From Fimbriimonadaceae bacterium (GTDB lineage: Bacteria > Armatimonadota > Fimbriimonadia > Fimbriimonadales > Fimbriimonadaceae), in the NCBI GenBank assembly GCA_020850835.1, contig JADZDX010000033.1, positions 1 through 64,000 on the forward strand: a stretch of DNA of 64,000 nt, written 5' to 3'. Made by a program: the position numbers and the translations under genes. Below the pieces are notes generated by a model. It worked only from the letters and a program-made list of their open reading frames with translations. It searched no databases and had not been told where the DNA came from. Below, piece after piece: positions 1-64,000 of the stretch. Within the stretch, counting starts at the first letter, position 1. Every line of letters begins with the position of its first letter.

Positions 1-50
1 TCTCACCCCAAGATACCCGGCAGGAATAGGTAACCTTGCGCGAACTAGCG

Positions 51-689
51 ATGGACAAAGAACTGATCATCCGGCTCATTGTTGTGTTTCTGTCGTTAGC
101 GATTCATGAGTACGCGCATGCGAAGCTGGCCGATGCAGCCGGCGACCCCACTCCCGGCATCCACGGTCGCGTTACCCTCAACCCTTTCGCCCATTTTGAT
201 CCGCTAGGTTCAGTTTTCATCATTATGAGTTCCATTGCTGGGTTTGGAATTGGCTGGGGAAAGCCGGTGCCCATGGACCCCCGAAAGATGCACAACCCAA
301 GGTGGGATCACTTTTGGGCGGTGATTGGCGGGCCCCTCAGTAACTTGATTCAAGCAGTGATTTGGGCCATCTTGCTCAAGATCTTCATGATCACCCAAAG
401 CGGAGGCAGCATTGACGGCTCGTCTTCGATCCTGCTTACCTTCACGGTGTATGGCATTCTGGTCAATATCAGCTTGTTTGTTTTCAACTTGATCCCCCTT
501 GGCCCATTAGACGGAATGTGGATCGTGGGAACTTTTCTTTCCGAACAGCACCGCTATCGCTGGACTCGCTGGAATCTCACTATTGGTCAGTTCATTTTCA
601 TCGCCCTTGTGCTGATCCCTGGACTTCTTCTGAAGATCATGGGACCGCCACTGACCTTCTTGGCCCGTTTCCTCGGCTTGCCTTTATGA
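51..689 (+). CDS. Site-2 protease (M50) family membrane metalloprotease
   Basis: Polytopic membrane protein of 212 aa. A zinc-protease motif HEYAH lies in the first hydrophobic segment (about residues 16-20), followed by a GRVTLNP stretch and by NLIPLGPLDG near residue 155, which supplies the second-half metal ligand typical of compact M50B proteases. The family cleaves transmembrane substrates inside the membrane; this short form without PDZ domains is common and usually of unknown substrate. I chose ATG 51; an in-frame TTG at 36 with a purine-rich AGGAATAGG upstream would add five residues. It ends 18 bp before trpS. Confidence 0.85.
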   Translation: MDKELIIRLIVVFLSLAIHEYAHAKLADAAGDPTPGIHGRVTLNPFAHFDPLGSVFIIMSSIAGFGIGWGKPVPMDPRKMHNPRWDHFWAVIGGPLSNLIQAVIWAILLKIFMITQSGGSIDGSSSILLTFTVYGILVNISLFVFNLIPLGPLDGMWIVGTFLSEQHRYRWTRWNLTIGQFIFIALVLIPGLLLKIMGPPLTFLARFLGLPL

Positions 690-707
690 GCTAAACTCGT
701 TCCTTCC

Positions 708-1703
708 ATGAGCGCAAAGCCACGCATCTTAAGCGGCATGCGCTCCACCAGCGATCGGTTACACCTCGGAAACTACGAGGGAGCTCTCCGCAATTGGGTG
801 GAGATGCAAGACAACGTAGACATGTTCTGCATGGTCGCAGATTGGCACGTGCTGACGACCGCGGCGGACGCCGAAATTCACCCCGATATTGCCGCCAACT
901 CGCTGGGCGTCGCAAAAGATTTCATCGCCGCGGGACTTGATCCCAAAAGGTGCACGATTTTTCGGCAGAGCGACGTCAAAGAACACGCGGAGCTAGCCCT
1001 CCTACTGGGCATGGTGGTCGGCGTCGGAAAGTTAGAAGCCGCTCCCACCTTTAAGGAGAAGGCGGCAGAAGTAACCGGCGATCACATCGTCAGCTACGGA
1101 CTTCTTGGATATCCCGTCTTACAGGCGGCCGATATTCTCCTTTACAAACCAGAAGGCGTCCCAGTCGGGCGCGATCAAGCCCCTCATCTTGAGCTCAGCC
1201 GCGAGATAGCCCGGTCATTCAACCACCTTTTTGGCGAGGTGTTTCCAATGTTTAAAGATATCATTCCGGAGGATGAGAGCCGGAGCAAGCTACCGGGACT
1301 CGATATGCGGAAAATGAGTAAGAGCTACGATAATTGCATCTACCTCTCAGACTCCCCGGAAGAAACTTCCAAACGGATCAAAAGCGCATTCACAACGCCG
1401 ACCAAAATCGCCAAGAGTGACCCCGGTATCCCTGAAGGTTGCGCCGTCTGCCAATATCTCAAACTCTACTCGCCCGCCTGGGAGCGTCAATGGGCCGAGG
1501 ACCGAGCCGGCGAACGAGGATGCATGCAGTCCAAGCAGGAACTGACGGAGATTCTAAACGAATACCTACGACCCATGCGAGAGCGCCGAAGTTCCCTCAC
1601 CGACGCGGACGTGGAAGCAGTTTTACAAGACGGCGCTCGGCGCGCCCGGGAGGTGGCTTCCGAGACCATGAACGAAGTCCGTCGTGCTATGCGATTAGCA
1701 TGA
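708..1703 (+). CDS. trpS: Tryptophan--tRNA ligase
   Basis: 331 aa, the usual length for bacterial TrpRS, a cytoplasmic class I aminoacyl-tRNA synthetase that charges tRNA-Trp. The N-terminal LSGMRSTSDRLHLGNY carries the HIGH-type signature (HLGN), and MRKMSKSYDN near residue 203 is the KMSKS loop. GYPVLQAADILLYKP is the tryptophan-pocket region. A TAAACT hexamer sits 10 nt before the ATG, so the leader is at most a few bases. Confidence 0.97.
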   Translation: MSAKPRILSGMRSTSDRLHLGNYEGALRNWVEMQDNVDMFCMVADWHVLTTAADAEIHPDIAANSLGVAKDFIAAGLDPKRCTIFRQSDVKEHAELALLLGMVVGVGKLEAAPTFKEKAAEVTGDHIVSYGLLGYPVLQAADILLYKPEGVPVGRDQAPHLELSREIARSFNHLFGEVFPMFKDIIPEDESRSKLPGLDMRKMSKSYDNCIYLSDSPEETSKRIKSAFTTPTKIAKSDPGIPEGCAVCQYLKLYSPAWERQWAEDRAGERGCMQSKQELTEILNEYLRPMRERRSSLTDADVEAVLQDGARRAREVASETMNEVRRAMRLA

Positions 1704-1747
1704 TGTCCAGCTGGAACTAACCTCCAGATTTCTTTGTTTATTTGACT

Positions 1748-2704
1748 ATGCAATCAAATATTATCGGACTTCACCACGTGACCGCGATGAGTGGTCACCC
1801 ACAACGTAACGTGGACTTCTACCACGGGGTTCTAGGACTTCGTTTGGTCAAAGTATCCGTGAACCAAGATGACCCGGACACCTACCACCTCTTCTATGGA
1901 GATGGCAAAGGCTCGCCGGGGTCGGCCATGACGTTCTTTCCTTGGATGAATATGCGCGCTGGCTATGTCGGGGCGAGACAGGTGGGTGTTACCGCGTTCA
2001 GCGTTCCCAAGACAGGTATCCCGTATTGGCAGCTCCGGTTGGAGGAGGCAGGATTCCACCCCAGTTTGGAAGAGAGATTCGGGGAGCCCACGCTAATGTT
2101 TGCCGACCCGGACGGCATTCTCCTTGAGATTGTGGGTACGCCTGATGACCCCCGTCCGGCATGGGCTGATAGCCCGGTTCCTCAAGAGTTCGGTATTCAT
2201 GGCTTCCACCACGTTGAGCTTTGGACCAAGGATCCTGCCCCAACGGGTGATTTTCTGACTCAAGTCTTTCGCACCTCTGTTGCAAGCCATGAAGGCGACC
2301 GCACTCGCCATTTCTTTGGCACCGGAGCGCCCGGTCAAATCGTGGACATTGTGCATCTTCCCGAGCGCCCGAATGGGCTCATGGGTGTCGGCACCGTTCA
2401 CCACGTTGCCTTCCGGACTCCCACGCCAGAGAATGAGCTAATCGTCCGAGAGGCGGTTGAGGCGAACGGTCTTCGGCCAACGGAAGTGATCGACCGCTTT
2501 TGGTTCAAGAGCGTGTATTTCCGTGAGCCGGGTGGAGTGCTGTTTGAACTAGCTACGGACGCCCCCGGGTTTGATGTGGACGAGCACGCAGAAAAGCTAG
2601 GTGAGAAGCTAATCCTACCTCCATGGCTGGAGGCGAGGCGTTCTCTCCTTGAGAAAAGCCTTGTGCACTTTGAATTGCCAAACGGAGTATCGTTCCCGAT
2701 ATGA
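1748..2704 (+). CDS. VOC-family ring-cleaving dioxygenase (MhqO-like)
   Basis: 318 aa with two vicinal-oxygen-chelate halves. The first opens IIGLHHVTAMSGHPQRNVDFY and the second GIHGFHHVELW, each supplying a metal-binding His, with further His/Glu ligands expected in VHHVAFRT and VLFELATD. The arrangement matches the putative ring-cleaving dioxygenases of the MhqO/LinE type, which open quinol or catechol rings. The stop overlaps the next gene's ATG (ATGA), and that gene is an alpha/beta hydrolase, the partner seen in Bacillus mhq operons. An alternative TTG start lies two codons upstream. The substrate is inferred from the family. Confidence 0.85.
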   Translation: MQSNIIGLHHVTAMSGHPQRNVDFYHGVLGLRLVKVSVNQDDPDTYHLFYGDGKGSPGSAMTFFPWMNMRAGYVGARQVGVTAFSVPKTGIPYWQLRLEEAGFHPSLEERFGEPTLMFADPDGILLEIVGTPDDPRPAWADSPVPQEFGIHGFHHVELWTKDPAPTGDFLTQVFRTSVASHEGDRTRHFFGTGAPGQIVDIVHLPERPNGLMGVGTVHHVAFRTPTPENELIVREAVEANGLRPTEVIDRFWFKSVYFREPGGVLFELATDAPGFDVDEHAEKLGEKLILPPWLEARRSLLEKSLVHFELPNGVSFPI

Positions 2705-3297
2705 GTTGGCAGTTTCTCGCCCAGGCAGGTGTCGGCCGGATGTTTGTCGCCTTCCACGGAACTGGTGGTGACGAACGCCAAATGCTCCGGATCGTCCAGG
2801 CGATCGATCCGGACGCCAGCTACTTTTCGCCTCGTGGCAAATCGCTGGAGGGCGGCGTCCACGCACGTTACTTCCGGCGATTTGGGGAAGGAGTCCTTGA
2901 CATTCCAGACCTCCTCGAAAAGGAGGAGGAATTAGCTCAGTGGCTACCGGGTGCCATCGCTGCCCAAGGATTGGACCTAAACGGGGCAACGGCCATTGGC
3001 TATTCCAATGGCGCAACGATTTCTTCCGCCCTGCTCCTCTTGCACCCTGCCCTGTTTAGCCAGGTGATCCTTCTCCGGCCCATGGTTCCGTTCGTGCCTG
3101 AACAAGCACCTGACCTTGCCGGCAAGCGAGTTCTAATTTGCGCCTCGCCCGAAGACACCGTTACGCCCTTCGCAGGGGCCCAGGAACTAGAGACTATGCT
3201 TCAAAGCTACGGGGCCGAAGTGACTTTCGCTACCGTCCCCGGCGGGCATACGATCGGGCCCGTCGATATTTCAGCTGCCCAAGCCTTTCTCTCCTAA
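2701..3297 (+). CDS. Alpha/beta hydrolase, carboxylesterase/phospholipase family (MhqD-like)
   Basis: 198 aa, single compact alpha/beta-hydrolase domain. FHGTGGDE is the oxyanion-side loop, GYSNGA (about residue 101) is the nucleophile elbow with the catalytic Ser, SPEDTVTP carries the likely Asp and PGGHTIGP the His. The length and motifs fit the carboxylesterase/YtpA-like family. The four-base overlap with the dioxygenase implies translational coupling and a shared job in aromatic or quinone detoxification; that role is inference. Confidence 0.85.
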   Translation: MSWQFLAQAGVGRMFVAFHGTGGDERQMLRIVQAIDPDASYFSPRGKSLEGGVHARYFRRFGEGVLDIPDLLEKEEELAQWLPGAIAAQGLDLNGATAIGYSNGATISSALLLLHPALFSQVILLRPMVPFVPEQAPDLAGKRVLICASPEDTVTPFAGAQELETMLQSYGAEVTFATVPGGHTIGPVDISAAQAFLS

Positions 3298-3301
3298 GCC
3301 G

Positions 3302-4921
3302 TTATCCCGTTACGATCGGAGTTTTGCGTTCATAGACGGCGGCAGCGATACTCGCAACATCGACCTTGCTCCACTCGGGCAAGGTGACGCTTTCACCAAT
3401 AGCGATCTGGTAGGCACGGGCCGCCTTGCCGTTGGCCCAATTTGTGAAATGTGCTGCCAACTGACCGTTGATCCCGCCCGTCTGCTTAGCCCGCAGGCGG
3501 CAGGACTGCTCGGCATAATTCAAAGCCAAGAGGTCGCTTAGAGCACCTAGATGGATCTGCGCAACTTGCTTTCCGAACCCTTCCGTACCGTAGGTCTCAA
3601 CAAACGCGGCGAAGGCCTTTCCGCAGAGGTCCGAAATGAAGGAATCACTTCGCGCCGCGAGTGAGGTCTTCCCTTCTGTCGCCCGGCGGACATGTCGATC
3701 TGCCATGAAGATACGGTTGATTTCGTTCGTCCCCTCATAGATTCGGCTGATGCGGGCGTCCCGATAGATCCGAGCGACCGGAAACTCCTCGGTAAATCCA
3801 TAGCCGCCGTAAACTTGAAGGGCTTCGTCAACAATCCGAGCTTCAAGTTCAGTGGCCAGCACCTTGCAAGCTGAGCACTCAACGGCAAACTCTTCGGCGG
3901 CGAGACGGTTGCCTTCTGGCGATCCACCCAGGGTAAGGAATGCGCTATCAATGTCAGCTCCCGCTCGGTAGATCATGCTCTCGGCCGCATAGAACCACGC
4001 GGCCATGTCGGCGAATTTCTTTTCGATGAGCCCAAACGTTGAGATAGGCACGCCGAACTGCCTTCTGTCTTGGGCATATTCTGCGGCGACCCGAATGGCT
4101 TCGCGAGCGGGGCCGATACTCATCGCAGACAGTTTGAACCGACCAAGATTGAGCGCGTTAAGTGCGACTTTGTGGCCTTGCCCGATCTCGTGAAGGATGT
4201 TCTCGGCTGGAACCTCTGCGTTCTCAAGGAGCACACGCGCGGTGGAGGAGCCCTTCAGTCCCATCTTGTGCTCTTCACGGGCGATACTCACGCCGGGAAA
4301 GTCGCGCTCCACAATGAAGGCCGTAATCTTCTCGCCCCCAACTTTTGCCATAACGAGGAACTGATCGGCCCACTTGGCATTACTGATCCACATCTTGGTG
4401 CCATTCAGGATGTACCTATCGCCCTTTTCATCGGCCCTTGTCGTCAGGCTCAGGGCGTCGGACCCGCTATTGGGTTCGCTCAATGCGTAAGCGCCTATAT
4501 GTTCGCCGCTAGCCAGTTTGGGGAGGTATTTCTCTTTCTGTGCCTCATTACCAAAGAGGTTGAGGCCGACCTGACTAATCCCGCTACTCACCCCGATCGT
4601 CACGCTGAAACTTGCGTTAAAGCTCAGCATCTCCAACATTCGGGCACTCAGGTTCTTGGGCAGGCCGAGGCCGCCATACTTCTCGCTGGTGTCGGGCCCG
4701 CAAAAGCCGAGTTCGCCCGCCTTGGTCATTAAGCCTCTCATCAGGCCGTCCTCTTGGGTATCGAGGCGCTCTTGGATGGTCAGCACTTCCTTCCGGCTAA
4801 ACTCCTCCGCGGTACGGATCATGAGGGCATCATCACCGGTGAAATCCTCGGCGGTAAAAATTCGAACGGGGCTTTCGCTGAAGAACGCCCCTCCTCGGGT
4901 GACAAGAGCTTCGGTGCTCAT
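3302..4921 (-). CDS. Acyl-CoA dehydrogenase (long, VLCAD-like)
   Basis: 539 aa flavoenzyme that oxidises acyl-CoA to enoyl-CoA in fatty-acid beta-oxidation. Family signatures are YALSEPNSGSDA and MWISNAKWAD in the middle domain, RRQFGVPIS, and QVYGGYGFTEEFPVARIYRDARISRIYEGTNEI (given here only as a region, residues ~370-405), whose Glu is the likely catalytic base. It is about 150 residues longer than ordinary acyl-CoA dehydrogenases, with an extra helical C-terminal domain as in VLCAD-type enzymes. The start is ATG 4921, with TATCAT 7 nt upstream. An open frame continues further 5' only because it runs antisense through tRNA-Met. Confidence 0.93.
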   Translation of the reverse strand: MSTEALVTRGGAFFSESPVRIFTAEDFTGDDALMIRTAEEFSRKEVLTIQERLDTQEDGLMRGLMTKAGELGFCGPDTSEKYGGLGLPKNLSARMLEMLSFNASFSVTIGVSSGISQVGLNLFGNEAQKEKYLPKLASGEHIGAYALSEPNSGSDALSLTTRADEKGDRYILNGTKMWISNAKWADQFLVMAKVGGEKITAFIVERDFPGVSIAREEHKMGLKGSSTARVLLENAEVPAENILHEIGQGHKVALNALNLGRFKLSAMSIGPAREAIRVAAEYAQDRRQFGVPISTFGLIEKKFADMAAWFYAAESMIYRAGADIDSAFLTLGGSPEGNRLAAEEFAVECSACKVLATELEARIVDEALQVYGGYGFTEEFPVARIYRDARISRIYEGTNEINRIFMADRHVRRATEGKTSLAARSDSFISDLCGKAFAAFVETYGTEGFGKQVAQIHLGALSDLLALNYAEQSCRLRAKQTGGINGQLAAHFTNWANGKAARAYQIAIGESVTLPEWSKVDVASIAAAVYERKTPIVTG

Positions 4922-4980
4922 CGCGTGGATGATACCGGAGGAGCCCCGTAGCGCAAAGTCGGTATCATCGGACTGCAAGT

Positions 4981-5056
4981 GGGGCTGTAGCTCAGTGGTC
5001 AGAGCTGTCGGCTCATAACCGATCGGTCGCGGGTTCAAGTCCCGCCGGCCCCACCA
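4981..5056 (+). tRNA. tRNA-Met (CAT anticodon)
   Basis: A 76-nt cloverleaf with encoded CCA. The acceptor GGGGCTG pairs with CGGCCCC at the 3' end (one T-G pair), the D arm is GTAGCTCAGTGGTCAGAGC, the anticodon loop CTCATAA places CAT at 5014-5016, and the T arm is GCGGGTTCAAGTCCCGC. The paired first base and lack of GGG/CCC in the anticodon stem argue for elongator Met rather than initiator; a tRNA-Ile(CAU) cannot be excluded by eye. Confidence 0.96.
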
Positions 5057-5062
5057 AAAACC

Positions 5063-5094
5063 AAAAAAATCCCCCTGCACATGGCAGAGGGATT
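5063..5094. terminator. Bidirectional intrinsic terminator between tRNA-Met and hppA
   Basis: An 11-bp stem (5068-5078 with 5084-5094, one G-T pair) encloses a 5-nt loop. On the minus strand it is followed by seven T residues and suits the end of hppA. On the plus strand it is followed by TTTCTTTCTT and can also end the tRNA transcript. Confidence 0.85.
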
Positions 5095-5113
5095 TCTTTC
5101 TTGGGACTTTGGG

Positions 5114-8100
5114 TTACTTGGCTTCGCCTTCAGCCGCCACACTCGCCATGCCGGTAGCAAGCGAACCCTTCTTGCTTACCATGAAGGCGAAATAGAGGGC
5201 AATGAGGGCAACGACCGCTCCAATGTAGCGCACCGTGTCATTCCCGGGGAAGATCACGTAAGGCGCGAGAAGCAGGGCGATGAGGTTCATCACCTTGATC
5301 AGCGGGTTGAGAGCCGGTCCGGCCGTATCCTTGAACGGATCGCCAACGGTGTCACAAACGACGCCAGCCTTGTGGGCCTCGGTTCCCTTGCCACCGTGCA
5401 TACCATCCTCAATGATCTTCTTGGCATTATCCCAAATGCCGCCCGAATTCGCGAGCAACACAGCCATGAGCTGGCCGGAGAGGATGGTTCCCGCAAGGAA
5501 TCCACCTAACGCCTGAGCGCCGGCTAAGTTGTAGTCATGTCCTCCAACATTGACGACTTCACCGCCAATGGCGAGACCGAACACCACCAAGAGGGGTAGA
5601 GCAATCGCGAGGATGCCCGGGCCGATGAGTTCACGCTGGGCCGCACGGGTTACGATTGCCACACAGGCGCCGTAGTCCGGCTTGCTTTCGCGCTTCATGA
5701 TTCCGGGATCATTGGCGAACTGCCGTCGAACTTCGCCAATCAACTCGAACGAAGCGCGACCTACGGCATTGATCAAGAATGCGCAGAACAAGAATGGTGC
5801 GGCTCCACCGATCAGCAGACCAATGAAGATGTGCGGCAGCTCAAGGGGCATTCCCGAGTTGGCCAGCATCGCGGCCTCGATGTAGCTGTGGAACAACGCC
5901 ACGGCGGCCACGACAGCCGTCGCGATTGCGAAGCCCTTAGTCAGCGCCTTGGTGGTATTGCCAGCCGCATCCAACCGTTGAACAGCCAATGCCGCCTCGG
6001 GGTGGCTGTGCCCTGCACCAGACATCTCAAAGACGCCCTGCGCATTGTCGCTGATCGGGCCAAAGGTGTCCATCGCGAGGATGTATCCGGTGGTCGTCAG
6101 CAAGCCTAGGCCCACAAGCGCGATGCCGTAGAAGCTCAGTACATATCCGCCGTATTCCGCTGGCGGGAAGATCCAAATGGGAACCATCAGCGAGATCACG
6201 ATCGCAAAGACAGAGAAAACGCTGGATTCGGCGCCCAAGGCAAAGCCCTGGATAATCATCGGAGCCGGACCGGCGGAAGCAACCTGCGCTACTTCTTGCG
6301 TTGGCTTACGGTGCGTACTGACGTAGTAGTCAGTGAGCTGCTCAAAGGCAAACGCCATGAGAATCCCGAAGAAAATACAGGCGAAGAACTTCCACCATTC
6401 GGCAACCTTGGTCTCGACGACCCCAAAGTCGGCGGACTGTGGTCGAACGGCTGATGCTGGGTTAGCCTGCGAAGCCTCAACAACTGCCTTGGACTCCTTG
6501 TAGAACTGGAGCCCTGAGAAGCCGCTAATGCGTTGCGGATTGGTCATGGCAATGCTGCCTTGCTCAACTACGCCGGCAACCTTAGCCTTCGATTTCGTCA
6601 TGACGCCAAGCGCCAACTTCCCATCCTTGTTGATCAAGAACTCGGTCGGGAAGACGGCGAGGCGCTCCACCTTGAGGTTAGCCCCCTGTTGCTTTACGGC
6701 TTGATCAATCTGGTCATCGGCCGCCTTCTTGGCAATCGGACCGTAGTAGATCGTTTGGCTCATCGCCTTGGGCTTTTCGGGGCCCGTCGCCGCTGGCGTT
6801 TGGGTGATCTTCAGCTTGTAAACAATAAACTCATCTTCCGGCTTGGGGTTCTTGTACTTAGCGACAAAGCTATCCATCGTCGGAGGAGCACCAAACCCAG
6901 ATTGGGCGGCTACCGTGTAGTCCTTGATACGCGGATCGTTCCAATCCAGCTTTGCGTAGCCATCCATCTTTGGTAGCTCGGGCTGCGGAGTGGAGGGATC
7001 AATGGAGACCGCACCAGAAACTACGCTCTCGCGGAACTGGTCAATCGCCATGTCTTGATCCTTCGCCATCTGAATGATGCGAGGATCTTCCGACACGAGT
7101 TCCTTCGTGACATCCTGAACATTGGCAATCGCCTTGTCGCCAGCCTTGACTTCCTTGCCCACCATGCCTGCGACAACGGCGGTCTTGAACTCTTCAGGTG
7201 TAAAGAATTGCTCCTTCTGCTCGGGAGTCTCCGTACCCTTGACCGCACTTGCGGCAAGGGTCTTGAAACCAAACTTGCCCATGAGGCCAGCGGTTCGACT
7301 GTCCTTCATAACATCGTCAGCCGTCACAAGCTTGGTATCGCCCTTGTAAGACTTCTTGGCGATGTCAACCATAATCGTGTTGATTTCGGTCTTGACATCA
7401 GCCAGCTTAGTAGCGAGTTCGCTCTGGACTGATCGAATCGGGCCCTGCTCAGCGCGCTGATACTTCTGAATCGAAGTCAGGCTGGTCGCATCAATTTCGG
7501 GGCTCATGGACGGCATTCCGCCCATCATCAAGAAGGCAAGAACGGCCGTCATTACGGCAGCGGCAAGCGCCGACGCCTTGAAGCCCTTTTGAATCGGCTT
7601 GAGTGGATCGGCATTGACATCGTCCGTTCCCTTAACCATGGCAATTCCGAAGATGGAGGCAATAACACCAACGCCTCGAGCCATCAGAGCGAAAAGGATG
7701 AGCTTCATCCAAATCGAAGTTGGGAAGATTGCCGCGGTCGCAGCGCCGAGTACGATGGCAGCCACGAGTGTGACTTCGTACGATTCAAATACGTCGGCGG
7801 CCATACCGGCACAGTCGCCAACATTGTCCCCTACATTGTCGGCGATGACGGCAGGATTACGCTCGTCGTCTTCGGGGATACCGGCTTCAACCTTACCCAC
7901 CAAGTCAGCACCAACGTCGGCCGCCTTCGTGTAGATCCCGCCACCAACGCGCATAAACAGCGCGGCAAGCGAACCACCGAAGCCGAAGCCTATCAGGAGC
8001 TTCATTGCGTCGGCCGGGAAGAAAAGGAAAATGAGGGTTGCGCCGATGAGGCCCATACCGACGGTCAGCATGCCGGCGACGGCACCAGCATGGAATGCAA

Positions 8101-8629
8101 CTTCGGTCGCCTTCTTATAGGAAGTCAGCGCAGAAGCGGCGGTTCGCATGTTGGCCTTGACCGCCATATCCATGCCCAAGTAGCCAGCGAAGTAACTCGC
8201 GGCAACTCCCAGGATGAAGCAGACGACCAAAAGACCAGCAATAGTGGCCTGGAACTTCGGCAGGTAGAGCGCGAACAGCCCAGCACCGAGAAGGGCAACG
8301 AACATGACGATCGTCTTGCCTTGAGTCTGCAAGTAAGCTAAGGCTCCATCACGGATGGCTTTGCCCACTTCTTGCATCTTCTCATCGCCGGGATCAACAG
8401 CCGTTACCTTGGCTCGGTAGTAGAAACCCGTGGCAATGGCAATCACGCCAAAAAGAAGCGACGCATACAGGAAGTACATGTCGCTTGGAGAAAACTGTAG
8501 GTGTACATTCTCGCCGCCTGAGGCCATGGCCATGGACGGCACAAGCAATGCGGCAAAGGCGAGAAGTACGCTGAACAGCCGCCCGAATCCTTGAGCTGGC
8601 TTCTTGTTGTTCTGTTGTTTCGAAATCAT
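5114..8629 (-). CDS. hppA: Membrane-bound proton-translocating pyrophosphatase with large periplasmic insertion
   Basis: 1171 aa; ordinary membrane pyrophosphatases are about 650-800. It couples PPi hydrolysis to ion pumping. Catalytic motifs are all present: DVGADLVGK (about residue 238), DNVGDNVGDC, DTFGPISDNAQG, and near the C-terminus DNAKK with CDTVGDPFKDT. GNTTKALTKG carries Lys at the position that marks the K+-independent, H+-pumping subclass. The N-terminus has a signal-peptide-like segment (residues ~17-37). About 370 mostly hydrophilic residues (roughly 372-743, encoded near 6401-7516) lie between transmembrane segments 8 and 9, predicted to face the periplasm. A TTG seven codons upstream is an alternative start. 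Confidence 0.93.
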   Translation of the reverse strand: MISKQQNNKKPAQGFGRLFSVLLAFAALLVPSMAMASGGENVHLQFSPSDMYFLYASLLFGVIAIATGFYYRAKVTAVDPGDEKMQEVGKAIRDGALAYLQTQGKTIVMFVALLGAGLFALYLPKFQATIAGLLVVCFILGVAASYFAGYLGMDMAVKANMRTAASALTSYKKATEVAFHAGAVAGMLTVGMGLIGATLIFLFFPADAMKLLIGFGFGGSLAALFMRVGGGIYTKAADVGADLVGKVEAGIPEDDERNPAVIADNVGDNVGDCAGMAADVFESYEVTLVAAIVLGAATAAIFPTSIWMKLILFALMARGVGVIASIFGIAMVKGTDDVNADPLKPIQKGFKASALAAAVMTAVLAFLMMGGMPSMSPEIDATSLTSIQKYQRAEQGPIRSVQSELATKLADVKTEINTIMVDIAKKSYKGDTKLVTADDVMKDSRTAGLMGKFGFKTLAASAVKGTETPEQKEQFFTPEEFKTAVVAGMVGKEVKAGDKAIANVQDVTKELVSEDPRIIQMAKDQDMAIDQFRESVVSGAVSIDPSTPQPELPKMDGYAKLDWNDPRIKDYTVAAQSGFGAPPTMDSFVAKYKNPKPEDEFIVYKLKITQTPAATGPEKPKAMSQTIYYGPIAKKAADDQIDQAVKQQGANLKVERLAVFPTEFLINKDGKLALGVMTKSKAKVAGVVEQGSIAMTNPQRISGFSGLQFYKESKAVVEASQANPASAVRPQSADFGVVETKVAEWWKFFACIFFGILMAFAFEQLTDYYVSTHRKPTQEVAQVASAGPAPMIIQGFALGAESSVFSVFAIVISLMVPIWIFPPAEYGGYVLSFYGIALVGLGLLTTTGYILAMDTFGPISDNAQGVFEMSGAGHSHPEAALAVQRLDAAGNTTKALTKGFAIATAVVAAVALFHSYIEAAMLANSGMPLELPHIFIGLLIGGAAPFLFCAFLINAVGRASFELIGEVRRQFANDPGIMKRESKPDYGACVAIVTRAAQRELIGPGILAIALPLLVVFGLAIGGEVVNVGGHDYNLAGAQALGGFLAGTILSGQLMAVLLANSGGIWDNAKKIIEDGMHGGKGTEAHKAGVVCDTVGDPFKDTAGPALNPLIKVMNLIALLLAPYVIFPGNDTVRYIGAVVALIALYFAFMVSKKGSLATGMASVAAEGEAK

Positions 8630-8751
8630 TCCGGTGTTAGGGACCCCCAAAAATGCTCACGCGCCAGTCGGCGCGATAACATCCGGAATAAGATACCAGA
8701 AGTGCAACCTTTCAATCCCGGGACCCGTATGTGTGCGATATTCCTAGCGCC

Positions 8752-9465
8752 ATGAAGCGCAACCCCATCTTCATGTGCTGGCACGACCTGTTGTTCGCAC
8801 ACTGGCCGATTGGAGAGGAGCAATTGCGCCCCCACATTCCGCCTCAATTGGACGTGGACACCTATGATGGAGACGCTTGGATCGGGATTGTCCCGTTCTG
8901 GATGTCGGGCGTTCGCCATCACCGTCTTCCGATCGGAATGACCTTCCCCGAGCTCAACGTCCGGACCTACGTTCGTCACCAAGACCATCGGGGAGTCTGG
9001 TTCTTCAGCCTTGATGCGGCAAGTTGGGTCACTGTTCGGGCGGCGAGAGCTTGGTTCGGCCTGCCCTACTTCGATGCCAAGATCAGTTGCATGCCAGATG
9101 GCGAGGCCATACATTACGACAGTCGCCGAACCCATCGTGGCGCCCCGGTAGCGGCGTTAAAGGCGAGTTACCGTCCGGTCGGCGAAGCGGCGAGGGCGAG
9201 CGCCGGAAGCCTTGAAGAGTTCCTTGTTGAGCGCTACTGCCTGTTCTCACAGCGGCGAGGAACGGTACTGAAGGGCGACATTTGCCACGAACCATGGGCC
9301 TTGCAGCATGCGGTAGCCGAATTTGAGATGAACACGATGCTTGATGGTTTGCGGATTGAGCTTCCAAAGCGCCCCCCGATCCTTCATTTTTCAAAGTTTC
9401 TGAAGGTTGAAACCGCAGGTCCCGCGCCTATACCCTTATACTTAGGCCATGGCCGACGCGAATGA
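8752..9465 (+). CDS. DUF2071 (YqjF-like) protein
   Basis: 237 aa. The opening MKRNPIFMCWHDLLFAHWP, the PHIPPQLDVDTYDGDAWIGIVPFWM stretch (about residues 30-55) and GVWFFSLDAAS are characteristic of the DUF2071/YqjF family, whose biochemical function is not established. No signal peptide or membrane segment is seen, so it is probably cytoplasmic. I chose ATG 8752 over an in-frame ATG at 8731 because family members begin close to the WHDLLFAHW motif. The 3' end overlaps the next gene by 17 bp. Confidence 0.8.
   Translation: MKRNPIFMCWHDLLFAHWPIGEEQLRPHIPPQLDVDTYDGDAWIGIVPFWMSGVRHHRLPIGMTFPELNVRTYVRHQDHRGVWFFSLDAASWVTVRAARAWFGLPYFDAKISCMPDGEAIHYDSRRTHRGAPVAALKASYRPVGEAARASAGSLEEFLVERYCLFSQRRGTVLKGDICHEPWALQHAVAEFEMNTMLDGLRIELPKRPPILHFSKFLKVETAGPAPIPLYLGHGRRE
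9437..9442 (+). promoter_or_regulatory. -10 hexamer TATACT inside the DUF2071 gene
   Basis: TATACT ends exactly 6 nt before ATG 9449, the same geometry as at many starts in this window. It suggests a leaderless transcript for the small gene from inside the previous coding region. Confidence 0.55.
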
Positions 9466-9694
9466 TATTGCCGCAACAAAGCTTCTCCGCCGTGAGTTTG
9501 CCCGCCGACCGATAGACATTTCGGGAGCTGACCTTCGAGTGTCCCATGGCGTAGCGTATGTACGAGGAGTTCTGAAGCCAATGAAAAATGCGTCCGCACC
9601 GATGCAAGAGATGCTGGACCATATTTCCAAGGCTCTAAGAAGTCGCGGAGAGTTTCGCGACGTCGTCATTGATTGCGCGATTCGAGGTGAGTGA
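9449..9694 (+). CDS. Small conserved-looking protein, BON-like fold possible
   Basis: 81 aa with no signal peptide. The pattern DISGADLRVSHGVAYVRGVL, then a helix-like stretch, then GEFRDVVIDCAIR resembles a BON domain (beta-alpha-beta around a V-x-G turn), but the match is by eye and weak. It overlaps DUF2071 by 17 bp at its start and the convergent folC by 29 bp at its end. A clean TATACT 6 nt before ATG supports real expression. Function unknown. Confidence 0.6.
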   Translation: MADANDIAATKLLRREFARRPIDISGADLRVSHGVAYVRGVLKPMKNASAPMQEMLDHISKALRSRGEFRDVVIDCAIRGE

Positions 9695-10922
9695 GCTGGT
9701 TGCCAGCTTCCCCGACCAAGTAGAAGCTTCCTGTGACAAGGACATCTGAGCCGGAACGTTGGGCACTCAAGAGTCCCGATTTCACCGATTGGTGAACCGT
9801 CACCGGTAGCCCAAGTTCGGTGATCTGTTCAGCGAGGACGTGGGGGGGCACCGCACGATGGAAGTCGATCGGGACGAGGTGCAATTCCGAGATGAGCGCC
9901 TTGAGCGGCTCGAAGAATGCGACCGGATCGTGGCCAGCCAACATCCCTGCAACGACCGGGATCTTATCAGCCGAATTGCTCAAGGTCAGGGCGAGCATGG
10001 CCGCCGCATCCTGGTTGTGAGCACCATCCAGAATGAATGTTGTGGTCCCTACCTTGCGCCTTTCCATCCGGCCAGGCAAGCGGACCGATTCAACCCCTTT
10101 GGATACGCACTCTGGACTAACGATAGCTCCGGCTGCATCGCATGCCGCGATGGCAACCGCCATATTCCCCACTTGGTGAGGCCCGGCTAACTTGGGCCAC
10201 CCCGCGAGAAATTCTGCCTGAGGAGTACGCACTCGGTAGCCTTCCTCCTGAACAGTCCAAGTCACCTCCTGACCCAAGCGCCAAAGTGGGGCGTTCAGCT
10301 GGCTTGCAACGTTTTCAATAATGGCCCTCGCCTCAGCAGGGATCGCTCCGATGACCACCGGCTTTCCTGGCTTAATGATTCCGGACTTCTCGAACGCGAT
10401 CTCTTCCAGGGTGTTCCCAAGGATTGCCGTGTGATCCAATCCAATACTGGTGATGACCGAAACCTCGCCGTTGATCACATTGGTGGCGTCAAATCGCCCT
10501 CCCAAACCAACTTCAAGAGCGACCCAGTCGCACCCGGCTTCCTCCCATGCCGCAAGCCCGATCGCCGTCTTCATCTCGAACTCGGTGATTTCCTCCCCCG
10601 ATTCCTCTCCAATCGCCAGCAATCGAGTTGCAAGACGAGCAAATGAATCTGGAGCTAGGTACCTGCGACCAATTTGGATCCTTTCCATCGGGTCGTGCAC
10701 AAATGGGCTGAAGAAGGCACCTGCCCGGTGACCCTGCTCAATCAAGATGCTTTGAACGGTCGCCGTGACGCTACCCTTGCCATTAGTTCCGGTAATGTGA
10801 ATGAACTTGACTGAGGGCTCGATCTGGGCGAGTTCGAGGAACCGAAACATGCGGTCCAGCCCCAAACGCCAGCCTCGCGGGGCAAGCGCCGATACCGCAA
10901 CAAGGGCCTCTTCGTAGTTCAC
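9666..10922 (-). CDS. folC: Bifunctional folylpolyglutamate synthase/dihydrofolate synthase
   Basis: 418 aa Mur-ligase-type enzyme that adds glutamate to dihydropteroate and folates in the cytoplasm. The N-terminal GWRLGLDRM and HITGTNGKGSV (P-loop, about residue 44-54), the GLGGRFDATN motif, SIGLDHTAILG and DGAHN near residue 300 are the family landmarks in order. I chose GTG 10922 because CATAAT lies exactly 6 nt upstream and family proteins start with a YEEAL-like helix; TTG 10937 would add five residues. Confidence 0.93.
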   Translation of the reverse strand: MNYEEALVAVSALAPRGWRLGLDRMFRFLELAQIEPSVKFIHITGTNGKGSVTATVQSILIEQGHRAGAFFSPFVHDPMERIQIGRRYLAPDSFARLATRLLAIGEESGEEITEFEMKTAIGLAAWEEAGCDWVALEVGLGGRFDATNVINGEVSVITSIGLDHTAILGNTLEEIAFEKSGIIKPGKPVVIGAIPAEARAIIENVASQLNAPLWRLGQEVTWTVQEEGYRVRTPQAEFLAGWPKLAGPHQVGNMAVAIAACDAAGAIVSPECVSKGVESVRLPGRMERRKVGTTTFILDGAHNQDAAAMLALTLSNSADKIPVVAGMLAGHDPVAFFEPLKALISELHLVPIDFHRAVPPHVLAEQITELGLPVTVHQSVKSGLLSAQRSGSDVLVTGSFYLVGEAGNQLTHLESRNQ

Positions 10923-10970
10923 GTGCCGATTATGCAACCCACTTAGGGGGGCCTGCGTCCATTTAGGTGA

Positions 10971-11120
10971 ATGCTGGTTATTGCAATCGTTCTCTTCGTC
11001 CTATTTATCCTCGGAATTGTCGTCTTCATTGCCGCCAACGCAGGCCGAGGTCAAGAGGATTGGAACTCCTTTATGCAGGATGAACCCAGCAAGGGCGAGA
11101 CCGATCCGGCAGATTCCTGA
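10971..11120 (+). CDS. Small single-pass membrane protein (49 aa)
   Basis: A 49-codon frame beginning MLVIAIVLFVLFILGIVVF, one clear transmembrane helix, followed by AANAGRGQEDWNSF and an acidic tail ending DPADS. AGGTGA stands directly before ATG, too close for a normal ribosome-binding site. It lies alone between folC, transcribed away from it, and tRNA-Pro. The hydrophobic-then-acidic pattern and codon use look like a real micro-protein, but there is no family assignment. Confidence 0.5.
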   Translation: MLVIAIVLFVLFILGIVVFIAANAGRGQEDWNSFMQDEPSKGETDPADS

Positions 11121-11154
11121 ACCCGCGCCGCACGAGGTACAATCGCCAGCGGTT

Positions 11155-11231
11155 CGGGGTGTAGCTCAGCTTGGTAGAGCGCGTGCTTTGGGAGCATGAG
11201 GCCGCAGGTTCAAATCCTGTCGCCCCGACCA
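11155..11231 (+). tRNA. tRNA-Pro (TGG anticodon)
   Basis: A 77-nt cloverleaf with encoded CCA. The acceptor CGGGGTG pairs with CGCCCCG at 11221-11227, the anticodon loop TTTGGGA places TGG at 11189-11191, and the T arm is GCAGGTTCAAATCCTGT. TGG reads proline CCN codons. Confidence 0.96.
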
Positions 11232-11278
11232 CCGGCTCGGAACGTCCTCGTTGTTCGGAACGTAATAGTAATAAAGCT

Positions 11279-11788
11279 ATGAAAGCACCCACCCTTGCCC
11301 TCGCTGCCCTCATCTTCACGCCTTTGATGGCTCAGGCCCCCAGTGCAACGTCGGAGTACGTCGGCAAGCCCATGCCCGCCTTCACAATGAAGGGTTTGGA
11401 TGGCAAAACGCTTACTAATGCCAGTCTCAAGGGCAAAGTGGTGCTCTTGGACTTCTGGGCGACCTGGTGCGGGCCGTGCAAGGCCATTTCTCCCATGATC
11501 GAGAAGCTTCACAAGGCCTATAAGGGTAAGGCCGTTGCCATCTATGGGGCCAATGTGTGGGAACGGGGGGACAAGAATGGTGCTAAAGCTCGAGCCTACG
11601 CGAAAGAGCACAAGTACACCTACCCCATGACCTTTGGCAACGAAACGCTGGCTACCAAGTTGAGGATCGAAGGTATTCCAACTTTGCTTGTCATGGATAA
11701 AAAGGGCGTCGTTCGAAATGTTTACGTTGGGTTTGACCCAAAGAACGAAGCCAAGCTCCGAGCGGTCATTGACGGCCTGTTGAAATAA
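11279..11788 (+). CDS. Secreted thioredoxin-like (TlpA/ResA type) protein
   Basis: 169 aa. MKAPTLALAALIFTPLMAQAP is a signal peptide, so the product acts outside the cytoplasm. The redox motif WATWCGPC lies in a LLDFWATWCGPCKAI segment near residue 62, and the cis-proline motif is EGIPTLL. These define a TlpA/ResA thioredoxin fold used for disulfide reduction or cytochrome c maturation, though no ccm/res genes are nearby. The frame is open further upstream through tRNA-Pro, but the signal peptide fixes ATG 11279. Confidence 0.92.
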   Translation: MKAPTLALAALIFTPLMAQAPSATSEYVGKPMPAFTMKGLDGKTLTNASLKGKVVLLDFWATWCGPCKAISPMIEKLHKAYKGKAVAIYGANVWERGDKNGAKARAYAKEHKYTYPMTFGNETLATKLRIEGIPTLLVMDKKGVVRNVYVGFDPKNEAKLRAVIDGLLK

Positions 11789-11820
11789 CGGATTTTCTTC
11801 GGCTTCTCCCGATCGTGCTG

Positions 11821-11826
11821 TAGAAT
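11821..11826 (+). promoter_or_regulatory. -10 hexamer TAGAAT of the subtilase gene
   Basis: TAGAAT ends 6 nt before GTG 11833 and no Shine-Dalgarno is present, which supports GTG as a leaderless start. Confidence 0.5.
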
Positions 11827-11832
11827 CAATGC

Positions 11833-13710
11833 GTGTTGACCACGCGGACTGTTTGCGCTGCGACCCTTCTAGCCTTTGTTGGAGCTTGTTGGGCTGATTC
11901 CCTCTTTGTCTATAAGCAGGAACGACGTCTCGTCCCGATAAACGACCGTTACATCGTTGCCGGTGGGCAATTCTCGCTTGAAGGTGAGGCCCACCTTCCG
12001 GGCTACCGCCTTGTGCGAAGCCAAAATGCGCTCCAAGCCATTTCACTAGCCCGCCCTGCACGCGGTCAGTTCGTTACCAACGCTTATGTAAATGCGTCTG
12101 GCGGCATGATGTACCCGACACGGGACATCTATATCGCTTTCACGAGCGATGTTAGCCCGACCTCCGCGTTGGCAATCGTGAGGCGTGAAGTCGGGGGCGA
12201 GATCCTCGAAGTCAATGCATCGGGGCTCCCCAATACCCTCCTCCTCCGAACTCCTTGCCGTACCGGTGCCGAAGTCCTCAGGTTAGCAGCCCGAATGGCG
12301 AAGCGAAAGGACACCCGTTACGCCTTCCCAAACATGGTGATGTCGGTTGAGCCTGCCTTCATCCCAAATGACCCGCTCTTTGGCGACGAATGGCACCTTA
12401 GGAATACGGGACAATCTGGCGGAACCTCTGATGTTGATTTCGATGCCGACGATGCCTGGGACGTCACGACTTCCAATCCAAGTATCAAGACGCTGATCAT
12501 GGATAACGGCGTGGACGGGAACCATCCAGATCTGGTCCTCAGCGCGGGGGCAACGTTTACGGGTGAACCTGGGAATGGAACCCCCTTCACAAGCTCGGAT
12601 AACCACGGCACGCCGGTTGCCAGTTGCGTTGCCGCGACCATGAACAACTCCCTCGGCGTGGTGGGGGTGGCACCGGGATCGCTCGTGATCTCCGCAAAGC
12701 CATACTCGTTCATCTCGCCCGACTGGTACACCGAAACAAGTTGGCTCCTCGCCAGCCTTGACTTCGCATACAGTCAGGGTGCCCGGATTACCAATAACTC
12801 GTGGACGTACGATGATGTAATCCCGCCCTTTGACGACAAGCTCACCGCCATGTTCAATGCCGGGATGGTCCACTTTGCTGCGGCTGGCAATGCCAACACG
12901 GCCACAGTCTCCTATCCGGCTAGTGCACCGAATGTGGTTTCAGTGATGTCAATCAACCGAACTGGTGCCCGCTCAAGCTTTAGCTCCTACGGTCCTGGCA
13001 TTGACTTTGCTTCCCCGGGCTCCGCGATCGTCATGACTGATCGTGTTGGCAGTCCCGGCTATGCCACCGGCGACTACGTCACGGCGAACGGCACGTCATT
13101 CGCCTCGCCCAACCTTGCCGGACTAACCGCTCTTGTCCTTGGCGCCAATCCGCTTCTCAGTTCAGACGCTGCCATAACCTGTCTGACTGGCTCCGCCATT
13201 GACCTGGGGACAACGGGCTACGATACTACCTTTGGGAATGGTCTACCCAATGCACCCCAAGCGGTCCAGCTGGCCCTCGGCTTCCGATGGAACGGCACGA
13301 TTACCTTTGGAGACCTAAATGGCCCCGCCCCCACAAGCGCCTCCTTCTTCTTTGATCTCCCAGACGTGTTAAGAGACCGGACGACTTCGGTCACCCTTAG
13401 TGCCAGTGCGTTCGATCAGATTGCACCAGATGGTCAATTTGAAGTCTATGCGTCCTGTCGCCCGTGGCTACGCAAGAAACTAACCCTCAACAATGGTGGG
13501 ACCGTGGTCAGTCAATCCTTCTCCATGACCAATGGCGACGCCGATGGTTCTGGTGAGGTGGACGCCGCCGACATTGACTTTGTCATTCAATGGTTTGGCA
13601 CTGCGCCGACTCAGGGTGAGGAGATGTTCGCTGACCTAGACCGCTCTGGTGAGGTGGATGCAGCCGATATTGATGTCGCCATCAGTAACTTCGGCGCAGT
13701 TGGCGACTAG
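11833..13710 (+). CDS. Secreted subtilisin-like (S8) serine protease with dockerin-like C-terminus
   Basis: 625 aa with an N-terminal signal sequence (LLAFVGACWAD), a ~150-residue prodomain-like region and an S8 domain. The catalytic triad is visible: D224 in IMDNGVDGNHPD, H258 in NHGTPVAS and S422 in NGTSFASPN, with oxyanion N353 in AAAGN. The C-terminal ~140 residues are a beta-rich domain and then two calcium-loop motifs, DGSGEVDAADID and DRSGEVDAADID, shared with three other secreted proteins in the window. TAGAAT 6 nt upstream supports the GTG start. Its substrate is unknown. Confidence 0.93.
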   Translation: MLTTRTVCAATLLAFVGACWADSLFVYKQERRLVPINDRYIVAGGQFSLEGEAHLPGYRLVRSQNALQAISLARPARGQFVTNAYVNASGGMMYPTRDIYIAFTSDVSPTSALAIVRREVGGEILEVNASGLPNTLLLRTPCRTGAEVLRLAARMAKRKDTRYAFPNMVMSVEPAFIPNDPLFGDEWHLRNTGQSGGTSDVDFDADDAWDVTTSNPSIKTLIMDNGVDGNHPDLVLSAGATFTGEPGNGTPFTSSDNHGTPVASCVAATMNNSLGVVGVAPGSLVISAKPYSFISPDWYTETSWLLASLDFAYSQGARITNNSWTYDDVIPPFDDKLTAMFNAGMVHFAAAGNANTATVSYPASAPNVVSVMSINRTGARSSFSSYGPGIDFASPGSAIVMTDRVGSPGYATGDYVTANGTSFASPNLAGLTALVLGANPLLSSDAAITCLTGSAIDLGTTGYDTTFGNGLPNAPQAVQLALGFRWNGTITFGDLNGPAPTSASFFFDLPDVLRDRTTSVTLSASAFDQIAPDGQFEVYASCRPWLRKKLTLNNGGTVVSQSFSMTNGDADGSGEVDAADIDFVIQWFGTAPTQGEEMFADLDRSGEVDAADIDVAISNFGAVGD

Positions 13711-13765
13711 CCCAGGTTACTTGTGGTAACGATCGGGCAATCCAAAAAGGTAGTCTTAGCTACTT

Positions 13766-15256
13766 ATGCCGACTGCTATAGATGCACTGAAATCCAGGCT
13801 CTTTGACGTTAATGCCCTCAATGCCGCCATGGCCATGCTGGACTGGGATCAGCAGACCTACATGCCCAAGGGGGGAGCGAATGCTCGGGCCGAGCACAGT
13901 AGCCTTCTGGCACGGATGGCGCACGAAGCATTTGTTAGCGAAGAAACCCAGCGGGCTCTCGAGGAAGCCGCCAAGGAAGTCGAACCCGGGACCGATGAGG
14001 CCGCGATAGTCAGGAACACCCAGCGCAACATGAAGCTGCGCACGAAGTTCCCCGCTGATCTCGTGGCGCGCAAGAGCAAGCTGAGCGCCGAGGGCCATGA
14101 GGCATGGGTAACCGCCAGGGCAAACAATGATTTCAAGACATTTGCTCCGATCCTAGATGAGCTTTTCGAGATTACTAAGGAGGAAGCGAATCTCCTCGGC
14201 TACGAGAACCATATCTACGACGCGCTCATTGACATGTACGAGGAAGGGGCAACCCACGCTCAATGTCAAGCCATTTTCGACGAAATCCGCGGGCCTATTG
14301 TCCAATTGGTTAAGGACATCAAGGAGTCACCAAATCAACCTGACGACAGCTTCCTTTATGGGGAATGGCCCAACGACAAACAGCGGGAGTTCACCGAATG
14401 GCTTCTCAAGCAAATCGGATTTGATATGGATCGGGGACGGCAGGATACAGCCCCTCACCCGTTCTGTACGGGTTGGTCAGTCGGAGACATCCGCCTAACC
14501 ACTCGGTTCAAGGATTACCTTCCGAGTGCCTTGTTTGGAACTCTTCACGAAGCCGGACACGGCATGTACGAGCAAGGAAGCCCAATGGCATGGGATCGCA
14601 CGCCTCTCGCCGGTGGAGTGAGCCTCGGCGTTCACGAAAGCCAAAGCCGACTTTGGGAGAACATCGTGGGGCGCAGCGAGGCCTTTATCACCTGGATGCT
14701 TCCCACGCTTGGGTCTTACTTCCCAGCCCTGTCCAACACGGATCCAACGAGCATGTACCGCGCAACCAACAAGGTTGAGCCTTCGTTTATCCGAGTCGAA
14801 GCCGATGAGGTGACCTACAACCTCCATATCATGGTTCGCTTCGAAGTCGAATGCGCCGTTCTGGAGGGCAAGCTCGCTGTCAATGACATGCCCGCTTACT
14901 GGAACAGCAAGTACGAGGAGTACCTCGGTATCACGCCGCGCACCGATAGCGAGGGTTGCCTCCAAGACGTGCACTGGAGCATGGGTAGCATCGGCTACTT
15001 CCCCACCTACACGATGGGCAACCTACTCAGCTATCAGTTCTGGAATTGCCTCGAGAAGGACCTCGGCGATACCGATGCCATGATCGCACGGGGCGACTTC
15101 CAGCCGATTCTTGAATGGCTCATCCAGAAGATCTATCGCCACGGAGCAAAGTACCCGCCACAGGAGCTTGTCCCGATGGTGACCGGTAAGCCCATGGGCG
15201 CGTCGGATTACCTAGCGCGACTCTCTCAAAAGTATCGCGCAGTTTACGGGCTCTAA
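13766..15256 (+). CDS. M32 family metallocarboxypeptidase
   Basis: 496 aa, matching the ~500 aa of Taq-type thermostable carboxypeptidase 1. The zinc motif HEAGH is at residues 261-265 (LFGTLHEAGHGMYEQG), and the third ligand is the Glu of GVHESQSRLWEN. DIRLTTRF and YNLHIMVRFEVE are further family blocks. It is cytoplasmic and removes C-terminal residues from peptides. Its stop overlaps glyQ's stop by 4 bp (convergent). Confidence 0.95.
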   Translation: MPTAIDALKSRLFDVNALNAAMAMLDWDQQTYMPKGGANARAEHSSLLARMAHEAFVSEETQRALEEAAKEVEPGTDEAAIVRNTQRNMKLRTKFPADLVARKSKLSAEGHEAWVTARANNDFKTFAPILDELFEITKEEANLLGYENHIYDALIDMYEEGATHAQCQAIFDEIRGPIVQLVKDIKESPNQPDDSFLYGEWPNDKQREFTEWLLKQIGFDMDRGRQDTAPHPFCTGWSVGDIRLTTRFKDYLPSALFGTLHEAGHGMYEQGSPMAWDRTPLAGGVSLGVHESQSRLWENIVGRSEAFITWMLPTLGSYFPALSNTDPTSMYRATNKVEPSFIRVEADEVTYNLHIMVRFEVECAVLEGKLAVNDMPAYWNSKYEEYLGITPRTDSEGCLQDVHWSMGSIGYFPTYTMGNLLSYQFWNCLEKDLGDTDAMIARGDFQPILEWLIQKIYRHGAKYPPQELVPMVTGKPMGASDYLARLSQKYRAVYGL

Positions 15257-16182
15257 CCCGCCGGAGTAGCTGTCTTGAACTTGTCAAGATACTTGCCGCA
15301 GCAAGCTCGAATCCGCCCACGGATTCGATTGATGTAGGCGGCGCGCTCAGTCACGCTGATCGCGCCCCTTGCATCCAACACATTGAAGATGTGCGAACAT
15401 TTCAACGCCAGGTCCAAGGCTGGATACACCAAAGCGCCTTTCCGCTCCGAAGCCTGCTTAGTGGTAAGGATGTCAAGTTCCTCATCCCAGTAAACGGGTG
15501 TTTCGATGACCCGCTTGCTTTCGGCCTCATAGAGGTCGAAAATCTGCAACAGCATCTCCGTGTTCGCCACCTCAAAGTTGTACACGTTGTGCTGCATCTC
15601 GAGGTCGTACTCCGTTTCCTTGTAGGTCATCGCCTCATTCCACTGGAGGTCCGTCCAGAACGAGTTTTGGTTGTTGAGCATGAGGCAAAGTCGCTCCGGT
15701 CCGTACGTAATCTCGGCGCAAACCGGATCGCAGTCGTAGCCGCCCATCTGTTGGAAGAACGTGAATTGCGTCACCTCGGTGCCGTCTACCCAGACCTCCC
15801 AGCCCACGCCGGCGGCACCCGCGGCCTGACTCTCCCAATCGTCCTCGACGAGGCGAATGTCGTTCTTCTGGGTGTCAAACCCGATCGCATTCAGGCTCCC
15901 CATGTAGAGGTCCACGATATTGTCCGGGCTCGGCTTCATCACCACTTGGTATTGGTAGTAGCGTTGGTTGCGCATCGGGTTGCGCGTGTAGCGGCCATCG
16001 GCGGGGCGGCGGCTGGGCTGCACGTAGGCGACATTCCAAGATTCCGGCCCGAGGCAGCGCAAGGTCGTCGCCGGGTGCATGGTTCCCGCCCCGACCTCGA
16101 CATCGTAGCCCTGCAAGATCGCGCAACCCTGCGCGGCCCAGTACTCGTTAAGTCGGCGGATGATTTCTTGGAAGGTGACCAT
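15253..16182 (-). CDS. glyQ: Glycine--tRNA ligase alpha subunit
   Basis: 309 aa class II aminoacyl-tRNA synthetase subunit of the (alpha-beta)2 glycyl enzyme. It opens MVTFQEIIRRLNEYWAAQGC, and EVGAGTMHPAT, YVQPSRRPADGRY and GSLNAIGF are GlyQ blocks. No glyS follows; the downstream gene is the convergent M32 peptidase. The ATG lies three bases from the end of a REP-type palindrome, so the entire upstream region is repeat sequence; an upstream in-frame extension of 20 residues is encoded by that repeat and is rejected as coding. Confidence 0.95.
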   Translation of the reverse strand: MVTFQEIIRRLNEYWAAQGCAILQGYDVEVGAGTMHPATTLRCLGPESWNVAYVQPSRRPADGRYTRNPMRNQRYYQYQVVMKPSPDNIVDLYMGSLNAIGFDTQKNDIRLVEDDWESQAAGAAGVGWEVWVDGTEVTQFTFFQQMGGYDCDPVCAEITYGPERLCLMLNNQNSFWTDLQWNEAMTYKETEYDLEMQHNVYNFEVANTEMLLQIFDLYEAESKRVIETPVYWDEELDILTTKQASERKGALVYPALDLALKCSHIFNVLDARGAISVTERAAYINRIRGRIRACCGKYLDKFKTATPAG

Positions 16183-16186
16183 TTCT

Positions 16187-16290
16187 TTGGAGTGCGGTAT
16201 CTCCCGATACCGCTTTGGTTTTGCCGATCTCCTGATCGGCAAGCTTAGCTACGGATTATGACGCGTCCTTGGAGTGCGTTATCTCCAGAT
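16187..16290. repeat. REP-type palindrome pair, left side of RAYT element
   Basis: Two perfect hairpins occur: 16194-16213 (8-bp arms, GCGGTATC/GATACCGC, loop TCCC) and 16223-16240 (7-bp arms, GCCGATC/GATCGGC, loop TCCT), separated by 9 nt. The order and sequence are the exact inverse of the right-side copies. A degenerate second copy, GGAGTGCGTTATCTCC, follows at about 16271-16286. The block ends against the glyQ start codon. Confidence 0.85.
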
Positions 16291-16294
16291 CGAA

Positions 16295-16849
16295 CTACAG
16301 CCAGCTATTGGGTTCAACAGCGTATTCATCCACTTCAGCAATCGAATCATCCTTGAAAGACCTCACCGTCTCAACATAGCTTTTGGGCGCAAAGCGTTCG
16401 AACCAGAAAGCAGAACAAAACGGATACATCGCGGCATCGGAAACTACTCCATGCCGCACTGGATTGTAATGGACGTAGTGAAGCCGGACCATGAATGATT
16501 TTTCAAAGGTCAGTTGCTTATCGAAATAGTTGTGCCAAACCGTTCGCCCTGGAGTTTGGTCGGCGTTGTTCGCATGCCTCGCCGTGAACTTGTGCACAGC
16601 CTGAATTGTCCTCGAGATCGAACGATCTCCTTTCGAATTGGATACGACAACATGGTAGTGATTGGGGAACACAGCCCACGCCAATGCCTCAAATCCATCG
16701 CGCTCAAGAGTGTCGAGCAAGCTTGCTTGAAGGACCTCCAGTTTCTCCTTCCCCCGGAAGATGTGCTGGTGCTTGTAGGTCGCTGCAGTAACCATGACCA
16801 CCCCATCTTGGATGAGGCGATGAGTCGGTGCGTGCGGCCAAGGACGCAT
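16295..16849 (-). CDS. REP-associated tyrosine transposase (RAYT, Y1/HUH family)
   Basis: 184 aa. The HUH metal site is HYH in AVFPNHYHVVVS, and the nucleophilic Tyr lies in YVHYNPVRHGVV, both diagnostic of the IS200-related RAYT group. RAYTs bind and nick REP hairpins in single-stranded DNA and are usually single-copy, domesticated relatives of transposases. Matching inverted palindromes lie on both sides. ATG 16849 has TATGAT ending 6 nt upstream, partly within the first right-hand repeat; a TTG at 16873 inside that repeat is less likely. Confidence 0.93.
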   Translation of the reverse strand: MRPWPHAPTHRLIQDGVVMVTAATYKHQHIFRGKEKLEVLQASLLDTLERDGFEALAWAVFPNHYHVVVSNSKGDRSISRTIQAVHKFTARHANNADQTPGRTVWHNYFDKQLTFEKSFMVRLHYVHYNPVRHGVVSDAAMYPFCSAFWFERFAPKSYVETVRSFKDDSIAEVDEYAVEPNSWL

Positions 16850-16857
16850 CTCCAAAT

Positions 16858-17002
16858 CATAACACGTGTCCAACGCCGATCAGGAGATCGGCTGATCTAA
16901 AGCGGTATCGGGAGATACCGCACTCCAAAGCATAACACGCATCCAACGCCGATCGGGAGATCGGCTGATCTAAAGCGGTATCGGGAGATACCGCACTCCA
17001 AA
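16858..17002. repeat. Tandem 73-bp REP-type repeats, right side of RAYT element
   Basis: Two adjacent units, 16858-16930 and 16931-17002, are nearly identical (differences around 16867-16868 and in one loop base). Each holds hairpin A (GCCGATC/GATCGGC, loop AGGA or GGGA; 16875-16892 and 16948-16965), the spacer TGATCTAAA, hairpin B (GCGGTATC/GATACCGC, loop GGGA; 16902-16921 and 16975-16994) and the tail ACTCCAAA. The second unit stops one base before the fpg stop codon. Orientation is inverse to the left block. Confidence 0.93.
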
Positions 17003-17845
17003 TTACTTCTGCAAATCCGGAACCCAGGCCGTTGTCCGACCGCCCACTTGCTCCCGAATAATGTCGTGCCCATCAAACTGCGGAACGCCCTTCTTGCCGC
17101 CCCAGCGAACATGAAACAGCCAGTCCGCCGGGAACTGCGCCTTGTCTGCGCCCTTCTCGACCGCTAAATCAATCACGTCCTCGATCGCCTTCTTCAGGGC
17201 CCCGGCTTCCTTCTCCTTCAAAGAAGTCCCCAGCCGGTGAGGCGAGAGCCGCGCCATGAGCATCACCTCATCGGCGATCCAATTACCGACTCCGGCAAAC
17301 AGCGCCTGATCAAGCAGAATCGCCTTCAGCGGCGCCTTGCGCTTCTTCAGTAACGCATGTAACTCAGAAGAAGAAGGCAACCCCTGCCAGGAATCAAAGC
17401 CCAATGCCCCGACTCGCTTGTCCGTCTCCGGCGAATCGCTCAGCCACAAGCGCGAAAGCCGGCGGCCGTCGGTCATCGCGATGCGTCTTCCCTCCTCGGT
17501 GGTCACCATCAGCTTCAAGAAGCGCGGCCGGCCCTCTTCGTCGTCGAGGGGCATGTTGCCCATCTCGCGAATGCGGATTGTCGGCTCGCCCATCTCCCGA
17601 ATCCAGCCCGCCATCCCAAGGTGTCCGAAGAGCCAAGGCTTCTTATCGAGTTCGATCCACCAATACTTCCCTTTGCGCCCGACCCCGGTCACCTTCGCGC
17701 CCTTCAGGTGCTCCTCCATCGCCGTGTTCGGGAACCGCCCCAACACGATCTCATCGGGCGCGACCTCGACCTCTTGGATCGTGTGCCCCTTCAGCGCCCG
17801 CTCCATCACACGGCGGACGGTCTCGACTTCGGGCAATTCGGGCAT
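17003..17845 (-). CDS. mutM: Formamidopyrimidine-DNA glycosylase, zinc-less
   Basis: 280 aa base-excision repair glycosylase/AP lyase for 8-oxoguanine. It begins MPELPEVETV with catalytic Pro2 and Glu3, has the Lys in GRKGKYWW, and NWIADEVM of the helix-two-turn-helix. The C-terminal finger region, WGGKKGVPQFDGHD followed by GGRTTAWVPDLQK, lacks all four zinc-binding cysteines but keeps the GRTT Arg, as in known zinc-less finger glycosylases. CATAAT ends 6 nt before ATG. RAYT and glyQ lie downstream on the same strand. Confidence 0.94.
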   Translation of the reverse strand: MPELPEVETVRRVMERALKGHTIQEVEVAPDEIVLGRFPNTAMEEHLKGAKVTGVGRKGKYWWIELDKKPWLFGHLGMAGWIREMGEPTIRIREMGNMPLDDEEGRPRFLKLMVTTEEGRRIAMTDGRRLSRLWLSDSPETDKRVGALGFDSWQGLPSSSELHALLKKRKAPLKAILLDQALFAGVGNWIADEVMLMARLSPHRLGTSLKEKEAGALKKAIEDVIDLAVEKGADKAQFPADWLFHVRWGGKKGVPQFDGHDIIREQVGGRTTAWVPDLQK

Positions 17846-17851
17846 GAGTGC

Positions 17852-17857
17852 ATTATG
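17852..17857 (-). promoter_or_regulatory. -10 hexamer CATAAT of mutM
   Basis: CATAAT (minus strand) ends 6 nt before ATG 17845; folC has the same hexamer at the same distance. This is a leaderless-start signature. Confidence 0.5.
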
Positions 17858-17973
17858 AAAGCTTTGGACCAGCCCCCATTCGTTGTCGCGAAGGCTCGCG
17901 AGGACACTGCGAAGGAAGGGCTAACCCGACCTGCGGCATGCCGCCCCATTAACCCCGGCGCTACTCAGCCCGC

Positions 17974-18567
17974 CTATTTCTTGCGACGGTACGCCTTAAG
18001 CATGCCGAAGAGGCCAAGAAGGGCAAGCCCCGTCCCAGGCTCAGGGACAGCGCCAAACACAACATTGTCAACTGCAACATAGTCGTTCAGATCAACATCT
18101 AGACGAGCACTAGTAATATCGCTCGCCGTAGAGGTCACACCAAAGAAACGCCATAGCCCGGGCGAGTTGTTCTGGAGCGCAAAGGTTGTCGGCGTATTCC
18201 CCTGAGAAATCGTAACCGAGTTAGTGAATTGACTATCGTGATAGAAAAAGCCGAAAGCGCCCTTAGCCGAAGGCAAGGTCATGACGACGCCAATGCCGCC
18301 GGCCTCCGTATGCTCGTTGACATCTAGAACATTGGGGCCGGAAAGGGCAAAGCTGCGAGCAGTTGACCGAATGTTTGCATTGCCAATCCCCGTGAAAGTG
18401 ACGCCCGAAAGAACGGTGACCGGACCAGTCGCCGAATCAAAGTCGATGCTGGTGAGTGCCCCAGTTGCTGATGCGAAAGTAGCATAGTTCGTGTAAATCG
18501 TCAGCGCATTCGAAGCTGCCGCAAACCCGATACCAAGCGAAAGTAATCCAACTCTAAAAATATTCAT
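17974..18567 (-). CDS. PEP-CTERM protein
   Basis: 197 aa exported protein. A signal peptide (LLSLGIGFAAASNA) is followed by a beta-rich domain with FDSATGPVTV and DYVAVDNVVFG, a pattern of PEP-CTERM surface proteins, and the sorting tail VPEPGTGLALLGLFGM with terminal Arg/Lys. The tail is expected to be recognised by an exosortase, none of which is in this window. TAGGCT lies 7 nt before ATG. The specific role is unknown. Confidence 0.88.
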   Translation of the reverse strand: MNIFRVGLLSLGIGFAAASNALTIYTNYATFASATGALTSIDFDSATGPVTVLSGVTFTGIGNANIRSTARSFALSGPNVLDVNEHTEAGGIGVVMTLPSAKGAFGFFYHDSQFTNSVTISQGNTPTTFALQNNSPGLWRFFGVTSTASDITSARLDVDLNDYVAVDNVVFGAVPEPGTGLALLGLFGMLKAYRRKK

Positions 18568-18691
18568 TACTTAAAGCCTAAAGGATTTGCTGGCGTTCGA
18601 CCGCTGTTATTTTTACGGGGTTTCGTGGGCTGGGTAAGTTCCGCATAGCACCCCCTTGTGGGCGCAAGACCATTCACCCCGGCACCTTGCC

Positions 18692-19654
18692 CTAAGACGT
18701 CTTCTTACGCCGTCGCAACAAAGCCAGAACCCCGGCGCTGAGGGCAATCATCGTGCCCGGCTCGGGCGCCACGATGTTCGCAGCGCGCCATCGTCCGGTA
18801 GGCATCAGAACCCCGTTCAGGGTGTAAACGCTCGATACGCCTCCGTTCGGATTCACATACTCGCTGATATACGTGCCGGTGCCGGAGAGGTTAGTGCCAA
18901 CGACAAAAAACCCGGTATGGCCGGCGACGACCGTTGCGGTGGAACTGGTGGAGGTCGCATATCCCGTAACGATGGGGGCCGTCGTCGTGGAGGACGCGCC
19001 CATGTTGGCATCCAGATTGACACGGAGGAGTCTGGTCGAAGCGTCGCTTGCGCGATAGGCAAGCATCCCGCTACCGTTGACAAAACTCATACCATTGACA
19101 TTAGAGCCGGCAAGGTAATTCGCGGCCGCCACAAGCATGATGGTCGGGCCGACTTGCGTAAAGGACGTCGTATCGAAGTTTGCCGCCACGAGGTCTCCCG
19201 ATGAATTCAGACCAAGGGCGATAATGCGCGCGTTGCCATACTGTTGGACCGCCATCGTGTTGACAATTGGTCCCGCGGTGAAATTTCCAAGATAACCAAG
19301 ATTGGCATCGTAACGATAGACGAAACTGGATCCAATCGCCTCGAAAACGCGCGAACCGTCATGGTTGAGTGAGATTGCGCCATCGGGGAAAGTCACGGCG
19401 TTGAGCCGTTCCCCGGTGCTGTAATCGAACTTGACACCGCCCTGATTATTGGTCGAGTAGGCGAATTGGGAGCCGGACTTTGCCGCGACGGCCTTAGACG
19501 CCGAATGCACATTGAGCGACCCAAGCTGGACCTGGTTGATCGGATCGAACCGCAAAATGCGCCCCGTAGCTTGGTCGGGCAGAAGCATCAGGTCGAATGA
19601 AGCGTGAGCCACCCCACCCAGGACGATCGTGAAAGCAACAAGGCAAGAGCGCAT
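18692..19654 (-). CDS. PEP-CTERM protein with beta-propeller-like body
   Basis: 320 aa. Signal peptide MRSCLVAFTIVLGGVAHAS, then repeated short beta motifs (GRILRFDPINQVQLGSL, YRYDANLGYLGNF, TRLLRVNLD) that resemble blades of an NHL/WD-like propeller, then the tail VAPEPGTMIALSAGVLALL with RRRKK. The body resembles the secreted protein at 20845-22122, which carries the calcium-loop tail instead. ATG 19654 has TATCAT 6 nt upstream; a TTG two codons earlier is rejected. Confidence 0.86.
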   Translation of the reverse strand: MRSCLVAFTIVLGGVAHASFDLMLLPDQATGRILRFDPINQVQLGSLNVHSASKAVAAKSGSQFAYSTNNQGGVKFDYSTGERLNAVTFPDGAISLNHDGSRVFEAIGSSFVYRYDANLGYLGNFTAGPIVNTMAVQQYGNARIIALGLNSSGDLVAANFDTTSFTQVGPTIMLVAAANYLAGSNVNGMSFVNGSGMLAYRASDASTRLLRVNLDANMGASSTTTAPIVTGYATSTSSTATVVAGHTGFFVVGTNLSGTGTYISEYVNPNGGVSSVYTLNGVLMPTGRWRAANIVAPEPGTMIALSAGVLALLRRRKKTS

Positions 19655-19729
19655 AGCCAAATGATATCGCAGATTCGCCCATTTGGTTCACCCAACCTGT
19701 TCGACCGGCACGCCGAGATCCACCCCCTG

Positions 19730-19756
19730 CCCCCTCTCCCCTTCTGGGCGAGGGGG
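19730..19756. terminator. GC-rich hairpin downstream of the ROK kinase
   Basis: CCCCCTC/GAGGGGG with an inner CCC/GGG forms a stable hairpin five bases beyond the kinase stop. No T-run follows on either strand, so termination is plausible but not certain. Confidence 0.4.
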
Positions 19757-19760
19757 TTCT

Positions 19761-20777
<1,017 letters not shown>

Positions 20778-20844
20778 AAGCAGAGTATGACGCTTCGGCT
20801 ACCAATTTTCGGTAATCGCATATATACTGAACTTGGTACACATC

Positions 20845-22122
20845 ATGAAAACTCTTACCCTGACATCGTTGGCGGTCAGTCTCGCTGGTATTGCCTCGGC
20901 GCAATCGGTCGTGCTCATGCCCGATAGCGCTTCCGCCAACAACCGAATCGTCACCTTCAGCCCTGTTGATGGAAGCTTGATCAACTCAAACCTCTTCGGC
21001 CTCGCTTCGGCGACAAACGCAACGCCAGTGTCGGCTATCGCGGTCGGCAGCGAGATTTGGGTCAGCGAGCAAGTGGGCGACAAAATCTCGCGCTATGACA
21101 GCACGGGTACTTTTCTAGGTGCGGTCGGCGTCGGTGTACTTGATAATTGCCGCGGAATAACGTTGATCAATGGAGTCGTCTATGCGGCGAATGATGGCAA
21201 CACTTTTGGTGCGGGCGACACACTCGCCCGTTTTGACACCAATGGCAATCACCTCGGAAATTACTCAACAGCCGGTTTGAATACGAGCCCGTTTTACGTG
21301 CTAGAGCACAATGGGACGCTCCTGACTTCGTCGGCTTCCCCCAACGATGATGTCCACCGTTTCAACACGGATGGCACTTCCGCCGGGACATTTTATAATG
21401 GGGCGAATAGTTTTGCCGAGCAGATGGCTATTGCACCCAACGGCAATGTCATGATTGGCTGGTTCACTACGGGGAAGGTGGCCTACCATGATCCCTCGAC
21501 CGGGGCCGAGTTGTCGTCGTTCCCGGCAAGCGGATGCCGCGGCGTTTACCAACTATCGAACGGAAACGTTCTCTGGTCCAACAGTTCGGGAGCCCATGTT
21601 TACGACGTGAACTCTGCAACCTCAACGACCGTGTACCCTACAACGGGAGGCCGCTTCTTTTCGCTCATGGGGTCGGCAGCAACGCAAAACCTCTCGGGCA
21701 ACATCATTCTTAACGATACCGTCGCGACCTTTGCCGCCACGCGCTCCATTTCATATGAAGTCAAGCAGGGGGCAACAACGGTAGCTTCTGGCACGATCTC
21801 TGCGAACAGCCCGCTGACCGCGTTCAATATCTCTCTTTCTCCAAGCTTGACGGGAGATGCTGAAGTAATTCTCGAAGGATCTTCATTCCTCGTTCGCAAG
21901 GTCCTGCTGACCTTGACGGGAAGCAACCAGACACTCGGCAATACGACCATGGTCAACGGCGACCCCGACGACTCTGGTGAGGTTGATGCTGCGGATATCG
22001 ACTTGGTGATTGCTGATTTCGGATCCTTTGCGGTTGGCGCGACCGACGCAGACGTCAGTGGCGAAGTTGATGCTGCGGATATTGACATTGTCATTGCGAA
22101 CTTCGGCGCCGTAGACAACTAA
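20845..22122 (+). CDS. Secreted beta-propeller-like protein with dockerin-like C-terminus
   Basis: 425 aa. Signal peptide ending SLAGIASAQS; residues ~25-280 show repeated SRYDSTGTFLG, ARFDTNGNHLG and HRFNTDGTSAG blades typical of NHL/SMP-30-like propellers. A conserved ~85-residue beta domain (RSISYEVKQGATTVASGTI) follows, then two calcium loops, DDSGEVDAADID and DVSGEVDAADID, ending in FGAVDN. The same C-terminal module occurs at 32468 and 46463. TATACT at 20824-20829 precedes ATG by 15 nt; an in-frame TTG at 20833 is a possible alternative start. Confidence 0.85.
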   Translation: MKTLTLTSLAVSLAGIASAQSVVLMPDSASANNRIVTFSPVDGSLINSNLFGLASATNATPVSAIAVGSEIWVSEQVGDKISRYDSTGTFLGAVGVGVLDNCRGITLINGVVYAANDGNTFGAGDTLARFDTNGNHLGNYSTAGLNTSPFYVLEHNGTLLTSSASPNDDVHRFNTDGTSAGTFYNGANSFAEQMAIAPNGNVMIGWFTTGKVAYHDPSTGAELSSFPASGCRGVYQLSNGNVLWSNSSGAHVYDVNSATSTTVYPTTGGRFFSLMGSAATQNLSGNIILNDTVATFAATRSISYEVKQGATTVASGTISANSPLTAFNISLSPSLTGDAEVILEGSSFLVRKVLLTLTGSNQTLGNTTMVNGDPDDSGEVDAADIDLVIADFGSFAVGATDADVSGEVDAADIDIVIANFGAVDN

Positions 22123-22145
22123 ACCTATTCCAAGGCACTACTGTG

Positions 22146-22172
22146 GCCGCTGTTTGTGTATCAGACAGCGGC
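22146..22172 (+). terminator. Hairpin after the secreted propeller-like gene
   Basis: GCCGCTGT pairs perfectly with ACAGCGGC (8 bp, 11-nt loop) 23 bp after the stop; the following TGCTTTGC is a poor T-run. Probable terminator ahead of the MoxR operon. Confidence 0.55.
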
Positions 22173-22241
22173 TGCTTTGCGTATCAATAAGCAGCGATCA
22201 ACTTTCGTTGATCCGATTCGCGTCCAAGGCTTACTTCATCT

Positions 22242-23192
22242 ATGGAAACCTCCTCTGTTGCTCAATTTGCCCAAGCAATCATTTCACAATTAGATCAGGT
22301 AGTTAGCGGAAAACCTTTGGCGACCCGCGATGCTGTCCTTATCCTGCTTTGCGAGGGGCATTTGCTGATTGAAGATGTGCCAGGCGTTGGTAAAACGACC
22401 CTAGCCAAAGCTCTCGCCAAGTCCATCGGCGGTAGCTTCTCGCGTATCCAATTCACCCCCGACCTCCTGCCCGCCGACGTTACCGGGAGCCCGATCTACA
22501 ATCAGAAGGAGTTGACGTTTGAGTTTCGCCCTGGACCGGTTTTTGCCAATGTATTGCTCGCCGACGAAATCAACCGAGCCACCCCAAAGACACAAAGCGC
22601 CCTCTTGGAGGCCATGGAAGAGCGGACGGTTACAGCAGACGGCGAGGAACGCTCCTTGCCCCATCCCTTTATGGTGATCGCAACCCAGAACAATGTTGAA
22701 ATGAGCGGAACCTATCCCCTCCCGGAGGCCCAAATGGATCGGTTCTTCGGGCGGATTTCGTTGGGTTACCCCGATCGCGAGGCCGAAACCAAGATGCTTG
22801 AGCAACAGCGCGAGACTCGCCCGGTTGACCATCTGGAAGCCATCGTCCAGACTGCGGAACTTCTAGAAGCCCAGCGCGCCGTTCGCTCGGTTCACATAGA
22901 CAGCAAACTTCAAGACTACATCGTTTCCTTGATTCGGGCAACCCGTGAGCATAGCCACGTTGGTCTGGGGGCATCCCCGCGGGCTTCACTGCACCTCCAA
23001 CATGCGGCGCAGGCCCACGCCGCCTTGCAGGGGATGGACTTCGTAGTTCCCGATGACGTCAAGGCTGTTGCAACCATGATTCTCGCCCATCGCATCATTC
23101 CCCTTGGCGAAACGCGAAGTCGAGGCGATGCGGCGAACGATATCATCGCCAGCGTGCTCAATTCGGTACCCACTCCACTTCCCGTTCGCTAA
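22242..23192 (+). CDS. MoxR-family AAA+ ATPase
   Basis: 316 aa cytoplasmic ATPase. Walker A is DVPGVGKTTLAK (residues 45-56), Walker B LLADEINR, sensor 1 VIATQNNVE and the arginine-finger region PEAQMDRF, in MoxR order. MoxR proteins act as chaperones or metal-insertion factors with neighbouring DUF58/VWA proteins. The next two genes, DUF58 and a transglutaminase-like membrane protein, form the classic conserved cluster. Confidence 0.95.
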   Translation: METSSVAQFAQAIISQLDQVVSGKPLATRDAVLILLCEGHLLIEDVPGVGKTTLAKALAKSIGGSFSRIQFTPDLLPADVTGSPIYNQKELTFEFRPGPVFANVLLADEINRATPKTQSALLEAMEERTVTADGEERSLPHPFMVIATQNNVEMSGTYPLPEAQMDRFFGRISLGYPDREAETKMLEQQRETRPVDHLEAIVQTAELLEAQRAVRSVHIDSKLQDYIVSLIRATREHSHVGLGASPRASLHLQHAAQAHAALQGMDFVVPDDVKAVATMILAHRIIPLGETRSRGDAANDIIASVLNSVPTPLPVR

Positions 23193-23195
23193 ACT
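23190..23195 (+). promoter_or_regulatory. -10 hexamer TAAACT before DUF58 gene
   Basis: TAAACT overlaps the MoxR stop codon and ends 6 nt before GTG 23202. The gene may therefore also be transcribed separately as a leaderless message within the operon. Confidence 0.45.
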
Positions 23196-23201
23196 GAAAT
23201 C

Positions 23202-24371
23202 GTGAGGAACACCGCCAGCCTAACGCTGATCTTCGCCAGCTTCTTTCTGGCGGTGGTGGCGGTGTTTGTCAATTCACCGGCCCTCTTCTACATGGCGACC
23301 GCCATGATCGGCACGATCGTTGCCGCTAAACTTCAAGCACGATTCGCGGTTCGGTCTCTCAAGTTCACCCGTACGGCGCCGGCGATGTCGGTCATTGGCG
23401 AACCCGTCACTGTCTCTCTGGCCGTTGAAAGCGAGAGTCGTTTTACTCGCCCTCTACTGCTCATCGAGGATCAGTTGCCTAACCGAATGGTTAAAGACTG
23501 GGTCCGCTTTCCCGTGCCGGTGGCCCCAAGCTACCGGCAACCAGTTCAGATTCAATACCAAATCCGCCCGCTACGACGCGGCTTATTTAAGTGGTCCGAT
23601 GTGAGCGTTCAGGGGACTGATGCGCTCGGCCTGAGCTCGGCAGAACTGCTTCACCCGGCGGGCCAGACTGAAATGAAAATCTTGCCCGCGCCTATCCCGT
23701 TCGAGCTCAATCTGACCCTGCTTCATGGCGCCGGCTACGAAGACACGACCACGCAGCGTAACTCTGCGAACAGTCTGGATGCGCGTGGAGTGCGGGAGTT
23801 TGCGTCGGGCGATCAGGTGCGCCACATCCATTGGCCCAGTACGGCAAGAACGAGCCGCCTCATGGTTCGAGACTTTGAGTCTCAAGCTGGCTCAAGAGCG
23901 ACCGTCCTGATCCAGCGGGCACCCGGGACTGACCTAGGCGAGCAACATTCCTCGCTTGATCAGATGTGCGGACATGCCGCCTTTTTGATTGAGCAACTCC
24001 TACCCAGGTGTAGCCACATCCGGCTCAATGTTCCCACCGACTTTGTCTCGCCCAACAACCCCTTATTGCCTTTCTTGGATGCCCTTGCCGAACTGCGAGC
24101 CGACGGCCCGTCGCTAGCGGCCGAGCTAAATCATGCCCTGACAGATCCGGACGGCCCCGGACGCCTCTATCTGTTCTTGAGCGTGCAGGATCCAGACCTG
24201 CCCAGTGCCCTACGTCAAACCGAAGCACACTCTGTGCAAGTCTTTGTATATCGCGCTGAGGCATTTGCTCAGACCGCACGGGCAACTAGCGCTGCCGACC
24301 CTACCTATATCCAGAGGCTTCGGGAGAATGGAGCGGCGATCCAGATTCTCGACAGCGGAGGTGTTCGATGA
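23202..24371 (+). CDS. DUF58 domain protein
   Basis: 389 aa. Two N-terminal hydrophobic segments (about residues 5-42) anchor it in the membrane, followed by a beta-rich region and the DUF58 signature REFASGDQVRHIHWPSTART near residue 200. DUF58 proteins are encoded with MoxR ATPases and transglutaminase-like proteins and may work in envelope assembly or proteolysis, but the reaction is not established. Its stop overlaps the next ATG (ATGA). Confidence 0.92.
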   Translation: MRNTASLTLIFASFFLAVVAVFVNSPALFYMATAMIGTIVAAKLQARFAVRSLKFTRTAPAMSVIGEPVTVSLAVESESRFTRPLLLIEDQLPNRMVKDWVRFPVPVAPSYRQPVQIQYQIRPLRRGLFKWSDVSVQGTDALGLSSAELLHPAGQTEMKILPAPIPFELNLTLLHGAGYEDTTTQRNSANSLDARGVREFASGDQVRHIHWPSTARTSRLMVRDFESQAGSRATVLIQRAPGTDLGEQHSSLDQMCGHAAFLIEQLLPRCSHIRLNVPTDFVSPNNPLLPFLDALAELRADGPSLAAELNHALTDPDGPGRLYLFLSVQDPDLPSALRQTEAHSVQVFVYRAEAFAQTARATSAADPTYIQRLRENGAAIQILDSGGVR

Positions 24372-26407
24372 AACGAGATCCTCTCTCTCTCGGAGCTACG
24401 GACTATCTTCTGAGCCTCATCTCGGCCATCTCGGTTCTGCTGTCAGCCGGCTACAGCGTGCGAAACATTGAAGCTGGTTTCGTGTTCACGGGCCTTACAA
24501 TCCTCGGACACCTGGTCTCCGCCTTTGGCCCGAGGATTCAGAGGACTTGGCACCGAGTTTCGCCCGACAGCATTATCTTCGCGGTGGTCGCCGCCGGCTC
24601 CATTGCATTCGCCGGCCACCTCAACCAGTTCCTTCCTAACATGGGGTTCCCGCTCCAATTGATGTATACGGCCGGCCTATGTTGGGCGATTGCCTTAGGA
24701 AGTTTCTTCGCTTGGCGTGACTCCACCCTCCTCTTTCTGGGCGTCCCATCGATAGCCCTCTATGGCCTCGTCGGCGCATTTGATACCTTCCCCGGCGCGC
24801 CGTTCATGTTCTTTCTGTTCCTCGTGACAACCGGAATGATCTTTGCCCGGAGCCACTTGCGGCACATGCTGCGGCTGGCGTCCTCGGCTGGAGAACCGAA
24901 CCTGGAACGCCTACGCCGCTACGAATGGAAAAGCCTAGCGGGGCCCGAATGGGCGATGGTTTCGGCGGTCGGTATTGTGGTCTTTAGCGCCCTTGGCGCT
25001 CCCTTCATCCGAAATACTGTTCAAGGCGTCTCCGCCCCTCTGCGCATTCCTATTCGAGCCACCCCACCCACAACCGCCTCCAGTTCAGGGATCGGTTCGG
25101 GTGCCCCCAACCCTAATCGTGATAGCCTGCGGGTTGGATCCGGACCCTATGGTCGCCCCAGCCATAGCATCGTTGTTTACGCTCGGATGGATCGCCCTCA
25201 TTACCTTCGCGGCGAAGCCTTTTACCGTTTTGTGGGTAACAGGTGGTGGGCGGTCACCATGAATTCGGCTCCGATTCCCGCGAGTGATGGCGTAAGTGAT
25301 CTGCGAGGCCGGAATCCCGAGACGCTCCTTCCGAACCTGCGCCCCTTTCCTTACGAACTGAGTTCAGCAACCAATCACCTTCCCGGCCCCTATTTCCCAG
25401 GCATTCCGGCCCAGATTCAGTTTGGTAACTCGCGCCGTGTAAATCTTCGTGAAGACGGAATTATGACGACGGGCATTGACAGTTTGGGAGCCCTCATTCG
25501 AGGCGTCTCATTCGAACCAGACCTGTCAAACCCAGGCCGCGCCATCGAGCCTCCATATTGGCGCGATTCGTTCGACGAAGTCAGCCTTTCATTTCGGGCC
25601 AAAGAGTTGGTAGAGAGAACTCTGCGAGGGGCATCGACCGACTATGAGAGAGCCGAACGCCTTCGCTCCCTTGTCGCCAAGACGATCACCTACAACTTGC
25701 AAGCGGCGATGGTGCCCGAAGGTGCCAACGTTGTTGACAACGCCCTTTTCGAATCCCGTCAAGGCTATTGCGACGTCTTCGCCACGACTCTGGCGATCCT
25801 CGCCCGGCACGCAGGACTGCCCTCTCGCGTGGCCTCCGGTTATTTGGTCAGCGACGAATCCAGAGGCCGTGGCTTCTACCGAATTCGAGAGTCGGACTAC
25901 CATATCTGGACGGAAATCTATTTTGAGAAAGCAGGTTGGGTCACCTTCGACGCCACCGAGGGTGCCAATGAAGTTGAAGGGTACGGACGCGGAGAGGAAT
26001 GGCGCCCACCGCCTACGTGGTGGCAGTCCAGTTGGAACAACACGGCGGCCAACGTCCTTATCGGCGCGAGTGTGATCTGCATGGCCGGGGTCTTCCTGTG
26101 GGATCTCGTCCGTCGGCGCGCACCGAGACTTGGCAAGGTGCTGATTGTACGGGATGAGCGGCAGGCGGCCGCCGCTTCGGCTCTGGAAGCCCTCGAGCGG
26201 GCGACACGCACCCCACGCCGATTTGAAGAAACGTCCACCGAATATGCGTCAAGATTACACCGGATGTTCCCCCAAGCCCAGATTGACCAGGAAGGACTCG
26301 CTAGTGCCATTGATCGCCTCCTTTTTGCTCCCGCAGGAGTCCTTGACGCTGCAGCAACCAAGACTCTGGCGAAGGCAACCGCGAGCCTTAGGAAGGTCAA
26401 GAGTTGA
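24368..26407 (+). CDS. TgpA-type transmembrane transglutaminase-like protein
   Basis: 679 aa. The N-terminal ~210 residues contain several membrane helices, an external region follows, and a transglutaminase-like core has Cys in SRQGYCDVFATT, His in SDYHIWTEIYF and Asp in WVTFDATEG, the papain-like triad order. One more helix (VLIGASVICMAGVFLWDLV) precedes a cytoplasmic DUF4129-like tail. Third gene of the MoxR-DUF58-TgpA cluster; ATGA overlap with DUF58 and TTGA overlap with holA. Confidence 0.92.
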   Translation: MKRDPLSLGATDYLLSLISAISVLLSAGYSVRNIEAGFVFTGLTILGHLVSAFGPRIQRTWHRVSPDSIIFAVVAAGSIAFAGHLNQFLPNMGFPLQLMYTAGLCWAIALGSFFAWRDSTLLFLGVPSIALYGLVGAFDTFPGAPFMFFLFLVTTGMIFARSHLRHMLRLASSAGEPNLERLRRYEWKSLAGPEWAMVSAVGIVVFSALGAPFIRNTVQGVSAPLRIPIRATPPTTASSSGIGSGAPNPNRDSLRVGSGPYGRPSHSIVVYARMDRPHYLRGEAFYRFVGNRWWAVTMNSAPIPASDGVSDLRGRNPETLLPNLRPFPYELSSATNHLPGPYFPGIPAQIQFGNSRRVNLREDGIMTTGIDSLGALIRGVSFEPDLSNPGRAIEPPYWRDSFDEVSLSFRAKELVERTLRGASTDYERAERLRSLVAKTITYNLQAAMVPEGANVVDNALFESRQGYCDVFATTLAILARHAGLPSRVASGYLVSDESRGRGFYRIRESDYHIWTEIYFEKAGWVTFDATEGANEVEGYGRGEEWRPPPTWWQSSWNNTAANVLIGASVICMAGVFLWDLVRRRAPRLGKVLIVRDERQAAAASALEALERATRTPRRFEETSTEYASRLHRMFPQAQIDQEGLASAIDRLLFAPAGVLDAAATKTLAKATASLRKVKS

Positions 26408-27459
26408 GACTCCACATTGAGGAAGCACTGAAGCACTCGGTCGTTCTCATTGAAGGGTCCGAAGATATGCTTCGCAGAAAGGCCCTGCATGAACTCTTGC
26501 ATGCCAGCGGAATTGGGGCCGATGACTTTGACTGCGAGTCTCTTAACGCTGATGAACAATCCATGATCGAATGGATCGGCGCCGCCTCAACGATTCCGTT
26601 CTTATCCGAGCGACGCACGGTAATCGTCCGCAATCTCCTTCGATATCTCCCGGATGACCTGACAAAGCTGAAAATGCTCAAGGACATTCCTGCCACGGGG
26701 CGCCTCATCTTGGTTACCGACGAGGATCCTCTCAACGCGGAACGCACGAAGAAGGCAAAGACGAGTTGGGCAAAGGCCGTAAAGGATGCCAACGGGCACA
26801 CGATTACCTGCGAGATTGAACAAGCAAAGCTCGCTGAAGAATTCATTGCCCATGCGAAAGGCCTGGGAAAGGGCATGAGCCGTCCTGCCGCGGCCCAATT
26901 AGCTGATATGGTGAGCGGAAGCTACTCGCGTGGAATCGGCGAAGTAGAAAAACTGAGTCTCTATATTGGCGATGCCGCAGAGATTCGAGAGGCCGATGTC
27001 AAGGCCAGCGTTGCCGCCACTCACGAATGGAACATTTGGGCCCTTCTTGATGCCGTAAGGGAGAAAAGAGTCGGCGAAGCCGTTCGCCAACTGCGTATCG
27101 TCAACGCCTCCAATAAAAAGATGGCGGATGTCGCAATCTCATCCGTACTACCGCAGTTCACGCGATACTTCCGACTCCTATGGCAAGCGAGGGTCGCGTT
27201 GAACGCTGGGGCCAACCCCGCTTCTGTACCCAAAGAAGTCGCAGCTCAATTCCCGAGCAAGCCAAACTGGACTGAAGAGAAACCCGGCACTACGAACCGC
27301 ATCATTCCGCAGGCAAGAAAGGTCAACCTTGACCAAATTGAACGTTGCTTTGCTGAGATTCGACTCGCGGACTCAAGACTAAAGGGTATTGAGCCGGCGG
27401 CCAGCGATGAGGATACGATGGAGCGCCTTGTCATGAGGCTCGCCGAGATCCTCACCTAA
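26404..27459 (+). CDS. holA: DNA polymerase III subunit delta
   Basis: 351 aa. Delta opens the beta clamp within the clamp loader. The N-terminal HSVVLIEGSEDMLRRKALHELL is the usual HolA opening, RRTVIVRNLLRYL matches the first AAA-like domain, and the C-terminal collar domain contains RYFRLLWQARVAL. The start is TTG, overlapping the upstream TGA stop (TTGA), so translation is probably coupled to the transglutaminase-like gene. Similarity is moderate, as usual for this poorly conserved subunit. Confidence 0.88.
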   Translation: MRLHIEEALKHSVVLIEGSEDMLRRKALHELLHASGIGADDFDCESLNADEQSMIEWIGAASTIPFLSERRTVIVRNLLRYLPDDLTKLKMLKDIPATGRLILVTDEDPLNAERTKKAKTSWAKAVKDANGHTITCEIEQAKLAEEFIAHAKGLGKGMSRPAAAQLADMVSGSYSRGIGEVEKLSLYIGDAAEIREADVKASVAATHEWNIWALLDAVREKRVGEAVRQLRIVNASNKKMADVAISSVLPQFTRYFRLLWQARVALNAGANPASVPKEVAAQFPSKPNWTEEKPGTTNRIIPQARKVNLDQIERCFAEIRLADSRLKGIEPAASDEDTMERLVMRLAEILT

Positions 27460-27486
27460 GGCGCACAGAGCACCGCGCAATCCCGC

Positions 27487-27492
27487 TAAACT
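27487..27492 (+). promoter_or_regulatory. -10 hexamer TAAACT
   Basis: TAAACT ends exactly 6 nt before ATG 27499 with no ribosome-binding site, the leaderless arrangement. Confidence 0.5.
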
Positions 27493-27498
27493 CTAAGC

Positions 27499-28242
27499 AT
27501 GGAGACTGTAGTTTATGCCGAGCGAAAAGGCATCCCGCTTGAAGCGGACCTGTTCAGGTCCGCTTCCGCAGATCCTCTGATCGTGTTCTGCCATGGGGGC
27601 GGCTGGATAACAGGATTCCGCGATGATTATCACGACGAGGCGCGTTGGTGGCGCGAACAAGGAATCTCGTGTGCCTGCGTATCCTACCGGCTCGCGCCTC
27701 TCAATCCCTTTCCCGCCGCGGTTGCCGACCTCCAAGATTTTGTTCGGTATGCCCGCGCCAAAGGTCATGAGCGTATCGTGGCTTTTGGCAACAGCGCTGG
27801 CGGGCATATTGCCGCGATGCTGGCCCTGTCTGATGACTACTTTGGGCCCGATGATGATGCGACAGGCTTTAAGGCCGATGCCGCGATTGCGATTTGTCCA
27901 ATCACAGACATGACGAATCCGCGAGAATCTCAATTCCCGGTGGGGTGGCCGTTCGTTGAGCAGTTTGTCGGCTCACTGGACGCGGAGGATGCCCTTCTGA
28001 AAGCGGCTTCCCCCCTCTTCCATGCCTCTTGCGGGGATGGCCCCGTCCTCCTGATCCATGGCGAAGAGGATGAGATCGTGCCCGTGGATCAATCCCGAAG
28101 ACTGTTTGAGGCACTCAAGGGTTTCGGTACTCCCTCCGAACTCCACGTACTGCCGGGCGAAACACACGCCTTTAGTTGGCCAGCCTGGCAACGAATTCGC
28201 GAGCTAGCTCGAGCCTGGATTCATCAGTCGGTGGCTAGCTAA
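27499..28242 (+). CDS. Alpha/beta hydrolase (esterase/lipase, HGGG type)
   Basis: 247 aa. FCHGGGWITG is the oxyanion-hole loop of hormone-sensitive-lipase-like esterases, GNSAGGHIA (about residue 98) holds the nucleophilic Ser, HGEEDEIVPV the Asp and PGETHAFSW the His. No signal peptide, so it is cytoplasmic; the natural ester is unknown. Its stop overlaps the convergent EamA gene by 4 bp. Confidence 0.9.
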   Translation: METVVYAERKGIPLEADLFRSASADPLIVFCHGGGWITGFRDDYHDEARWWREQGISCACVSYRLAPLNPFPAAVADLQDFVRYARAKGHERIVAFGNSAGGHIAAMLALSDDYFGPDDDATGFKADAAIAICPITDMTNPRESQFPVGWPFVEQFVGSLDAEDALLKAASPLFHASCGDGPVLLIHGEEDEIVPVDQSRRLFEALKGFGTPSELHVLPGETHAFSWPAWQRIRELARAWIHQSVAS

Positions 28243-28664
28243 GTCCCTGGAATAAGGGTCACAATAACGCCCGCCGCAATGAGAGATGCCCCAACCCCGA
28301 GCTGCCAAGTAAGCCGCTCATGCAGGAAGAAAAGCCCCAAGACGATGGCGACCACAAAACTGAGCTTGTCAATGGGTGCCACAGCCGCGACCGGCCCCAG
28401 AGAAAGGGCTCGGAAGTAGCATAACCACGATAGGCCAGTTGCAATTCCGGATAGCACAAGGAACATCCACGCTCGCGACTCGATGGCCCCTACCTTCGTT
28501 TGTTTCGTGGCAATGGCAATCGCGATCGCAAAGGCACAAACAACGACAACCCGTACCGCAACGGCTAGATTGGGTGGAACGCTTTCGACACCCTTCTTGG
28601 CCAAAACAGCCGTGATTCCAGCGAATGCCGCAGACAAGACGGCCCAGAACTGAAACTCCTTCAC
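28239..28664 (-). CDS. EamA/DMT-type half-size transporter
   Basis: 141 aa with four to five predicted membrane helices and a single EamA repeat (FWAVLSAAFAGITAVLAKKG at the start, SWLCYFRALSLGPVAAVAPIDKL in the middle). Full DMT exporters have two repeats, so this one would work as a dimer, as in other one-repeat members. The GTG start overlaps the regulator's TGA stop (GTGA), and TAATCT also lies 6 nt upstream. Substrate unknown. Confidence 0.87.
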   Translation of the reverse strand: MKEFQFWAVLSAAFAGITAVLAKKGVESVPPNLAVAVRVVVVCAFAIAIAIATKQTKVGAIESRAWMFLVLSGIATGLSWLCYFRALSLGPVAAVAPIDKLSFVVAIVLGLFFLHERLTWQLGVGASLIAAGVIVTLIPGT

Positions 28665-30259
28665 AAAGATAGATTAGCAGAGCTACCGCCCTTGAGGCTA
28701 ACTTTATCGCTCAACATCGCCATCGTCCCCCTTCGATGCAAGCGTTCAACAATTGATGGCACGGCTTGCTTTTGGCGCCTTAGTTGAGCAGAATAGGACA
28801 GACTGCGTACCGCTGAATCAAATGCACCTAGGTGGCACTCTAACCGCGCCATCCGATCACTAACCATTGAGGCGGCTGCCTGCCCGCCAGCCTCGTAGCC
28901 GAGGTCTTTTGCAACAGCCAGCGTGCTTTGGGCTTGGCCGAAGTCCCCCGTTGCTTCATAGATTCTTGCTAGCGCAATCTGAGACCAAATCGTCATCCGC
29001 GTTGCCCCGAGAACATTGAAGATCCTCGTACTTCTCTCCCAGCGGCGATAGCCTTCTTCCACCTGACCGCGAGTAACTAAGGGCTCTACTGTCAGGAGAA
29101 GCTGCGACGCAATTTGCACGGGGCTACCATGTTCCTCGACTTCTACGGCCAAGGCATCATGCATCGCTACACTCCTGTCCCCTTCTCCAATATGCTCAAG
29201 GATAATAGCGACATGCTGACGGTTAGTGATGCTTGGTTGAATTGAATCAGCCTGCATCACAAGCTCCTTAGCCCGACGAAAACGCCCTCGGCTCAAATTA
29301 TTGTAGGCCAGGGCAATGGCCCACTGTGCCGCGGCCCTGGGTTCCACTTCTAATTTGCTCTGCATGACCGCACAGCTTTCAACCTCTAGATGGCAACAGG
29401 TTCCTGCAAGGACCTTCAAGTAGGCGAGGCGCGCGGTTACAAGTTCAAACCCCGATGCTCCTCTGGAGCAGAGGGCCAAAGCCCGTTCGTGTATCCCAAT
29501 TACCTGGTCTAACGGCAATGTGAGCCAAATCTGATCAATCGCCGCGAGCATTGCCAGCGCTTCCTGTGGATCGCAACTCAAGAGCCACTCCACGGTCCTA
29601 ATGAGCGGGTTCTGTACTGGGTTCAACTCCAGACCCTCCGAAGGTAAGCATCCCATTTCACGGACCATCCGCGAACTATAACGGCTCTGTTCAATCCAGG
29701 CCGTTTGGTGCCTGCCCGATGCGGAAAGGACTTCCACCAACAGTGTGGCTGCCGCTTGATCAAGCGGATCTAGTCTCGCGGCCTTTTCGGCCAACAAACG
29801 TGCCATAGGCCAATCCTCTTTTGCTATGCTGCCGCGCGCCTGACAAAGTAGAAGGTCAACCTGCTTGGCACGAAGGGACAGGCGAATATCGATCGCCCAG
29901 TCGTGATCGAAGTTGGGCATGAAAACCCCCTCTGGATCATCAATGAGGAAGTCGCATTCAACGCTGGCCGATAAGGTTACGGCTTGTCCATCAACCTCAA
30001 TGATTCCGGGTGCGATTTTCCTAATAGCAGCCAGAGCATTCCTCAAACTACTTCGCGCAGCCGGCAGGGAAGACGAGGGCCACAGAGTTCGAGCTAGAGT
30101 CACGCGATCCACTGTGCGGTGCGGGGCATTTGCCAAGACAGCTAGTGCCAAATAAGAGATCCGCGTCGGGAGGGGTATGGGCACTCCCTTAGCGTTAAGT
30201 AGAACGATCTGACCGCAGAGCAACAGGCGCCAAGATTGGCATGTTGGCAACTCCCGCAT
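28661..30259 (-). CDS. SARP/BTAD-type transcriptional regulator
   Basis: 532 aa. Residues ~5-90 form an OmpR-type winged helix (PTRISYLALAVLANAPHRTVDR, SSLRNALAAIRKI), residues ~110-210 a bacterial transcriptional activator (BTAD) helical domain (LARLDPLDQAAATLLVEVLSASGR), and the rest is a long TPR-like helical array. There is no ATPase domain. Such proteins activate nearby genes; here the downstream EamA gene is overlapped and a PEP-CTERM gene diverges. A perfect TATAAT ends 6 nt before ATG 30259; the GTG at 30277 lies upstream of it and is rejected. Confidence 0.85.
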   Translation of the reverse strand: MRELPTCQSWRLLLCGQIVLLNAKGVPIPLPTRISYLALAVLANAPHRTVDRVTLARTLWPSSSLPAARSSLRNALAAIRKIAPGIIEVDGQAVTLSASVECDFLIDDPEGVFMPNFDHDWAIDIRLSLRAKQVDLLLCQARGSIAKEDWPMARLLAEKAARLDPLDQAAATLLVEVLSASGRHQTAWIEQSRYSSRMVREMGCLPSEGLELNPVQNPLIRTVEWLLSCDPQEALAMLAAIDQIWLTLPLDQVIGIHERALALCSRGASGFELVTARLAYLKVLAGTCCHLEVESCAVMQSKLEVEPRAAAQWAIALAYNNLSRGRFRRAKELVMQADSIQPSITNRQHVAIILEHIGEGDRSVAMHDALAVEVEEHGSPVQIASQLLLTVEPLVTRGQVEEGYRRWERSTRIFNVLGATRMTIWSQIALARIYEATGDFGQAQSTLAVAKDLGYEAGGQAAASMVSDRMARLECHLGAFDSAVRSLSYSAQLRRQKQAVPSIVERLHRRGTMAMLSDKVSLKGGSSANLSL

Positions 30260-30265
30260 ACCACC

Positions 30266-30271
30266 ATTATA
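30266..30271 (-). promoter_or_regulatory. Consensus TATAAT -10 of the BTAD regulator
   Basis: Perfect TATAAT on the minus strand ending 6 nt before ATG 30259. No good -35 is obvious. Transcription would begin at or next to the start codon. Confidence 0.6.
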
Positions 30272-30353
30272 TGTCACATCCCTTTGACCTTTTGCACTTT
30301 TTTTGCGGTACCCGATGGAGACTGGGGATGTACCTACTGTTTGAGGTCAAATT

Positions 30354-31226
30354 ATGAAAATCAAATCTACAATTGTCTCCATTTCTCTCGGAGTTGGTGT
30401 GTTAGCTCATGGGCAAACCCTTTGGGATATGTCCCTCGTGGGCGTTAGTAACTCGACCGCGGTTGGACAGGGTATCTACGCCCTGGATAGTGATTCTTCG
30501 AACACTGGAGCCCCCACATCAGCCGCCTACATCACCACCTTCTCGGGGATGGATCGTAATGGCCAGTCGCAAACCCTCAACTACAGCGCGACAAATAACA
30601 ATAGCGCCCAGTACGGTCACCTGCAGAGTTACTCTCACCTTGAACTCCAGAACACGTACTATAACGCGGCAAATCCAGCGTACGAACTTCCTGATGGCAG
30701 CATCAACCCAGCGGGGTCGCCTGATAATTGGGTGAGCCTTGGCTTCGCAACATTCACCGATGTCTTGCATTTCGGCGGTGCAATGCAGGCAGGCTACCGT
30801 GCCCGCTATCACTTTGAATACGATGGGAACAATACCGGTGATGGTGCCCTCGCCGACCTCTCCGTGAATGTTGATTCATTAAATGATTCCTTCTTCGCGC
30901 TGGCGAGCGGGCCGAACCACGGAATCTGGACAACCCAAAGTCGCGAGATCATCGGACTCAGCCAGTCCATTAGTGCCCAGTTCTCTACGCAGGCAAACTT
31001 GAATGCGTATGACGTGCCGGATGGGCAGAATTACACCATCACCAGCGATTTCATCGTGAATTTGGCTGGGATTGAGGTCTTGGACGCCAACGATAATCCT
31101 GTGTCAGGTTGGACCATTACATCGGATTCAGGAACTATTTACCCGGTACCTGAACCTTGTTCAGCGATTGGCCTTGGGCTCGGTGCAGTAGCTTCCCTAC
31201 GTCGCAAACGAAGAATGGGATCGTAA
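30354..31226 (+). CDS. PEP-CTERM protein
   Basis: 290 aa exported protein: a signal peptide (MKIKSTIVSISLGVGVLAHG), a beta-rich body rich in Asn/Ser/Tyr with no recognised domain, then the PEP-CTERM tail YPVPEPCSAIGLGLGAVASL and RRKRR. Unlike most genes here it has a Shine-Dalgarno-like GAGG about 9 nt before ATG. It diverges from the BTAD regulator, so that protein may control it (inference). Confidence 0.85.
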   Translation: MKIKSTIVSISLGVGVLAHGQTLWDMSLVGVSNSTAVGQGIYALDSDSSNTGAPTSAAYITTFSGMDRNGQSQTLNYSATNNNSAQYGHLQSYSHLELQNTYYNAANPAYELPDGSINPAGSPDNWVSLGFATFTDVLHFGGAMQAGYRARYHFEYDGNNTGDGALADLSVNVDSLNDSFFALASGPNHGIWTTQSREIIGLSQSISAQFSTQANLNAYDVPDGQNYTITSDFIVNLAGIEVLDANDNPVSGWTITSDSGTIYPVPEPCSAIGLGLGAVASLRRKRRMGS

Positions 31227-31229
31227 GAA

Positions 31230-31257
31230 ATGGGGGCGTGGTTTGAACCGCCCCCAT
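31230..31257. terminator. Hairpin between convergent genes
   Basis: ATGGGGGCG and CGCCCCCAT form a perfect 9-bp stem immediately after the PEP-CTERM stop and before the convergent thioredoxin-like stop. No T-run follows; a weak shared terminator is likely. Confidence 0.5.
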
Positions 31258-31271
31258 TCAGCTGCTTGCTC

Positions 31272-31547
31272 CTAATTGACTGGTGGTAGCTTTTCGGCCA
31301 GTTCGTCATAGCTTGGGGCGTACCCGAACAAAATCTTATCATTGAGCACAATAGTCGGTGCCGCCCGAAGACCAAGGGCTTGCGCGCGAGGGCCGTCTAT
31401 CTTGTCTTCCTTGATGCTGTACCCTCTCTCCTCGGCGAGCTTAAGGGAGTCAATCAAGGCTTGGGCACAAAGGCCACACCCGCCTGTAAACACTTCAAGG
31501 ACGGGTGCATCCCCGCGAATGACTGGATCAATGGTTTCACTGCTCAT
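31272..31547 (-). CDS. Small thioredoxin/glutaredoxin-like protein
   Basis: 91 aa. LEVFTGGCGLCAQAL carries a CGLC redox motif after the first strand, and AAPTIVLNDKILFGY has the cis-Pro and the final strands of a thioredoxin fold. No signal peptide. It resembles small cytoplasmic thioredoxin-family proteins; redox partner unknown. ATG 31547 has TAGAAT 5 nt upstream; a GTG sits one codon before. Confidence 0.8.
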   Translation of the reverse strand: MSSETIDPVIRGDAPVLEVFTGGCGLCAQALIDSLKLAEERGYSIKEDKIDGPRAQALGLRAAPTIVLNDKILFGYAPSYDELAEKLPPVN

Positions 31548-31584
31548 CACCCATTCTACGAGCCGAGTGTGAAACTATCTCCCC

Positions 31585-31872
31585 TCAGACATCGACCGCC
31601 AGGCATACATGGGCGCTATCCCCTACCTTTATTCCCTCTGCGCGCTGGACGGAAACCCGGATGGGAACGAGGTAGGTGCCATCCTTCGGGAATAGAGCGG
31701 TCGCCACCTCGGTTCGGCCGAGCGTTACCTTGCACGGAATGCAACCCCAACCGTAGGACAGTCTCGAAGACATTTCTCGAATCTCCGCCGCGACATCGGG
31801 CGGGGCGGGGATGAACACATAGGGCGCTGGCCCCCGCCATTCAATTGCCTCTCCCAAAAACTGCCACTCCAT
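31585..31872 (-). CDS. DUF1905 domain protein
   Basis: 95 aa from ATG 31872. WRGPAPYVFIPAPP, SYGWGCIPCKVTLG and ALFPKDGTYLVPI are the conserved blocks of DUF1905, a small beta-barrel family of unknown function, often found alone or fused to YdeI-like domains. An upstream in-frame GTG (31902) would add ten residues lacking similarity. Confidence 0.85.
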   Translation of the reverse strand: MEWQFLGEAIEWRGPAPYVFIPAPPDVAAEIREMSSRLSYGWGCIPCKVTLGRTEVATALFPKDGTYLVPIRVSVQRAEGIKVGDSAHVCLAVDV

Positions 31873-31929
31873 CTTGTCTGTAGTCCCCTTGCGACTCAGC
31901 ACGATACCCAGAACCTACGGCCGCCTCGG

Positions 31930-32403
31930 TTACATCTGCTTATCGCCGTAAAGCGTTTGAATGTACGAAATCTGTCCCTGATGATAGTTGAAGTTCCAAC
32001 GTGGATAATCCATCATTTCGGGCATCTTGAATTCTCGCCCCCCATCATAAGGAAGCCAGCGGCATTCTTCTAATCGCGCGTCAGGCATGTTCCGGTAGAG
32101 CTCGTAGAGTTCCGCCAACCGACGGTTACACTCCGCTTCACAATCATCCACCGACTTCCATTGAGCTTGCTCTTCTTTGATCTTCTCCATCGTGGCCTCG
32201 TTCCACTCTGGCTGCGGCTCATTGTTGATAATTGACTTTGCCCAGGTTGGGCACATCGCCAATTCACGGCATTGATTGAGAACGGATCTCCCTTCGTCCA
32301 GAGGCGACCAATCAACTTTGTCCGCCGGTACCTTCCGGGCGGCCTGGAACGCTTCTTTCTTGGCTTGCTCCGTCACTTCAATCATGTAGTCCTGTAGTCT
32401 CAT
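31930..32403 (-). CDS. DinB-like four-helix protein
   Basis: 157 aa. The opening QDYMIEVTEQAKKEAFQAA and the C-terminal WNFNYHQGQISYIQTLYGD give the helical layout and the last-helix HxGQ motif of DinB/YfiT metal-binding proteins. Function is often thiol-dependent transfer or stress-related and is not defined here. The gene at 36420 is a relative ending in nearly the same motif. It has a conventional promoter and a GGGAG ribosome site 8 nt before ATG. Confidence 0.82.
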   Translation of the reverse strand: MRLQDYMIEVTEQAKKEAFQAARKVPADKVDWSPLDEGRSVLNQCRELAMCPTWAKSIINNEPQPEWNEATMEKIKEEQAQWKSVDDCEAECNRRLAELYELYRNMPDARLEECRWLPYDGGREFKMPEMMDYPRWNFNYHQGQISYIQTLYGDKQM

Positions 32404-32442
32404 CGTTTTACTCCCTGCGCCAATAAAAGTAGACGCTTGACT

Positions 32443-32471
32443 ACTATACACAATTTTCTCTACGAAGTCAA
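32443..32471 (-). promoter_or_regulatory. Canonical sigma-70-type promoter of the DinB-like gene
   Basis: TTGACT (32466-32471) and TATAGT (32443-32448) on the minus strand are exactly 17 bp apart. The start of transcription should fall near 32436, leaving a ~33-nt leader with a Shine-Dalgarno. The -35 overlaps the stop codon of the upstream secreted-protein gene. Confidence 0.8.
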
Positions 32472-34327
32472 TCGTTCGTCAGCCCGAAGCTACTGATCAC
32501 CGCGTCTATATCGCCGGCATCCACTTCCCCGCTTCCATCCGCATCGGAGAGAAAGTTCCCTACGAACCCAAAATCGGTGATGACTCGATCAATATCGGCG
32601 GCATCAACTTCGCCGGAACCATCAATATCGCCACCCGGCAACGTGAAAGTGCCTAGATCTTGCTGACCCGCAATAATGTTAACTTGCTGGTCTCGCCGTA
32701 GGTACGATGGTCCGGTCCAAGTCAGGATGGCGGGCCCCACATTGGCAGGGGACAGAGGAATGTTAAAGGGGGCTTCAGCCCCAGTGGCCAGAATCGTCCC
32801 CGATGCCAGTTTCGATGCTCCACGTCGAAGTTCATAGGAAATGCTCCTGGGAAAGCCGAACACCTCCGTGCCGCCACCGAGAACGAGGGTGCCGTTCAGG
32901 CTCGCCTGTGGCATGGGTGCTGAGGAGTACAAGGAGACGGTGATACCCGACATGAGGGCCTCAACCGCCCCTGGCTCAAGGTTTGCTACCTCGTCTGACA
33001 TCTCAAATCGATACAGGCTAGAGGCTGGAATCGTGGAGCCGATCAATGATCCGATGAGCGGACGCATGCCCACAGCCTGAAGTGTGGCCACATTCTGAAT
33101 CCCAGGAAATGGCTGAAGATAAGCGACCTTTCCCGGATGAGCAGAGTTGGTGATGGCGATCAAGGCGTCGGCCGCCCAGGAATCAGGAGCAACCCTCTCA
33201 TAGGAAGCGCTAATGGTGGCGAAGCTAGCAATGCACGAATTGAGCTGGGCAACTTCAGAATAGGCCGTGTTGTCGGGGTCTGGATATGGGTCAGCGAGGT
33301 TGGCCACGCCCGGAATGGTAAACGCTTGAACGGGGAAGGACGGCGATCCAGCCATGATTTCAAATGTGATGCCGGTGCCAATCGCATCCGCTCCAGGTGC
33401 ATCGTCATACGCTTCGAAAGTTTCGACTTGCCAAGTTGATCCGCTCGGTAGGGCCACTCCAGTTCCAGCTTTTGATATCCATGGTCTGAACTCTCCGGCC
33501 GGGACCGAAATGAGGGTGAAACTACTGTTCTGATGCGACAGTTGAAAATCAAAGCTTAAGCCCGGCAGGGCACTATTGACCAAGTGAATGCGAGCCTCAC
33601 TAGCCCAACTTCCAGCGATCTGCGCCGATAACTGTCCGCTCAACAGTCGAACTCCGGAACCCATATACTTGGGTTGGTCAAGGGGCGACAGCCCAGCAAT
33701 CAGCGAATTGTCGGCAGAACCTCGCTCACCGCCGAAGTTGACCGGGCCAGCTAGGCTGATGGTGGACACGGCCGTTCCCGCTGATGATCCCGGCATATCA
33801 AACCGAATCCCCTGCCCGAATGCATCGATTTCAGTCGAACTATTGTCGTCATTGTCGTAGCACTCAATCATCCAAGTCGAACCTTCAGGAACAACCATCC
33901 CCGTCTCCAGAGTCGTCATGTTGCTCCACGGAGCCGAACCGCTATTCCCAAACGAGCGAACGACTAACGTAGATACCGATACCTCGGTCTTCGTTGAGTT
34001 TAGTCCCGCGGTCACGAAAGCCACGAGCCCTGGCCAAGCATCATTGGTCAACTTGAACCCTAAGTCGGCAAGGCTCGTTTGCGGCAAGTCCGGATTCTCC
34101 CAAAAGTCGCCCGCGACCAGATTAATCGTGTTGGACAAGGCATAGCCGGTCGGCACCGTAACCTGAACAGTGGTGTTAAACGTTGCCGCTGGACTAATAC
34201 CGTCGTTTCGCAAGTTCCCCGGGCGCGCGCCAAAGCTTGCCATCGGAATGACGACAGATTGACCATGGCAAACTGACGAAAGGGCCAGCACCAAAAAAAG
34301 CAGGCTCCCGGGGGATCGGATTACCAT
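32468..34327 (-). CDS. Large secreted repeat protein with dockerin-like C-terminus
   Basis: 619 aa: signal peptide (LLFLVLALSSVCHGQS), then about three tandem units of ~130-150 residues, two of which end in a motif like PEGSTWMIECYDNDD or PSGSTWQVETFEAYDD followed by a GxGIxF strand. A ~80-residue beta domain follows (SISYELRRGASKLASGTIL), then two calcium loops, DGSGEVDAADID and DGSGEVDAGDID. The unit is shared with the protein at 46463. TACGCT lies 8 nt before ATG with a possible TTGGAG -35. No enzymatic motif seen; probably a surface or matrix protein. Confidence 0.82.
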   Translation of the reverse strand: MVIRSPGSLLFLVLALSSVCHGQSVVIPMASFGARPGNLRNDGISPAATFNTTVQVTVPTGYALSNTINLVAGDFWENPDLPQTSLADLGFKLTNDAWPGLVAFVTAGLNSTKTEVSVSTLVVRSFGNSGSAPWSNMTTLETGMVVPEGSTWMIECYDNDDNSSTEIDAFGQGIRFDMPGSSAGTAVSTISLAGPVNFGGERGSADNSLIAGLSPLDQPKYMGSGVRLLSGQLSAQIAGSWASEARIHLVNSALPGLSFDFQLSHQNSSFTLISVPAGEFRPWISKAGTGVALPSGSTWQVETFEAYDDAPGADAIGTGITFEIMAGSPSFPVQAFTIPGVANLADPYPDPDNTAYSEVAQLNSCIASFATISASYERVAPDSWAADALIAITNSAHPGKVAYLQPFPGIQNVATLQAVGMRPLIGSLIGSTIPASSLYRFEMSDEVANLEPGAVEALMSGITVSLYSSAPMPQASLNGTLVLGGGTEVFGFPRSISYELRRGASKLASGTILATGAEAPFNIPLSPANVGPAILTWTGPSYLRRDQQVNIIAGQQDLGTFTLPGGDIDGSGEVDAADIDRVITDFGFVGNFLSDADGSGEVDAGDIDAVISSFGLTND

Positions 34328-34632
34328 GCGCCATTAGCGTAACCGAAAGGTGCTCCGTGCTCCAAGCGTGCGCGTAGGGTTTACATGCACAATTTCGGGG
34401 CGGTTTCTTGTCGATTACTCCGATGTAGACGTACCATCTTCGCCAAAAGGAACCTACCAAAACTTGTACTAGCAAAGTTTTGCACCACATGCACAAATCG
34501 TCGGATATCATTGACCAAGTTGGTCGAAATAGGCCCTTTTCGAAGGCATTGGAACTAGCTACCTAATTTCATTGTCTGAGTTCCCGGCGTCCTCACGGCA
34601 TTAACGCGGGGACGCCGTCAAACGAGAGTTGG
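34328..34632. other. Non-coding 305-bp divergent intergenic region
   Basis: No convincing gene. It holds the putative promoter of the minus-strand secreted protein near its left end, an imperfect palindrome GCAAAGTTTTGC at about 34474, a perfect inverted repeat GACCAA-G-TTGGTC at 34513-34525 that could be an operator, and a hairpin GGCGTCC/GGACGCC (34586-34616) in the leader of the DUF937-OmpA gene. The regulator is unknown. Confidence 0.45.
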
Positions 34633-35895
34633 ATGAATATTGTTGATACTTTGAAGGATATGGCTGGCCCTGCGATTGCGCAGCAAGCGGCGACCGTGCT
34701 TGGCGAGTCCGAAGATGGCGTAAGTAGCGCTCTTGGGACGGCGATCCCCACCGCATTAGGGGCCCTGCTAGGCAAAGTCAATGACCCGGGAGCCCTTGGA
34801 GGAATACTAGAAGCGTTCCGGAGCGGCACCGGGGGTAACCTCGGCGACCAATTGGGAGGCATCCTTGGTGGCGCTGACGACAGTGATGAGGTTAAGGCCT
34901 CCAAGAGTGTTCTGGACAATCTCTTTGGCGAGAACCTCAATGGCGTCATCGAAATGCTGAGCAAGGCCACGGGGCTTAAGGTCAACTCGGCGGGAGGCAT
35001 CCTCGCCCTTGTGGGAAGCCTTCTCGGCAAGTTCTTTGGGGGTAAAGCCACCAGCGAGGGCTTGGATACCTCCGGACTCGCTGACTTACTCAATAGCCAG
35101 AAGGCGAATATTCTGAGTGCCCTCCCTGCTGAGGCAGGTTCGATGCTCGGCCTCGACCTACCCAAGATCGCCATGCCCAAGGTAGATGTGCCAAAGGTTG
35201 CCGCCCCGGCAGTCCCGGTGAGCGAAACCAGCATCCAACCAACCCAAGGATCGAACTGGCTCGTTCCGGCATTCGGCGCGATTGTCGTCGCTGGCGTCAT
35301 TTGGTGGTTCACGCGTCCCACACCCGTTAGTCCTACCGAAGTGAAGCCTGCCTCTTCGAGTTCAACTCAATCGGAGGATTCTGCCAAACCTGGCAAGGCC
35401 GATTCGAACGGCCCGACAAAGGCAGGAGAGCCCGCTCAAGCCATTGTTACCAAGGTTCTCCCAGATGGCAAGAAGTTGACCTACAAGGGAGGCGGTATTG
35501 AATCCCAGCTAGTAGGTTTCATTGAGGATGCAGGCCGGCCTGTGGATACGGACACATGGTTCAACTTTCATGGATTGAACTTCGGCTCCTCATCGGCCAC
35601 CCTGAAACCCGGCACTTACGATGAGATCAACAACCTTGCTTCGATCCTGAAAGCCTTCCCAAAGGTTAGACTGAAAGTAGGCGGATATACTGACGATACG
35701 GGTGACGCAAATGTCAATCTTCAACTTTCGCAATTACGGGCTGATGCGGTGATGACCGCGCTCGTAGAAGCAGGAGTGCAACCCGAGCGGCTGGAATCAG
35801 AAGGCTACGGATCCGATTATCCGGTCGCCGACAACAACTCCGAAGAAGGTCGAGCACAGAATCGAAGAATTGCCGTCCGCGTGACCGCCAAATAG
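34633..35895 (+). CDS. DUF937-OmpA fusion protein
   Basis: 420 aa. Residues ~1-170 are a glycine-rich DUF937 (YidB-like) region (DTLKDMAGPAIAQQAATVLG, ALGTAIPTALGALLGK). One transmembrane helix lies at ~208-227 (WLVPAFGAIVVAGVIWWF), then a Ser/Lys-rich linker and an OmpA-like peptidoglycan-binding domain with NFGSSSATLKPG, VGGYTDDTGD and SQLRADAVMTAL, ending QNRRIAVRV. It likely ties the membrane to the cell wall with DUF937 inside. GAGAG precedes ATG and a leader hairpin lies upstream. The DUF4332 gene follows by 49 bp. Confidence 0.9.
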   Translation: MNIVDTLKDMAGPAIAQQAATVLGESEDGVSSALGTAIPTALGALLGKVNDPGALGGILEAFRSGTGGNLGDQLGGILGGADDSDEVKASKSVLDNLFGENLNGVIEMLSKATGLKVNSAGGILALVGSLLGKFFGGKATSEGLDTSGLADLLNSQKANILSALPAEAGSMLGLDLPKIAMPKVDVPKVAAPAVPVSETSIQPTQGSNWLVPAFGAIVVAGVIWWFTRPTPVSPTEVKPASSSSTQSEDSAKPGKADSNGPTKAGEPAQAIVTKVLPDGKKLTYKGGGIESQLVGFIEDAGRPVDTDTWFNFHGLNFGSSSATLKPGTYDEINNLASILKAFPKVRLKVGGYTDDTGDANVNLQLSQLRADAVMTALVEAGVQPERLESEGYGSDYPVADNNSEEGRAQNRRIAVRVTAK

Positions 35896-35944
35896 TCACG
35901 CCTCAACCGATTGGCGAGCGGTTCATACTCTCCGCAATAAGAAC

Positions 35945-36349
35945 ATGGCAAATATCAAAGACATCGAAGGTATCGGCGCCTCATTCGCCGAAAAGCTAGC
36001 AACTGTTGGGATTACCACGTCCGATCACTTACTCGAGCAAGGCGCAAGTAAGGCGGGTCGCGTGAAAATCGCGACTGATTCAGACGTATCAGAAACGCTC
36101 GTCCTCAAGTGGGTCAACCGGGCTGATCTTGCCCGTATCCATGGCATCGGCTCCGAGTACGCCGATCTCCTTGAGGCTTCAGGCGTAGATTCCGTGCCGG
36201 AACTCGCTCAGCGGAATGCCGACAACCTTCATGCCAAGATGGAAGAGGTGAATGGTGCGAAGAATCTCGTTCGTGCTCTTCCATCCCTCACGTCGGTTGA
36301 AAAATGGGTTGCCGAAGCCAAGACTCTAGATCGCTTGGTCACCCACTGA
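35945..36349 (+). CDS. DUF4332 helix-hairpin-helix protein
   Basis: 134 aa. It has two helix-hairpin-helix-like segments, IKDIEGIGASFAEKLATVGI at the start and LARIHGIGSEYADLLEASGV in the middle, plus a helical tail, the DUF4332 pattern. The family is small, cytoplasmic and uncharacterised; the motifs suggest DNA or protein binding. A strong terminator follows, so it ends a transcript that may begin at the DUF937-OmpA gene. Confidence 0.88.
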   Translation: MANIKDIEGIGASFAEKLATVGITTSDHLLEQGASKAGRVKIATDSDVSETLVLKWVNRADLARIHGIGSEYADLLEASGVDSVPELAQRNADNLHAKMEEVNGAKNLVRALPSLTSVEKWVAEAKTLDRLVTH

Positions 36350-36368
36350 TTCGGAGGCCCAAGCGTTT

Positions 36369-36405
36369 CGCCCGAGCAGTCAATGCTCGGGCGATTTTCT
36401 TTTTG
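36369..36405 (+). terminator. Strong intrinsic terminator
   Basis: A perfect 10-bp stem, CGCCCGAGCA with TGCTCGGGCG, with a 5-nt loop is followed by ATTTTCTTTTT. It ends the DUF4332 transcript just before the next gene. Confidence 0.92.
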
Positions 36406-36419
36406 GTAGCATAGGCACG

Positions 36420-36887
36420 ATGGACTTGGTTAAGACGGCGAATCAAAACTTGGAACAGGTGTGCACCATGTTCAGGCAAGACTTAGATGCTCTTCCCGAG
36501 GAGGCGTTCACACAGGGCTTTGGCGGAACGACCAGAACGGTCGCGGATATCGTGACGGAGGTCAATGACGTTAATGACTACTTTGGCGCAAAACTACGCG
36601 GCGAAGAACCCCCGACATGGAACCTTGATGACGGCTGGGTGAGGGCCCCGGAAGGCTTCAATAAGAAGACCGACGTAATCGCCGCCTTTGTGCAATCCAC
36701 CGACCGCTTAAAGAGTACGGTGGCTGGCTTCTCTGCCGAGGTGCTGGACTCACCAATTCCAGGTGACTCAAATGGTCGGACCTACTACAGCCGAATTAGC
36801 TTTCTCGTTTCGCACCTCATGTACCATAGCGGTCAGTTGAATTACATTCAGACCTTGCTTGGGGATAGTGAATGGCATTGGAAGTAG
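36420..36887 (+). CDS. DinB-like four-helix protein (second copy)
   Basis: 155 aa with the DinB layout: LVKTANQNLEQVCTMFRQDL opening, TVADIVTEVNDVNDYFGAKL in the second helix, and SHLMYHSGQLNYIQTLLGD at the end, close to the last helix of the gene at 31930. Metal-binding His positions are plausible. TAGCAT ends 7 nt before ATG, directly behind the preceding terminator. Its stop lies 1 bp from the convergent membrane protein gene. Confidence 0.82.
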   Translation: MDLVKTANQNLEQVCTMFRQDLDALPEEAFTQGFGGTTRTVADIVTEVNDVNDYFGAKLRGEEPPTWNLDDGWVRAPEGFNKKTDVIAAFVQSTDRLKSTVAGFSAEVLDSPIPGDSNGRTYYSRISFLVSHLMYHSGQLNYIQTLLGDSEWHWK

Positions 36888-36888
36888 C

Positions 36889-37656
36889 CTAACCCGCGAC
36901 CCCAACAATCAGCCGTAGCGCAGCGGGCAAGTTAGCCAGAAGGATCGTCCATGCCGAACCCGTCCGAGACTCCAGTAAGGTGAACATCCGGGGCGGGAAG
37001 TAGATGAGCAGGGCCATAAAAAAGACGAGCCCAGTGCGGGCGATCAACTCGCCAAAGCTATGGACTCGCGGCAGGCCAATGGCGACGAGTAGGTTCCAAA
37101 AGAGCTGAAAAATGAACATGTTGAGCCACAGGGCAATGTCGCCGAGCTTGCCTGAAAGGGGATTCCGTAGAAAGCTTGACTTCGGAGGGCCGTCCGGGCG
37201 AGAGAAGAACCGAACCACGAGCCAAGTGTGAACAATCGCCAGACCAATCCCGCCGCAAATTGAACCTAGGAAGATGCCTCCTGGCGGCTCGCCCTGCTCG
37301 CCATACATTTGTTGGAAGATAAGTGCCAATACGGTCGCCAAGATAACCAAGACAACGCAAAGGTACACGACCGGATTGAAGAGACATCCGTCTGTCGGGT
37401 CATTGGCCTTGCCCGAGATCGCTTGGTGTGCATGCCACCGCTTCAGAGTGGCCCCAATGGGGGCCAAGAAGAGCAATGCTGCAAACATGCTGAACAGAAC
37501 GAAGTTAGCGGTTGGGTCGCCCGCGGCTACTCCCCGCACAACCTCTCTGAACTGTGTCGAAAGCCAAGGCATCAGACCCAGATTCAGCAGGAACACGAAG
37601 ATATCCAGCTTCATGCCTTGGCCCCCGGCAACGAGGAAGTTCTTCGCGTTTTGCAC
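36889..37656 (-). CDS. Multi-pass membrane protein, unknown family (YIP1-like possible)
   Basis: 255 aa with five to six hydrophobic segments (LDIFVFLLNLGLMPW, FVLFSMFAALLFLAPIG, VVYLCVVLVILATVLALIF, GGIGLAIVHTWLVV, FIFQLFWNLLVAIGL, GLVFFMALLIYFP) and no recognised catalytic motif. I chose GTG 37656 because TACAAT ends 7 nt before it; ATG 37614 gives a shorter product. Longer frames run into the divergent phosphoesterase and are rejected. Confidence 0.7.
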   Translation of the reverse strand: MQNAKNFLVAGGQGMKLDIFVFLLNLGLMPWLSTQFREVVRGVAAGDPTANFVLFSMFAALLFLAPIGATLKRWHAHQAISGKANDPTDGCLFNPVVYLCVVLVILATVLALIFQQMYGEQGEPPGGIFLGSICGGIGLAIVHTWLVVRFFSRPDGPPKSSFLRNPLSGKLGDIALWLNMFIFQLFWNLLVAIGLPRVHSFGELIARTGLVFFMALLIYFPPRMFTLLESRTGSAWTILLANLPAALRLIVGVAG

Positions 37657-37750
37657 CCCGTCTATTGTAGGCAATCCAATCGGCGAAATGGTCCTAGTTT
37701 GAGTTTCAACCCTCTGGTAACCTAGCGTAAATTCGTCTACAGAGTAAGAG

Positions 37751-38551
37751 ATGCGCTTCCAATACCGTGCGGTCTTCATCTCCGATCTCCATCTGGGGTC
37801 GATAACTTGCAACGCCGAAGCTATCCAGACCTTCCTCGTCAATACGGATTGCGAAACCCTCTATCTGGTGGGCGACATCATGGATATGTGGGTCAGCCGA
37901 AAGAAAGGCAAGTGGCGTCAAGAGCACACCGATATCGTCAGTAGCATTCTAAGCAAAGCACGCCAGGGTACCGATGTGTTCCTAACTCCGGGGAATCACG
38001 ATAGTGAGTTCCGGCGGCTCAACGGAATTGGGTTTGGCAATATCCATGTTGATCATGAGTTTTGCCATACGACCCTAGAGGGCAAGCGCCTCTGGGTCAT
38101 TCATGGTGACTATCTCGACCGAAGTGTCACCACCCTGAAATGGTTGGCCTATCTCGGAGCGTGGGTGCACGAGGGTCTCGGCGGTTTCAACGTCTTTTGG
38201 AACCGCTGGGCCAAGCGGCTCGGACGGCCTCCGAGCGACTTCAGCGGCCTCGCCAAGAAACGGGTGAAGGACTTCGTCCAGTACTTCACAAACTTTGATG
38301 ACCGCATCACCGTGGATGCCAAGAATGCTGGATACGACGGAGTCGTCTGCGGGCATATCCACAAGCCAGCATTCGTCGAGCACGAGACGGGGGCGCTTTA
38401 CATTAATACGGGAGACTGGATGAAGCACTGCACCGCCCTCGTTGAGCACTTGGATGGTCGGCTTGAGCTGGTGCATTGGGCGGACTTGCGCGCGACATTT
38501 GAGGGTGCAATGACGTCTAAACCAGAGCCAAGCCTTCCCTTCCCGTCCTGA
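37751..38551 (+). CDS. LpxH-like metallophosphoesterase
   Basis: 266 aa calcineurin-like phosphoesterase. Metal-site motifs are FISDLHLGS, LVGDIMDMW, PGNHDSEF, WVIHGDYLD and CGHIHKP, in the standard order and close to the UDP-2,3-diacylglucosamine hydrolase family. It is the first gene of a tight cassette: its TGA overlaps the next ATG by one base (TGATG), and that gene overlaps a glycosyltransferase. Substrate is not known; a lipid pyrophosphate or phosphate is the natural guess from context. Confidence 0.88.
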   Translation: MRFQYRAVFISDLHLGSITCNAEAIQTFLVNTDCETLYLVGDIMDMWVSRKKGKWRQEHTDIVSSILSKARQGTDVFLTPGNHDSEFRRLNGIGFGNIHVDHEFCHTTLEGKRLWVIHGDYLDRSVTTLKWLAYLGAWVHEGLGGFNVFWNRWAKRLGRPPSDFSGLAKKRVKDFVQYFTNFDDRITVDAKNAGYDGVVCGHIHKPAFVEHETGALYINTGDWMKHCTALVEHLDGRLELVHWADLRATFEGAMTSKPEPSLPFPS

Positions 38552-39408
38552 TGCGCGGCCTCTTCCCTACATTTATCCGATGGTACTTGCGCCTCTTTCC
38601 TTGGGAGGCTAGCGGGCGCATTTATGAATACATCGGTATCCGATGGATTGATCGGCAACTCGCGGGTGTATTTCATGAACCACCCATCGAACGTTATGGA
38701 GCAGGCGACACCCTTCCACGGGCATATGTCCTCAAGCGACTCCTACGGGGACAGTACAGCGAGGTCGTGAATGCGATGTGCGGCCTAATCTACTTTGGCC
38801 TCGTGATCACTTGCTGGAGCGGCAACTTCCCTGGCTTGGGTTTCTTTGCCCTCCTCATCACGGCGCACCACTTCCTGATCGTACCGATCGAGCGGTACAA
38901 ACGCGCCCTGCTAACCGAATGGTTGAACCACCCCCAAGCCCTCACGGACGGCGCTGCCGACTTGGAATCGCCTTATCTTCGCACACGCCAAGAACTCACC
39001 CATTGGTACTTCCGCCCTTTGCCTTTCGAGAGCGAGCGCTTCTATGCGCGCATCGGTGTGCAAAGCTATCGAATCTTTGTCTACTGGCTGACGGGACTTA
39101 TCGAGTCGGGGGCCAGTGAGGAGGCCAAAGCCCAAGCACCAAACTATCTGAAGAATCCCAGTATTGAACAACTGGATGAATTTGAAAAGGGTACTCGAAC
39201 AAGCGAGACGGTTCACCTTCTAGGCATCGTGGAGCATCTCCCCTTTGCCGTCGCGTTCTTGGCCAAGCCGTATTGGCCTGGCGTTGCCGTGATGATCGGG
39301 ATCGGATACCTCAATGTGTACGCGATCTTTCTTCAGCGCCAACATCGCGCCCGACTCTTCAAACTCTTATTGCGCCGAGCCGATAAAATGGAGACCAAGC
39401 GAGCATGA
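38551..39408 (+). CDS. Membrane protein related to glycosyl-4,4'-diaponeurosporenoate acyltransferase (CrtO-like)
   Basis: 285 aa with at least two strong membrane segments (VVNAMCGLIYFGLVITCW, LPFAVAFLAKPYWPGVAVMIG). The pattern FPWEASGRIYEYIGIRWIDRQL near the N-terminus, ELTHWYFRPLPFESERFYARIG in the middle, and a C-terminal ETVHLLGIVEHLP followed by QRQHRARLFKLLLRR resemble staphylococcal CrtO-type acyltransferases. The match is by eye and distant. It sits between the phosphoesterase (TGATG) and a glycolipid-type glycosyltransferase (ATGA), which fits acylation of a glycolipid, by inference. Confidence 0.6.
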   Translation: MRGLFPTFIRWYLRLFPWEASGRIYEYIGIRWIDRQLAGVFHEPPIERYGAGDTLPRAYVLKRLLRGQYSEVVNAMCGLIYFGLVITCWSGNFPGLGFFALLITAHHFLIVPIERYKRALLTEWLNHPQALTDGAADLESPYLRTRQELTHWYFRPLPFESERFYARIGVQSYRIFVYWLTGLIESGASEEAKAQAPNYLKNPSIEQLDEFEKGTRTSETVHLLGIVEHLPFAVAFLAKPYWPGVAVMIGIGYLNVYAIFLQRQHRARLFKLLLRRADKMETKRA

Positions 39409-40568
39409 GGATTCTGATTCTATCGGCGAGCACCGGCAATGGTCATATTTCGGCGGCCAAGGCCATTGAGGCCGTGTGCCGCGAACGAGGGATACATGGT
39501 CGCTACGTTGATGCGCTCAAGTACGCCCCCAAGGCCTTTCAGATGTGGTACGGCGGGGGTTACGAAATGGTCGTCCGTCGCGCCCCAAGCTCTTGGGGTC
39601 ATCTGTACAAAGTCAGTGATGAACCCAATATTTCATACAAAGTCCAGACCCAAATGGACTTCGGGTTCCTCTTCAAGTTGAGGAAGCTCCTCGTAGAAGA
39701 GCGCCCAGATTGGGTCGTTTGCACCCATTCCCTTCCTCAGCCGCGCCTTGCCGAGCTTAGGAAGGAGTTTGGGTTTCGCATGGCCATAGTTGTCACCGAC
39801 CTCTACCCCCATCTCATGTGGCTCAGGGGCGAGCCTGACCACTTTTTCGTTCCCAGTGCATGGTCCAAGCAGATTCTCGAAGAACGCCATGCCGGCGCCG
39901 GCAGCATGACCACAATCACCGGGATTCCTATTCATCCGATATTCGCGAAGTCATTTTCGCGCGAAGAGATTGAACGCAGTACCGGATGCAAGCCCCGAGC
40001 CCGAATCATTACGATCACAAGCGGCGGAATCGGCGGGGGACCCTTTGCCTCAGCCCTTAAAGCGCTCTTGGCGTTGGACCGAGATGTTCACCTAGAGGTC
40101 ATTTGTGGGCGAAATGAAGCGCGGAGGCGCGACATCGAACGCCGTGCGCTCAAGATGCCTTTTAATAGTAAGGTCGTCGTCAAAGTCCGGGGCCACATTA
40201 GCCAAGAAGAAATGGCGCTGCGAATGCATGCAAGCGAGTTTCTGATCAGCAAACCCGGCGGCCTGACCACCAGCGAGTGCCTCGCTGTGGGTTGCCCGAT
40301 GCTTGTCTTTCATCCTTTCCTCATTCCGGGGCAAGAAGAGGGCAATGCCGAGTTCTTGGTGAAGGAAGGTGCAGGTGCCGAGGCTTCAACAGTTGATGAA
40401 CTTCTGCAGGTTGCCCGCGACTTGCTCGACCACCCCGAAAGTCTGGCCGCCATGCGGGCCAAGGCCCGTTCGTTCGGGCTACCGAATGCCGCCCAAGACA
40501 TTGTCAGCACTCTTCTGGAACTGGGCACGAGTCAAGAGAGGGCGAATACTGCCGCGCCAAGACCCTAG
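39405..40568 (+). CDS. MGDG synthase-like glycosyltransferase (GT28 family)
   Basis: 387 aa. The N-terminal LILSASTGNGHISAAKAI is the acceptor-domain signature of monogalactosyldiacylglycerol synthase and bacterial diacylglycerol glucosyltransferases; VVTDLYPHLMW and GIPIHPIF continue that domain. The C-terminal donor site has ITSGGIGGG, SKPGGLTTSECLAVGCPML and GQEEGNA. It likely transfers a sugar from a UDP-sugar to a diacylglycerol-like lipid at the membrane. Third gene of the cassette; its 3' end overlaps the convergent hut-side gene by 65 bp. Confidence 0.88.
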   Translation: MRILILSASTGNGHISAAKAIEAVCRERGIHGRYVDALKYAPKAFQMWYGGGYEMVVRRAPSSWGHLYKVSDEPNISYKVQTQMDFGFLFKLRKLLVEERPDWVVCTHSLPQPRLAELRKEFGFRMAIVVTDLYPHLMWLRGEPDHFFVPSAWSKQILEERHAGAGSMTTITGIPIHPIFAKSFSREEIERSTGCKPRARIITITSGGIGGGPFASALKALLALDRDVHLEVICGRNEARRRDIERRALKMPFNSKVVVKVRGHISQEEMALRMHASEFLISKPGGLTTSECLAVGCPMLVFHPFLIPGQEEGNAEFLVKEGAGAEASTVDELLQVARDLLDHPESLAAMRAKARSFGLPNAAQDIVSTLLELGTSQERANTAAPRP

Positions 40569-41211
40569 AATGCCGCTCAAACAGGTCCCCCAATAGTCGC
40601 AAAGTTGTCGTCTGGATAAAGACGGCCTCAGCCGCACTCAGAAGGAAGCCGATGGGGATGAAACGCAACCCGTTGGGGAAAGCCAAATGAAGAAGCGCGG
40701 TAACTACCCAAGCCAGAGGCAAGAGAAAAATGTTCATGAAGAGGGCGATCCGGATGGATTTCCATTGCATGGGCCACAAGTCATGGAACAGCGCCGCCCA
40801 TCGGTGGCTCCAGCCCCCGTAACGCTTCTCGTAGAACGCTCGGTTCGTTGATCCCCAAATGATCTGAAAGGCGATCAATCCCAGAATATTGGCGAGCAAG
40901 ACACCGCACACGACACCCAGCATCGGATCGTTCGACCAAATTTGGATTGCGTAACCTGCGGGTGATCCGATTCCAGCGATCGGGGTACCCGCCAAGAAGG
41001 TCGCAAACAACTTGCCTCGAATGGCCCCCCGGAGTTCCGCCTCCGACTTGGCATTATCCAATTGCCACATTTTCAGCCCCGCCTTGGCGGACTTGATGTC
41101 CTCAAGCAGCTTGCGCCAGTGATACTTGGGGTTGGCATACCGTGCGATCCGAGCGAACCGGATATGGTTACGCTTCCGCCGGTGTCGCTCAGTGCGGAGG
41201 TGGTGGGGCAT
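40504..41211 (-). CDS. Membrane protein of unknown family, last gene of the hut operon
   Basis: 235 aa. A basic, His/Arg-rich N-terminus (MPHHLRTERHRRKRNH) and a helical stretch precede about four membrane segments (FATFLAGTPIAGIG, GVVCGVLLANILGLIAFQIIWG, IALFMNIFLLPLAWVVTALLHLAF, FIPIGFLLSAAEAVFIQ). It starts 2 nt after the hutI stop, so it is almost certainly cotranscribed. I do not recognise the family; a histidine-related transport role would be speculation. Its 3' end overlaps the convergent glycosyltransferase by 65 bp. Confidence 0.75.
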   Translation of the reverse strand: MPHHLRTERHRRKRNHIRFARIARYANPKYHWRKLLEDIKSAKAGLKMWQLDNAKSEAELRGAIRGKLFATFLAGTPIAGIGSPAGYAIQIWSNDPMLGVVCGVLLANILGLIAFQIIWGSTNRAFYEKRYGGWSHRWAALFHDLWPMQWKSIRIALFMNIFLLPLAWVVTALLHLAFPNGLRFIPIGFLLSAAEAVFIQTTTLRLLGDLFERHSRVLARQYSPSLDSCPVPEEC

Positions 41212-41213
41212 AG

Positions 41214-42380
41214 CTAAACAAACTTTCCAGCGATGGCAACCCGTTCTGGAAGGACGTCGCCGATCCAATAGGCAATCTCGCGGTAATCCTTATACGGCCA
41301 GATCACGAAGTCGGCGTCAAATCCAACTTCAATTGATCCCTTTTGCTCCTGTAGCCCGAGAACAGCACTCGGAATCATCGTGCAGGCGACGAGCGCCTGA
41401 GCCGGAGACATCCCCATATATCGGCACGCTAGGCCCATGACGAAAGGCAGGCTCGATGTCGGAGAACTACCTGGGTTGTAATCCGTCGCCAAACAAAAGG
41501 CCATGCCCGCCTTCATCATCGCTTTCGCGTCCGGATACTTCTCCTTGCCGAGGCCATAAACGGACGCAGGAAGGAGGACGGGAGTCACTCCCGCCCTCAT
41601 CAGGGCTCGAATTCCTGATTCATCCGTGAACTCCAGATGGTCAGCCGTCGTAGCCTGCATTTCGGCGGCGAACTGAGCCCCCTGATGAGGGCCAAGTTGG
41701 TCCACGTGCAAGTGAATGCCCAGTCCTAAACTCCTTGCCGCTTCCAAGTAAGGGCGGATAGCATCTGGCGTGAAGTAGCCGGGCTCGATGAAGGCGTCAA
41801 CCGCACTGGCCCCTTTGGCTTTTGCCTCCGGCAGGACTTGGATAAGGGCGGAAATATAGCCATTAACGTCGCCTTCAAACTCGGGTGGAAGGGCATGGGC
41901 ACCCAGAAAAGTCTTCCGGACCGTAGCCACGCCAGCGTCAGCGAGGTCCAGGTGCTGCAATTCCAATTTGGGTGATAAACCGTAGCCGGTCTTCGTCTCA
42001 AAGGTCGTCGTACCATTTCGAACGAGTCTGAGCTGATGAGCCCGGACCTGTTCCTCCAAATCGGTAGCTTGCCGGGTTGCCTCCATCGTGGATCGAATCC
42101 CACCGCCATTTTCGGCGATCTCTTGATAGGTCGCCCCGCGGGATCGAAATTCAAACTCCTCGACCCGGTTGGCAGCGAAAACAGTATGGGTGTGCGCGTC
42201 AACGAGCCCCGGGGTCACGACCTTCCCTTCTCCGTCCACTGTTGGCAGATCGGCGGGAACGGCATCGGTGGGCCCGACCCAGTCTATCTTGCCATCCTTC
42301 ACTATGAAGGCCCCATCGTTCACGATAGGCCCCTTGATGGGGACCAATTGGCCGCAATGAACAACGGCGTAATGGTTCAT
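41214..42380 (-). CDS. hutI: Imidazolonepropionase
   Basis: 388 aa amidohydrolase that opens imidazolone-5-propionate to formiminoglutamate, the third step of histidine breakdown. VTPGLVDAHTHTVFAANR holds the first metal His pair, ETKTGYGLSPKLELQHL and FLGAHALPPEF are HutI blocks, and LATDYNPGSSPT has the late Asp. ATG 42380 overlaps the hutG stop (ATGA); a longer frame upstream lies inside hutG and is rejected. Confidence 0.95.
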   Translation of the reverse strand: MNHYAVVHCGQLVPIKGPIVNDGAFIVKDGKIDWVGPTDAVPADLPTVDGEGKVVTPGLVDAHTHTVFAANRVEEFEFRSRGATYQEIAENGGGIRSTMEATRQATDLEEQVRAHQLRLVRNGTTTFETKTGYGLSPKLELQHLDLADAGVATVRKTFLGAHALPPEFEGDVNGYISALIQVLPEAKAKGASAVDAFIEPGYFTPDAIRPYLEAARSLGLGIHLHVDQLGPHQGAQFAAEMQATTADHLEFTDESGIRALMRAGVTPVLLPASVYGLGKEKYPDAKAMMKAGMAFCLATDYNPGSSPTSSLPFVMGLACRYMGMSPAQALVACTMIPSAVLGLQEQKGSIEVGFDADFVIWPYKDYREIAYWIGDVLPERVAIAGKFV

Positions 42381-43213
42381 GAGCGAGACATCACTCCCGA
42401 AATGAAATGCAGCATTGCGCTCGCACAGGACATTGCAGTCACCATGTTGATATCTCGGTGTGGATCGAATTCTACGATATCCATGGCCCGAACCTTGTCC
42501 ATTGAACCTACGGCAAAGGCGAAGTCCTGCACCTGCCAGGGCGCCAACCCTCCCGGACGTGCGCCAGGCGCCCCGGGGCAATACGCACGATCCAACGCAT
42601 CAATGTCAAGGTCTACGTAGATGGAATCCACGTCCCAATCCGGAACGACGCCATCGAGGGCTGCCTGCACTCCGGCCTCGTGCACCTCTCGAGCCGTGAT
42701 AACGTGAATTCCTGCATCGGAGGCAACCATCGCGTAGTCGCTGGAGTTCGCAAAGCTCTGAATACCGATTTGCAGAATATTCGGGCCAGGCAATCCATCC
42801 CTCAAGAGCGCACGAATTGGATTTCCATTGTTCAATCCATTTTCAAGGTGCCTAAGATCAAAATGTGCGTCTAGCGTTATCAACCCAACCCGGCCTAGGG
42901 GGATGCCCAACGCATGAACACCGTGGTAAGTCACGCCATTATCACCCCCAAGCAGAACCGTGGGGCTCAGGTAGGGGGCAATCTGCAGGCTGTCACCTTG
43001 ATCTAGGACGCCGACCTGATCCAAGGCCGTGAAGTGTTGCACGTCACCGAGGCCGAAATAGTTTAGGGCCCCTCGAATTGCCGCGGGAGCTTCGTCGCAA
43101 CGTCCGGGCGTAATGCTGTTGTTCAGCGGCACCCCTTGAATGGCAACGATGGGATCGACCGAGCCCTTGGCGAGCCACTCGCCCGCTCGCGGCCAATACG
43201 GATCGTGGTGCAT
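42377..43213 (-). CDS. hutG: Arginase-family formimidoylglutamase
   Basis: 278 aa ureohydrolase, assigned by position in the hut operon to formiminoglutamate hydrolysis. Metal motifs are LDAHFD and VDLDIDALDRAYCPGA. The first motif, normally GGDH, reads GGDN here, so one usual manganese ligand is Asn. It starts by TGATG overlap with hutU and ends by ATGA overlap with hutI. Agmatinase or guanidinase activity is possible from sequence alone. Confidence 0.88.
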   Translation of the reverse strand: MHHDPYWPRAGEWLAKGSVDPIVAIQGVPLNNSITPGRCDEAPAAIRGALNYFGLGDVQHFTALDQVGVLDQGDSLQIAPYLSPTVLLGGDNGVTYHGVHALGIPLGRVGLITLDAHFDLRHLENGLNNGNPIRALLRDGLPGPNILQIGIQSFANSSDYAMVASDAGIHVITAREVHEAGVQAALDGVVPDWDVDSIYVDLDIDALDRAYCPGAPGARPGGLAPWQVQDFAFAVGSMDKVRAMDIVEFDPHRDINMVTAMSCASAMLHFISGVMSRS

Positions 43214-44865
43214 CAGCCCTCTTGCATGGGCACCCGGACCCCTTTCCCCTTTGCCGTTGCCAGGGCTTCTGGATAGCCCGCATCAACATGCCGAATGACA
43301 CCCATTCCTGGGTCGCATGTCAGCACTCGTTCGAGGCGGCGGTCCATCATTTCCGTGCCATCGGCCACGATGACCATGCCGGCATGCTGCGAATAGCCGA
43401 TGCCGACGCCGCCCCCATTGTGAATACTTACCCAGCTGGCACCTGCGGCAGTGTTTAGCATTGCATTGAGGAGGGCCCAGTCGGCGACCGCATCGGTGCC
43501 GTCCTTCATGCCTTCTGTCTCCCGGTTTGGCGAGGCGACCGACCCGCAATCAAGGTGGTCTCGGCCAATTACGATCGGAGCCTTCAATTCTCCCTTCTTT
43601 ACCAACTGGTTAATCGCAACTCCGAATTCCGCGCGCTCACCATAACCCAACCAACAAATTCTGGCGGGCAATCCCTGGAAGTGAATCCGGGACTTAGCGA
43701 GGCTGAACCAGCGCTGTAAGGCTTCGTTCTTCGGGAACATCTCCATGGCAAGGCGATCGGTACGGTCAATGTCTTCAGGATCGCCGCTCAATGCAACCCA
43801 ACGGAAAGGCCCCTTCCCTTCGCAGAACAATGGGCGGATATATTCAGGTACGAAACCAGGAATATTGAAAGCGTCGGCAACCCCGGCCTCCACCGCATTT
43901 GCCCGGATATTGTTGCCGTAATCAAAGGTGATCGCTCCAGCCCTTTGAAGGTCAAGCATGGCGTGCACGTGAACCCCCATGCTAGCCACGCTACGCCGAA
44001 CATACTCCTCGGGATCACTCTCGCGTAGAGTTGCCGCGGCGGGAAGATCAAGGCCAGCCGGTACGTACCCAACCAAGGGATCATGGGCGCTGGTCTGATC
44101 AGTTAGGACGTCTGGCACGATTCCGCGCCGAACCATCTCTGGTAAAACGTCGGCGCAATTCCCAACCAATCCCACGCTCTCCGCGGGGCGGTCCTTCAGT
44201 ATCTGCAAGGCTTCGTCGAGCGACCAAGCTATATGGTCACAGTAGCCGGTTTCAAGTCGCTTCTCAATTCGCCTTGGATCAACGTCTATGCCGATGAAAC
44301 TGGCCCCATTGAGAACCGCGGCGAGGGGCTGGGCGCCCCCCATGCCTCCCATGCCGCCAGACACGACGAGCTTCCCTTGGAGCGAACCGCCAAAGTGCTG
44401 ATCAGCGCAAGCAGCAAACGTCTCGAAGGTTCCCTGAACGATGCCCTGTGAGCCAATGTAGATCCACGATCCAGCCGTCATTTGGCCGTACATCATCAGC
44501 CCCTTCTGCTCAAGGTCCCGGAACACCTCCCAGTTCGACCATCGTCCGACGAGATTTGAATTGGCGAGCAGTACCCGAGGCGCCTCGTCGTGGGTGCGAA
44601 AAACGCCAACCGGTTTACCGCTCTGGATCAACAGGGTCTCGTCATTCTTGAGGCCTTGGAGCGTTCGGACCGTTGCATCAAAGGCTTCCCATGATCGGAT
44701 AGCCTTGCCAGTACCGCCATACACGACCAAATCACCCGGCCTCTCTGCAACCTCAGGATCAAGGTTGTTCATGAGCATGCGCATGGCGGCTTCTTGGTGC
44801 CAGCCTTGGCAACTTAAAGTGGTTCCGCGCGGGGCGCGAATCGCGGTCATCGGCATAGCTTCCAT
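43213..44865 (-). CDS. hutU: Urocanate hydratase
   Basis: 550 aa, the normal length. It converts urocanate to imidazolonepropionate using tightly bound [17 protein letters not shown], the [21 protein letters not shown] region (residues ~125-145), [14 protein letters not shown] and [12 protein letters not shown]-type text (here [18 protein letters not shown]) are urocanase signatures, including the active-site Cys neighbourhood. Its ATG overlaps the hutH TAA (TAATG). Confidence 0.96.
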
Positions 44866-46367
44866 TATACGATTGAAGGGAGGCCGTCGCTCTCCAGTAA
44901 GGCGTTGGCTACCTTACTGATCGGTTCACCGAGTGGCTCATCGCGCTGAGTCGCCGGCACCATGCTCCTGACCCACTCATAGGCTGCCAGTACCTTCGCC
45001 CCTGGGCGAAGGGGTTTGCGATACTCTAACCCCTGGGCCGCGGCAACCAACTCGGTTGCCACTATGTGAGCGCACAGGGCCACGATCTGTTTGAATTTCA
45101 AGGCGCTCGTCATCCCCATGGACACATGATCCTCCTTGGCGGCTGAGGTCGTGCAATTATCTATGCAAGCGGGGTGCGACAGGACCCTTGCCTCATTCAA
45201 AGCGGCGACCGCCGCAACATGAGCGATCATAAAGCCGCTCTCCAGACCCGGCCGATGAGCGAGGAAGGGCGGCAACCCGTCGCTAAGGTCAGGATTCTGC
45301 ATTCGATCAATGCGCCTTTCTTCGATGCTAGCCAACATGGTCATGGCAATGCTGGCGTGGTCAAGAGCCATAGCCAAAGGCGCACCGTGGAAATTGCCCC
45401 CGCTCAAAATGTCACCTCCTTCGGCGAACACAAGCGGGTTGTCCGTGGCCGCCCCGGATTCGATCTCAAAGATATTGATCGCCCCATTCAAGCACTCCAA
45501 GGTTGGACCATGCACTTGTGGCATACAACGAAGGCAATACGCGTCCTGTACACGTGGGTCGTTCTCCCGGTGCGACTCGCGAATCTCGCTCCCCGCCAGC
45601 AAGTCCCGCAACATTTTTGCGATTTGCACCTGTCCAGCCTGGCCTCTGGCTTCATGGATTCGAGCGTCGAAGGCGACCGGGGTGCCGGTGAGCGCCTCCA
45701 ACGACATGGCTCCCGCGATCGTAGCCCATTGCACCAAGCGCGATGCCCGAACTAACGCGAGGCTTCCGACCGCTCCAATTGCCTGCGTTCCATTTAGAAG
45801 GGCCAAGCCTTCTTTGGCTTCCAGCCTTAGTGGGGCAAGACCAACCGCTTCCAGCGCGTGGCCACCACTAACCCAATCCCCTCCCACCTTGGCTTTTCCT
45901 TCACCCATCAGGACGAGCGCCAGATGAGCGAGCGGAGCGAGATCACCGCTGGCCCCTACCGAGCCGCGCGCCGGCACCCACGGCACGATGCCGGAGTTAA
46001 TCATCGCGCACAAGAGCTCAACCACCTCCCGGCGCGCCCCGCTGTGACCCTTCGCGATCACATTGGCTCGCAGGAGCATCAACACTCGAGCTTCATCATC
46101 GGCGAGGGGCTCGCCGAACCCACAAGCGTGGCTACGGACCAAGTTCTCCTGCAACAATTGAACTTGATCCGTAGGAATTTGGACGTCGGAGAGCTTCCCG
46201 AATCCGGTATTGATTCCGTACACCACCCTCCCTGTAGTTAGAACGTCATCCACCACTCTTCGTGCCGCTTCAATCGGAGCAGCAGGTAAGACAGCTACCG
46301 TCTCCTGCATCCGCGCAACGGAGACGATCTGCGCTAGGGAAAGCGGCTGGCCGGAGAGTTCAAGCAT
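44865..46367 (-). CDS. hutH: Histidine ammonia-lyase
   Basis: 500 aa. It removes ammonia from histidine to give urocanate. The MIO cofactor forms from Ala-Ser-Gly in [14 protein letters not shown] (about residue 143), and [12 protein letters not shown] and [14 protein letters not shown] are further family blocks. It is the first gene of the hutHUGI-membrane protein operon. TACCCT ends 7 nt before ATG, with no ribosome site, so the operon message is probably leaderless. Confidence 0.97.
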
Positions 46368-46399
46368 GACGCGGAGGGTACCGCGATCTGGCTTCCTCA

Positions 46400-46439
46400 G
46401 GCAAAGAAGAGTGGCCCCAAGATTTCTCTTGGAGCCACT
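46400..46439 (-). terminator. Intrinsic terminator of the secreted repeat-protein gene
   Basis: Minus-strand stem AGTGGCTCCAAG with CTTGGGGCCACT (12 bp with one G-T) is followed by CTTCTTTG. It separates the secreted-protein gene from the hut operon. Confidence 0.75.
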
Positions 46440-46462
46440 GTATGGGCTAGGGCCCAGGTGGA

Positions 46463-48337
46463 TTATTGGTCGTCCGAGTTGCCGAAGTTCGCGATGACAG
46501 CATCAATGTCTGCTGCATCAACTTCACCCGATACATCAACGTCCGCCAATGGATTGCCGACGCCGCCCGGCCAATTCTGACCGAAGTTGGCAATGACATT
46601 GTCAATGTCAGCAGCATCGACTTCGCCCGAATCATCAACGTCACCGTTAAACATCAACGTATCTGGAACCGTCTGAGCGCTACCCGTCAACGTCAAGCTA
46701 ACGATCTTTGTCAGGAACGAAGCACCGCTGAACGTGATCGTCGCTGGACCAACCGCGTTGCTTGTGTTGATGCTATAGGGCATCGAACTCGCATTCGCAT
46801 TGATCGTGCCCGATGCAATCGTCGCCAAGCCCTGCTTGACTTCGTAGTTGATCGAACGAGTCAGGCTGTTGGCAAAGATCGTGTCGCCCAGCAACAAGTT
46901 GCCGGAAAGACCCGAACCGCCGCCACTACCGATTGACGTCGTAATGTGAAGGCCCATTGAGCTAGTTGTAGCCGTACCCGTCGAGGTGAAGCCAAAGCCT
47001 CCGTTGAACTGGCTGTTATACTTGCCTATTGCAAGGTAGTAAGTACCCGGCGACAAGGTAAAGGGATCCGGCGTACCGCCGTCGTAGCCCGGACCAGCCG
47101 GATCGCCGCCCGTTCCGATCAGAATATATGACTGGAGACCCGTGTTGGAGTCGTCGTCATCATCGGTAACGACATCCCCGGTATCCGTGTACATGCCGAT
47201 CTCTGTATCGTCGGTCGTCTCACCCGTCCAGATACTCAACCAATCGCCCAGGTTTCCGTCCACATTACCGACGGTGAACTTGTACCACTTCGCCTTGCCG
47301 GCTGCGATGGAGTTAATCGTGGCCAACAGAGGATTGCTGTTCGTCACGGTTCCCAAATCAATCGCCAAGGTCGGCGTGTCGCCAGGACCGGGACCCGGAG
47401 GTGCGGTCGTGGTCAAAAAGTCAAAGCTGATTCCATAACCGACAGAGTCCGCGCCGGGATCGTCGTCATACGACTCCGAACACTCAACCGTAAAAGTTGA
47501 ACCTACTGGAAGGATTGCCGCGACGCCTGGATTCGTAGTCCAATCCAAGGTTGTGCCAGGCACCAAGGTAATGGACGAATAGGTCCCGCCAGTGGCCGGG
47601 CTGAGGACATAGATGCCAGGAACAGCGCTGTTCTCAACATTGAGCCTAATCTCGCCGGCGTAAGTTAAATTTGCATTCGACTCAAGGAGGCCACCATTCA
47701 AGGTGACATTATCCCTGTAGTACTTTGCTGTGACCACCGGATTGATCCCAGTGAGGACCGTATTATCAAGGCTACCCACCGCGCCGCCAAAATTCACCGG
47801 ACCATCAAACGAGATATCTCCCGGCGGGGCCGTTGGCGGGGGAGGAGGCGGGGTATCCGAGAGGAAATTGAGGTCAATGTCAAAACCCTGCGAGTCGGCC
47901 GCCCCTGCCGTATCATCGTAAGACTCGTAGCATTCAACCGTCCATGTCGAGCCCGCGGGCAGGATCGCCGCGACATGCCCGTTGGTCTTCCATGTTCGAA
48001 TCTCGCCGACCGTAAAGTTAAAGGTCGTGTAGCCACCGGTGGTGTTGGTGAAATTAGTCACGTAAGCACCCGGTACTGCGCTGTTCTCAATTCGGAAACA
48101 AGCTTCACTTGGATACGTGATGCCACCCATAGAAACGAGATAACCACTGTTAATGGTCACATCGGGACCGAAGTACTTCGCCGCCGCGAGGGGGTTGAGC
48201 CCCGTAAGCGTGGTGTTTTCGGGAACCCCCACTGCGCCACCAAAGTCCACCGGGCCCGCGACCGTGATGTCGCCAGCCAAGGCAAAGGACGACAACGCCG
48301 TGAGCCCCATGGCAAAAAGACAAGATTTAATTTTCAT
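46463..48337 (-). CDS. Large secreted repeat protein with dockerin-like C-terminus
   Basis: 624 aa: signal peptide (MGLTALSSFALAGD), then two copies of a ~150-residue unit (DITVAGPVDFGGAVGVPEN and DISFDGPVNFGGAVGSLDN) each ending in GSTWTVECYESYDD or GSTFTVECSESYDD, joined by Pro-rich linkers (TPPPPPPTAPPG). Next comes a pre-peptidase-like domain (KAKWYKFTVGNVDG, TPDPFTLSPGTYYLAIG), the ~85-residue beta module (RSINYEVKQGLATIASGTI) and two calcium loops, DDSGEVDAADID and DVSGEVDAADID. It has a conventional promoter and a GGCGGTG ribosome site. Likely a cell-surface protein. Confidence 0.85.
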   Translation of the reverse strand: MKIKSCLFAMGLTALSSFALAGDITVAGPVDFGGAVGVPENTTLTGLNPLAAAKYFGPDVTINSGYLVSMGGITYPSEACFRIENSAVPGAYVTNFTNTTGGYTTFNFTVGEIRTWKTNGHVAAILPAGSTWTVECYESYDDTAGAADSQGFDIDLNFLSDTPPPPPPTAPPGDISFDGPVNFGGAVGSLDNTVLTGINPVVTAKYYRDNVTLNGGLLESNANLTYAGEIRLNVENSAVPGIYVLSPATGGTYSSITLVPGTTLDWTTNPGVAAILPVGSTFTVECSESYDDDPGADSVGYGISFDFLTTTAPPGPGPGDTPTLAIDLGTVTNSNPLLATINSIAAGKAKWYKFTVGNVDGNLGDWLSIWTGETTDDTEIGMYTDTGDVVTDDDDDSNTGLQSYILIGTGGDPAGPGYDGGTPDPFTLSPGTYYLAIGKYNSQFNGGFGFTSTGTATTSSMGLHITTSIGSGGGSGLSGNLLLGDTIFANSLTRSINYEVKQGLATIASGTINANASSMPYSINTSNAVGPATITFSGASFLTKIVSLTLTGSAQTVPDTLMFNGDVDDSGEVDAADIDNVIANFGQNWPGGVGNPLADVDVSGEVDAADIDAVIANFGNSDDQ

Positions 48338-48380
48338 GATGAATCACCGCCCTTCACGAAATCGCGCCGGGCAACGTGAT

Positions 48381-48409
48381 ATCTTAATGCATTCTTGATC
48401 ATTAGCCAA
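48381..48409 (-). promoter_or_regulatory. Sigma-70-type promoter of the secreted repeat-protein gene
   Basis: TTGGCT (48404-48409) and TAAGAT (48381-48386) on the minus strand lie 17 bp apart and give a leader of about 35 nt with a Shine-Dalgarno, unlike the leaderless neighbours. Confidence 0.65.
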
Positions 48410-48494
48410 GACTAACCAACACTTTATTCACTCATACAAGTATTTTTACCAGTCCCTACGGACGCATCGCCCATTTGCGTAAACTATCAATAGT

Positions 48495-49133
48495 ATGGGC
48501 TACGCAGAACCAGTCAAGGGAAAGAACACCTTGCTGTGGATCATTCTGGGGCTGGCAGGTTTCTGTATCCTGCTCTGTGCCTTAGGGGGCTTTTTCGGAT
48601 TCCGCTTCTTCCAAGGAGTTGCCGGGAAGGCCGTCAACATGGTGGCCTGCGGCGTTGACCTGCAAGCCGCCCGAGCTGCCATCAAGAAGTATGCCGAAGC
48701 CCACGACGGCAAGCTCCCCCCCGCCGGGGCTTGGCAAGACTCCGTTAAGCAGTATTTCAAGGCAGAGCGCGACAAGCTTGAGGAGAGCGACATCGAAGAA
48801 GCCCGCGGCATGGGCATTGACGTCAAACTCAGCGACCCGGACGGAGTGTGGGGCTGTAGGTTAGATGGCGGCAAGATCCAAGCCTTTGTGTTCAACGAGG
48901 AACTCGGGGGCAAAAAGATCAGTGATATCAAGGATGTCAGCTCGAAAATCTTGCTTTGGGAGGACACCTCGTCTGGTCGTAACCTTAAGGGTAAGTACAT
49001 TGCCAAAAAGCCGAACGCCGACATGGCCATCATGGGCGAAAAGCGTGAGTTCTTGAAGATATATTTGGAAGGTGAGTTCCACATGCAGGGAACGGGACGG
49101 AAGCGGCGAGTCAAGGTTGAAGTCGGCGAATGA
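48495..49133 (+). CDS. Membrane-anchored protein, pseudopilin-like layout, paralogue 1
   Basis: 212 aa. One N-terminal membrane helix (LLWIILGLAGFCILLCALGGFFGF) is followed by a long helix (ARAAIKKYAEAHDGKLPPAGAW) and a compact beta region with SDPDGVWGC and KIQAFVFNEEL. The layout recalls pseudopilins, but no prepilin peptidase site is present. The next gene is a paralogue, joined by an ATGA overlap. TAAACT is 9 nt before ATG. Function unknown. Confidence 0.75.
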   Translation: MGYAEPVKGKNTLLWIILGLAGFCILLCALGGFFGFRFFQGVAGKAVNMVACGVDLQAARAAIKKYAEAHDGKLPPAGAWQDSVKQYFKAERDKLEESDIEEARGMGIDVKLSDPDGVWGCRLDGGKIQAFVFNEELGGKKISDIKDVSSKILLWEDTSSGRNLKGKYIAKKPNADMAIMGEKREFLKIYLEGEFHMQGTGRKRRVKVEVGE

Positions 49134-49720
49134 GCGTTCTTGGCAAGGCGCTCGTCTTCATCGGAGTTGGCTTCGCTCTCTTGTGCTTGCTCGGGGTTTT
49201 CTTTTCCGTAAAGCAACTCCAAAACGGGGTGGAGGAAATGAGGCCGGTATCCGCGTGCATGGTCGAAGGCACCGCATTGCGCGATGCCCTCATTAAATTT
49301 GCCAATCGGAATGGCGGTCGCTTGCCTTCGGCAACGACATGGACTCAAGATGCAAGAGAGGAGTTTCTGCGCCGACGCAAAGAGCTCATCGCGCTGGATG
49401 TTTCACTTCGCGGCAAAGAAGGTGTGCCATGGTCCGATGTAGATGGGCCCTGGGGTTGTCATAACGGATCGCGCATACAGGCTTTTCAGTACAACGCTGA
49501 CCTAGCGGGCACTGAGCTAACAGCCATCAAGAACCCACAGAAGACTGTGCTGATCTTTGAAACACCCGACGCCACAAATGGAGCTAAGAGATACGAGCGC
49601 CGGGGTGACCGTACGCAGCCCCAGGTCCTCGGTCAGCTTCGTGATTGGCTCGTCATGCCGGTTTCCGGAAAGATGCAAGACCTAGTGGGTACGGGGCAAG
49701 GGTCACCCGCGAGCCGCTAA
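49130..49720 (+). CDS. Membrane-anchored protein, paralogue 2
   Basis: 196 aa with the same layout as its upstream neighbour: membrane helix (LVFIGVGFALLCLLGVFFSV), helix ALRDALIKFANRNGGRLPSATTW, then SDVDGPWGC and RIQAFQYNADL aligned with the first protein's blocks. Conserved features of the pair are the GGRLP/GKLPP turn, the D-G-x-W-G-C motif and IQAF. They probably arose by tandem duplication and may form a heteromer. Function unknown. Confidence 0.75.
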   Translation: MSVLGKALVFIGVGFALLCLLGVFFSVKQLQNGVEEMRPVSACMVEGTALRDALIKFANRNGGRLPSATTWTQDAREEFLRRRKELIALDVSLRGKEGVPWSDVDGPWGCHNGSRIQAFQYNADLAGTELTAIKNPQKTVLIFETPDATNGAKRYERRGDRTQPQVLGQLRDWLVMPVSGKMQDLVGTGQGSPASR

Positions 49721-49736
49721 ATGGTGCCCTGGCGCG

Positions 49737-49742
49737 TATAAT
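49737..49742 (+). promoter_or_regulatory. Consensus TATAAT -10 of tatA
   Basis: TATAAT ends exactly 6 nt before ATG 49749. It is the clearest leaderless signature on the plus strand in this window. Confidence 0.65.
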
Positions 49743-49748
49743 GAATTG

Positions 49749-49982
49749 ATGCTAAACACAATTGCCTTCTTTGGCCTGCCGGGCGGATCAGAATGGTTCC
49801 TGGTCTTCTTGGTCATCCTGCTCCTGTTTGGCGGAGCGAAGATCCCCCAACTCATGCGGGGCGTCGGGCGCGGCATGGGCGAGCTACAAAAGGGTTTGGA
49901 AGAGGGCAAACGAGCCCTGAACACTTCGATGGCGGATGTAGAAGAAGAGGCCAAGAAAGAAGCGTCCGGCCCTACGCATTAA
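49749..49982 (+). CDS. tatA: Twin-arginine translocase TatA/TatE family subunit
   Basis: 77 aa. GSEWFLVFLVILLLFGGAKIPQLMRGVGRGMGELQKG gives, as a region (residues ~11-48), the Glu before a short membrane helix, the FGG-KIP-L hinge and the amphipathic helix of TatA, followed by a charged tail. It forms the protein-conducting part of the Tat pathway. No tatC is adjacent. Overlaps the convergent xth gene by 11 bp. Confidence 0.93.
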   Translation: MLNTIAFFGLPGGSEWFLVFLVILLLFGGAKIPQLMRGVGRGMGELQKGLEEGKRALNTSMADVEEEAKKEASGPTH

Positions 49983-50748
49983 AGTCCGCGTACACGACGG
50001 TATGGTCACTTGGGCGCACGCCGGCCCTTGGACCACGATCAATTTCACACGCGACGCAAAGGTCTGCCAATGGCTGAGTCGCATAAATGTGATCTATGCG
50101 CCACCCAAGGTTGCGTTCAAAAATCTGAGGGCGGAACATCTCCCAGAACGTAAACTGCCCTTCATCCTGATTGAACTTTCGGAAACAGTCCGTTAGCCCA
50201 AGCCCTTCTACAATCGCTTTGAGGCGCTTGAACTCCTCCGGGTGATGGCCCACACTACCCATCAGCCGCTTGCTGTCGTGGACGTCTTCTGGCTTTGGCG
50301 CAATATTGATATCCCCTAGCCAGACCGTGTTCGCATGGCCCCGAATCTCCTTATCAAGCCGATCTCCAAATCGCTCTAGCCAGCGCAGTTTGTAGTCGAA
50401 CTTCTCCGAGCCAACCTTGGTTCCGTTTGGGACGTAAGTGTTGACCACCCTGACCCCATCGTAGGTTGCGGCGACAATCCGCTTGTCATCCGGCCAGGCC
50501 GGATCGCCCATCCCAAAGGTCACATCCGTAGGGGGCATCCGGCTAATTGTAGCTACGCCGTAATGCGTTTTCTGGCCGTGATAGACGACGTGGTAACCAA
50601 GCTCCTCGATCGCAAGTCGGGGAAAATTGTCATCATCAACTTTGGTCTCTTGAATCGCAATCACATCGGCATGGTTCTCGGCCATCCATTCCAAAATCGT
50701 CTCTAGTCGAAGCCGGATGGAATTAGCGTTGAACGTCGCGATGCGCAT
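49972..50748 (-). CDS. xth: Exodeoxyribonuclease III
   Basis: 258 aa AP endonuclease/3'-5' exonuclease of the EEP fold. MRIATFNANSIR, the IQETK motif with catalytic Glu, NTYVPNG, WLGDINIAP with Asp/Asn and RIDHIYAT followed by PSDHTVVYADF with the catalytic His are present in order. ATG 50748 has TACACT 6 nt upstream on the minus strand. That hexamer is half of a palindrome shared with the divergent small gene. Confidence 0.95.
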   Translation of the reverse strand: MRIATFNANSIRLRLETILEWMAENHADVIAIQETKVDDDNFPRLAIEELGYHVVYHGQKTHYGVATISRMPPTDVTFGMGDPAWPDDKRIVAATYDGVRVVNTYVPNGTKVGSEKFDYKLRWLERFGDRLDKEIRGHANTVWLGDINIAPKPEDVHDSKRLMGSVGHHPEEFKRLKAIVEGLGLTDCFRKFNQDEGQFTFWEMFRPQIFERNLGWRIDHIYATQPLADLCVACEIDRGPRAGVRPSDHTVVYADFNA

Positions 50749-50754
50749 GCGGGA

Positions 50755-50764
50755 AGTGTACACT
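50755..50764. promoter_or_regulatory. Palindromic bidirectional -10 element
   Basis: AGTGTACACT is a perfect 10-bp palindrome and so presents TACACT on both strands. The minus copy ends 6 nt before the xth ATG, the plus copy 9 nt before ATG 50774. A symmetric shared promoter core, or an operator, is likely. Confidence 0.5.
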
Positions 50765-50773
50765 CACAGCTGA

Positions 50774-50989
50774 ATGGACCGGGTCAACTCAGAAGGGATC
50801 AGACGAGAGAGCCTCGCGTGGGTACTGACACGGCGCGATCTCGTTTTGCGGGCCCGCCGAACTGGATCCTGTCTACTTTGTTGCCAAGGGCCGGTCCACG
50901 AAGCCGGGCTATGCGAAGTCTGCACGGTCATGCTGACCGAAGCGGAGTTGAAGTTAGTAGAACGTTGGATGGCAGGAGTCGGCCCTTAA
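50774..50989 (+). CDS. Small Cys-rich (zinc-ribbon-like) protein
   Basis: 71 aa. A basic N-terminal helix (RRESLAWVLTRRDLVLRARR) precedes CLLCCQGPVHEAGLCEVC, two CxxC knuckles 11 residues apart that could bind zinc, then a helical tail. The spacing looks like a treble-clef or ribbon finger. It is followed after 1 bp by the next gene, so the two are probably cotranscribed. No family recognised; a nucleic-acid or regulatory role is guesswork. Confidence 0.65.
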   Translation: MDRVNSEGIRRESLAWVLTRRDLVLRARRTGSCLLCCQGPVHEAGLCEVCTVMLTEAELKLVERWMAGVGP

Positions 50990-50990
50990 C

Positions 50991-51815
50991 GTGGCCTGGC
51001 TCATCCCGGCATGCTTTCTCCTTGCCATTGCCGCCCTTCTCATCTTACGCCACCGTAGGCCGAAGCCCAGCCCCTTGACCGCCTCGGAATATTGGGTCTA
51101 CCTGCCAGAGGCCACGATGCCCACGATGGAACGCATCATGGATGCCATGCTTGCGGGCAATCCTCACAACCGCCCAGGGCAGCCCTGCATCACAAAGCGC
51201 GAGGGCATCTTGTTCACAGATATTAGGCTGCATTTGGCGATGCTTCTGCGTGAGAAAAACGCCCACGCTTTCCGACCTGATTTACTATTTGACTGTTGCC
51301 GATTTGATGCTACTTCGCTCTCATTACTCGGTAAGGCCCAAGGGATCGCAAAACTCAGCTATATCTCGGAGACACCGCTATCCGACCGGCGGCACCTCCA
51401 ATTCATGCCCCACCTGGCAAGTGCCGTCTCTCGCCTCGCGGGTGGTCTGGCCGTATTCGAAGTTCAAGACGAAACTCTATGGACCTCAACCGAGTTTGAG
51501 AGATTCTTGCGAGAAACTCCGTCCCAAGAAAACAAGAATCCGGTGAGAATAGCCTGGGTGCCTTCTGAGGGCGGGTCGTTCGCGAGGTCGCTGGGACTCA
51601 AGAAGATTGGATTCTATGAGCTTCGCTCTGACACAATCCCCTCCGACGAGATCACGGCCATTGAACCCGTCCTAGAAGAGGTCGCCCAGCGCATGTGGTC
51701 TGGCGATCTCGCTCCCGAGTACGAGGTTGAGCGATTCGGCCAGCGGTTTCTGGTCACTGTATCACCCCTCCGGGGTGAGGCCAAAGTCACGGTCGCGCGC
51801 ATTACATCACGATAA
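50991..51815 (+). CDS. Membrane-anchored protein of unknown function
   Basis: 274 aa from GTG. An N-terminal membrane helix (WLIPACFLLAIAALLIL) and basic RHRRPK are followed by a ~240-residue soluble domain with no recognisable motif; FRPDLLFDCCRFDATSLSLLG and WVPSEGGSFARSLGLKK are the most distinctive blocks. The start is 1 bp after the Cys-rich gene's stop. A good terminator lies 115 bp downstream. Confidence 0.65.
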   Translation: MAWLIPACFLLAIAALLILRHRRPKPSPLTASEYWVYLPEATMPTMERIMDAMLAGNPHNRPGQPCITKREGILFTDIRLHLAMLLREKNAHAFRPDLLFDCCRFDATSLSLLGKAQGIAKLSYISETPLSDRRHLQFMPHLASAVSRLAGGLAVFEVQDETLWTSTEFERFLRETPSQENKNPVRIAWVPSEGGSFARSLGLKKIGFYELRSDTIPSDEITAIEPVLEEVAQRMWSGDLAPEYEVERFGQRFLVTVSPLRGEAKVTVARITSR

Positions 51816-51930
51816 GAATGCGGGATATTGCCCAATCCTTCGGCACTGGCCCAGGGCTTGACTGTCCAATCTTTGGGTGATGGCCACGACTGGCTTCTAC
51901 CCTAAAAAGAGAGGCCACATTCCTTGCAAT

Positions 51931-51960
51931 TGCCCCGAGTTCCAACGGGGCAGTTTTTTT
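51931..51960 (+). terminator. Intrinsic terminator
   Basis: TGCCCCG and CGGGGCA form a 7-bp stem with an 8-nt loop, followed by G and seven T residues. It ends the plus-strand transcript just before the convergent EVE gene. Confidence 0.88.
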
Positions 51961-51961
51961 G

Positions 51962-52423
51962 TCAAAGCCCGGGAAGGCCGAGAAGCGTTTCCCATTCCCT
52001 TTCTGTAACCGGCATCACACTGAGGCGCTGCCCTTTTCGGCAGACCCACATATCCTTGAGGACTGGATGCTCCCTCAATTCAGCCAGCGACACGATTCGA
52101 TCGAATTTTCGAACAAACTCCATGTCTACGACTAACCATCGAGGTTTACCTTCTCGCGGAGCTTTGGGATCGTAATAGTGCGACTCTGGATCAAACTGAG
52201 TTGGGTCTGCGTAAGGTTCGCTCACGCATTTCATCACCCCAATGACCCCGGATGGTTTCGAGTTTGAATGGTGAAAGAGCGCCAAATCACCGATCTGAAA
52301 GTCATCACGAAAGAAGTTCCGAACCGTATAGTTCCGGCACCCTTCCCACATCCCTCGGCCCTGTTTTATCAGGTCATCAATCCCGTAGGTATCGGGTTCT
52401 GACTTCATCAGCCAGTACGCCAT
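51962..52423 (-). CDS. EVE domain protein
   Basis: 153 aa, a single EVE (PUA-like) domain. AYWLMKSEPDTYGIDDL, GMWEGCRNYTVRNF, GDLALFHHSN and GKPRWLVVDMEF are its standard blocks. EVE proteins bind modified bases in DNA or RNA. It is the last gene of an operon with DUF2089 and DUF4097 proteins, joined to the latter by TGATG. Confidence 0.93.
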   Translation of the reverse strand: MAYWLMKSEPDTYGIDDLIKQGRGMWEGCRNYTVRNFFRDDFQIGDLALFHHSNSKPSGVIGVMKCVSEPYADPTQFDPESHYYDPKAPREGKPRWLVVDMEFVRKFDRIVSLAELREHPVLKDMWVCRKGQRLSVMPVTEREWETLLGLPGL

Positions 52424-53604
52424 CAGGCTTCACCCAAGCGAACATGAATATCGCCATTGACGGTACTCACATCTACCGAGCCAGAACCGGAACCCATGCG
52501 CCCAGTGACCCGCCGATCTTCTCGCACCTCATCTTCTAAAGGTAGGTTGCAAACAACCTCTCCGCGCAATGCCGATACTTGTAGGCGAAAATCACTGTTG
52601 CCCGGCACCTCCAGGGAAATCAGACCGTTCACGGTTCGTAGATTGGCAGCGCCCGTGACGGGTTCGTCCAAGTTCACTTGAATATCCCCGCTCACCCCGT
52701 CAATCGAAAGGCTAGGACCTCCGCAGCGCTCCAATTTTACGTCACCACTTGCCGTTTGAACAGCAACTGCCGCATGGACGTTATGCAACTTCACATCACC
52801 ACTCTTGTTCTCGAGACTCAACAGGGAAAGTTTGGCGTCAGTGATCGTGATATCCCCGCTGGCGGCCTCTACCTTTAGCGAGCCCTCTAGATTTGAAGCT
52901 CGGATATCCCCACTCGTGGATTTGATTTGATTGGCTCCCTTTGCACCGTTGATTTCGGTATCGCCGCTTGCTGATCGGATTTCAACCGCGACCGACTCGG
53001 GTAGGTGGACCTCAAAATCAACGGACAAGCCAGCTTGATCGGGCTGCCGAATCAACACAAAGTGATCGCTTTCTTCAACAACAAGACTAAACTCCTCCGC
53101 CTTCTCTCGAAGAACTTCACGATTGTCACCGCGGAAGTACGCCGTTGCGATAACGGTGCCCGCTTCCGCCTGACCGCAAACCACCTTGATGTCGCCGCTA
53201 CTGGTCTCTACGCGCAAGGTCTTACTGGCGGGGACGGTGAGCGGTTGCTCCAATCTCCGCGATTCAGTCTCAAAGAAATTAAACTTCCCTGCCTTCAAGT
53301 CCAGTGCCGCCTTCTTTACAGCCTCGGCCCCTTGATGAACGCCCTTCCGCAACTGGTCACCGACCTCATTCCAATTGATTCCCTTCGTTACATCTTTGCC
53401 AATCTTCTCGATGGCGTCAAAGAAACCACCGAAGTTAGCGCCCCCGGGAGGCGGAGGAGGGGGGGGAACGCTCCCAGCCCCCACGGATTCTTCAACTCGC
53501 TCTTCATGCGGCGATTGCATGGCATCCAGCAACTCTGCCGCATCATCGGGGCTCAACTTACCCTCCTTTACAAGGCGCATGATTCGCGCAATATCTTCTC
53601 TCAT
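52423..53604 (-). CDS. SHOCT-like/DUF4097 beta-helix protein
   Basis: 393 aa. The first 35 residues (EDIARIMRLVKEGKLSPDDAAELLDAM) form a short helical SHOCT-like motif, then a Pro/Gly linker, an amphipathic region and a C-terminal DUF4097 domain of repeated strands (SGDIKVVCG, SGDTEINGAKG, SGDIRASNLEG, SGDITITDAK, SGDVKLHNV) that should form a right-handed parallel beta structure. DUF4097 proteins are often envelope-stress or adhesin-like; no signal peptide is seen here. ATGA overlap with the DUF2089 regulator. Confidence 0.88.
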   Translation of the reverse strand: MREDIARIMRLVKEGKLSPDDAAELLDAMQSPHEERVEESVGAGSVPPPPPPPGGANFGGFFDAIEKIGKDVTKGINWNEVGDQLRKGVHQGAEAVKKAALDLKAGKFNFFETESRRLEQPLTVPASKTLRVETSSGDIKVVCGQAEAGTVIATAYFRGDNREVLREKAEEFSLVVEESDHFVLIRQPDQAGLSVDFEVHLPESVAVEIRSASGDTEINGAKGANQIKSTSGDIRASNLEGSLKVEAASGDITITDAKLSLLSLENKSGDVKLHNVHAAVAVQTASGDVKLERCGGPSLSIDGVSGDIQVNLDEPVTGAANLRTVNGLISLEVPGNSDFRLQVSALRGEVVCNLPLEDEVREDRRVTGRMGSGSGSVDVSTVNGDIHVRLGEA

Positions 53605-53990
53605 CGTGTTTCTCGGATTCTCACTTTTGCTTCATCAACAGAAATCTCGCCGCTCTCTAATTGGTCGAGGATTCGCCGCTTGCCTTCCAAATCTTCCTTG
53701 GGTTCGGGCGCCGATGGTAAATCCAGGGCAACCAGAAGTTGATCCAACCGATTTCGAACCGTCGGGTAACTCAAGCCCATCTCCTTTTCAACGGAGCTAA
53801 GAATGCCCCGACAGCGCAGGAATGTCTCTAGGAAATGACTTTGCTCGTCGGTGAGCCTGGCAAAACGGGGAACGGCAAATCGGCCCCGAAGGCTGATGCC
53901 GCTCTCTTCCGAGGTCAGTTCCGTTACGATCATGGGCTGCCCCGTAATCGGATCAAAGGCGGGTAGCCGGTGCATCGGCTGAGACTTCAT
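53601..53990 (-). CDS. DUF2089 family probable transcriptional regulator
   Basis: 129 aa. FARLTDEQSHFLETFLRCRG followed by GLSYPTVRNRLDQLL is the DUF2089 helix-turn-helix, and a C-terminal GKRRILDQLESGEISVDEA resembles the SHOCT-like motif of its neighbour. It heads the operon, so it probably controls it. No N-terminal zinc knuckle is present, although many family members have one. Confidence 0.87.
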   Translation of the reverse strand: MKSQPMHRLPAFDPITGQPMIVTELTSEESGISLRGRFAVPRFARLTDEQSHFLETFLRCRGILSSVEKEMGLSYPTVRNRLDQLLVALDLPSAPEPKEDLEGKRRILDQLESGEISVDEAKVRIRETR

Positions 53991-54051
53991 ACCCTTGAAT
54001 TACGGAGAGGCCCGGCGCGGGGTTGCTCCCATTTTCGACTCGGTGACCAGC

Positions 54052-54057
54052 TAGAAT
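54052..54057 (+). promoter_or_regulatory. -10 hexamer TAGAAT of pepE
   Basis: TAGAAT ends 6 nt before ATG 54064 and there is no ribosome site; leaderless arrangement. Confidence 0.5.
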
Positions 54058-54063
54058 ATTCCC

Positions 54064-54750
54064 ATGGAACTCTATCTCCTCAGCAACAGCCGGATGAAGA
54101 ACGAGCTACCCTTTGCTTGGGCTAAGGATCAGTTACTATCGGAGTGGGGTGGACGGATCAAGACCGTTGCTCTTGTCCCCTTCGCGGGTGTGGGCTTGGG
54201 GTGGGATGAGTATGTGGATTGGGTCGCCGAAGCCTTTGCTCCCCAAAATATCAAAATCACGGGCGTCCATCAGGACGACACTGTCGTGGACACCGCCGAT
54301 GCCATCTTCGTAGGTGGTGGCAACACATTTCACCTTACCTATCACCTGCACAAGACCGGTCTCATGGATCGCATCCGAACCTTGGTCCGCAGTGGGAAGC
54401 CCTACATGGGCTGGAGTGCCGGGGCTAATGTGGCCGCCCCAACTTTGCGGACCACGAACGATATGCCAATCGTTGAGCCCGCTTCGTTCAATACCTTTGG
54501 GTTCGTCCCATTCCAGCTAAATCCGCACTACACGAACTACGTCAGCCCAGACCACGGGGGCGAGACTCGAGACCAACGTCTAAATGAGTTCATCCTCGCT
54601 AATCCTGATCAAAAAGTCGTGGGACTGCCCGAAGGATCCATGCTGATCGCCCGAGATACACGAGTTCAATCATGGGGCAAGGGGCCATTTCGCATTTTTG
54701 ACTCGCAATCACCCGAAGGTCGGGATGAACCTACGTTCTCGCAAGGCTGA
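54064..54750 (+). CDS. pepE: Dipeptidase E (peptidase S51)
   Basis: 228 aa, close to the ~229 of E. coli PepE. The nucleophile elbow is MGWSAGANVA (Ser near residue 121), IFVGGGNTFHLTY is the family's strand-loop block and NPHYTNY holds the likely His. The enzyme cleaves Asp-X dipeptides in the cytoplasm. Convergent with kynU, overlapping it by 20 bp. Confidence 0.93.
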   Translation: MELYLLSNSRMKNELPFAWAKDQLLSEWGGRIKTVALVPFAGVGLGWDEYVDWVAEAFAPQNIKITGVHQDDTVVDTADAIFVGGGNTFHLTYHLHKTGLMDRIRTLVRSGKPYMGWSAGANVAAPTLRTTNDMPIVEPASFNTFGFVPFQLNPHYTNYVSPDHGGETRDQRLNEFILANPDQKVVGLPEGSMLIARDTRVQSWGKGPFRIFDSQSPEGRDEPTFSQG

Positions 54751-55861
54751 GCGTTTGACAAGCCGCGACCGTCTTTTCAATTTCTTCAGGCGTTGTCAGC
54801 AGGTCAGGCCCGAACCGCACAATCCCTTGGCGAGCGTCCACATTGATACCCCGCTCCTTCAGCGCCGCCACAATGTTAGCTGAGTCAGGGGAAGGAACCA
54901 AGCAGAATCCTCCCCACTCTGCCTCATCCTGCGGGTCAAACCCGCCTAGAGAAGCAAGCCCGTCACGCAAGGCCCGGAGCCGTTCCAGTGTGAGGCGCCG
55001 AATCTCAGAAACACCTACTTCAAGGGTGAACTCAAGTCCACTCCTCGCCTGGAATAGCGGCAGAGGTGAAGGAGTACTTTCCCACCAACCCTTGCCGCCC
55101 TCCGCTCGCTGGTCGTCCCTCAGGAAGTCAAAAGTTCTCGCCTTCGCAAACCATCCCGTGTCCAAAGTCTGCATACTCAGATTTCGCGGGTGGACCACCA
55201 ACCAACAAGCGCCCGGACCACCCCGTAAGTACTTGTAGGAACCGCCCGCGACAAAATCCGCGTCCGGGTAGGACCACGGGAAAACCCCCGCAGCGTGGTA
55301 CGAATCAAGGAACACCTTCGCGCCAACCTCGTGAGCCTTCTTGATAATCTCGTCTACTCCGGGCATGACCTGACCCGTGGTGAAAATGACCAAGCTGACG
55401 ATCACCAGCCCTACCCCGGGGATGATCCGGTTAAGGAAGTCCTCAGCTACAAACTTGGAAATGCCCGACTCTGCCCCCGACGGCTCCACCCAGTCCACCG
55501 CCACAAGGCTCCGGCGTTCGTACTCCCGTAAGATAAAGTCCACGCTGTCAAACTCGCTCGCGCTGGTCACCACTCGTACCGGGGCCGGAAGAGCATTCAA
55601 TACAGCTCGGAGCCCTTGCCCGACGCTACTCTTGTGCACCACAGCCCCGCTCATTCCGGTTAGAGCGAGAATATTGCGCTCAAATCGTTCAAACTCCGCC
55701 ATCCACAATTGCCACGCGGAATCCATCCCATGGACCCAAGCATCCAGCCCTTCTTGGACATCGCGAGACATCTGATCAAGGGGCCTCCCCAGAGAGTGAT
55801 TGGCGAGATAGACCTCGGGCCGAGAAAGAACCCGTGAGAACCGACTTCTAAAGTCGGTCAA
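54731..55861 (-). CDS. kynU: Kynureninase-like PLP enzyme
   Basis: 376 aa class V aminotransferase-fold enzyme that cleaves kynurenine to anthranilate and alanine. [14 protein letters not shown] is the N-terminal kynureninase block, [14 protein letters not shown] holds the PLP-binding Asp region, and [18 protein letters not shown] contains the Schiff-base Lys. I chose TTG 55861: it overlaps the kynA stop (TTGA) and has GGAG 8 nt upstream. ATG 55888 would overlap kynA by 31 bp without a ribosome site. Pairing with kynA supports the assignment. Confidence 0.87.
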
Positions 55862-56694
55862 GAGCCGATCTCCGTTCTCACATCCCATAACTCGGGGAAG
55901 AGACGAGTATCCAAGGCAGCCCGCAAGAACTTTACGCCACTCGACCCCCCGGTGCCGGTCTTGAATCCTATGATTCGCTCCACCGTCTTCATGTGCCGGA
56001 AGCGCCAAAGCAGGAATTGCTCCTCAACGTCCACGAGCTTTTCGCACATCTCATAGGGGCTCCAGTGCTCCGTAGGATTGTCGTAGATCATCTTGAATAC
56101 CCGCGTAACCTCGCTATTGACTTCGTACGGCCTTGACCAATCACGATCCAACGATGAATTGGGAATGGCAAAGCCTTGCCGATGCAAGTGAGCCAAGAAC
56201 TCATCATATAGAGAAGGTGAGTTGAGGGCGTTCGAAAGGATCGCTTGGATTTCCGGGCGATGGCTAAAGACCCCGATCGCCTGTGCATCCTTGTTGCCCA
56301 ACAGGAACTCGATCAAGCGGTAATGGGCACTCTGAAACCCGCTTGAGCGACCCAAAACCGCTCGGAACTGAGCATATTCTGAAGGGGTCAATGTCTCCAG
56401 CACCGCCCACTGTTCAAACAGCATGCGCTGGATATGCTTCACTCGCGCGAGGATCTTGAAGCAGGGCTCAAGCTCGTCATGCTGGACGTGGTGGAGGGCC
56501 GCCCGCAGTTCGTGAACGCATAGCTTCATCCACAGCTCAGATGTCTGATGCTGAATGATGAACAGCATTTCATCGTGGTGTTCGCTCAGGGGTTTCTGGG
56601 CCGCAAAGATCAAGTCCAATTGCAGATACCCGCCATAGTCCATCCCCTCTTTGAAGTCGGTATGGATCGTCGTCTCGTACGGCCTCGTTGCCAT
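55858..56694 (-). CDS. kynA: Tryptophan 2,3-dioxygenase
   Basis: 278 aa heme enzyme that opens the indole ring of tryptophan to N-formylkynurenine. [34 protein letters not shown] (heme-pocket His region) and [21 protein letters not shown] are TDO signatures. TACAAT ends 6 nt before ATG 56694, so the kynAU message is probably leaderless; a longer in-frame start at 56715 is rejected. No formamidase (kynB) is adjacent. Confidence 0.96.
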
Positions 56695-56700
56695 GAGGCT

Positions 56701-56706
56701 ATTGTA
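56701..56706 (-). promoter_or_regulatory. -10 hexamer TACAAT of kynAU
   Basis: TACAAT on the minus strand ends 6 nt before ATG 56694; no ribosome site is present. Confidence 0.55.
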
Positions 56707-56797
56707 CTGGCCCAACGACCCACCTGCATAAAGTTCGATAACAATAATGTTTCCCAGGATTCCCTAACAAAATCAGTCGTTTTACTTCGTCTTCGTT

Positions 56798-56803
56798 TAC
56801 AAT
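56798..56803 (+). promoter_or_regulatory. -10 hexamer TACAAT of the pseudopilin gene
   Basis: TACAAT ends 6 nt before ATG 56810, the same hexamer and spacing as kynA on the opposite strand about 95 bp away. Confidence 0.55.
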
Positions 56804-56809
56804 ACGGTC

Positions 56810-57649
56810 ATGAAGCGAGCCTTTACGCTCATTGAACTCTTGGTGGTTATCGCGATCATCGCCATCTTGGCAGCGATCCTTTTCCCGGTCTTTGCCCAAG
56901 CGCGCGAAGCGGCCAAGAAAACCCAATGCCTCAGCAACGCCAAGCAAATTGGATTGGCGACCATGATGTATGTGAACGACAATGAAGACTGCTACCCCGC
57001 ATGGGCAGCAAGGCAACCGCCGGTCAACGGAGGCAACACGAACTTCACCGCTCCCGACGCGCAGATCATGCCGTATGTGAAGAACAACCACATCTTCACC
57101 TGCCCGATCGACAACACCCCGCGCATGAGCCCAAACTCTGTTCTGTTCCAAGACGGTAAGTACAGAACGATGGCGATCAAGAGGTCCTATCAGTACACAG
57201 GAAACATCAATACCGTTGAAAAAAATGGCTTTGATCGAAATACTGGCGTCAATGAGTGGGTCGGCGTTACCCCCGGCGACTGGATTTACCGCGGCCGAAA
57301 CGGAAGCGAATTGGATGAGCCGGCAAGCACGATCCCTTGGCTTGAAGTTTGGCCGATCACCCAAAACGACCCCTACGTCGGGGGAATCTGGGGATCAGGC
57401 TTCATTGACTGCGACGTTTACAAACTTGCCGGAAGGAAATACCCTTCGACCAGTCCAGCCGATAGCCTTCCGCCGGGTTGCACGTCCACGAATCTCCTAA
57501 GCGCCAAAGTGACCATCGGGCACATGCGAACTCAGACCGTGACGATCTTCTCTGACGGTCACGCCAAAGCCCTTCTTTGGGGCGAGCTACGAAAGAACGA
57601 CTTCTTCCTGTTCAAATCCAAGAAGCCGACCCAAGTGTTTAATCCCTGA
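56810..57649 (+). CDS. Type II secretion-type pseudopilin (DUF1559/H-X-DG group)
   Basis: 279 aa. [20 protein letters not shown] is a class III prepilin signal (cleavage before Phe, Glu5 conserved) with the [19 protein letters not shown] continuation common in Armatimonadota and Planctomycetota. The C-terminal [19 protein letters not shown] resembles the H-X9-DG motif of this class, with ten rather than nine intervening residues. A prepilin peptidase and assembly machinery must be elsewhere. It is probably a surface or secretion-related pilin; many paralogues per genome are usual. Confidence 0.92.
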
Positions 57650-57656
57650 GGGGCGG

Positions 57657-58334
57657 CTACTTCAGTAGCTTGGCAAACCGTTCACGGAACTTGGCGATTT
57701 TGGGTGACACGACGTAGCTACAATAGCCGGCGTTCATCTTCGCCCGCTCGGCCTCGGTCGCCTTCTCGAACTTCGCATAGTAGTTCTGGTGGTATTCCTC
57801 GGCGCGAGTGAATGGCCCCAACGGTTCTATGGTCGTCACCACCTTGCCCGGAAAGAGCTTTTCGCTGATAATCTCGTCCTTTATCCGTTGGGCAAGCTTT
57901 TTCTCCTCATCGCTCCGATAGAAGATGGCCGAGCGGTACTGAGTTCCCACATCCGGCCCTTGACGGTTAAGCTGGGTGGGATCATGGGACACAAAGAAGA
58001 TCCGTATAAGATCCGCCTTTTGGATTACGCCTGGATCAAAGGTCACCTCCACCACTTCCGCATGCCCCGTCGTGCCCGAACTCACCTGCTCGTAGGTAGG
58101 GTTGGTCGTTTTACCGCCTGCATACCCGCTGACCACCTCGCTCACGCCCTTCAGCATTTCCATCTGGCCCTCGATGCACCAGAAGCATCCCGCAGCAACA
58201 TAAAGCTTTTCGGTCCTGCCAGTTGGCTGGCCTGGTTGAGTCGGGAGATTTGTTGGCATCTTGTGATCTTGTTCGTGGGCGCAGGCGAACAGGCTAAGGC
58301 CCACCAAGCCAATCAAAACAGTCGGCATCCGCAT
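57657..58334 (-). CDS. msrA: Peptide methionine sulfoxide reductase MsrA, lipoprotein form
   Basis: 225 aa. LIGLVGLSLFAC ends in a lipobox-like Cys, so the enzyme is probably anchored outside the cytoplasm. The catalytic YVAAGCFWCIEG motif, GYAGGKTTNPTYEQV, GHAEVVEVTFDP and the C-terminal GYCSYV resolving-Cys region are typical. It reduces methionine-S-sulfoxide in damaged proteins. ATG 58334 has TATAGT 7 nt upstream; a longer frame is rejected. Confidence 0.94.
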   Translation of the reverse strand: MRMPTVLIGLVGLSLFACAHEQDHKMPTNLPTQPGQPTGRTEKLYVAAGCFWCIEGQMEMLKGVSEVVSGYAGGKTTNPTYEQVSSGTTGHAEVVEVTFDPGVIQKADLIRIFFVSHDPTQLNRQGPDVGTQYRSAIFYRSDEEKKLAQRIKDEIISEKLFPGKVVTTIEPLGPFTRAEEYHQNYYAKFEKATEAERAKMNAGYCSYVVSPKIAKFRERFAKLLK

Positions 58335-58398
58335 ACAATGAACTATACGAATCCTAGGCGAATCCGGCGCCATGTTCGGGCGTAGTCACCGCCTTGGT

Positions 58399-58404
58399 TA
58401 TACT
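58399..58404 (+). promoter_or_regulatory. -10 hexamer TATACT of ppx-ppk
   Basis: TATACT ends 7 nt before ATG 58412; leaderless arrangement for the polyphosphate operon. Confidence 0.5.
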
Positions 58405-58411
58405 TCACAGT

Positions 58412-59314
58412 ATGCCGCGCCGATTTGCTGCCACGGATATTGGGAGCAACACCGTTCATCTCCTCATCGGCGAAGTGACAAACCGTGGCTCAATCCGTCG
58501 CATCGTCAATATCAGCGAATGGCTTTCGCTGGGCGAGATCGTGGGCAAAACAGGAAAGATCCCCAGCGTTGACAGTGCGCATCTCATCGAGACCCTTCGG
58601 CGCTACAAGCGAATCTGCGATGACGCGGGTGTTGAGCGCTTCTATGCATTTGCAACCGAAGCGATGCGCGTCGCCGAGAATCACAGCAAGCTGATCGCCG
58701 AAATCAAGAAGGACCTAGGAATCAAGGTTGATCTGATCACGGCGCGACGCGAGACAGAGCTGAGTTTGCGAGGTGCGAGTCTGGATACCCCGTTACAAGG
58801 GGCAACGATCTTTGTTGAGGTGGGCGGCGGCAGTGTCCAAATCGCTCTATGCCGCGAGCAGGAAATTACCTATCAAGCATCGCTACCCATCGGCACGGGC
58901 CGGCTCCTAGCCAGCACGGGCCTCTTCCAACCCGCAACTGGCGCCCACCTCAACCAGCTCATTGCGGCAACCAGAGCGCAATGGGAAGCCTGCCCGCAAC
59001 CTAGTGGCAAGGCTACCGTCGTAGCCAGCGGCGGCATTGCGCGAGGAATTATGCGAGCTCTCCATCCAGATGGAGAACGATTGATCCAACTCTTTGAATT
59101 GGAATACCTAATGAAGTCAGTAGCCGGGCTGGAAGTCAGTGAGATCGTTCGCCGTTACCGAGTGAAGGAAAAGCGCGCCGGGAGCCTATTGCCGGGCACG
59201 ATTGTCTTTCATGAAATGATGCGCCACTACGGGCAGAGCCAGTTTCTCGTCAGCGAATACGGTGTTCGCGAAGGTGCCATCCTTGAAATGGCCCAGGGCG
59301 GAGTCACGAAATGA
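58412..59314 (+). CDS. ppx: Ppx/GppA family exopolyphosphatase
   Basis: 300 aa, one-domain-pair form. FAATDIGSNTVHLLIGEV is the ASKHA phosphate-1 loop, TARRETELSLRG and FVEVGGGSVQIAL the phosphate-2 region, VVASGGIARG the adenosine-side motif. It trims polyphosphate or pppGpp. Its stop overlaps the ppk start (ATGA), so synthesis and degradation enzymes are made from one transcript. The longer C-terminal HD domain of E. coli Ppx is missing. Confidence 0.93.
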   Translation: MPRRFAATDIGSNTVHLLIGEVTNRGSIRRIVNISEWLSLGEIVGKTGKIPSVDSAHLIETLRRYKRICDDAGVERFYAFATEAMRVAENHSKLIAEIKKDLGIKVDLITARRETELSLRGASLDTPLQGATIFVEVGGGSVQIALCREQEITYQASLPIGTGRLLASTGLFQPATGAHLNQLIAATRAQWEACPQPSGKATVVASGGIARGIMRALHPDGERLIQLFELEYLMKSVAGLEVSEIVRRYRVKEKRAGSLLPGTIVFHEMMRHYGQSQFLVSEYGVREGAILEMAQGGVTK

Positions 59315-61362
59315 GCCTGCCTAAGCGCATGGCCACTGATCAAACCAGTGACCGGTACGTCAACCGAGAGTTCAGTTGGATTCAGTTCAACCGCCGAGTC
59401 TTGGCGGAAGCCGCAAACACGAAGAATCCCCTTCTGGAACGGCTCAAATTCCTCGCCATCTTTGAGTCGAACTTGGACGAGTTCTACATGGTCAGGGTCT
59501 CTGGCCTGATTGAACAATACGAGGGCGGCGTCATCACCCTCACCCCCGACGGCCTCACTCCCGGCGAGCAACTCACCATGATCGCCGAAGCCGTGCGTCC
59601 CCTCCGAAGGGAAGCCGCTGACCTGTGGAACCACACCTTACGCCCTGAGCTAGAAAGAGCCGGCATCGAGCTAAAGAGTTGGCGTGAACTTTCTGACCGT
59701 CAGCAAACGGACATGGCGGAATACTTCCGCACGGACATCTTCCCGGTCAGCACCCCTATCTTGGTGTATCCCGTCCAGGGCGTTCCATTCATTTCAAACC
59801 TTTCGCTCAATCTCGCCGTGCTCCTCAAGGACGGAACCGAAGGCATCAAGCTCGCCCGGGTGAAGGTGCCAACAGGAACTCCCCGCGCGATCCGCTTGAA
59901 TCCCAAGGGACACCAATATCTCCTCCTGGAGGACTTGATCCAAGCCAACCTTCAGGCTTTCTTTCCGGGTGTCGAGATCGTGGGATCCTATCGCTTCCGG
60001 GTCATCCGAGATGCCGACTTTGAGATCAAGGAGTTAGAGGCGTCCGATCTGCGGAGCGCGATTGAGCAGTCGCTCTTTGAACGACGCATGGGGGCTCCCG
60101 TCATGATGGAGGTAGAAAGAGGCACACCTACCGAGATCCTTGAGATTCTTAAGAAACTTCTGAGCCTTGATCAAAGCGACGTATTTGAAGTGGATGGCTT
60201 GCTCGGGATGGATGTTCTACATCAATTCGCCCGGATTGACAAACCAGCCCTGCGTTACCCCGCCCACACTCCTTTCAACGCAGAAGTCCTCAGCCACAGC
60301 ACTTCCCTTTTCGAGGCAATCAGGGAGCGAGACATTTTGGTTCACCTCCCGTTTGATAGCTTTCACAGCATCGAAACCTTTGTTTCATCTGCGGCCACCG
60401 ATCCCGCTGTAGTCGGTATCAAGCAGACCCTGTATCGTGTAGGTGCTCAATCACCGATTATTGAATCCCTTTTGGCCGCCGCGGAAGCGGGCAAGCAGGT
60501 GGCTGTTCTTGTCGAACTCAAAGCCCGCTTTGATGAAATCAATAATCTCGCCTGGGCCCGCGAATTGGAGCGCAAGGGCGTGCACGTCAGTTACGGCTTT
60601 CCCGATATGAAGGTGCATTGTAAGCTCTGCTCCGTCGTCCGCCGAGAATCCGGCAAGCTACGGACCTACGCTCACATTAGTACCGGTAACTACAACCCGG
60701 CCACGGCTCGCTCCTACACAGACCTTGGCCTCCTTACCGCCGACACAGAAATCACTCAGGATGTCAACGAAGTCTTCAACTACCTGACGGGGTTCTCGCG
60801 CCAAACCGAGTACCGCAAGCTCCTAGTGGCGCCGCATTCCCTTCGTGACCAGATCATTGAGCGAATAGAGCGTGAGGTGACTTTCCAAGAACAAGGTCGA
60901 ATCATTATCAAACTCAACGCCCTCGTTGACCCCGAATCAATTGATGCGTTGTACGCGGCTTCGCAAGCCGGAGTCGAGATTGACTTGATCGTAAGAGGTG
61001 CGTGCTGCTTACGCCCCGGGGTTCCCGGCATGAGCGAGCGTATCCGTGTCAAGAGCATTGTTGGCCGCTTCCTTGAACATTCGCGTATCTACTACTTTGG
61101 CAATGGCGGCAAGCCGGAGGCCTTTATCGGCTCAAGTGATCTGATGCGGCGGAATTTGGACCGTCGCATCGAAGTTCTCGTGCCCATCAAGAGCCCTGCC
61201 CTCGTTGCAATGCTCCACGACCGTCTCCTGGAGACCTACATGCGCGACAACACAAACTCGTGGCTAGAGCTATCAGATGGTGAGTATGAGCGAGTGCCCG
61301 ACGCAGGATTCTCCGCCCAAGAAGCGCTGATGAAGATCCCCTTTACCGAACTACAATTTTAG
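59311..61362 (+). CDS. ppk: Polyphosphate kinase 1
   Basis: 683 aa, typical PPK1 length. It makes polyphosphate from ATP. YVNREFSWIQFNRRVLAEA opens the N domain, NLDEFYMVRVSGL follows, and the two phospholipase-D-like catalytic domains carry DMKVHCKLCSVV and TYAHISTGNYNPATARSYTD, the latter with a candidate phospho-His; RNLDRRIEVLVPI lies near the end. ATGA overlap with ppx; six bases separate it from the convergent gcvPA. Confidence 0.96.
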   Translation: MSLPKRMATDQTSDRYVNREFSWIQFNRRVLAEAANTKNPLLERLKFLAIFESNLDEFYMVRVSGLIEQYEGGVITLTPDGLTPGEQLTMIAEAVRPLRREAADLWNHTLRPELERAGIELKSWRELSDRQQTDMAEYFRTDIFPVSTPILVYPVQGVPFISNLSLNLAVLLKDGTEGIKLARVKVPTGTPRAIRLNPKGHQYLLLEDLIQANLQAFFPGVEIVGSYRFRVIRDADFEIKELEASDLRSAIEQSLFERRMGAPVMMEVERGTPTEILEILKKLLSLDQSDVFEVDGLLGMDVLHQFARIDKPALRYPAHTPFNAEVLSHSTSLFEAIRERDILVHLPFDSFHSIETFVSSAATDPAVVGIKQTLYRVGAQSPIIESLLAAAEAGKQVAVLVELKARFDEINNLAWARELERKGVHVSYGFPDMKVHCKLCSVVRRESGKLRTYAHISTGNYNPATARSYTDLGLLTADTEITQDVNEVFNYLTGFSRQTEYRKLLVAPHSLRDQIIERIEREVTFQEQGRIIIKLNALVDPESIDALYAASQAGVEIDLIVRGACCLRPGVPGMSERIRVKSIVGRFLEHSRIYYFGNGGKPEAFIGSSDLMRRNLDRRIEVLVPIKSPALVAMLHDRLLETYMRDNTNSWLELSDGEYERVPDAGFSAQEALMKIPFTELQF

Positions 61363-61368
61363 GCTAGG

Positions 61369-62706
61369 TCACGCTTGGATAGCCGCTCGACCTGCGGCGG
61401 CGAGACAGGTGGCCAACCGATCAATTTGGGACTTCGTTCTTACTTCGGTTACCGCGATCAAGAGACAATTCTTTAACTCGTGAGCCACCTCACCCAGCGG
61501 TAACCCGGCCATGATTCCTTCTTGAAGCAAAGCATCCCGGACTTCATCCGCATCACGCCCCAAGTCCACCACAAATTCGCCAAACACCCGCCCTGAAAAC
61601 TTCAGCTTGAATCCCGACTCCGTTATTCGCTGGATGGCGTATTGCGTGTTGCGCACGGTCGTCTCCGCTACTGACTGCAAGCCGGTTTTCCCCATCGCGG
61701 ACAGGTAAACCGTTGCCGCCAAGGCCATGAGCGCTTGATTTGTGCAGATATTCGAGGTCGCCTTTTCGCGTCGAATGTCCTGCTCTCTGGTACGGAGGGT
61801 CATCGTGAAGCCGGGCCGACCTTGGTGGTCCACCGTTCGCCCTACGATACGGCCCGGAATCCTCCTGACATACTCTGCCTTCGTGGCGAAAAGCCCAAGC
61901 ATCGGCCCCCCGAAGCCCATGGCAATCCCAAGAGGCTGCCCTTCACCCACAACGATGTCCGCTCCAAACTCTCCGGGCGGGGTGAGCAATGCGCACGCGA
62001 ATGGGTCGGACACCACGACCAGTTCCACGCCCCCCGTGGCGGCACTTCGAGCCGCAGCTAAATCTTCAATCACGCCGTAAAAATTGGGATATTGGACGAT
62101 GAGACACGCCGCATCGGAGGCATCCGGCCACTGAGTTGCGCCATCCGCCGTGGGTGCCTCCACGACCTCGAAACTACTGGCCCAACAATACGATCGCAAA
62201 ACTTCACGATAGTGAGGATGCACCGCGCTACTCACGATGACCTTGGACCGCCCTGTCATGTGGCACGACATTAAAGCGGCCTCCGCCATGGCCGTGGCAC
62301 CGTCATACATGCTCGCATTCGCTAGGTCCATGCCGTACAGCTCGGCGACCATGCTCTGAAACTCGTAGATCGTCTGGAGATAACCCTGACTCATCTCCGG
62401 TTGATAGGGCGTGTAGGCGGTCAGGAACTCCCCACGACTGATCACCGCGCCTACGCTGGCGGGAATATAGCGATCATAAAGCCCGGCACCCAAGAACCAA
62501 TCGAGCTTTGTGCTATCCAGATTTTTCCCGGCAAGGCCCGCCATGTAGCGACCTAAGGAATACTCGTCCATGCCGTCCGGCACGTTCAAAGGTTCCTTCA
62601 GCTTCAAACCGTCGGGAATTTCTACGAAGAGCTCATCAATGCTACTCACCCCGATCGTGGCGAGCATTTGCTTAATGTCTTCGTCGGTGTGAGGGATGTA
62701 AGGCAA
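61369..62706 (-). CDS. gcvPA: Glycine dehydrogenase (decarboxylating) subunit 1
   Basis: 445 aa, the N-terminal half of P-protein in organisms that split it. YIPHTDEDIKQMLATIGVSSIDELF opens the family, QGYLQTIYEFQSMVAELYGMD and ASMYDGATAMAEA form the substrate-side blocks. It acts with gcvPB, GcvH and GcvT in glycine cleavage. The gene starts 1 bp after gcvH. gcvPB and gcvT are not in the window. Confidence 0.95.
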   Translation of the reverse strand: MPYIPHTDEDIKQMLATIGVSSIDELFVEIPDGLKLKEPLNVPDGMDEYSLGRYMAGLAGKNLDSTKLDWFLGAGLYDRYIPASVGAVISRGEFLTAYTPYQPEMSQGYLQTIYEFQSMVAELYGMDLANASMYDGATAMAEAALMSCHMTGRSKVIVSSAVHPHYREVLRSYCWASSFEVVEAPTADGATQWPDASDAACLIVQYPNFYGVIEDLAAARSAATGGVELVVVSDPFACALLTPPGEFGADIVVGEGQPLGIAMGFGGPMLGLFATKAEYVRRIPGRIVGRTVDHQGRPGFTMTLRTREQDIRREKATSNICTNQALMALAATVYLSAMGKTGLQSVAETTVRNTQYAIQRITESGFKLKFSGRVFGEFVVDLGRDADEVRDALLQEGIMAGLPLGEVAHELKNCLLIAVTEVRTKSQIDRLATCLAAAGRAAIQA

Positions 62707-62707
62707 C

Positions 62708-63085
62708 TTAGTGGCTGGTCTCCTGCTCGTACGAAGCAGCGTCCATTAGGTCCCCAGACAGCGATCCCGAAACTTTCAACTTGAGCAACCATCCATCGCC
62801 GTACGGGTCGGAGTTCACGGTCTCCGGTGCGATCTTAGTCATTGGATTCGTCTCCACCACTTCGCCCGATACCGGGGCATATACATCGCTGACGGTCTTT
62901 ACGCTCTCAATGGAGCCGAGGATCTCACCCGATTGAAGGGCTCGTCCCACCTCGGGAAGGTCAATAAAGACAATGTCACCTAGTTCGCTCTGAGCGTGAT
63001 CAGAAATGCCAATGGTAGCGATATCGCCATCCATCTTTACCCACTCATGGGATTTCGAATATAAGAGGTCAACCGGAACGTTCAC
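62708..63085 (-). CDS. gcvH: Glycine cleavage system H protein
   Basis: 125 aa lipoyl carrier. SKSHEWVKMDGDIATIGISDHAQ opens the fold (residues ~10-32) and GSIESVKTVSDVYAPVSGE contains the lipoylated Lys. The start is GTG 63085 with TACACT 10 nt upstream on the minus strand. It diverges from terC across a 36-bp gap and heads the gcvH-gcvPA transcript. I see no glycine riboswitch in that short gap. Confidence 0.95.
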   Translation of the reverse strand: MNVPVDLLYSKSHEWVKMDGDIATIGISDHAQSELGDIVFIDLPEVGRALQSGEILGSIESVKTVSDVYAPVSGEVVETNPMTKIAPETVNSDPYGDGWLLKLKVSGSLSGDLMDAASYEQETSH

Positions 63086-63108
63086 TGCGCGAAAGAGTGT
63101 ACCTTTGC

Positions 63109-63114
63109 TACAAT
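63109..63114 (+). promoter_or_regulatory. -10 hexamer TACAAT of terC
   Basis: TACAAT ends 7 nt before ATG 63122, with no ribosome site. Confidence 0.5.
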
Positions 63115-63121
63115 CCCGCCC

Positions 63122-63862
63122 ATGGATTTCTCATGGGTAAATGACGGGAATGCCTGGGCCGGCCTAGTTGCGCTGCTCCTCCTTGAAGTTGTCCTCGGCA
63201 TAGACAACATCGTCTTCTTGTCCATCCTGACCGGGCGCCTGCCCGAAGCAGATCGCCCTCGGGCGCGCTTCACGGGGTTGGGGTTGGCCTTTGTCATGCG
63301 CCTTGCATTGTTGTTCAGCATCGCATGGATCATGGGGCTCAAGGAGACTGTTCTACCCATCGGAGACTTCATCAAGCTGAGTTGGAAGGATATCATCCTC
63401 ATCGCAGGCGGCCTGTTCCTGATCTACAAGGCCGTTCACGAGATCCATAACAAGCTTGAGGGCGTAGAACATGAAGCGCAGCCGGCCGCCAAATCTCACT
63501 TCGCCGGAGTAATCGCGCAGATTGTCGTTATTGACCTAGTCTTCAGCCTGGACAGCGTGATCACAGCGGTCGGGATGGTCAAGCATCTTTCCATCATGAT
63601 CATCTCGGTGATCGCGGCCATCGCCTTCATGCTGGCCTTTGCCGGCAAGGTCAGTGATTTTATCGAAAAGCATCCCACCGTCAAGATGCTAGCCCTCGCG
63701 TTCTTGGTCCTGATCGGCGTTAATCTTCTCGCCGAGGGATTCCATCAGCACATCGAGAAGGGCTTCACCTACTTCGCGATGGCGTTCAGCATCGGAGTCG
63801 AGATGCTGAACTTGAAGATGAATGCCGGCAAGGCGATCAAGCTACATAGCGGCGAGCCCTAA
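63122..63862 (+). CDS. TerC/Alx family integral membrane protein
   Basis: 246 aa with about seven membrane helices. The paired acidic motifs EVVLGIDNIVFLSI near the N-terminus and DLVFSLDSVITAVG in the middle are the TerC signature, probably forming a metal site. The family is linked to tellurite resistance and to manganese export during protein secretion; the actual ion here is unknown. Confidence 0.93.
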   Translation: MDFSWVNDGNAWAGLVALLLLEVVLGIDNIVFLSILTGRLPEADRPRARFTGLGLAFVMRLALLFSIAWIMGLKETVLPIGDFIKLSWKDIILIAGGLFLIYKAVHEIHNKLEGVEHEAQPAAKSHFAGVIAQIVVIDLVFSLDSVITAVGMVKHLSIMIISVIAAIAFMLAFAGKVSDFIEKHPTVKMLALAFLVLIGVNLLAEGFHQHIEKGFTYFAMAFSIGVEMLNLKMNAGKAIKLHSGEP

Positions 63863-63863
63863 A

Positions 63864-63900
63864 TTGTTGAGGCAGGCGGAACATCCGCCTGCCTCAACAA
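63864..63900. terminator. Long perfect hairpin after terC
   Basis: A 17-bp perfect inverted repeat (63864-63880 with 63884-63900, 3-nt loop) begins one base after the terC stop. There is no clear T-run on either strand, but its position and stability suggest a terminator. Confidence 0.7.
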
Positions 63901-64000
63901 ATGGGTCTTGATGGCCTATTTTCCGTTTGGCAAGCTAGGGTCGCCGCCTGCGGCGTTTGGCGATGGCGGATTCAGGGGTAATCCCGTCTCGTGATTGATC
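63901..64000. other. Unassigned window edge
   Basis: The last 100 bases show no supported gene. A short GC-rich palindrome, GCCGCCTGCGGCG, lies near 63943. A gene truncated by the window edge cannot be excluded. Confidence 0.3.

Follow-up and report, generated by a model that had tools for sequence, protein, structure and literature searches.

A REPtron is a RAYT (REP-associated tyrosine transposase) gene with REP repeats on either side (Nunvar 2010, PMC2817692; Bertels and Rainey 2011, PMC3116915; Di Nocera 2013, PMC3733652). Elements of this kind with GTAG-tagged repeats are described as REPtrons, those with other terminal repeats as TIRtrons (Di Nocera 2013, PMC3733652). Here we describe a locus at which such a transposase gene and its repeats stand immediately upstream of glyQ, the gene for the alpha subunit of glycyl-tRNA synthetase. 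The window, that is, the whole stretch of 64,000 nucleotides that was analysed, comes from a draft Fimbriimonadaceae MAG (hereafter G000) of 2.15 Mb in 119 contigs, which is 88% complete.

On the minus strand, the locus reads fpg, two tandem 73-nt repeat units, the RAYT gene, the left repeat and glyQ (Table 1). The gap between fpg and glyQ is wholly taken up by the element, whose right end lies at the fpg stop codon and whose left end lies at glyQ. There, the left repeat terminates in ACTCCAAAG, 2 nt from the glyQ ATG (16182-16180). The RAYT gene is flanked by inverted repeat arms of 55-56 nt with 91-93% identity, one of which is the left repeat. Each repeat is built of two hairpins followed by a tag that reads GGAGTGCG inward and CGCACTCC outward. 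The HUH motif NHYHVV can be read in the RAYT sequence and marks the protein as a Y1 (HUH) transposase; the NCBIfam cut-off for NF047646, the REP-associated tyrosine transposases, is 80 bits.

Table 1. Features of the fpg-glyQ locus in G000, in window coordinates
Feature	Position	Strand	Remarks
fpg (mutM), formamidopyrimidine-DNA glycosylase	17003..17845	-	PF01149 and PF06831; stop codon touches right repeat
Right terminal repeats, tandem pair of 73-nt units in inverted orientation to left repeat	16875..17002	+	Inverted arms I1, I2 and direct repeat D1
TATGAT, likely leaderless promoter of RAYT	16856..16861	-	TANNNT scan; 6 nt before RAYT ATG (16849); kept in G001
RAYT (REP-associated tyrosine transposase), 184 aa	16295..16849	-	NF047646, 92.5 bits; PF01797; intact in G000 and G001
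Degenerate outer half-repeat	16266..16290	-	Direct repeat D2 at 88%; poor conservation in G001
CATAAT, best conserved candidate -10 for glyQ	16255..16260	-	Score 5.1; identical in G001
TAAGCT, second candidate TANNNT	16242..16247	-	65 nt before glyQ ATG, just upstream of hairpins
Hairpin 1 of left repeat, GCCGATC-AGGA-GATCGGC, 7 bp stem, loop AGGA	16223..16240	-	-10.9 kcal/mol; identical in G001
Hairpin 2 of left repeat, GCGGTATC-GGGA-GATACCGC, 8 bp stem	16194..16213	-	-12.8 kcal/mol
glyQ, glycyl-tRNA synthetase alpha subunit, 309 aa	15253..16182	-	TIGR00388, NF006827

GlyQ is encoded in a single copy (one match in the G000 genome, 88% complete), glyS is present, and a search of the same 88% complete genome for a dimeric-type glycyl-tRNA synthetase found none; glyQ must therefore be expressed. 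Within this genome, GlyQS appears to be the sole glycyl-tRNA synthetase, and a second enzyme that would render glyQ dispensable was rejected, as the dimeric type was not found.

Between G000 and its sister species G001 (window 16295-16849 and L039 23-577), the RAYT genes at this site share 78.6% nucleotide identity and diverge by 0.61 at 4-fold sites, far more than the 0.22-0.32 seen for fpg, glyQ and the M32 peptidase gene. The divergence between the two genomes falls once the inner edge of the left repeat is reached. From these sequences, the pattern suggests that RAYT was swapped for a related copy, or that it evolved very fast, with the glyQ-proximal repeat staying put.

Further copies of the repeat family lie elsewhere, as the repeat pattern has eight matches in G000 (five of them outside the glyQ locus), four in G001 and three in the congener G004. 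Repeats of the family adjoin genes that we take to be hppD (4-hydroxyphenylpyruvate dioxygenase), purB and der, names that were read from the sequence and not from a family search. Where a repeat end faces a gene start, a -10-like hexamer stands between the repeat and that start at hppD (TATAAT), purB (TACCTT), a C35 gene (TATAAT), L056 (TAACAT) and L060 (TAGAGT); glyQ is the only start-facing case without one among those examined. Other repeat ends abut stop codons, namely at fpg, at a der-like gene in L190 and on both sides in L184. The hppD repeat is found in G000, G001 and G004 (L183, L191 and L197) and thus predates their split; no RAYT was found in G004, though it carries this repeat. 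GGAG-tagged inverted hairpin repeats also surround seven more distant RAYTs of the family (L055, L056, L058 and L060-L063), where the shared tag, GGAG(T)GCG, precedes a hairpin with a genome-specific stem sequence; the RAYTs of L057 and L059 have inverted hairpin repeats as well. A limited literature check found no description of a GGAG(T)GCG-tagged repeat family in Armatimonadota, and the left-repeat core was absent from viral contigs. At the other end of the element, the right repeat begins directly at the fpg stop codon (window 17002-17005). According to work cited in PMC12306157, a REP that lies no more than 15 nt from a stop codon lowers translation of the upstream gene in E. coli, and by analogy an effect of this kind could concern fpg.

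In order to see what the element means for glyQ, the promoters of its relatives are informative. Across the order, the ancestral type is (G)GTANNNT, positioned 8-22 nt upstream of the start. A TANNNT hexamer occupies this position in 48 of 57 Fimbriimonadales glyQ genes (G000 and G001 excluded), against 6 of 58 genes in a control window, and TANNNT is over-represented 12-19 nt upstream of gene starts in the G000 genome. The glyQ gene of G002 has TACCCT at -17. In G004, fpg adjoins glyQ with no element in the 126-bp gap, and TATCCT stands at -19; with a matrix built on the relatives' glyQ promoters, this site scores 12.6, the median of the relatives' sites being 10.4. The same empty gap (L040 6025-6147) holds short repeats of its own, GAGGGACA / TGTCCAGCC-like and unrelated to the element. 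Only G000 and G001 carry the element at glyQ. Their GlyQ proteins are 98% identical and they share the RAYT gene, the left repeat and the junction of element and glyQ, as read from two draft MAGs, of which the G001 contig begins inside the element with its right-hand side unseen.

The earlier note on this DNA had held that neither a TANNNT hexamer nor a Shine-Dalgarno sequence separates the hairpins from the glyQ ATG, and this is borne out. The last 60 nt before the ATG contain no TANNNT, the hexamer is also missing in G001, TAAGCT and CATAAT lie just upstream of the hairpins, and the spacer from hairpin 2 to the ATG, ACTCCAAAGAA, holds no Shine-Dalgarno. The comparison with relatives lacking the element, which the same note had suggested, gives this absence its meaning: because both carriers are without the hexamer and most relatives, G004 among them, have it, it shows that the near-leaderless TANNNT promoter was lost with the element's insertion, in what may, from two genomes, have been one event or two. 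Presence in G000 and G001 and absence from G004 fit an insertion. A REPtron-like element settled between fpg and glyQ in the ancestor that the G000 species shares with G001.

Where, then, does glyQ transcription start now? There is good support from the sequence comparison that it must originate upstream of the hairpins, within the element or beyond it, because the near-leaderless promoter of the relatives is missing in both element-bearing species. The best-scoring site between the RAYT stop codon and the glyQ ATG in G000 is gcgtCATAATcc, 78 nt before the ATG. The candidate hexamer CATAAT sits in a non-hairpin spacer with zero differences between G000 and G001, and the same word is found upstream of glyQ starts in L115, L120, L145 and L146. 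Its score is weak to modest, close to the tenth percentile of the native promoters; it is reached by 0.27% (about 1 in 370) of window positions, and about 0.3 sites of this score are expected by chance in 113 nt. A promoter inside the left repeat is a live option, one whose transcript would carry some 65-70 nt of leader and would not be leaderless. Most likely, glyQ would start from this CATAAT, with readthrough from RAYT and fpg as a second source, and translation would begin without a Shine-Dalgarno at the ATG just downstream of hairpin 2. We lean with moderate confidence towards this account as a whole, that is, element insertion, promoter loss and transcription through the hairpins mostly from the left-repeat promoter.

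The earlier note had instead offered readthrough from fpg or RAYT as the driver of glyQ. The upstream origin that this implies is retained here, while readthrough itself takes second place to the left-repeat promoter. In its exclusive form, glyQ would be the last gene of an fpg-RAYT-glyQ or RAYT-glyQ transcript that starts from the RAYT TATGAT or from the fpg promoter, which we consider possible but rather unlikely. The three genes lie on the same strand, and no intrinsic terminator (hairpin plus U run) was found on the minus strand within the element, including the stretch from RAYT to glyQ; the plus strand has one, at 16194-16213. An attenuator at glyQ was likewise rejected, the minus strand being without a U run. 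RAYT has its own TATGAT in both species, so that readthrough into glyQ is possible, and a TACAAT within the RAYT gene of G000 scores 7.0, stronger than CATAAT. However, this internal TACAAT is not retained in G001. RAYT genes are usually weakly expressed, whereas glyQ is essential, and RAYT diverges fast at 4-fold sites while the left repeat does not.

Alternatively, a weak promoter could reside in hairpin 2 itself and provide a short leader. The sequences GGTATCGG in G000 and GGTATCCG in G001 are like the native GGTATCCT, their GGTATC core is common to the G004 promoter and many relatives, and the G001 version scores 6.1. What renders this reading improbable is that the hexamer lacks its last T in both species, that the G000 version scores -0.6, a level reached by about 3.5% of window positions, and that the right-hand repeats hold the same GGTATC core, which is thus not specific to glyQ.

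The hairpins themselves are as the earlier note had described them, two stable structures that end at the glyQ start. Both are perfect and sit in the last 60 nt before the ATG; the loop of hairpin 2 is GGGA in G000 and CGTA in G001, with the same stem in both. The 115-nt glyQ leader folds better than shuffled sequences, as RNA (z -3.6, 1/200) and as DNA (z -4.4, 0/200). This could point to a functional RNA leader that sets glyQ output by processing or stabilising the transcript, possibly under the influence of RAYT: the hairpins would be part of the glyQ mRNA, their stems are unchanged in G001 while two loop bases differ, and the predicted fold leaves part of the AUG region unpaired. Yet hairpins of this family show equal conservation at hppD, where the repeat lies upstream of the TATAAT promoter and outside the hppD transcript in G000, G001 and G004, hairpin 2 being identical in all three; hairpin conservation therefore need not mean leader function. 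Moreover, the conservation of the glyQ leader is ordinary. It differs at 4 of 84 positions between G000 and G001, and among 23 further upstream regions compared between the two species, 8 differ at no more than 4 of 84 (the median of all 24 being 6.5). Exceptional conservation had been considered, since the leader looked constrained when set beside the pooled 4-fold sites (0.27) of fpg, glyQ and the M32 peptidase gene, and was dropped after comparison with these 23 regions. We regard a functional RNA leader as quite improbable, and the processed leader of the earlier note finds no support.

RAYT-family enzymes act on and cut single-stranded DNA, not RNA, so that the further proposal of the earlier note, an altered glyQ output through RAYT cleavage of the hairpins in the mRNA leader, has no basis. 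Control of glyQ by RAYT is likewise unsupported. The leader gave no Rfam match (E <= 1), and a T-box or other known riboregulator upstream of glyQ was accordingly rejected, as was a Shine-Dalgarno in the hairpin loops (GGAG), which lie too far from the ATG and of which that of hairpin 2 reads CGTA in G001. Presumably, the hairpins are present as transposase recognition repeats and not through any need of glyQ. It would take a very improbable turn for the RAYT element to have donated both promoter and hairpin leader to glyQ, with RAYT binding of the hairpin DNA coupling transposase activity to glyQ expression; if true, such coupling would explain the retention of the element. Translation of a longer GlyQ from an in-frame upstream TTG (16242) through the hairpins has next to no likelihood, as the frame, open in G000, is interrupted by a TAG codon within the loop of hairpin 2 in G001, where the ORF begins at the ATG; this contradicts an N-terminal extension, which was rejected.

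The locus offers a clean comparative case of a transposase-repeat element that displaced the promoter of a housekeeping gene, with two sister species that carry the element, a congener that does not and a promoter that is order-wide. It also reveals that Fimbriimonadaceae have a RAYT repeat family consistently tagged GGAGTGCG. The substitute promoter, if mapped, would tell how a gene that is essential can survive a loss of this kind.

Altogether, the locus can be set beside three described systems. The ancestral glyQ promoter is like the near-leaderless TANNNT promoters presented in Zheng 2011 (PMC3160421) and Cortes 2013 (PMC3898074), and it is this type that is absent in G000 and G001. The element resembles REPtrons in its Y1 transposase, which scores above the NCBIfam cut-off for REP-associated tyrosine transposases, in its inverted hairpin repeats on both sides and in a small number of dispersed copies without a transposase. 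It differs from them in the tag at the hairpin foot, here GGAG(TGCG) in place of GTAG, and apparently in copy number, with 3-8 per genome (by pattern) as opposed to hundreds. With TIRtrons and their TIRYTs (PMC3733652) it shares a RAYT-like gene, longer terminal inverted repeats capable of self-complementarity and small dispersed families; compared by motif, part of that set has GGGGWSAS, unlike the tag found here. The element thus belongs to the REPtron/TIRtron kind, as an apparently low-copy member with the tag GGAGTGCG.
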